Shown one piece after another: positions 1 through 26,123 of a DNA stretch of 26,123 nucleotides (position 1 is the first letter of the stretch; each line of letters starts with the position of its first letter). The position numbers and the translations under genes are program-made. Source of the stretch: Gammaproteobacteria bacterium (lineage in GTDB: Bacteria > Pseudomonadota > Gammaproteobacteria > Pseudomonadales > Pseudohongiellaceae); contig JAESUT010000067.1 of assembly GCA_016762995.1 (NCBI GenBank), forward strand, positions 1-26,123, in the 5' to 3' direction. Under the pieces are notes generated by a model, which saw only the letters and a program-made list of their open reading frames with translations, had not been told where the DNA came from and ran no database searches.

Positions 1-93
1 TTTAGACTGACCGCTGCATTGTCAGAGAACCCTTCGCCGACATAGAACAGTTGATAAAAATTTTCTGAATACACATAGGTAGAGTAAATTTCA

Positions 94-975
94 TTGAATC
101 TAACTACACAAATACTAATTATTTGGTTCGGACTCATTACAGCGGCTTCTGCTCAAGTAAAGGCTAACGACCCTCTGCTATCCCTCAACCACTTTTTTGT
201 GGTCGTGGACGAAACCACCTACCAAGATATTCAAGATAATGCATTCCTAAAAAACACCTTTGCCATTACGCAGAGCCGAACCACAATAAGAAACGATACA
301 GAATACTCTGGCTTCTACGTATACGGAGAGAATACATACTTTGAGATCATCACAAAAAGCTTAGGCACCTGGCAAAGTGGGATTTTCCTGAGCGGAGACG
401 ATGAGGAAGATCTAGAAAGAGTGAAGGAGAATAACCTGCCGCATCTCTACATAAGCTCGAAGCCTGTAACTCGAGAATTCGAGGGAGAGCAGATACCGTG
501 GTTTGTTACCGCGGGGAATTTTGAATACCCCATGGCTAGCCAACTGGGTTTTGGCATCATGGAATACCACCCTCAATACCTAGCGCAATACTACCCAGAT
601 ATTGAACCGCAATCGCGTGGCGTCAGCCGAAAGGAAGTGCTAACACGGTATGCAGCCATCGAGGGGGTCTCCCAGAGTGACCGGATTTTTGGCAATGTCG
701 TTGGCATAACAATAGCCGCATCACCTGTAGAACGAAGGGCGCTTGGCCGAATCTTTGAGTCCCTAGGGTTCACACCTACTGCGACTTCTAACGAGTCCAT
801 TTTAACTGGCAACAATTTCGAACTTAAAATTTTGCCACGAACAAATTCGATAAGTAAAATCACCGCGGTTAAACTGCAGCTAAACCGTGAAAACACTGAG
901 GAGGTAACACTGGAATTTGGAGCAAGCTCTAGCCTGGAAATTTCTACGAACGGAATGGCTTACTGGCGGTTCTAA
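94..975 (+). CDS. Exported DUF5829-like (VOC-fold-like) protein
   Basis: A 293-residue protein of unknown function. The first ~21 residues form a hydrophobic signal sequence ending in AASAQ, so it is probably exported. The mature part starts with LNHFFVVVDETTYQDI, which resembles the opening of DUF5829 proteins (LNHF.VV.D..TY). A second block, VVGITIAASPVERRALGRIF at about residues 206-225, looks like the helix-containing half of a glyoxalase/VOC-type module. I see no conserved metal-ligand set, so enzymatic activity is not supported. The start is a TTG preceded by AGGTAGAG nine bases upstream; there is no in-frame ATG nearby, and the n-region lacks the usual positive charge, so the start is uncertain. 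It ends 23 bases before the convergent methyltransferase gene. The family name is from memory of the motif and moderately sure; the export call is firmer. Confidence 0.7.
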   Translation: MNLTTQILIIWFGLITAASAQVKANDPLLSLNHFFVVVDETTYQDIQDNAFLKNTFAITQSRTTIRNDTEYSGFYVYGENTYFEIITKSLGTWQSGIFLSGDDEEDLERVKENNLPHLYISSKPVTREFEGEQIPWFVTAGNFEYPMASQLGFGIMEYHPQYLAQYYPDIEPQSRGVSRKEVLTRYAAIEGVSQSDRIFGNVVGITIAASPVERRALGRIFESLGFTPTATSNESILTGNNFELKILPRTNSISKITAVKLQLNRENTEEVTLEFGASSSLEISTNGMAYWRF

Positions 976-998
976 TTTCGACTTCAAGCAGCTATCAC

Positions 999-1649
999 TC
1001 AACGCGAAAATAGTAGAATATCGCCCTTGAATTCATTGTCTAGATAATCTGTATGGATCGGCTTTTTCTGGCAAGAGCTGTATCCAAACTCGATCATTTT
1101 GGCGCTTAGTTTATTCTTCCTACCCCGAGCTGGATCGACAAGAATCACTTCACAGCTTTTGTTCGAATGACCTTCAATAAAGTTAGCAAGCAGTTCAATA
1201 TGTTGCTCTTCGTACAACAAATCGCTGCCTATTATTAGGTCAAAACGGCCAAGGTTATCCTCTGTGTCAGTCCAGTCTACCCGCTCATAGGCGATAGGCC
1301 GATCGTTATTGAGCAGGGTATTCCTAGCAAGGAAAACTCCAACCTCTGGGTGGTAGTCAGTTGCGGTGATATTCGCATGCTGTTTATTTAGGAGCAGGCT
1401 GCTTAGCGCCATACCACAACCAATTTCCAGAATTCGTTTCGAGCCCGTGTTGTAGTCGTTGATAGTGTGAGCAAGCACCATACTTGATGGCCACACAACA
1501 CCAAAAATTGGCCACTGAGCGGAGGATATGCCAAGATTCTCGGCGACACCGTCTGGGTCATAAAACTCCTGCCGATTGCGCAAAGTACACAGATGAATAT
1601 CGATCTTTCCAAACTCGACGGTCTGGTAGGATAAGCGAAGTTTTGTCAT
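999..1649 (-). CDS. Class I SAM-dependent methyltransferase, METTL/Methyltransf_16-like
   Basis: A 216-residue cytoplasmic enzyme predicted to transfer a methyl group from S-adenosylmethionine. SAM motif I is ILEIGCGMALSSLLL (about residues 73-87), followed by the acidic post-I strand ATDYHPEVG. The later block FDLIIGSDLLYEEQHIELL is typical of the lysine-methyltransferase branch (Methyltransf_16), where a D.LY segment lines the active site, and ILVDPARGRK follows. The family mostly methylates protein lysines, but the substrate cannot be read here. The ATG at 1649 is preceded by only a weak ribosome site. It is convergent with the exported protein to its left and appears to stand alone. No truncation is seen. 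Nicotinamide N-methyltransferase-like annotation would be an alternative name for the same fold. Confidence 0.82.
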   Translation of the reverse strand: MTKLRLSYQTVEFGKIDIHLCTLRNRQEFYDPDGVAENLGISSAQWPIFGVVWPSSMVLAHTINDYNTGSKRILEIGCGMALSSLLLNKQHANITATDYHPEVGVFLARNTLLNNDRPIAYERVDWTDTEDNLGRFDLIIGSDLLYEEQHIELLANFIEGHSNKSCEVILVDPARGRKNKLSAKMIEFGYSSCQKKPIHTDYLDNEFKGDILLFSR

Positions 1650-1950
1650 TCGGCTGCCTTTAGATTAGCGCTAAGTCAGCTATCTAAGATAAATGACAAA
1701 ACGAGCAGTGCTCTAAGCTATAGTATTAGACTAGAAAGGCAATGTATTTCGCGAACCAGCTAATACTGTGCAGAATATCCACTATGAAGTCATTGCTGTC
1801 ACTGCATAGCTTGCGCCCAGCAAAGTATCAAATTGAATAGGTCAAATGAACTTTATTAGTTCTCTGTAAAAAATTGCTATTGGGTCGTCCTAACTCTTGT
1901 AATGTGAAATTACATCACGATATTCTAGATTGATTGGATTGGAGAGCACC
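1650..1950. other. Intergenic region between two divergent methyltransferase genes
   Basis: About 300 bases without a convincing ORF. It must hold the promoters of both flanking divergent genes. The only organised elements I see are a sigma70-like pair near the right edge (1874-1903) and a small inverted repeat, TGTAAT/ATTACA, at 1898-1914 overlapping its -10 box. No tRNA or structured RNA is evident. Confidence 0.5.
1874..1903 (+). promoter_or_regulatory. Candidate sigma70 promoter for the 1951 methyltransferase
   Basis: A -35 box TTGCTA (1874-1879) and a -10 box TGTAAT (1898-1903) are separated by 18 bases and lie about 50 bases before the start codon. The -10 box is the left arm of an inverted repeat (TGTAAT, five-base gap, ATTACA, ending at 1914), which could be a repressor or activator site. 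This is pattern matching only. Confidence 0.35.
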
Positions 1951-2577
1951 ATGGTTGACGCTGTAGATTTTTGGGATGCGAGAGCGGAGAGTTATTCGAA
2001 ATCGTCTGTAGGAAACGAAGAAGCCTACAATGAGAAATTGAGGACTACACAAAAGTATTTCGATAAAGAATCACTGGTATTTGAGTTCGGCTGCGGCACG
2101 GGCACAACCGCCATACATCATGCTCCCTTCGTGCAGAGGATTGTAGCAACCGATATTTCATCGAACATGATCGAGATAGCCAAGAACAAGGCTCTTGCAG
2201 AAAATATCACTAATATAGAATTCCAGCGCTCAACATTAGAAGACTTTGAAGCGACGGACGCTTCTTTCAACGTTGTCATGGCTCACAACATCCTGCACTT
2301 ACTGGAAGACCCAGAGCAAGCCATCAAAATTGCATACCGGCTACTGAAACCCGGCGGTGTGTTTGTAACTTCCACAGTTTGTTTAGGCGATTCATTTTCA
2401 CACTGGAGAGTCTTGCTGATCATTGGCAAACTATTCCGCAAGGTTCCCTATGTAAATGTGCTTAAGCGCGAAACTTTGAATCGCTATCTGAGCGACGCGG
2501 GCTTTGCAGTGGATCTTGAGTGGAATCGAAAGAAGCAGACTCCCTTTATTATCCTCAAGAAACCAGCGGCGCGGTAG
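1951..2577 (+). CDS. Class I SAM-dependent methyltransferase, Methyltransf_11 type
   Basis: A 208-residue soluble methyltransferase. Motif I is VFEFGCGTGTTAIHHA (about residues 43-58), the acidic end of strand 2 is VATDISSNMIEIAKNKA, and motifs II/III are recognisable in FNVVMAHNILHLLEDPEQA and LLKPGGVFVTSTVCLG. This layout is that of the UbiE/Methyltransf_11 superfamily acting on small molecules; the substrate is unknown. The N-terminal VDFWDARAESYSKS is typical of this group. I chose the ATG at 1951 because GGAG lies six bases upstream, in preference to a TTG seven codons earlier. It is unrelated in sequence to the divergent methyltransferase at 999-1649. No operon partner follows; the next gene is 186 bases away. 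Confidence 0.85.
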   Translation: MVDAVDFWDARAESYSKSSVGNEEAYNEKLRTTQKYFDKESLVFEFGCGTGTTAIHHAPFVQRIVATDISSNMIEIAKNKALAENITNIEFQRSTLEDFEATDASFNVVMAHNILHLLEDPEQAIKIAYRLLKPGGVFVTSTVCLGDSFSHWRVLLIIGKLFRKVPYVNVLKRETLNRYLSDAGFAVDLEWNRKKQTPFIILKKPAAR

Positions 2578-2763
2578 CGCTACACTCTGCGGCGCTCAAT
2601 AACAAATCTTCAATAGCAGGCTCTTCGCGGCTCCTATCTCGAAGGTTTTCCGCCCTCTAGATTAATTCGCGTTAACTCAACAGCCAAATTCCGGGTTGCC
2701 ACAAGGCTGTGCTATAAAGGCGGCGTAATGACTTCACTTAAAAAACTAACAAGGGAGCTCACC

Positions 2764-3267
2764 ATGAAACGCCTACTACTTATCGCATGTATTTTCTCCG
2801 GACTCTGCTTCACCAGCCTAGCCCAAGACTCCGGCGCTCCACCGGCGATATTCAAAGCCGGCGCAGAAATCGAAGCCGAATTGGATAACGCTGCCGCATC
2901 ATCTGCCTCTGCTGGCGGCTGGTCAGTAACAATCTCTCCCGGCGTATCGGTTCGTCGCCGCAGTAGCGCGGTAGAACAGTATGCGATCATTCATCCATGG
3001 AGCATGGAGATCTATCGCATATTGGAAGGAAGCGGAACGTTCGTGACAGGTGGAAAACTTGTGCTGCCTTTGGCGGAATCAAGCAATCCCAACATCGTGC
3101 GCACACAGCACGGCATAATCGGCGGTCTTGCCCGGCAGGTTACCGCCGGGGATGTATTGGTACTGCAGCCCGGCACGCCACATTGGTTTCGCAGTATCGA
3201 CGGCGAAACTATTACCTACATGGAAAGCCGAATCATGATTACTACCCACCCCGTTCAGTATCAATAG
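2764..3267 (+). CDS. Exported cupin-domain protein
   Basis: A 167-residue exported protein. Residues 1-20 (MKRLLLIACIFSGLCFTSLAQ region) form a clean Sec signal peptide. The mature part is a single small cupin barrel: IHPWSMEIYRILEGSGTFVTG corresponds to cupin motif 1 (although the usual paired histidines are not both present), and AGDVLVLQPGTPHWFRSID to motif 2 with its conserved PGTPHW. A metal-binding or sugar-binding periplasmic role is possible but the ligand is unknown. I chose the ATG at 2764, preceded by AAGGGAG, rather than an upstream ATG at 2728 that would bury the signal peptide. A TATAAA box lies at 2713-2718 without a clear -35. A bidirectional terminator follows at 3318-3341. 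Confidence 0.8.
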   Translation: MKRLLLIACIFSGLCFTSLAQDSGAPPAIFKAGAEIEAELDNAAASSASAGGWSVTISPGVSVRRRSSAVEQYAIIHPWSMEIYRILEGSGTFVTGGKLVLPLAESSNPNIVRTQHGIIGGLARQVTAGDVLVLQPGTPHWFRSIDGETITYMESRIMITTHPVQYQ

Positions 3268-3317
3268 CCTGAATTGAGACCCTGGGAGAGATGAAGGAAG
3301 AAGTGAAGAAAGAGAAA

Positions 3318-3341
3318 GACGCTGCGCACCGGCGCAGCGTC
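3318..3341. terminator. Bidirectional intrinsic terminator between cupin and pirin genes
   Basis: A perfect ten-base-pair GC-rich stem (GACGCTGCGC / GCGCAGCGTC) encloses an ACCG loop. The left side is A-rich (agaaagagaaa), giving a U-rich tail on the minus strand after the pirin gene; the right side has only a short T run (ctgttt) for the plus-strand cupin gene. Position between two convergent genes supports a terminator, stronger for the minus strand. Confidence 0.75.
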
Positions 3342-3370
3342 CTGTTTACTAGCTCAATCAATGAGCCTCG

Positions 3371-4228
3371 CTATACCAACGTTCCTTCATTGTAGTCGCG
3401 TATCGCCTGATGAATCTCCTCCATTGTATTCATTACAAAAGGTCCACGGTGTGCAATTGGCTCACCAATTGGCTTCCCGGTAAGTAAGAGCAGCTTAGTG
3501 TCACGGCTAGCGCTGAGGTGTAGTCGACCCTCTCTCGATAATCTCGCGATTCTACCCTCGGTTAGTTGGTAGTCACTATCGCCAATAACCGCAGAGCCTG
3601 TGTATACATACACCAAGGCTGTGTGGCCATCGGGCACATCGACTGCAAGCTGCTGATCACTACTAAAGCTCATATCCAAATAGCCTGGATCGGTACTTAG
3701 CCCAGTCACTGCTCCCGATACCTGTGTGCCGTTAACCTTCAGCTCACCTGCTATCGATTTAATGGCGACGCCATCTAGCTGATAGCTGGGAATTGTATTT
3801 GCCTCGATACCATTGTAGGTGGCTGGCCCCATCTTTTCGGCGGCAGGCAAGTTTACCCACAGCTGAAAACCATGCATCTTCCCCTCTTTCTGCTTCGGCA
3901 TTTCTGAATGAATAACACCAGAGCCTGCCTTCATCCACTGCACATCACCGGGGCCGAGTATGCCAACATTGCCCATATGGTCACGATGCTCCATCTGTCC
4001 ATCCAACATGTAAGTAACAGTTTCAAAACCTCGATGCGGATGCGACGGAAAGCCGCCAATGTAATCTTTAGCCTTATCCGAACCAAATTCATCCAGCATA
4101 AGAAAGGGATCGAATCGTGCGAGATCGGTCCCGCCGAAAACTCTCTTCAACTGCACACCATCACCATCGCTGGTTGCCTGCGCGACCAGTACTTCTTCTA
4201 GTTCGCGATATTTTCCGTGTTCGTTCAT
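3371..4228 (-). CDS. Pirin family protein
   Basis: A 285-residue bicupin of the pirin family. Residues 38-75 hold the signature region ending in SHPHRGFETVTYMLDG, and GSGVIHSEM follows at about residues 103-110; His63, His65, His107 and Glu109 match the pirin iron-site pattern HxH...HxE. The C-terminal cupin half runs to YNEGTLV. Bacterial pirins such as YhaK are redox-related, and some have quercetin dioxygenase activity; the actual role here is unknown. The ATG has an excellent AAGGAGGT site six bases upstream, inside the end of azoR, and the two genes overlap by four bases (ATGA), so they are translationally coupled. Pairing with an azoreductase and a divergent LysR regulator suggests response to quinones or electrophiles. 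Confidence 0.92.
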   Translation of the reverse strand: MNEHGKYRELEEVLVAQATSDGDGVQLKRVFGGTDLARFDPFLMLDEFGSDKAKDYIGGFPSHPHRGFETVTYMLDGQMEHRDHMGNVGILGPGDVQWMKAGSGVIHSEMPKQKEGKMHGFQLWVNLPAAEKMGPATYNGIEANTIPSYQLDGVAIKSIAGELKVNGTQVSGAVTGLSTDPGYLDMSFSSDQQLAVDVPDGHTALVYVYTGSAVIGDSDYQLTEGRIARLSREGRLHLSASRDTKLLLLTGKPIGEPIAHRGPFVMNTMEEIHQAIRDYNEGTLV

Positions 4229-4848
4229 GCCGCTACCTCCTTCGAAAAATTGCTGACAATATCCGCTATTTCACTTCTTGCGCTAGCCAAGCCTTGCTCT
4301 CTTCGCTGTTGACTCACGTTGAGGCCGTCAGCGGTGATGAATTGCACATCGTTTAGCCCAATAAACGCCATGATGTGTTTCATATAGGGACGAAGAAAAT
4401 CCGTTGCACTGGTCTCATGTATTCCACCCATCGCTGCAACGAGATACACCTTTTTGCCCTTTAATAAACCGACGGAGCCGCTCTCGGTGTACTTAAATGT
4501 GACTCCCGCCCTAGCTATATGATCCACCCAAGCCTTCAACATAGAAGGAAGGGAAAAGTTGTACATAGGCAGACTAATCACTACGGTATCTGCTCCTTGA
4601 AGCTCAGCTACAAGTTGGTCTGAGAAAGCGACTTTGGCTTGCTGCTCGTCACTACGGTCTGCCTCAGCCGTTGATAGCGCTGTTAACCAGGGTCCATCTA
4701 GATGTGGAATCGCTTGATTCATGAAGTTTCGCTCTGTCACTTTAAGCTCCTCTTCCGCACCTAGCTTAGTTACCAGTTCGTCCATCAACTGGGAACTCAC
4801 GCTGCCCTCGCCCAGTATGCTTGCTGTAATTCGTAGTACGTTTTTCAT
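4225..4848 (-). CDS. azoR: FMN-dependent NADH-azoreductase / quinone reductase
   Basis: A 207-residue flavodoxin-fold oxidoreductase of the AzoR (AcpD) family, which reduces quinones and azo compounds by two electrons using NAD(P)H and FMN. Seen directly: the FMN phosphate region near the N-terminus (ASILGEGSVSSQLMDELV), the flavin-binding loop PMYNFSLPSMLKAWVDHIAR at about residues 100-120, and VAAMGG. The length equals the family norm (~200). GGAG lies seven bases before the ATG at 4848. It is the first gene of an azoR-pirin operon, overlapping pirin by four bases, and is divergent from the LysR gene across a short AT-rich spacer. Thiol-stress or quinone protection is the likely job. LysR control is inferred from the arrangement. 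Confidence 0.92.
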   Translation of the reverse strand: MKNVLRITASILGEGSVSSQLMDELVTKLGAEEELKVTERNFMNQAIPHLDGPWLTALSTAEADRSDEQQAKVAFSDQLVAELQGADTVVISLPMYNFSLPSMLKAWVDHIARAGVTFKYTESGSVGLLKGKKVYLVAAMGGIHETSATDFLRPYMKHIMAFIGLNDVQFITADGLNVSQQRREQGLASARSEIADIVSNFSKEVAA

Positions 4849-4959
4849 AATCGTTCTCCAGTGCCGTATTGGTTAATTCCTTGATTGAGCACATGATAGG
4901 GCATATTATTTGATCTATTGACGCTATTAATGCGCCTAAAACATCGAATTACTAGATAT
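4849..4959. promoter_or_regulatory. Divergent control region azoR / lysR-type regulator
   Basis: An AT-rich spacer of about 110 bases separates azoR (minus) from the LysR gene (plus). LysR regulators usually bind such spacers and control the divergent gene. The stretch around 4880-4920 contains TTGAT- and ATGAT-like half-sites but I cannot define a convincing T-N11-A operator or unique promoter boxes. Confidence 0.35.
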
Positions 4960-5856
4960 ATGAAGAACCCACGCGTCTCTCTCGAACAATGGCTAGCGTT
5001 TAAAACCGTAATCGACAGTGGCTCCTATGCCATGGCGGCTGAAGCGCTCAACAAAAGTCAGTCGTCTATCAGCTATGCCATTGCTCGACTCAATGAACAA
5101 CTACCGCAACCTGTCTTGATTCTAGAAGGGCGTAAGGCAGTAATAACTGATGCGGGCCGGATTCTCTATCGCCATGCAGAGCAACTGCTGAATCAAGCTA
5201 GTCAGGCAGAAGCCGTTGCTAGCTCACTCGCCCTCGGCTTCGAGTCTGAAGTCACCATCGCTGTAGATGTGTTGATGGAGGTTGGATCGCTAGTCTGCGC
5301 GTTCGAAGAATTCTCACAGGAGTTTCCGCACACGCGAATTCGCGTTCTAGAGACGAGTCTTTCCGGGACCACCGAAGCGCTCATCGAGAAAACTGCAGAC
5401 CTTGTACTCGGCTCCCACATCCCTCCTGGTTTTCGGGGCGTACCACTACTGCAAGTAAAGATGGTACCCGTCGCCGCAGCAAACCATCCTCTTATTAAAA
5501 ATAGGGAAAGCGTTTCCGAGGTAGAGCTGCGGAACATGCGACAAGTAGTGCTAAGAGATACAGGCACGCATAGAGAACAAGACGCGGGATGGCTGCAGGC
5601 AGAACAGCGCTGGACGGTAAGTCATTTTTCCACCAGCATTAAGCTGCTTCGCTCCGGCCTTGTCTTTGCATTTATCCCCCAAGAATGGATTATGGATGAA
5701 CTAGCACAAGGAACCCTTCGGAGAATACCTGTCGATTCGAGCATGGATCGAATTATTCAAATGCACTTAATGCTGTCCAATCATCAAGCTTCCGGCCCCG
5801 CGACCAAAGCCTTGCACGACACCATCATCGACAAGCTCTCCCTTCCTTCGCTGTAG
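4960..5856 (+). CDS. LysR family transcriptional regulator
   Basis: A DNA-binding regulator of about 298 residues. The N-terminal winged helix-turn-helix spans roughly residues 5-65 (LEQWLAFKTVIDSGSYAMAAEALNKS, then SQSSISYAIARLNEQL), followed by the linker helix and a periplasmic-binding-like effector domain ending in a typical C-terminus. The wing AVITDAGRILYRHAEQLL is diagnostic. The family normally starts a few residues before the first helix, so I chose the ATG at 4960; an ATG at 4930 or TTG at 4918 would add a basic tail. No strong ribosome site marks any of them. Divergent from azoR-pirin, it is likely their quinone- or redox-responsive regulator, as with YhaJ and the pirin gene yhaK in E. 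coli. Confidence 0.9.
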   Translation: MKNPRVSLEQWLAFKTVIDSGSYAMAAEALNKSQSSISYAIARLNEQLPQPVLILEGRKAVITDAGRILYRHAEQLLNQASQAEAVASSLALGFESEVTIAVDVLMEVGSLVCAFEEFSQEFPHTRIRVLETSLSGTTEALIEKTADLVLGSHIPPGFRGVPLLQVKMVPVAAANHPLIKNRESVSEVELRNMRQVVLRDTGTHREQDAGWLQAEQRWTVSHFSTSIKLLRSGLVFAFIPQEWIMDELAQGTLRRIPVDSSMDRIIQMHLMLSNHQASGPATKALHDTIIDKLSLPSL

Positions 5857-5968
5857 GTTCTCCTCGCTTTAGGCGTTCAGCTTGTATTCATTCTCTAGGA
5901 GTATTCTCAACATAGACGATTATTTATTGTGCTCGTCCGTTATTCATTTTATTGAGTAGGTGAAAGTT

Positions 5969-6532
5969 ATGATCCTGAAGAGAGTATTGTTAAGCCTTTC
6001 AATTATTGGTGCCTTGGTAGTCAGCCAAGTTGCATCAGCAGATAGTCGCAGAGATCGACGCGGCTACAACGACCATAGTTACGGTCAGCACAACTACGGC
6101 AGCAGATACCGAAACAACGCCCGTAGCCATAGGCGTGCGAATTCGTATCATTACGGCCAGCATGATCGACACTATAGAAACACCAATAGACGTTATAGCA
6201 GCGGTTTTAACTTCTCCTACGGGAATTATTATTCGCGGCATAGGGGCTATGATTCAGGTAGTTTTCTGGGCGGGCTAGTCTTAGGCTCCCTGTTTAGTGC
6301 TCCGAGATATTCCTCCAGAAACGTGGAGACGGTTGTGTATAGAAATGCACCAACTACTCGTACCCGCGAAATAATTTATGTGGACCAAACGCGGACTCGA
6401 AGCACTGCCGCTCCCATTGCGAGTGGACGTCGGCTCTTACGTGACCTTGAAGGCAATTGCTTCGAGCGAATCGTGGACGAACAGGGCAATGAGATTCGTG
6501 TTCAACTCGAAGCGCAGGAATGTAATTTTTAG
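5969..6532 (+). CDS. Exported Tyr/Arg/His-rich low-complexity protein
   Basis: A 187-residue exported protein of unknown function. Residues 1-24 are a signal peptide ending QVASADS. Residues 25-90 are strongly biased to Arg, Tyr, His, Asn, Ser and Gly (repeated YGQH, RRxxR and HYR-type patterns) and are likely disordered and very basic. A short glycine-zipper-like hydrophobic stretch (GSFLGGLVLGSLFSAP) at about 93-108 may contact membrane. The C-terminus is a separate conserved-looking module, GRRLLRDLEGNCFERIVDEQ then ...ECNF, whose two cysteines could form a disulfide. The ATG at 5969 has AGGTG seven bases upstream; a GTG three codons earlier is less likely. It is followed 106 bases later by the M48 lipoprotein. 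Confidence 0.72.
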   Translation: MILKRVLLSLSIIGALVVSQVASADSRRDRRGYNDHSYGQHNYGSRYRNNARSHRRANSYHYGQHDRHYRNTNRRYSSGFNFSYGNYYSRHRGYDSGSFLGGLVLGSLFSAPRYSSRNVETVVYRNAPTTRTREIIYVDQTRTRSTAAPIASGRRLLRDLEGNCFERIVDEQGNEIRVQLEAQECNF

Positions 6533-6638
6533 TTAGATCGGTCTTTGTCTGCGCTATACTTCTCATCGAAACTACTGGCCCCGCATCCCTTTTGGTCTTA
6601 CTGTCCGCGTGCCTACAGATGAGAGTTATTTACTAGTC

Positions 6639-7424
6639 ATGAGAAAATTTAGCGCAGTCGTTACACTCCTTTTGTCACTCACAGCTTGTACAAGTTCTCC
6701 TTTAGATAGACGGCAAGTCGTACTCTACTCTGATGCCGACATGGCTGAGCAAGGCATTCGCAGTTACCGCGAAATGCAGGCAGAGATACCCGCAACTACA
6801 AACCCGAGAGAACTTCAGTACGTACAATGCGTAGCTAACTACGTTGTAGCCGCACTGGATAGCGAAGACCAATCCAGGTTCGACTGGGAAGTCACAGTAT
6901 TCGACAATGAACAAGCTAATGCCTTCGCCCTGCCTGGCGGCAAGATCGGTGTTTATAATGGCCTGTTCTCAGTAGCGGTCAATCAACATCAATTAGCGGC
7001 TGTGATGGCGCATGAAGTCGGACACGTATTGGCCAACCACAGCAATGAGCGCGCCAGTCAATCGGCATTACGCAATGTAGGCGTTGCAGCGGCCCAGATC
7101 TTTGGTGCATCGGATACCACACTGCAAATTCTCGACCTGGGCTCGCGCTATGGCATCTTCCTCCCGTTCAACAGAACTCAGGAAAGCGAGGCAGACACCA
7201 TCGGCGTATTTCTCATGGCTGAGGCAGGGTTTAATCCCGAGGAGAGCATCAACCTTTGGGTAAATATGAGCGCTGATGGCGGCCCTAGACCACCCGAGTT
7301 ATTGTCGACCCACCCATCGCCTTCGTCGCGAATGGCGGAGCTACGACGCCTCATGTCCCCCGCAAATGCCCTGCGGGACTCTGCCAGACGCCGGGGCCTG
7401 AATCCAGACTGCCTCTTCGACTAG
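6639..7424 (+). CDS. M48 family metalloprotease, lipoprotein
   Basis: A 261-residue zinc protease anchored to a membrane as a lipoprotein. Residues 1-17 form a lipoprotein signal with the lipobox LTAC and Cys17 as the lipidation site. The zinc motif HEVGH is at residues 125-129 and the third ligand lies in ESEAD at about 182-186; both are intact, so the enzyme should be active. Upstream, NAFALPGGKIGVYNGL is the usual M48C block. Size and layout match the LoiP-type lipoproteins that degrade misfolded envelope proteins in the periplasm; BepA is larger because of its TPR domain, which is absent here. The ATG at 6639 places the lipobox correctly; an in-frame GTG at 6609 would put ten polar residues before the signal. 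Confidence 0.9.
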   Translation: MRKFSAVVTLLLSLTACTSSPLDRRQVVLYSDADMAEQGIRSYREMQAEIPATTNPRELQYVQCVANYVVAALDSEDQSRFDWEVTVFDNEQANAFALPGGKIGVYNGLFSVAVNQHQLAAVMAHEVGHVLANHSNERASQSALRNVGVAAAQIFGASDTTLQILDLGSRYGIFLPFNRTQESEADTIGVFLMAEAGFNPEESINLWVNMSADGGPRPPELLSTHPSPSSRMAELRRLMSPANALRDSARRRGLNPDCLFD

Positions 7425-7455
7425 TGCCCCCTCTTTTCTAGTTAGCTCTAATTTC

Positions 7456-7487
7456 AATATATAATAAAGCATATACTTTACTATATT
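7456..7487. repeat. AT-rich imperfect inverted repeat after the M48 gene
   Basis: AATATATAATAAAG (7456-7469) and CTTTACTATATT (7476-7487) are imperfectly complementary around a six-base spacer. It sits 31 bases after the M48 stop codon. It has almost no GC, so it would make a weak hairpin; it may instead be a promoter-rich region for the DUF3667 gene. Function unknown. Confidence 0.3.
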
Positions 7488-7641
7488 AGGAATTCTTCAG
7501 AAAATGAATCCCCTTACAACGAACTGCCAGCCCTACTACTCTCGAGATGCTAGGTAAAAATACGTACTTGGCCCTGCCGATAGAAAAATCCCGCCTTTAA
7601 CACTATTTTGCCTTTAACTGTATAAGGCATAGTATTGGGCT

Positions 7642-8652
7642 ATGGCCAACCCTCCGATACTTAACGAAGCCTCCAAGCCCTGCCTCAATTGCGGCACAGC
7701 CCTCAGTGGGAACTACTGCGAGAATTGCGGCCAGGAAGCGAAGGATCTGCGACGCCCATTCTTCAAACTCAGCAGGGAGGCAGTTCAATCATTATTTGAG
7801 TTAGATGGTCGCGCCGTTAAAACCCTTTTCTACCTGATGACCAAGCCAGGCTATCTGAGTCGAGAATATTTTAGCGGTAGGCAGACTCGATATACCCCGC
7901 CACTACGCCTGTTCTTAGTAATAAGTGTCTCGTTCTTTCTGCTGGTCAGTTTTTACACCTCGATCCAATCTCTTGAGGAGGCTCTCAATACAAACGGTGA
8001 GAAGGGCGCAGAAGGCATCACTGCGGGAACGAATACCGAAGTTAGTGTCATCAGTGAGAGCGACTTAAATGCAAATGGCGAGGAAGGCGACGGCTTGGAG
8101 GAACTCCTAGCCGTTGTCGATCGAATTAACCTGCCCTTTCTTGGCGAGCAGACTAACTCAAACTTACGCAGAGTGATGCGCACACAGGCCGAAACAAATC
8201 TGAATACAGTGCTGGCAAACCCAAGCGAGTTTGCGCGGGGTTATCTGGAATACATCACACTGTTTATATTGTTGATGATCCCTCTATTGGCTCTCATTCA
8301 AAAGCTAATTTATGTTCGAACAGGACACTACTATGTAGAGCATCTTGTGCTGACATTGCACAATCTTGCGTTCATCCTATTTGTGATATTTGTTACCAGT
8401 CTTACCGACATGGTGGAAGCAAGTCAGATGCCGATTATAAATTCTCTTTTCGGCTTTTTGGGAGCTGCCATATTTATTTGGATGTGGGTCTATCTCTTCC
8501 TAAGCCTAAAATATTATTTCCAGCAGGGCTATGGCATAACCCTGCTGAAATATATAACGACCACTGTTCTTTACGGCATTACTCTGAGCTTCGGCATTAC
8601 TCTGAGCTTCGGCATTTCCCTATTCTCAGGAATTCTCTTCTTCCTGTTCTAG
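7642..8652 (+). CDS. DUF3667 family membrane protein
   Basis: A 336-residue inner-membrane protein of unknown function. The N-terminus carries a zinc-ribbon-like CxxC...CxxC (Cys14, Cys17, Cys26, Cys29), followed by the DUF3667 block with KTLFYLMTKPGYLSREYFSG and RYTPPLRLFLVIS. Five or so hydrophobic segments follow at about residues 90-112, 202-222, 232-255, 262-288 and 300-336, with an acidic soluble stretch between the first two (residues ~113-195). The last segment contains a tandem repeat, GITLSFGITLSFGI, encoded by an 18-base DNA repeat, and the protein ends inside hydrophobic sequence. The start has no clear ribosome site. It is convergent with the MscS gene 16 bases away. Role and partners unknown. 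Confidence 0.85.
   Translation: MANPPILNEASKPCLNCGTALSGNYCENCGQEAKDLRRPFFKLSREAVQSLFELDGRAVKTLFYLMTKPGYLSREYFSGRQTRYTPPLRLFLVISVSFFLLVSFYTSIQSLEEALNTNGEKGAEGITAGTNTEVSVISESDLNANGEEGDGLEELLAVVDRINLPFLGEQTNSNLRRVMRTQAETNLNTVLANPSEFARGYLEYITLFILLMIPLLALIQKLIYVRTGHYYVEHLVLTLHNLAFILFVIFVTSLTDMVEASQMPIINSLFGFLGAAIFIWMWVYLFLSLKYYFQQGYGITLLKYITTTVLYGITLSFGITLSFGISLFSGILFFLF
8575..8616 (+). repeat. 18-bp tandem repeat in the DUF3667 gene, about 2.3 copies
   Basis: The unit GGCATTACTCTGAGCTTC occurs at 8575-8592 and, identically, at 8593-8610, and its first six bases recur at 8611. It encodes six residues per unit (GITLSF) in the last membrane segment. Because the unit is a multiple of three, copy-number change by slippage would lengthen or shorten the segment without a frameshift. 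Confidence 0.9.
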
Positions 8653-8668
8653 AGTCTACCCCCTTCTC

Positions 8669-9478
8669 TCAAGACTCTTTGCTTAAGTGCACATCCATTT
8701 GCGGGAATGGGAACGATAGCCCTGCATCGCCAAACGTCTTGTAGACTTCTTCGTTCATCTTGTAGAGCACGCCCCAATAGTCGGGAGCCTTAACCCAGGC
8801 CTTAACCACAATAATTACTGCGCTATCACCAAGGCTCTTTAATGCCATGGAGTGCTCGGGATCTTTCAGGATGCGCTCATCCGCTGCGATCAATTTGTTC
8901 AGGACTTCATAGGCTTTATCAACATCGTCGCCGTAGGCAATTCCGAATTCCCAATCTACGCGACGTGTCGGCTGCGTGGAATAGTTGATTATCGAGCTTG
9001 TCGCAAGTGGCCCGTTTGGAATCAGTATTGTCTTGTTATCTGACGTCGTTAGAACTGTAATGAATATCTGAATCTCCTTTACAGAACCCGTATAGCCCTG
9101 CGCTTCAATAAAGTCGCCAATCTTATAGGGTTTGAAGAGCAGGATCATCACACCACCCGCGAAGTTCTGCAGAGTACCCGATAGAGCGAGACCAACTGCC
9201 AAACCTGCGGCGCCGAGAATTGCAACAAAGGAAGTCATCTCTACGCCGAGCACACTAAGGGCTGTGATATAAACCAGCACCTTTAATACCATGCCGACCA
9301 TGCTTCCTAAGAAGCTAATAAGTGAGGGGTCGACTTTGCTCTTAGTCATTATTTTCTTCGTGAGCGAGACAAGCATGTTGGCGATCATCAGTCCAACGAC
9401 GAGTGTAACAATGGCAGAGACAAGCTTTATGCCATAGGGGATCGCCATTGCGGTGAGCTCGGCTGCGTTAAATTCCAT
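8669..9478 (-). CDS. Small-conductance mechanosensitive channel, MscS family
   Basis: A 269-residue channel that opens under membrane tension and releases solutes on osmotic downshock. Three membrane helices are visible: about residues 15-36, 56-80 and 85-115. The third, AILGAAGLAVGLALSGTLQN, is the glycine/alanine-ratcheted pore helix of MscS. The beta domain begins at KPYKIGDFIEAQGYTGSVKEI and contains TTSDNKTILIPNGPL, both MscS signatures. Length is close to E. coli MscS (286). The ATG at 9478 is preceded by AAGGGAAATATT, a good ribosome site. It appears to be a single gene in the inner membrane; the cytochrome gene lies 169 bases upstream on the same strand, so co-transcription is possible but not shown. 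Confidence 0.93.
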   Translation of the reverse strand: MEFNAAELTAMAIPYGIKLVSAIVTLVVGLMIANMLVSLTKKIMTKSKVDPSLISFLGSMVGMVLKVLVYITALSVLGVEMTSFVAILGAAGLAVGLALSGTLQNFAGGVMILLFKPYKIGDFIEAQGYTGSVKEIQIFITVLTTSDNKTILIPNGPLATSSIINYSTQPTRRVDWEFGIAYGDDVDKAYEVLNKLIAADERILKDPEHSMALKSLGDSAVIIVVKAWVKAPDYWGVLYKMNEEVYKTFGDAGLSFPFPQMDVHLSKES

Positions 9479-9647
9479 AATATTTCCCTTCTGTTTACGA
9501 AAAAATAAACGGGGCGGATCAACTGACCGTCCCGGTACTTAAGCAATTACTAGTCCGTGATTCACAGACTGCTACGATTTGTTTTTAAAATTTACAACCT
9601 AGCGAATAGCATTCTCAGAGCAGGTGACACACCTTAGATTTTGAACT

Positions 9648-10463
9648 TTATAGCGACTTCAAGAAGGCTAGCAGTTGTTGTTGCTCGTTCGCACCAAGGT
9701 TCGAAAAAGTATCCGGCATAAGAGACTCATCTAAATCTCTAACCGCAGCGACCCTCTCCTTAAAATAAGTTACCCAACGCTGCCCATCTTCACTCTGTAT
9801 TTGCACGGCTAGCTCTGAATCATTTCGATAGCGGCCGCGAACTAGAGTGCCGTCTTGCTGCTCTACTTCTTTCACTCCATAACCATCTACGATAGACGCC
9901 GATGGGCTCATCAACGCCTGCATAATCGCACCGTCATCCAGTCGGCTACCAACACCCTCTAGTGAGGGTCCTACACTGCCACCTTTCTCATTATAAGAGT
10001 GACAACTGATACAATCAGCCAAGCCATTGAATAGCATCTCGCCAGCAATAACGTTTGGATCATCACTCGGTCCCGAATCATCGCCACCTAAAACCAGAGC
10101 AGGCTTCCCTTGCAGATTACGAATGTAGCTAGCGATGTCGAAGATCTCGACTTCGCTTAGTGACCCTTCCCAAGCAACCATGCCAGTACCCGCACGGCCA
10201 TCAGTAATGACGTCGATGAGTTCCTGATCAAGCAGTCGATTAGCCGGAGCATCGGTCAATGGCTTGCCCATGGTTTGGCCTTCGCCAAGAGCACCATGGC
10301 AGATCTGACAGTAAGCATTGTAAAGCTCCTGTCCCTCACCAACACCGGCCAGCGACGTAGCTGATAGACCGCCAAAAAGAAAGACAGCCATCGTGTTCTT
10401 GAGGGAACGAGTAAGTAACAATGTAAAAGATGATTTCAAGTTTTCGCCTATCGGATTAGTCAA
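9648..10463 (-). CDS. Exported di-haem cytochrome c, likely electron acceptor of the PQQ dehydrogenase
   Basis: A protein of up to 271 residues with two c-type haem sites: CQICH (residues 52-56) and CISCH (151-155). Each starts a small class I cytochrome c domain, with candidate axial methionines in GTGMVAW and LMPDTF. The N-terminal region TRSLKN followed by a hydrophobic stretch ending SLAG is a signal peptide, so it acts in the periplasm. The start is unclear: a TTG at 10463 is the longest option, while an ATG at 10391 would remove the positive n-region. It lies 27 bases after the PQQ dehydrogenase gene on the same strand; such cytochromes commonly take electrons from quinoprotein dehydrogenases and pass them to the terminal oxidase. 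That pairing is inference from position. Confidence 0.87.
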   Translation of the reverse strand: MTNPIGENLKSSFTLLLTRSLKNTMAVFLFGGLSATSLAGVGEGQELYNAYCQICHGALGEGQTMGKPLTDAPANRLLDQELIDVITDGRAGTGMVAWEGSLSEVEIFDIASYIRNLQGKPALVLGGDDSGPSDDPNVIAGEMLFNGLADCISCHSYNEKGGSVGPSLEGVGSRLDDGAIMQALMSPSASIVDGYGVKEVEQQDGTLVRGRYRNDSELAVQIQSEDGQRWVTYFKERVAAVRDLDESLMPDTFSNLGANEQQQLLAFLKSL

Positions 10464-10490
10464 GTTGCTAAGTTTTCGTTTCGTCTTCGC

Positions 10491-12128
10491 TTACAGACTA
10501 AACAAAATGTAGTTGCCCGTTGCGATGCCAGTAGCAACGCCTGCACGCGTTACCGGGTTTCGCGTGCCCGAGGCTACGCCGATGTATTGCTTACCATCGA
10601 TGGTAAAACTCGTAGGCGGCGCATAGATGCCACTGCCTGTCTGGAATTTCCAAAGCACTTCGCCAGTTTCATCATTCATAGCGTAGATGTGTCCGTCTGG
10701 TGCACCAGAGAAAACCAATCCTCCGCCCGTTGACAGCGTGCCTGCCCAGTTGAAGTTACCTGGCATCTCTTTCTGCCAGGCGATTTCACCACTGAGCATA
10801 TCGAAGGCTACAACCCAACCTGTGCCGGTGGTGTCAAACTGGGGTATGCCACCAAGATCCATAGTCCCCGCACGCGCCTCTCCTTCACGGCGAATGTAGC
10901 GAGTACCCCACTCAGTGGTTGGGATATAGAGCATATGCGTGTCTGGGCTGTAGGAGGCTGGAGGCCAATTCTTGCCGCCGTAGAGGCCTGGGAAGACCAT
11001 GGTGTCTGCAGGCTCATACATTGATTCCTTCAACACGGGCTTGCCGCGTTCGTCTCTTTCCGCCCAATTCACTCTCGTGTACTCGCCGGCGTAGAGGAAG
11101 TCGCCGTTCATGCGATCGAGCGCATAGACGTGTCCGTTACGAGATACCTGCACAATCATCTTGCGCATTTCACCTTCGAACATCTCTTCGATGATCATTG
11201 GCTCCGAGGTGGAGTCGTGATCGAATTCGTCTCTGGGTGAGGTTTGGAAATACCAGCGCAGATCACCGCTATCGGCATCCAGCGCAACTACGGAGTTGGA
11301 ATACAGGTTGTCACCAGCGCGCACCGCATTGTTGATATCTGGCCAAGGATTACCTGTGCCCCAGAACACCATGTCGGTCTCAGGATCATAGGTGCCTGTC
11401 ACCCAAGTAGGGGCGCCACCTGTCTTCCAAGAATCGCCCAGCCAAGTTTCGTTGCCAGGCTCACCCTCAGCCGGCGTAGTATAGAAGCGCCAGCGACGCT
11501 CGCCGGTATTTACGTCATAGGCATCAATATAGCCGCGAATACCGTATTCGCCGCCGCCTACGCCGATCAAGACCATGTCTTTAACGACTAGTGGCGCACC
11601 GGTAACCGAAAATGACTCACGGTGATCACCTACTTCGGCATCCCACAATTGAATCCCTGTCTCGGCATCGAAGGCCAGCAGGTGTGCATCGAGTGTTCCA
11701 TAGAACACCTTGTCTTCGTACAGCCCTACACCTCGATTGTGAGGTCCACAGCAGAGGTCTACGTTTTCGAAGTCATGGTCGTAACGCCACAGCTCATCAC
11801 CCGTTAGAGGATCAACTACGAGCAGATGGCTATTCGCCGTAGTTAGGTACATGCGGCCATCGTTCACTAGGGCGGTAACCTCATAGGCTCCCCCTGTCAC
11901 ACCATTCTGCTTGATCCAAACAGGACGAAGATTAGCCACTGACTCACGGTTAATCTGCGTATCCGGCATATAGCGCCATGCACCGTAATTTTTGCCATAG
12001 GTAACCCAGCGGTCAGAATAGTCCTGGGCATTCTCCAGAATGTCAGAGGTCACGTCCTGCGCGGTCGTAGCCGATGAAAATAGACCCAGACCAAGCAACA
12101 CAAACAATGACTTTGAAATTTTACTCAT
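10491..12128 (-). CDS. PQQ-dependent dehydrogenase (quinoprotein, eight-bladed propeller)
   Basis: A 545-residue periplasmic quinoprotein oxidising an alcohol or related substrate. Residues 1-23 are a signal peptide (ending TTAQ). W-motif propeller repeats with DxxTGxxxW recur throughout (for example DPLTGDELWRYD, DAETGIQLWDAE, MNDETGEVLWKF). Key features seen: vicinal Cys126-Cys127 in DLCCGPHNRGV, which in this family form the disulfide over PQQ; WGTGNPWPD at 256-264; and RAGDN, whose Asp273 fits the catalytic base of methanol/alcohol dehydrogenases. There is no C-terminal cytochrome domain, unlike quinohaemoproteins, but a separate di-haem cytochrome gene follows after 27 bases. The substrate is not readable. 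The ATG at 12128 has AAGG about nine bases upstream. No PQQ biosynthesis genes are in the window. Confidence 0.92.
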   Translation of the reverse strand: MSKISKSLFVLLGLGLFSSATTAQDVTSDILENAQDYSDRWVTYGKNYGAWRYMPDTQINRESVANLRPVWIKQNGVTGGAYEVTALVNDGRMYLTTANSHLLVVDPLTGDELWRYDHDFENVDLCCGPHNRGVGLYEDKVFYGTLDAHLLAFDAETGIQLWDAEVGDHRESFSVTGAPLVVKDMVLIGVGGGEYGIRGYIDAYDVNTGERRWRFYTTPAEGEPGNETWLGDSWKTGGAPTWVTGTYDPETDMVFWGTGNPWPDINNAVRAGDNLYSNSVVALDADSGDLRWYFQTSPRDEFDHDSTSEPMIIEEMFEGEMRKMIVQVSRNGHVYALDRMNGDFLYAGEYTRVNWAERDERGKPVLKESMYEPADTMVFPGLYGGKNWPPASYSPDTHMLYIPTTEWGTRYIRREGEARAGTMDLGGIPQFDTTGTGWVVAFDMLSGEIAWQKEMPGNFNWAGTLSTGGGLVFSGAPDGHIYAMNDETGEVLWKFQTGSGIYAPPTSFTIDGKQYIGVASGTRNPVTRAGVATGIATGNYILFSL

Positions 12129-12352
12129 TTGAATAACCTTTTTTAAGCGACAAATAACTGAATTCTTTACTGTTACAACGGCAAAGCGACGCCTGATTGT
12201 CGCTCACAAACCGGAGGACAATTAAGCTATAAACCCCCTGCGTCTGTCAATTAAGATGCCCTCAAATAGGGCTGATTTTGGGTCAAACCGACCTCAATTG
12301 CAGTCAGATCACGCAAATTGCACAAAAAGCAGCTGCGTCATATCATCTAGCC

Positions 12353-12377
12353 CATGTGACGCGCTTCCCGCGACATG
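12353..12377 (+). promoter_or_regulatory. Hairpin in the madL leader
   Basis: CATGT-GA-CGCG (12353-12363) can pair with CGCG-ACATG (12369-12377), with a two-base bulge and a five-base loop. It sits just before the madL ribosome site (AAGGA, about 12389-12393). It could tune translation or be a protein-binding site; it may also be chance. Confidence 0.25.
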
Positions 12378-12398
12378 GTCGAAGAATAAGGATAAAAA

Positions 12399-12779
12399 AT
12401 GATTGTCTACGGTGTAGCTCTACTTTCCGCCTGTTTGATTCTAGGAATGCTCCTTGGCGAGGTGCTGGGAGTGGCCCTTGGCGTTGAGGCCAACGTGGGT
12501 GGCGTGGGCATAGCCATGTTGTTTCTGGTGCTCGCCAGCAATTCTGACCGGTTTAAGGCGCTGGTTGATGGGGCATCAGGCACTGGCATCCAATTTTGGT
12601 CCGCCATGTATATCCCGATAGTCGTCGCCATGGCGGCCAGGCAGAATGTTGTGGCAGCGTTCGAGGGCGGCATGCTGGCCGTTGTGGCTGGGGTCGCCGC
12701 GGTAGTCGTCAGCTTTGCACTGGTGCCTCTCATCGCTAAGATTGGCAACTCCGAGACACCTAGCGAGGAGAACCAATAA
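12399..12779 (+). CDS. madL: Malonate transporter subunit MadL
   Basis: A 126-residue, four-helix inner-membrane protein. MIVYGVALLSACLILGMLLGE is the family's characteristic N-terminus, and the small-residue-rich helices up to LVPLIAKIG match MadL, one of two subunits of the MadLM malonate importer described from Malonomonas. AAGGA lies six bases before the ATG. The stop overlaps the madM start (TAATG), so the two are translationally coupled. Immediately downstream is malonyl-CoA synthetase, which fits malonate uptake followed by activation. No MadR- or MatR-type regulator gene is adjacent; the gene is divergent from the PQQ dehydrogenase across 270 bases. Confidence 0.93.
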   Translation: MIVYGVALLSACLILGMLLGEVLGVALGVEANVGGVGIAMLFLVLASNSDRFKALVDGASGTGIQFWSAMYIPIVVAMAARQNVVAAFEGGMLAVVAGVAAVVVSFALVPLIAKIGNSETPSEENQ

Positions 12780-13537
12780 TGGAAATCTTAGAAACCGTCT
12801 TTGTTCGTAACTCACTCGTAGTCGCCTTCGCCGTTGTGGGTTTAACTATTTGGATATCCTATTTCCTCGCGGACAAATTAACCAAGGGTCGAATCCATGG
12901 TTCGGCCATCGCTATTGCGCTTGGTTTATTGGCTGCCTATTTTGGTGGCAAGGCAACAGGCGGCAGTACCGGCGTTGCCGATCTCACCTTGCTAGGCGGC
13001 ATCGGCTTAATGGGTGGCGGCATGATGCGCGACTTTGCGATCGTCGCTACCGCCTTCGGCGTCAAACTCAGTGAATTGAAAAAGGCCGGACTGGCCGGGG
13101 TTGTTTCGATCTTCGCCGGCGTCGTCGTTTCATTTGTTGTCGGTGCCGCCGTCGCGGTTCTCTATGGTTACACTGACCCTGTTGCGGTCACCACCATCGG
13201 AGCCGGCGCGGTAACTTATATTGTCGGCCCTGTCACTGGCTCAGCCTTGGGCGCCGATTCAGATATAATCGCACTGAGCGTCGCCGCTGGACTCATCAAA
13301 TCCATCCTAGTAATGATCGGTACGCCGCTGGTTGCCAAGACAATTGGCTTGAATAATCCACAATCTGCTATGGTATTCGGCGGACTCATGGGCACTACCT
13401 CAGGAGTGGCCGCAGGGCTTGCCGCTACCGACCCCAAGCTTGTACCGTACGGCGCGATGACTGCGACGTTCTATACCGGCGTAGGATGTCTGTTAGGGCC
13501 ATCGATCTTGTTTATGATCGTCAATGCAATTTTATAG
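12779..13537 (+). CDS. madM: Malonate transporter subunit MadM
   Basis: A 252-residue polytopic inner-membrane protein with about seven to nine helices, matching MadM in length and layout. Diagnostic stretches include LADKLTKGRIHGSAIAIALG, TLLGGIGLMGGGMMRDFAIV and GGLMGTTSGVAAGLAATDP. With MadL it forms the sodium-dependent malonate importer. It overlaps madL by one base at TAATG. The matB gene begins 77 bases later, on the same strand, and is likely co-transcribed. All expected regions appear intact. Confidence 0.94.
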   Translation: MEILETVFVRNSLVVAFAVVGLTIWISYFLADKLTKGRIHGSAIAIALGLLAAYFGGKATGGSTGVADLTLLGGIGLMGGGMMRDFAIVATAFGVKLSELKKAGLAGVVSIFAGVVVSFVVGAAVAVLYGYTDPVAVTTIGAGAVTYIVGPVTGSALGADSDIIALSVAAGLIKSILVMIGTPLVAKTIGLNNPQSAMVFGGLMGTTSGVAAGLAATDPKLVPYGAMTATFYTGVGCLLGPSILFMIVNAIL

Positions 13538-13614
13538 ATTTTAACTTCAAGCAATGCAATCTCTGCGCCGGTCACGGCTGCCAAGAAACAAGGACTTAAA
13601 GGAACAGTACGCGA

Positions 13615-15099
13615 ATGTCAGAACTAATTTTTCCACATTTAAATAAATCCAACAATAAGATAGCCCTAACCGAGGGAGATAATGCCTATAGCTATGCGGA
13701 TGTGAATCAACGCATAGACCAGTTCGCAACCGGACTCTTAAATGGCATTGATGATCTGAATGAGGAGCGCATTGCTTTCTTTATCCCTGCCAGCGTCGAC
13801 TACGTAACAACCCTACACGGAATTTGGAGAGCTGGAGGAATAGCTATTCCATTAAATGTCGCATCTGCCGTCACCGAATTGGAGCACTGCTTGAGCTGCG
13901 CCAGTGTCACGCGCATGATCGCGAACGGTAAATACCAAGAGTCTCTTACGGATCTCTGCGCAAAATTAAATATCGAACTGCTTTCGGTTGCCGATGTAAG
14001 CGCGCAGGAGATTGGACAATTACCCGAGATCCTCCCCGAGCGTCGGGCGATGATGTTGTTTACAAGTGGTACGACAAACAAACCCAAGGGCGTAGTAAGC
14101 ACGCACACGACAATTTCCGCGCAAATAACTACGCTGATCGAAGCCTGGAGCTGGACTGATCAAGATTCCATTCCGCTATTTCTACCCGTGCATCATATAC
14201 ACGGCATTATCAATATTCTGAGCTGCGGCCTATGGGCTGGCGCGACGGTGCATCTGTTTGCCAAGTTCGATATCCCAAAGATTACAGCGGAAATCGTTGC
14301 CGGCACTTACAACGTCTTCATGGCAGTACCTACCATCTACGTGAAACTCATTCAGTATTTCGATACTATCGATGAAAGCGAAGTAAAGAAGATCTGCGAT
14401 GGTTTCAGGCCAATGCGTCTGAACATATCTGGCTCCGCCGCGTGTCCGGTGAAGCTATTTAATCAATGGAAAGAACTCACCGGCCAGATCTTGTTAGAGC
14501 GCTATGGCATGACAGAGATCGGCATGGGGCTTTCTAACCCTTACGACGGTGAGCGCCGGGCTGGACATGTTGGTCAGCCGCTACCGGGTGTAGAGACACA
14601 GCTCTTCGATGAAGACAATAATCCTGTCCTTGAGGAAAATACACCAGGAGAGATTCGCATCAAGGGCGACAACGTCTTCCTCGAATATTGGGCGAATGAA
14701 AAAGCCACGAAGGAAAGTTTTCACGATGGCTGGTTCTGTACCGGCGACATCGCGGTTCTCGACGATGGTTACTACCGCATCATGGGTCGCTCTTCCATCG
14801 ATATCATCAAGTCCGGCGGCTACAAGTTGTCGGCGCTGGAGATTGAGGGCACCTTACTCACGCATGATGACATAGCCGAATGCGCTGTTATCGGCGTTGA
14901 AGACGAAACCTGGGGCGAATCAGTTATGGCCTTTATAGGCCTCAAGAGCGGTGCATCAATGGAATACGCTGACCTAAAAGCTTGGTGTGATGGCAAGATG
15001 TCTTCCTACAAGATCCCAAAAGCCATACAGATAATCGATGCCCTGCCTAGAAACGCGATGGGGAAAGTAACCAAACCCGATTTGAAAAAATTACTTTAG
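13615..15099 (+). CDS. matB: Malonyl-CoA synthetase (acyl-CoA synthetase family)
   Basis: A 494-residue cytoplasmic adenylate-forming enzyme; MatB makes malonyl-CoA from malonate, CoA and ATP. Seen: the P-loop LFTSGTTNKPKGV (148-160), LPVHHIHGI, the MatB/ACSF3-type version of motif A5's neighbour, ERYGMTEIGM (motif III), DGWFCTGDIA and GRSSIDIIKSGGYKLSALEIE, and the catalytic lysine in RNAMGKVTK (about Lys484). Context with MadLM makes malonate the likely substrate. No malonyl-CoA decarboxylase (MatA) is beside it, so the product may feed fatty-acid synthesis or be decarboxylated by an enzyme encoded elsewhere. The ATG at 13615 has AAAGGA about eleven bases upstream. Confidence 0.92.
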   Translation: MSELIFPHLNKSNNKIALTEGDNAYSYADVNQRIDQFATGLLNGIDDLNEERIAFFIPASVDYVTTLHGIWRAGGIAIPLNVASAVTELEHCLSCASVTRMIANGKYQESLTDLCAKLNIELLSVADVSAQEIGQLPEILPERRAMMLFTSGTTNKPKGVVSTHTTISAQITTLIEAWSWTDQDSIPLFLPVHHIHGIINILSCGLWAGATVHLFAKFDIPKITAEIVAGTYNVFMAVPTIYVKLIQYFDTIDESEVKKICDGFRPMRLNISGSAACPVKLFNQWKELTGQILLERYGMTEIGMGLSNPYDGERRAGHVGQPLPGVETQLFDEDNNPVLEENTPGEIRIKGDNVFLEYWANEKATKESFHDGWFCTGDIAVLDDGYYRIMGRSSIDIIKSGGYKLSALEIEGTLLTHDDIAECAVIGVEDETWGESVMAFIGLKSGASMEYADLKAWCDGKMSSYKIPKAIQIIDALPRNAMGKVTKPDLKKLL

Positions 15100-15127
15100 C
15101 CGAGTCACTCAGTCAGGAGTTGTAACG

Positions 15128-15595
15128 ATGTTTAAATTTTTCACCTCTATAGCCTTGCTCATAATGTTACCAACACAATCTCAGGCGGCAGATACATTGC
15201 AAGAAATAGAACAGAAGTTTCAAGGGGATTTCGAATTAGTTAGCTACTTTCAGTTTCCAGAACAAGGCGACCCAATAGACATGAACTATGTGGGCCGGCT
15301 GAGCTACGATGCACTCGGCAATATGTCAGTCCTAGGCATGCCTCGCGATCTACCCGAGAGAAATCAAGATTCGGATGAGCGAATAACCGGCGGCTTCGCC
15401 TATTGGGGCAAGGCGTCATTCGATCCAGAGAATAGTCTCGTGACTCACCATATCGAAGGCTCGCCCATGGTGCCTAAATCGGTAGGCAGCGACACTGTCC
15501 GTCATTTTGAGTTCAGCGATGACCTGCTAAAACTGTCGATTGAGAACGACTCAGGCAGAACGATCTCTACGCTGGGCTGGCGCAAGCTGAACTAA
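15128..15595 (+). CDS. Exported lipocalin-like domain protein
   Basis: A 155-residue exported protein. Residues 1-20 are a signal peptide ending SQAA. The rest reads as a single lipocalin-like barrel (Lipocalin_5 type): FQGDFELVSYFQF at the start, YVGRLSYDALGNMSVLGMP as the central hairpin, then FAYWGKASFDPENSLVTHHIEGS and a closing strand TISTLGWRKLN. Such domains bind small hydrophobic molecules, but no ligand can be assigned. AGGAG is eight bases before the ATG. It follows matB by 28 bases and may be co-transcribed; a link to malonate is not obvious. Confidence 0.75.
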   Translation: MFKFFTSIALLIMLPTQSQAADTLQEIEQKFQGDFELVSYFQFPEQGDPIDMNYVGRLSYDALGNMSVLGMPRDLPERNQDSDERITGGFAYWGKASFDPENSLVTHHIEGSPMVPKSVGSDTVRHFEFSDDLLKLSIENDSGRTISTLGWRKLN

Positions 15596-15713
15596 GCATA
15601 GACAATTAGAATCTTGACCTTTAGGTTCATTCCCTTGTGTCTTTGCAGCTAGGGTGAGCCTCTTACAAATTCTACTGAAAGTATTACACCGCACGCTGGT
15701 CTTATTCGAGCAA

Positions 15714-15744
15714 TTGACTATCTACTAGTGTAGTGAGAAATAAT
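15714..15744 (+). promoter_or_regulatory. Candidate promoter for the radical SAM-ynjBCD operon
   Basis: TTGACT (15714-15719) and AATAAT (15739-15744) are 19 bases apart, slightly long for sigma70. A small dyad, CTAC-TAGT-GTAG (15723-15734), lies between them and could be an operator. It precedes the radical SAM start by about 20 bases. Weak evidence. Confidence 0.3.
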
Positions 15745-15762
15745 CGGGGATAAGGGAAATAG

Positions 15763-16832
15763 ATGGAATCCATTTACTACGTGCTCTGCTGGCATTGTCA
15801 TCGGCGCTGCAAGCATTGCTATGAATCTCGCTTTCGACCGTACATCAGGGACGAACTCGAAGCTGTAGTCGCTGAGGCAGAGACGAATTTTCCGCAGATT
15901 ATCGCCAACCTCCCTGAACGCATGACCTTTCTTGAGGCTAACAGCAACTCTTCAGATCCTGACGCCTATATCGAGAAGACGGGGAAAATAATCTTGTCCG
16001 GTGGTGACGTATTGACGAACCCGTTCGTGAACGAATCCTCTACCCGGTGCTAGAAGCGTTACAAGAAAAATACCGCGACAATGGCGGAATAAAAGTGGTG
16101 GTGCAGACCACAGGTGACTTGTTGACGCCAAAAATTATTGATGAGTTATTGAGCCGCAATGTCTGGTCTATCTCTGTATCCGGCATGGATGATTTTCATG
16201 TGGGGATGGAAGGCGACAAGAAAGATGCCCTCGCGGAAAAAATTAAGGCCATGCTGGAAGATGCGGGCATCAAACACGCCGATGGGGAAAGAGACGAGCG
16301 TGCATTAGAGAAGGGTCCGATCTTCAGCATGTTTGGTGCGAGCGAAGATTCCTGGATCGGCAAGCTTTGGCCTCGCGGTCGAGCCTGGGAGAATGGGCTT
16401 TCTAAGGCAACGATCGAAGACAATTTCTGCAACGCCTGGTCCGGCGGGCTCAACTTCCTACAGCATGGCTACGCAGGCTCAGAAGTTTCGATCGACCCTA
16501 CTGGTGATGTTTACCCCTGCTGCATAAAGACCGCTAACCCGCTAGGCAATCTTACCGAAGAGCCTCTTGTCGGGATTCTCGACGACTTAGCCGGCAACCC
16601 GGCTATAGAGGCTATCAATGCTGGGAAGCCCGAACGCATGGGCTTAACCCATGGCTGGGATGAACAAAAATTCATCGCCGAATCGTCAACCAAAACGCCT
16701 AATGGAGAGAGCTACAGCAACCTCTGTATCGGTTGCGATAAATTTCATGTTGAGGTGTTGGGCGCAGTTCTCGATGAGAAGCGGCGCGATCGTCGTGCTC
16801 AACGCATGGGAGTATTGGCTACCAATGGATAA
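15763..16832 (+). pseudogene. Radical SAM/SPASM-domain protein gene with a one-base frameshift
   Basis: Two frames together encode what should be one protein of about 356 residues. The first (15763-16053) holds the 4Fe-4S radical SAM motif CHRRCKHC (Cys12, Cys16, Cys19) and the SGGD loop. The second, open from 16008 and continuing to 16832, carries the rest of the barrel and a SPASM-like C-terminus with further cysteines: DVYPCCIKTANPLGN and LCIGCDKF. Restoring one base near the CCC at 16020-16022 gives a smooth join, TNP-VRERILYPVLEAL. Either the gene is freshly inactivated, or the sequence has a one-base error; both halves look well preserved, which favours error or a very recent event. SPASM proteins usually modify peptides or proteins. 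AAGGGA precedes the ATG. The gene runs directly into a YnjB-type transporter gene. Confidence 0.83.
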
Positions 16833-16865
16833 ATCAATTTCGACATTAGCTATCTTGAGATATCA

Positions 16866-18098
16866 ATGGCGCAACTGAGACCGCAATCTACTCTGGCTCG
16901 AATATTTCTTCTATTCGTTCTATTGCCTCACTCTTCACTAACAATGGCACAAGCTATTGATATTACCGATTGGCCGGCACTGGAGCAGCAAGCGCGCGGG
17001 GAAACTGTTTACTTCAATGCCTGGGGCGGCGAGCCGAGAATAAATAGTTACCTTAGCTGGGTTGGCGAGACGCTAAATCAACGCTTTGGTATCAATCTTC
17101 AACATGTGAAAGTCGCTGACATTGGCGAAGCCGTCTCTAAGATAGTTGCTGAACGACAGGCTGGCAACGATACGAATGGAAGCATCGATCTGTTATGGAT
17201 CAACGGAGAGAATTTTGCAGCACTGAAGGAGAACAAATTGCTGTTCGGGCCTTGGGCGGAAGAGCAGCCCAACTTCAGTTTAGTGAATGCAAATCGATTC
17301 CCCGAAATGCGCGAAGACTTTACCGTTCCCACTGATGGCCTAGAGTCGCCATGGACCCGAGCACAACTCGTTTTCTATCACGACAGCCAGTGGCTAGCAG
17401 AACCTCCCCAGACTATAGCGGCGATATTGGATTGGTCTACGTCTAATCCTGGGGAATTCACCTATCCGCGCCCACCGGCATTTCTGGGAAGTACCTTCCT
17501 CAAGCAGGCAGTTCTCGAACTCTCCAACAAAGACCCAGCACTGTTTGCCCCAGTCACGGATAATGAATTCCAGCGGGTCACCGCTTCATTGTGGGACTAC
17601 CTCAACGCGCTTCATCCCACTCTACTGCGAGCGGGCAGATACTTCCCCAGCTCTGCTGCTGAATTAAGACGGCTCATGGGTGACGGCGACATTTCTCTGG
17701 CGCTAGCATTCAATCCAAATGAAGCCTTGCTCTCGGTTCGCACCGGCGAACTGCCAGAGAGCGTACGAACCTACGTGCTGCAAGGCGGCACCATTGGCAA
17801 TGTCAGTTTCCTCGCGATTCCCTATAACGCGCAGCACAAAGCGGCGGCAATGATCACAGCTAATTTTCTTCTATCCATCGAAGCACAAGCTAGAGCTAGC
17901 GATCCGGACCATATGGGAAGCACAACGGTAATTTCTATCGAAGATTTAGACGCGGATACCCGCTGGCAATTTGATGTAGAGAGATCTGAATTAGCAGCAG
18001 CCACCCCAGAAGAGCTAAGCCGTAAGCTGCAGGAACCCCACCCCTCTTGGACACCCGCCCTTGAGCGCGCATGGGTCCAGCGCTACAGCGCCAGATAA
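16866..18098 (+). CDS. ynjB: ABC transporter substrate-binding protein, YnjB-like
   Basis: A 410-residue exported binding protein. Residues 1-30 are a signal peptide (ending TMAQA). The mature part begins VYFNAWGGEPRINSYLSWVG, characteristic of the YnjB-like group within the iron/thiamine/putrescine-type binding proteins; DLLWINGENFAALKENKLLFGPW is another group signature. Its role is to capture a substrate in the periplasm and deliver it to the permease. The substrate of YnjBCD systems is, as far as I know, not established. It starts 33 bases after the radical SAM gene and ends three bases before the permease gene, so all are likely co-transcribed. The gene symbol denotes resemblance, not proven orthology. 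Confidence 0.85.
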   Translation: MAQLRPQSTLARIFLLFVLLPHSSLTMAQAIDITDWPALEQQARGETVYFNAWGGEPRINSYLSWVGETLNQRFGINLQHVKVADIGEAVSKIVAERQAGNDTNGSIDLLWINGENFAALKENKLLFGPWAEEQPNFSLVNANRFPEMREDFTVPTDGLESPWTRAQLVFYHDSQWLAEPPQTIAAILDWSTSNPGEFTYPRPPAFLGSTFLKQAVLELSNKDPALFAPVTDNEFQRVTASLWDYLNALHPTLLRAGRYFPSSAAELRRLMGDGDISLALAFNPNEALLSVRTGELPESVRTYVLQGGTIGNVSFLAIPYNAQHKAAAMITANFLLSIEAQARASDPDHMGSTTVISIEDLDADTRWQFDVERSELAAATPEELSRKLQEPHPSWTPALERAWVQRYSAR

Positions 18099-18101
18099 CC
18101 G

Positions 18102-19781
18102 ATGCTACGCTGGGCAAGCCATAGCCTCATCTACCTGCTAGCAGCACCGATCCTGCTGGGCACGTTCATTGCGAGCCTGCCAGCCTTTGGCTATTTCCCG
18201 CCCTTGGGAAGTACGGAATTCTCCCTAGACGCATGGCGCGACCTTGTAGAGGTGCCGGGGCTAACTCGAAGTGTATTGATAAGCCTAATCTCCGGGGTCT
18301 TAACACCGCTAGTTTCCCTGGCACTAGTTTTCCTCTATCTCGCTAGTGCAACGGGAAGCAGATTGGATCTCTGGATTCGCCGTCTCGTTTCTCCCTTGCT
18401 CTCATTTCCACATGCTGCTGCAGCATTCGGGCTCGCCTTCTTAATTGCACCCTCAGGATTATTGAGCCGAATTATATCTCCAGAATTGACCGGCTGGGAC
18501 CGGCCGCCGGACCTACTTATTGTAAATGACACATGGGGGCTCTCTCTATTGTTCGGGCTTATTGTCAAAGAAGTGCCATTTCTTCTGCTAATGTCCTTAG
18601 CTGCTTTACCCCAACTCCAGCCTAGGCATCGTATCGAAGTTGCCCGCACTCTGGGTTACCGGCCCACGATAGCCTGGCTCAAGGTAATTGCGCCCAGCCT
18701 GTATCCATTGGTTCGCCTGCCAGTAATTGCGGTCATAGTATTCGCGTCTGCCACGGTCGATGTGGCGCTAATTCTCGGACCAACGCTTCCACCTACATTA
18801 AGTGTTAGGGTTTTGTCGTGGTTCAATGATCCTGATCTTAACCTTCGCTTTCTAGCCGCCGCCGGATCTCTATTACAATTAGGAACAAGCCTGCTAGCGG
18901 TAGTAATCTGGCTTGCGCTGGAGAAACTTTTCGGACTGCTTTGGCGATTCTGGTTGGCAACAGGAAACCGTCACACAGGAGAGAGGCTGGCGTTTGCGAT
19001 AGGACGAAGTGCTATGCCTATAGTACTAATGGTAATTACAGGAAGCCTGCTTGCCCTAGTAAGCAATGCTTTTGCTGGCCCCTGGCGCTATCCCTCTACC
19101 CTGCCTTCTTCCTGGACGATTCAACACTGGGCAAACAGCCTTTCAGATCTATCGACACCACTGTTTAACACCGTGCTAATCAGTGTTAGCTCCACACTGC
19201 TTGCATTGATAATAGTAGTGGCAATACTCGAATCTGAGCGGCAGTCTAGCAAGGCTAGATCTGCCCCTTCGTGGTTGCTATATCTGCCCTTACTCATTCC
19301 GCAGCTCGTCTTTCTGTTTGGCATCATCGTGGCGACCGAGTTTGCGGGGTGGCAAGCGAACCTAAGCCTAGTGATATTCGGCCACCTCTTGTTTGTACTA
19401 CCTTATGTCTTCTTGTCGCTCTCTGAGGCATATCGCCAACTGGACCCACGCTGGACACAAGTGGCCTCCACGCTAGGTGCGAGCCAGTTAAAATCATTCT
19501 GGCGAATCCGCATTCCTTTATTGCTCGCACCGTGTCTAACCGCTGTAGCAATCGGCATGGCAATTAGCATAAGTCTATTTTTACCTACTCAATTGCTAGG
19601 AGCGGGGCGAATTACAACTATTACCTCTGAAGCAGTTGCTTTGACGTCCGGCGCGAATAGAAATTTAATTTCAGTTTGGGCGTTAGTACAACTTTCATTA
19701 CCCATATTAGGCTTTATGATGGCTCTTTTTATTCCAAAATTTATTTGGCGAAACCGCAGCGGGATGATCGAGACACAATGA
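18102..19781 (+). CDS. ynjC: ABC transporter permease, YnjC-like, fused double permease
   Basis: A 559-residue inner-membrane protein made of two permease halves fused in tandem, each with about six helices, as in E. coli YnjC. The coupling (EAA-type) loops that touch the ATPase are recognisable in both: EVARTLGYRPTIAWLKVIAP at about residues 178-197, and QVASTLGASQLKSFWRIRIP at about 453-472. Family: binding-protein-dependent transport (FbpB/ThiP type). It begins three bases after ynjB and its end overlaps ynjD by four bases (ATGA), a tight translational unit. Confidence 0.88.
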   Translation: MLRWASHSLIYLLAAPILLGTFIASLPAFGYFPPLGSTEFSLDAWRDLVEVPGLTRSVLISLISGVLTPLVSLALVFLYLASATGSRLDLWIRRLVSPLLSFPHAAAAFGLAFLIAPSGLLSRIISPELTGWDRPPDLLIVNDTWGLSLLFGLIVKEVPFLLLMSLAALPQLQPRHRIEVARTLGYRPTIAWLKVIAPSLYPLVRLPVIAVIVFASATVDVALILGPTLPPTLSVRVLSWFNDPDLNLRFLAAAGSLLQLGTSLLAVVIWLALEKLFGLLWRFWLATGNRHTGERLAFAIGRSAMPIVLMVITGSLLALVSNAFAGPWRYPSTLPSSWTIQHWANSLSDLSTPLFNTVLISVSSTLLALIIVVAILESERQSSKARSAPSWLLYLPLLIPQLVFLFGIIVATEFAGWQANLSLVIFGHLLFVLPYVFLSLSEAYRQLDPRWTQVASTLGASQLKSFWRIRIPLLLAPCLTAVAIGMAISISLFLPTQLLGAGRITTITSEAVALTSGANRNLISVWALVQLSLPILGFMMALFIPKFIWRNRSGMIETQ

Positions 19782-20407
19782 GTAATTCTATTCTTGAACT
19801 AAATAATGTCCGTATTTCGCTAGGAGGAAAACAGTTACTTGAGGTTAATTGCCGTGTAGGTCCAGGAGAAATTCTCACCGTCATGGGTCCATCGGGTTCA
19901 GGCAAGTCATCGTTACTTGCCTATATAGCAGGATTCTTAGCGCCCGTGTTTAAATCCAGCGGTTCAGTTCTAGTCAATGGCGAGAACATTTGTTCACTAG
20001 CTGCTGAACGCCGCCGAGTAGGCCTATTATTTCAGGACCCTCTGCTATTTCCTCACCTTTCAGTCGCCGGAAATTTACGCTTTGCCATGCCCAGAAATGC
20101 GCAGCAAAAGAGCCATGCAATCAGCGAAGGGCTCGATGATATAGGACTCGCCGGGTTCGATGATCGAGACCCAGGTACTCTCTCTGGTGGACAGGCATCA
20201 CGTGTCGCATTGCTGCGATTATTACTCTCTGCTCCTAACGCAGTTCTTCTGGACGAGCCTTTTTCCAAACTGGATACTCAGCTACGCGAAGAAATCAGGA
20301 CTCTAGTTTTCGATAAATTGCGCGCCTCTGGCTTACCCACTATTCTCGTAACCCACGATCAGGCTGACGCTGAAAGTGCCGGCGGCGCAATACACACGCT
20401 CCGATAA
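19778..20407 (+). CDS. ynjD: ABC transporter ATP-binding protein, YnjD-like
   Basis: A 209-residue ATPase that powers the transporter. All motifs are intact: Walker A GPSGSGKSS, Q-loop LLFQDPLLFPHL, signature LSGGQASRVALLR, Walker B AVLLDEPFSKLD and H-loop LVTHDQ. It is short, ending soon after the H-loop with no regulatory extension, as in E. coli YnjD (about 217 residues). I chose the ATG at 19778, which overlaps the permease stop; the frame stays open upstream to 19676 but that would be inside ynjC. It is the last gene of the radical SAM-ynjBCD unit and is convergent with the aldolase gene. Confidence 0.92.
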   Translation: MSNSILELNNVRISLGGKQLLEVNCRVGPGEILTVMGPSGSGKSSLLAYIAGFLAPVFKSSGSVLVNGENICSLAAERRRVGLLFQDPLLFPHLSVAGNLRFAMPRNAQQKSHAISEGLDDIGLAGFDDRDPGTLSGGQASRVALLRLLLSAPNAVLLDEPFSKLDTQLREEIRTLVFDKLRASGLPTILVTHDQADAESAGGAIHTLR

Positions 20408-20479
20408 GAATTTCTAGCCCTTGTTGCGTGTTGCGTCGAGCTTACGCCAATGTAACTGCCAAGGAACTAATGCGAGACA

Positions 20480-21421
20480 CTAACGACCACTCGCATTGCG
20501 GCCACGGTTGAGAGCATCTTGGGTGCCGGTCGATAGCCCTCCATCTAGCCCGACAGTAACAAATCGAAAACCTTGCGCTAGTCGCGTCTCTACGGTGCGC
20601 GAGTTTGTGGTAATAGCACAGGGGACATCGTGAGCCAGACAGCTGCTAAGCACGGTCTGAATAGCGGCTTCGACTTCTGGTGCCGCTGAATTGGCATAGC
20701 CCATCGCAGCGCTTAAATCAGATGGTCCAATAAAGATGACGCCGGTGCCCGGTACGGAAATAATCTCCTCGATGTTTGCAACTCCCTCGGGCGTTTCGAT
20801 TTGAATGATTGCAAGCAACTCACCACTCGGATCTAAGGGCCACAGATCTGCCTTTGCCGTGTAGTCTCGTATTCCCCAATACCAGACTGCGTTCGATGGG
20901 TTGCGTCCACGTAACCCTCTAGGCTCATAGTCGTCCGCGCCATTGAGCTGTGGATACCTGCTCGCCCGAATCGCCATCTCGGCCTGGTCCGCATTGTTTA
21001 CAGAGGGGAACATTATGCCGAACGCTCCCACGTCTAGTGCCTGCTTCACCTGTGACAGTACATCCTCGCCACCGCTTGCCGGGATGCGCACAAATGGCAC
21101 TACATTCGGCTGCAAGCTGCCCTTCTCAAGGATTGCGCGCTTATCGGTCATACCAAGCAAAAACTCTCGAATCCTCTCAACATCGAAAGGGGCGTGCTCC
21201 ATATCGATGATGATAAAATCCAAGCCTGATCTGGAAAGAGACCGAGCATTGTTGAGTGAATAGTCGAATGACAAGAGGCCGAACGCCGGCTCATCATTCT
21301 CCAACAAGGCTATCGCTTTGTTCAAGCGCATCTCCGTTTCCTGAGACACCGTCCCTGGGGAGTTCACTAGTAGAGCAAGTGCGAAGCTGGCAACTACGAT
21401 TGGCTTCATTTGTTTTTTCAT
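20480..21421 (-). CDS. HpcH/HpaI-type aldolase with an N-terminal signal peptide
   Basis: A 313-residue protein of the HpcH/HpaI class II aldolase family, which cleaves 2-oxo-acid aldols to pyruvate plus aldehyde. Active-site features remain: IIIDMEHAPFD (catalytic His76 region), VRIP (Arg112), QIETPEG (metal-binding Glu209) and GPSDLSAAMG (metal-binding Asp235); the 26-residue Glu-Asp spacing equals that of HpaI. Unusually, residues 1-30 look like a Sec signal peptide (basic MKKQMKP, hydrophobic core, then VSQE), whereas HpaI enzymes are cytoplasmic. Start at the ATG at 21421, preceded by AAGGA; a longer frame to 21475 would bury the signal. It is divergent from the selenoprotein gene at 21678. 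Substrate unknown; a membrane anchor instead of cleavage is possible. Confidence 0.85.
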   Translation of the reverse strand: MKKQMKPIVVASFALALLVNSPGTVSQETEMRLNKAIALLENDEPAFGLLSFDYSLNNARSLSRSGLDFIIIDMEHAPFDVERIREFLLGMTDKRAILEKGSLQPNVVPFVRIPASGGEDVLSQVKQALDVGAFGIMFPSVNNADQAEMAIRASRYPQLNGADDYEPRGLRGRNPSNAVWYWGIRDYTAKADLWPLDPSGELLAIIQIETPEGVANIEEIISVPGTGVIFIGPSDLSAAMGYANSAAPEVEAAIQTVLSSCLAHDVPCAITTNSRTVETRLAQGFRFVTVGLDGGLSTGTQDALNRGRNASGR

Positions 21422-21594
21422 CAATTTTTCCTTGTTAGGCGAGTCTGTCAAGCGCATCGATTTGGAGCAGAGCAACCAGCACCGCGACTACCTTACGATC
21501 GAGGATCCCGTAAATAGTGCCTGAATCTCCCGACTATTCAATCACCTAATTCTCCTGTTCGCCATAGATTACAATACCCTCAGCCAAAGCCAAC

Positions 21595-21603
21595 TGCTAT
21601 ATT
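21595..21603 (+). promoter_or_regulatory. Possible extended -10 promoter of the selenoprotein gene
   Basis: TGCTATATT matches the extended -10 pattern TGnTATAAT at eight of nine considered positions; no good -35 is seen 16-18 bases upstream, which extended -10 promoters tolerate. It lies about 75 bases before the start codon. Confidence 0.3.
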
Positions 21604-21677
21604 GAGCGCGCTGCCGACACTTTGGCGGCCAACTCAGTCGTTCAGAGGCGAATTCCGCTCTGATTAAGGAGAACACC

Positions 21678-22814
21678 ATGAAGAATCTAAGAAGCATAGT
21701 CGGTGTCGCAGCCGCCATGCTTATAAGCGGCGTACTCAACGCCCAGAGTGCTACTGTGCTCTACAACGAGCGGGTGGTAGAGCTGGAGCAAACGCTGCCA
21801 GACGCTACCGATCTTTGGGTTAAGCCCGAAGACCTGACCCGAGTAAACGATTTCGTGCTGAAGCCTGAAGGGGCTTGCCTGGACGAATTGTGCATCCCGG
21901 TTCTGCAAGATAGAGACAGTGACATGTTTATTACTCGTGGCGGTCAGGGATGGTTCAATGTCACCGAACTGGCGGACAAACTACAGCAAGCCTACGTCAC
22001 GGATTACAATGACGGCATCTGGAGTTTTGGCACTATGCCTGTAACGCGTCAGTCTTTTCTGCGCGGTGGCAAAGCGCCCGATTTCGAATTGATGGGTCGC
22101 GATGGCGAGCTAGTTAGACTCTCAGATTTTAGAGGTAAAAAGGTACTATTGCTTACTTGGGCCTCGTGGTGAGGATGTAGATTTGACGTGCCCGTGTGGC
22201 AGTCCATTTACGAAGAACTCAAGTCCGATAATTTCGAAATCATCTCTGTCGCGCAAGACACTGGCGGTGAAGAAGCTGCTGGCTCCTACTTTGATGATGC
22301 CAAGGTCACCTACACGGCGATCATCGATGTAAATCATCAAATCAGTTCGCTCTACAATCTGGTCAATGTCCCCTCCGGTGTTTGGATCGATGAGGAAGGA
22401 TCGATAATGCGCATCAACGAAGGCACCTATGCGAAGGAGCATTTTGATGGCGCGTGGGGCACCAATGACTACGTACCCATCGTGCGTGACTGGGTAGCGA
22501 AGGGAGCCGACAGCGAATACGTTTGGGATCGAAAAAAAGTACGTGAGAGCATCATCCAACGCACAGCTGATGCCGAACGTGCACAACCTGCTTTTCGTCT
22601 AGGCGGGTATTACTTTACTCGTGACAACGACGAGAAGGCAGAACAGTACTGGACCATGGCACAGGAACTTGATCCAACGAGCTGGAACTATCTCAGACAG
22701 GATCTGGAGTATGAGGAAGGCGGTAACGCTGGCCCTGAATGGCGAGCTAGACGCGAGCAGGTAGAAAGTGCGGGTGGTAGTTACTATGCTCCGCTAGAGA
22801 TCGAGAATAACTAG
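21678..22814 (+). CDS. Predicted selenocysteine-containing thioredoxin-fold exported protein (UGA at codon 165)
   Basis: One frame of 378 codons is interrupted only by TGA at 22170-22172. Read as selenocysteine it gives TWASW-U165-G-C167-RFDVP, where thioredoxin-like TlpA proteins have WASWCxxCRxxxP; Cys167 aligns with their second cysteine, so the redox pair is U-x-C, not CxxC. Residues 1-22 are a signal peptide; ~23-130 an N-terminal domain with Cys67 and Cys72; ~131-275 the thioredoxin fold (KAPDFELMGRDGELVRLSDF before the active site, and NVPSGVWIDEEG holding the cis-Pro); ~295-335 a TPR-like helix pair. AAGGAG precedes the ATG at 21678. A SECIS-like hairpin lies just after the TGA (22185-22204). 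The frame after the TGA stays open for 213 codons, opposing decay. A nonsense mutation or a sequencing error of TGC/TGT is the alternative. Envelope thiol chemistry is the likely role; no sel genes are in view. Confidence 0.82.
22185..22204 (+). promoter_or_regulatory. Putative bacterial SECIS stem-loop
   Basis: GAC-g-TGCC (22185-22192) pairs with GGCA-GTC (22198-22204): seven base pairs with one bulged G on the 5' arm, and a five-base loop CGTGT that has G at its second position. The loop starts 20 bases after the in-frame TGA, within the 16-37 range described for bacterial SECIS elements, which SelB binds. The hairpin lies in coding sequence, as expected in bacteria. Pairing was checked by eye only. 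Confidence 0.65.
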
Positions 22815-22862
22815 CAGACTTTAGTGTCATGAGTCGGTAGAAGTGTATCGAACTCTAGAAAA

Positions 22863-22912
22863 AGACCAACAAAAAGCCGACCAAGAAATCTTGGTCGGCT
22901 TTTTGTTGGTCT
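22863..22912. terminator. Perfect bidirectional terminator
   Basis: A perfect 23-base-pair inverted repeat (22863-22885 with 22890-22912) surrounds the loop AAAT. The stem core is GCCGACCAAG/CTTGGTCGGC, flanked by an A run on the left arm and the matching T run on the right, so transcripts from either strand end in a GC stem followed by U-rich sequence. It lies between the convergent selenoprotein and NHL-propeller genes. Confidence 0.92.
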
Positions 22913-22924
22913 GATTTTGAAAGA

Positions 22925-24046
22925 CTATCTAGCACTCCAAGCAGGGCTAATTAGCAATTCTGGGTCAGCGCCAGGCTTTGGCACGAATTTCTGAGTACGG
23001 CCGTATTGGTTGTCGCCACCGTATAAATTGCCATCAGGGTCTACACTGAAAGAATGCACTTCGATATAACCATCCGGCAATTCCCGTGGTACTAGCCAGG
23101 TGTATTTTAAGTTGCCATCGAAATCAAAATTTACAAAGCGCAATGGACCTAAATCTGTGATCCAAAAATCATCTTCATTGACGATGATGTCCAAGGGTAA
23201 CGTAAGCTGGCCAATCGATCTTATGAATTCAAATTCGACTGGATCGTCCGTCGCTTGCCAGAGATTGACCCGATTTCCAATGCGATCGAGAACAAATACA
23301 CGTCCTTCAGGTCCAACTGCAACCGAGTGGATTGTCGTGGTCTGACCTGGTCCTTTTCCTTCGCTACCGAATTCGCCAAGATAGTTCATATCACTATCCA
23401 TGATCATGATGCGATTATTGTCTAGCCCGTCTGCGATGAGGATACGACCATCTTCCATAAACGCGACATCCTGTGGCCGACCAAAATGAGTGCCGTCGGT
23501 TCCGGGAACGTTTTTCTCGCCGTAGGTCGCAAGTACTTCGCTGCCATCGTTCGCAATCACGTAAATTTGATGAAATGTCTCATTCACCAACCAAATGCGT
23601 TTTTCAGGATCGTAGGGATTGATGCGGATTCGGTGAGGACCAGGGCCTGCCGAGCCTTCGCACAGATAGTCCAAATGATCCCACACCTCCACAGGTTCGC
23701 CGTCTGCATTGACTATAAATAGACAGTTATTCCAAGTGCGGCGCTCCGTGTCTCTTAATACATTAAGGCCTACATGACCCGCAAACCCCAGAAAATCATC
23801 GGGTAGCGGATAAGGAAGAACCGTTTCGCCACGTTGGGCGATGATGATACGGTCCGCGGATTCGGCCAAGACACCCGAATTGCCGCCAAAGGCATAACCC
23901 GCTTCAGCAAAGGGATCGGCCCAGAGAGAAACGACGTTGTAGGGACTCTCGCCAATAGGCCCGCGGGCATTACCCTGTTGAGAAAACGCGGAACTAGATG
24001 CAAAGAATGCTAGCCCCAATACGGCTAGCCGGTTCAGTTTATACAT
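22925..24046 (-). CDS. Exported NHL-repeat six-bladed beta-propeller protein
   Basis: A 373-residue exported protein. Residues 1-22 are a signal peptide (MYKLNR, hydrophobic core, SAFSQQ). The body shows NHL-type repeats: FGRPQDVAFMEDGRILIADG, NRIMIMDSDMNYLGEFGSEG, HSVAVGPEGRVFVLDRIGNR, LDIIVNEDDFWITDLG and HSFSVDPDGNLYGGDNQYGR. Such propellers include peptidyl-alpha-hydroxyglycine lyases and SMP-30-like lactonases, but many are non-enzymatic binders; I cannot choose. The ATG at 24046 is preceded by AGAGAGG about ten bases away and gives a proper signal peptide, unlike the longer frame to 24103. It follows, on the same strand, a secreted family gene and a PQQ propeller gene, suggesting a shared catabolic or sensing function. 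Confidence 0.82.
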   Translation of the reverse strand: MYKLNRLAVLGLAFFASSSAFSQQGNARGPIGESPYNVVSLWADPFAEAGYAFGGNSGVLAESADRIIIAQRGETVLPYPLPDDFLGFAGHVGLNVLRDTERRTWNNCLFIVNADGEPVEVWDHLDYLCEGSAGPGPHRIRINPYDPEKRIWLVNETFHQIYVIANDGSEVLATYGEKNVPGTDGTHFGRPQDVAFMEDGRILIADGLDNNRIMIMDSDMNYLGEFGSEGKGPGQTTTIHSVAVGPEGRVFVLDRIGNRVNLWQATDDPVEFEFIRSIGQLTLPLDIIVNEDDFWITDLGPLRFVNFDFDGNLKYTWLVPRELPDGYIEVHSFSVDPDGNLYGGDNQYGRTQKFVPKPGADPELLISPAWSAR

Positions 24047-24210
24047 GGTGGTAGAGCCTCTCTGATGAACTATGTGGTCACTTGTTATTCTGGCGCCTAT
24101 CATGACAAATAACGCCGAAGAAATTCAATAAAATTCAGAAAAAGCACAAAATGTTGCAAATCACTCACATTTTGGCAGAAGGGGAAATTAGATTGCCGCA
24201 AAGGGCGCTA

Positions 24211-24241
24211 CGAAAGGCTCAGCGCTTAGCTGACCCTTTCG
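24211..24241 (-). terminator. Hairpin, possible terminator after the 24252 gene
   Basis: CGAAAGG-c-TCAGC and GCTGA-c-CCTTTCG pair around the loop GCTTA, giving 12 base pairs with one C-C mismatch. It begins ten bases past the stop of the minus-strand gene. There is no clear U tract after it, so it may be a Rho-assisted terminator or an RNA-stabilising hairpin. Confidence 0.5.
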
Positions 24242-24251
24242 TATAGGGAGT

Positions 24252-25250
24252 TTATTCGGAGGGAGAATCGGAGTCTCGTGGCGTCCCATCGCCATTCATA
24301 CCCTCCGCTTCATAGCGGCGCCACCCTGCAAGTATTCCCGCAAGCCCATGATTTCCCTCATGGCAGGCATACTCATAAATCGGCATGTCGGTTCTACGCA
24401 TTGGCACTTTAGCTGACCAAGACACATCCCATGTCTGGGGGTCTTCGACGGTAAAGTCATAATCGAGCGTATTTTCATCGACACGTGTAAACCGCTCCGT
24501 CACGCGCATGCTTGAAGATGCACCTCGGGCAGTCTGGTAATAATAGAAATCCTGCGTATGGACTACGAGGGTCTCACCTTCCCAATGAGCAACTGAATCC
24601 CCATCCCATTTAATCTGCCGCGTGTGATGCTCGCTGTCCAAGCGAATAATGCGTGCGCGGTGAATCATCTCATTAAGGATCACGATGTGATCTTCGGTCT
24701 GCACCAATTGCATATTGTTGTTGTAAGCTCCCGGCACCATCGGCGGCCCAGCTCCATTGCTCATCAGGCAACGATCTGCGAGGGTGCGCGCCTCTGGCCC
24801 GAGACTCAATCGCCTATTTTCAGCGACCATCGCGCGCCTGACCTGGCCTGCTGCATTCAGCTGTGGAAGACGGCCGTTAGGCGGGTCGTAGATGAGCGAG
24901 GTGCGGCGGTCGGCAATCGTCTCGACACCGCGTTCATACCAAAATTCATTATAGGAGATGACGCCCGGTGGATAACCTGCCCCGCCTACCGAGTCGATGA
25001 TGAGATCGCGGTTCTGACGCCGATTCTCGAAGGCAGCCCATTCCTGCGCCTCTTCCACGGTCAGTGTCGCTTTATCGGCGAGCTCAGTCGGACGATTGAG
25101 AGGAGTGAGTGTGCGAAAGGTATAGGTGCCCTGTAAGTCGGGATGGCCAAATTCAGTGCGTGGAAATTCTGACTCCTGCGCAAGCAGTGTCGATGCCAAC
25201 AGCGCACTGGCGGCGGTGAATGCCAGAACAGATGCTAAGCTGTACTTCAT
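24252..25250 (-). CDS. Exported protein of unknown function (PDLQGTYTFRTLTPLNRP family)
   Basis: A 332-residue exported protein. Residues 1-25 are a signal peptide ending LLAQ. It begins with EFGHPDLQGTYTFRTLTPLNRP, a pattern I recognise from a widespread family of uncharacterised exported proteins found next to PQQ- and NHL-propeller genes. Later blocks are YNEFWYERG, RTSLIYDPPNGRLP, RIIRLDSEHHTRQIKWDGDS and YEYACHEGNHGL near the C-terminus. There is no recognised catalytic motif, although two late His residues and Cys in the YACHEGNH block could bind metal. GAGGAGG lies four bases before the ATG, a strong ribosome site. It begins 51 bases after the PQQ propeller gene, so these are probably one operon. 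Function is not assigned. Confidence 0.75.
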   Translation of the reverse strand: MKYSLASVLAFTAASALLASTLLAQESEFPRTEFGHPDLQGTYTFRTLTPLNRPTELADKATLTVEEAQEWAAFENRRQNRDLIIDSVGGAGYPPGVISYNEFWYERGVETIADRRTSLIYDPPNGRLPQLNAAGQVRRAMVAENRRLSLGPEARTLADRCLMSNGAGPPMVPGAYNNNMQLVQTEDHIVILNEMIHRARIIRLDSEHHTRQIKWDGDSVAHWEGETLVVHTQDFYYYQTARGASSSMRVTERFTRVDENTLDYDFTVEDPQTWDVSWSAKVPMRRTDMPIYEYACHEGNHGLAGILAGWRRYEAEGMNGDGTPRDSDSPSE

Positions 25251-25301
25251 CGTGCCTCCTCATTCTTATTCGTTATAGTAAGTCGCTAAAAGCTACTCTT
25301 G

Positions 25302-26123
25302 TTAACGCGGGTTTCCAAGCGAAACCTCTTCTGTCGGATCAGCTGTTTTTGGCGAAAATGCGAGCAATACATTGCCTGCCGTTCCACCCATACGGCCATA
25401 CCCCGACCCAATAAAAAGCATTCCACCTCCAGCTGCAATTGAATGGCTGTCTATAGCGCCGCCAAAGCCTCGCACACCATTCACCGTTGCGTATTCCTTC
25501 ACAGTGTCGTACTGGAAAAGGATATCTCCGCTTTCTTTGTCGAAGATATAGAGTCGGCCATCCACTCCTGCGCTGACTAGCGCTCCATCAATTAGTAGGG
25601 GAGTCGCCGATAAACCCATTCGGGAATCACAATTGCGCAGACGCTCGGAACGATTCGCGCAATCTGCCTCTACTCTGAAGTTCCAACTCGGTTCGCCCGT
25701 GCCTACGAAAAAACTGTACATGCCTGGCTGTGGTACATAGGTGCCTCTCGCTGCGCCAGGGTCGTTGATCGGATGGAAGACGCGCTCACCATCGGTAGCG
25801 ATTCCCCAATGGTTTCCTCCTAGAGTACTGCCGCTTCCAATACGCTGATTCCAAAGTAGGGCACCTGTGTCCGGGTTAAGCGCCCACAGATCGCCTGATT
25901 TCTGTCCTGCTAACAAAATGTCACCCCCCTCTCGCTCAACTAAGACTGCAGAGCCGCCGAAGTCTTTGTCTGCCAGCGTGCTCGGTGCCTGATTGGGGCA
26001 ATTTGGACCCTGTACTCGACCGCAGGCTGCGTTCCACACATCGTGCACCATGCCTTGAAACATCCATTTCTCAACTCCCGTGTCGATGTCCAAGGCAATG
26101 ATTGCATCGCTGGTATCAGTAGC
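25302..26123 (-). CDS. PQQ-binding propeller dehydrogenase, PVA-dehydrogenase-like (partial, 5' end beyond window)
   Basis: The C-terminal 273 residues of a larger protein; the frame remains open to the right edge, reading ATDTSDAIIALDIDTGVEKW there, so the N-terminus is missing. Propeller repeats with DxxTGxxxW are clear (ALNPDTGALLWNQ, IFDKESGDILFQYD). GSGSTLGGNHWGIATDGERVF resembles polyvinyl-alcohol dehydrogenase and related quinoproteins, which oxidise alcohols using PQQ in the periplasm and normally carry a separate cytochrome c domain at the N-terminus (not visible here). Paired cysteines CGRVQGPNCPNQ and CANRSERLRNC could form disulfides. Substrate unknown. First gene seen in the minus-strand group with 24252 and 22925. 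Confidence 0.83.
   Translation of the reverse strand, partial: ATDTSDAIIALDIDTGVEKWMFQGMVHDVWNAACGRVQGPNCPNQAPSTLADKDFGGSAVLVEREGGDILLAGQKSGDLWALNPDTGALLWNQRIGSGSTLGGNHWGIATDGERVFHPINDPGAARGTYVPQPGMYSFFVGTGEPSWNFRVEADCANRSERLRNCDSRMGLSATPLLIDGALVSAGVDGRLYIFDKESGDILFQYDTVKEYATVNGVRGFGGAIDSHSIAAGGGMLFIGSGYGRMGGTAGNVLLAFSPKTADPTEEVSLGNPR

Follow-up and report, generated by a model that had tools for sequence, protein, structure and literature searches.

A well-supported selenoprotein of the ResA-like U-G-C kind in a gammaproteobacterial genome, on a branch missed by the curated family model

Introduction

Thiol-disulfide oxidoreductases of the ResA/TlpA/DsbE family are exported proteins, and the active site of ResA and TlpA is C-x-x-C. 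The NCBIfam model NF041054, WAxxUGC_long (ResA-like WAxxUGC motif-containing protein), has selenocysteine (Sec, U) in its title motif, and two surveys of marine DNA describe proteins of a similar kind. Table 3 of the 2005 Sargasso Sea survey contains a single Prx-like sequence, whose motif is UXC (PMC1088965), and Table 2 of the 2008 Global Ocean Sampling survey counts Prx-like (UGC-containing) selenoproteins among the previously described families, with 46 Sec and 855 Cys sequences (PMC2398784). The bacterial SECIS element, in the account of it in PMC1088965, is a stem-loop that lies right after the UGA and carries a guanosine in its small apical loop.

Here we describe a gene of this kind in a window of 26,123 nucleotides, by which we mean the whole stretch of DNA that was analysed (contig C170 of assembly G000, which measures 3.05 Mb in 234 contigs and is 92% complete). 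Metagenome assemblies under the labels Gammaproteobacteria, Pseudomonadales or SAR86 are its nearest named relatives, and labels of this sort lead us to infer a marine home. NF041054 is the best NCBIfam match of the window protein (E 5.2e-75); the two have in common the W-A-S-W-U-G-C site and the C-x4-C that precedes it, but the window protein scores 252.9 bits against a curated cut-off of 300, and we treat it as belonging to a sister branch rather than as a member. Seven of ten chosen further proteins likewise fall under the cut-off, at 237–278 bits (L024, L041, L050, L053, L057, L058 and the Cys protein P0003); above it are L063 (307.5), L064 from Chloroflexota (570) and L069 from Actinomycetota (542). 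The Pfam00578 domain and UGC motif given for the Prx-like (UGC-containing) group in the 2008 survey's own description are both found in the window protein (PMC2398784), and the survey's group and ours are likely one, likened here by description only. Since NF041054 and both surveys describe the UGC/UXC kind, and the window protein scores under the cut-off, we regard that protein as a well-supported selenoprotein of an already described type, on a branch that escapes the curated model. It has the TlpA/AhpC-TSA type of thioredoxin fold in common with ResA, TlpA and DsbE, and its own fold is closest to DsbE/ResA; it differs from them in having U-G-C (U/C-x-C in the relatives compared) where they have C-x-x-C, and in an additional N-terminal domain with a Cys pair and a C-terminal helical part.

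Results

Gene, reading frame and protein domains

An earlier note on this DNA had proposed that two adjacent ORFs, 21678–22172 and 22173–22814, join into one gene if the TGA between them is read as Sec. They do so: a single 378-residue frame runs from an ATG at 21678 to a TAG at 22812–22814, and its sole internal in-frame stop is the TGA at 22170–22172, residue 165. The pair of ORFs thus stood as proposed, but the second does not begin at 22173; the first start listed there is a GTG at 22188, which would give a headless protein of 208 residues. The TGA was also said to lie within TWASW-U-G-C-R with an NVPSGVW motif downstream, and both motifs are where they were claimed to be. The features of the locus are as follows.

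21666–21671, plus strand: Shine-Dalgarno-like AAGGAG, six bases 5' of the ATG (read directly)
21678–22814, plus strand: predicted selenoprotein gene, 378 residues, TGA read as Sec (U165)
21678–21746, plus strand: likely signal peptide, residues 1–23, ending ...LISGVLNAQ before S (putative cleavage site)
21747–22058, plus strand: N-terminal domain, residues 24–127, with C67 and C72 (C-x4-C)
22059–22439, plus strand: thioredoxin-fold domain of ResA/TlpA/AhpC-TSA type, active site W-A-S-W-U-G-C-R
22170–22172, plus strand: TGA codon read as selenocysteine (from the frame, relatives' DNA and Cys homologues)
22176–22212, plus strand: predicted bacterial SECIS hairpin (from folding, frozen codons and alignment consensus)
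22189–22192 paired with 22198–22201, plus strand: SECIS apical stem UGCC/GGCA, loop CGUGU at 22193–22197
22464–22811, plus strand: C-terminal helical, weakly TPR-like part (helices in the structure model)
22865–22912, plus strand: inverted repeat (22865–22886 and 22891–22912), possible transcription terminator (by eye, unscored)

Because AAGGAG precedes the ATG and the inverted repeat follows the gene, the latter may form a transcription unit of its own. The flanking genes (20480–21475 and 22925–24103) are found near the gene's copy in 15 of 51 loci (L022–L032, L037, L039, L040 and L055), and since they are absent from the remaining loci we propose no partner or pathway. Elsewhere in the window, at 15763–16832, a gene that has CxxxCxxC close to its beginning seems to be divided between two overlapping ORFs that differ in frame (15763–16053 and 16047–16832), through either a frameshift or an assembly error; in a profile search the second half has a weak radical SAM/SPASM match (26.5 bits, cut-off 450) and the first half matches no model.

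The protein is probably exported to the periplasm, to judge from its N-terminus, which has a crude hydrophobicity index of 2.48 and forms a helix at residues 2–16 in the structure model. The same index, with export called at 1.6 or above within residues 1–40, marks 33 of the 34 near copies as looking exported, the exception being L041 at 1.56, compared with two of the ten distant copies L062–L071, whose start codons are unsure. The N-terminal domain is modelled with a pLDDT of 88.7 and has no Foldseek match at E <= 0.001; Cys is present at the positions of both C67 and C72 in all 21 diverse and all 34 near alignment rows. The C-terminal part matches TPR_1 (E 0.012) and TPR_2 (E 0.013), in both cases below the Pfam cut-off.

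The TGA codon and its Cys counterparts among relatives

A scan of contigs for relatives of the gene found 51 loci, of which all except L072 cover the codon; 49 of these 50 have TGA and one, L059, has TGC. Because this TGA is common to 49 of 50 relatives that come, as labelled, from several phyla, it is beyond chance, in agreement with the earlier argument against a random nonsense mutation; and because other assemblies carry it too, it is not a sequencing error, so that a TGC or TGT misread as TGA is not borne out. Near-full-length copies, each with TGA, are present in 36 of 137 genomes searched from the same family, all 36 in the window's genus, while G073 has gene fragments only (some assemblies are common to the 51-locus and 137-genome counts). 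A TAA in G114 was considered as a sign of gene decay and rejected, as it is the gene's own end. In all 34 near copies, the window's included, no stop interrupts the frame before or after the TGA, and the product has 375–385 residues.

A protein database yielded 741 homologues, and the best 120 of the 741 are listed. Among these 120 there are 59 full-length proteins (340 residues or more), with Cys at the Sec position in 58 and Leu in one, and Cys was found aligned with U in 18 of 19 chosen alignment rows, as was to be looked for under the Sec reading. The other 61 are short pieces that start near codons 171–173; they include the window's own product, P0005, and agree with the prediction that standard gene calling would yield a truncated and a headless protein. 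The protein with Leu, P0018 (TWASWLGCR), comes from a contig of 1,280 bases and reflects either a sequencing error or a lost catalytic residue. Sec and Cys copies fall into several separate groups in a 108-row tree, which was made by a quick method and has weak support at 33 of its 105 inner branches.

Several more divergent sequences were seen. L056:4977-6128 is a TGA copy with the motif WASW-U-I-C, and G058 has, beside its main copy, a second TGA copy that is 53% identical (G058:C48:28138-29169); to judge from their identity and contig source, these two are probably the same sequence. L090 and L091 (G227 and G450), distant relatives of the same class, both have TGA in the motif WGSY-U-GCS, and their bases downstream of it are almost those of the window gene (GTCCGTGTGGCAG).

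A predicted SECIS hairpin in frozen codons

The hairpin predicted at 22176–22212 agrees with the SECIS description in PMC1088965, at the level of detail given there, in being adjacent 3' to the UGA and in having a G in its small apical loop, which begins at the 21st nucleotide after the UGA. Synonymous codon use is frozen here: codons 170–173 (Asp, Val, Pro, Val) are each a single codon in all 34 near copies including the window, out of 177 scorable columns these four show the least synonymous variety, and the five seven-codon windows of least variety begin at codons 166–170. That the four lowest columns should all lie within the five scorable columns 170–175 has a chance of about 1.3e-7 if columns are exchangeable, a figure to be read knowing that the region was picked with SECIS in mind and that some of the 34 copies are close kin. 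The four-pair apical stem is standard in all 50 TGA sequences (49 loci and the window), all 50 have G at the second loop position, and 45 have the loop CGUGU.

Thirty-two of the 50 sequences were aligned, among them, by label, Gammaproteobacteria, Hydrogenedentota, Planctomycetota, Binataceae, Chloroflexota and Actinomycetota; the alignment has the apical stem as its consensus structure, kept in all 32. Within this alignment no pair is altered on both sides, and the only variation in the apical stem is at a single pair, which is G-U in two of the 32 sequences; the stem is nearly invariant, and covariation therefore speaks neither for nor against pairing. The register of the lower stem differs between groups, and we did not force it into one structure. 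The window hairpin has only a modest advantage in stability over shuffled sequences (z -1.44, with 15 of 200 shuffles as good; for a longer stretch z -0.43, with 60 of 200 as good). Folding of 48 nucleotides places the whole apical stem in the minimum-energy structure for 35 of the 50 TGA sequences, and in some sequences the probability of its pairs is near zero and rival folds appear; when folding starts at nucleotide 13, the count is 49 of 50. L059, the sole Cys copy compared as DNA, is without the four-pair stem, and what can be said of SECIS loss in Cys forms comes from this one copy, since there was no full-length Cys copy as DNA among the matches listed from 369 same-class genomes, plasmids and viral contigs.

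Selenocysteine machinery and a second TGA redoxin

Of the four genes that the earlier note would have searched for, selB, selD and the tRNA-Sec gene (selC) were found and selA was not; taken at its word, the note would count a lack of selA against the Sec reading. The genome has selB on C28 (395.7 bits, over the cut-off) and on the same contig a tRNA-Sec (68.9 bits; anticodon tca by ARAGORN), with selD on C172 (297.2 bits, over the cut-off), while selA has no match in this 92% complete assembly of 234 contigs. Among relatives, G126 has the protein most like that of the window; its assembly, listed as 100% complete in 50 contigs, places selA some 24 kb away from selB. A 13 kb G126 stretch that includes selA matches nothing anywhere in G000, whereas a 15 kb control piece of G126 around selB has four matches, at 77–85% identity, on C28; since the whole selA segment is without a match while the control finds its counterpart, the simplest reading is an assembly gap, although the segment may truly have been lost from this genome. 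The selD match (G000:C172:1710-2633, L073) sits within a much longer open frame of 759 residues, which may be a fusion; the abstract of PMC2398784 reports Cys-type SelD proteins fused with NADH dehydrogenase.

Among the 36 genomes with the TGA gene, selA is present in 31, tRNA-Sec in 33 (at a threshold of 59 bits, set above tRNA look-alikes near 46–49 bits), both in 29 and at least one in 35. SelB is over its cut-off in 33, the exceptions being G057, G091 (a 223.5-bit piece at best) and G114. The five genomes in which selA was not found, our own among them, are all at most about 92% complete; G114 (85% complete) is without selA, without tRNA-Sec at 59 bits and without selB over the cut-off. 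Co-occurrence of gene and machinery is weak evidence for Sec and adds little, because selA or tRNA-Sec occurs almost throughout the genus regardless (in 82 of its 84 genomes), including 47 of the 48 genomes that are without the selenoprotein gene. A Fisher test over the 137 genomes (p 2.5e-5) was set aside, as gene and machinery both follow the genus.

A second redoxin of the genome, of AhpC/TSA type, also has an active-site TGA (SFDW-U-PYC; G000:C99:33954-33956, L019:1699-1701, minus strand) and is likely a second selenoprotein. The first base of its CGTG lies 23 bases past the first base of the TGA, the same distance as in the window gene, which has a further CGTG at 17 bases. Its 48-nucleotide fold is a SECIS-like hairpin with a five-base apical loop, CGUGC. 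The protein has a hydrophobic N-terminus and is probably exported.

Discussion

The conserved TGA, the Cys homologues, the predicted SECIS, the presence of selB, tRNA-Sec and selD, and the second TGA redoxin all support the reading with which this analysis began, and we hold with high confidence that the gene with UGA at codon 165 encodes an intact selenoprotein, a judgement made on sequence data. SelB and tRNA-Sec, aided by the hairpin, would insert Sec at the UGA, and the signal peptide would carry the product to the periplasm. There, the Sec residue, which sits where the active-site helix of the thioredoxin fold begins, may attack a disulfide or a peroxide, Cys167 would resolve it through a U-x-C selenenylsulfide, and the N-terminal Cys67/Cys72 pair may pass electrons on or provide a second disulfide.

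With regard to substrate, we lean toward a thiol-disulfide oxidoreductase of the ResA/TlpA sort. That the protein acts instead as an exported thiol peroxidase of Prx/GPx type is a substantial, if somewhat less probable, possibility; it is a variant within the selenoprotein reading and fully compatible with Sec. Decoding of the UGA as something other than Sec, such as Trp through suppression or an altered genetic code, is very improbable: an open frame across the TGA does not by itself identify the residue, but the homologues listed at full length have Cys or once Leu at the site and in no case Trp, selB and tRNA-Sec are in the genome, and TGA serves as a stop in this host, since it ends 4 of the 25 main ORFs of the window. 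The least probable reading is that the gene is a pseudogene whose TGA arose by nonsense mutation or sequencing error, which the truncated and headless products of standard gene calling and the failure to find selA might suggest, but against which stand the identical TGA in nearly all site-covering relatives, the open frames of the near copies and the frozen synonymous codons after the TGA.

Taking the gene, then, as that of an intact selenoprotein, we tentatively suggest that this exported U-G-C branch joins a Sec-x-Cys thioredoxin domain to a separate Cys-pair domain as an internal electron relay, and that it may represent periplasmic selenium catalysis missed by annotation; the suggestion is speculative and could well prove wrong. 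Public protein predictions often split the protein, as the 61 headless pieces among the 120 listed homologues attest, and once the branch is recognised, gene calls within a single gammaproteobacterial genus can be corrected, the gene being carried by 36 of the 137 genomes searched. Finally, a family that has both Sec and Cys forms and an almost frozen SECIS is a useful test of which bases SelB requires.
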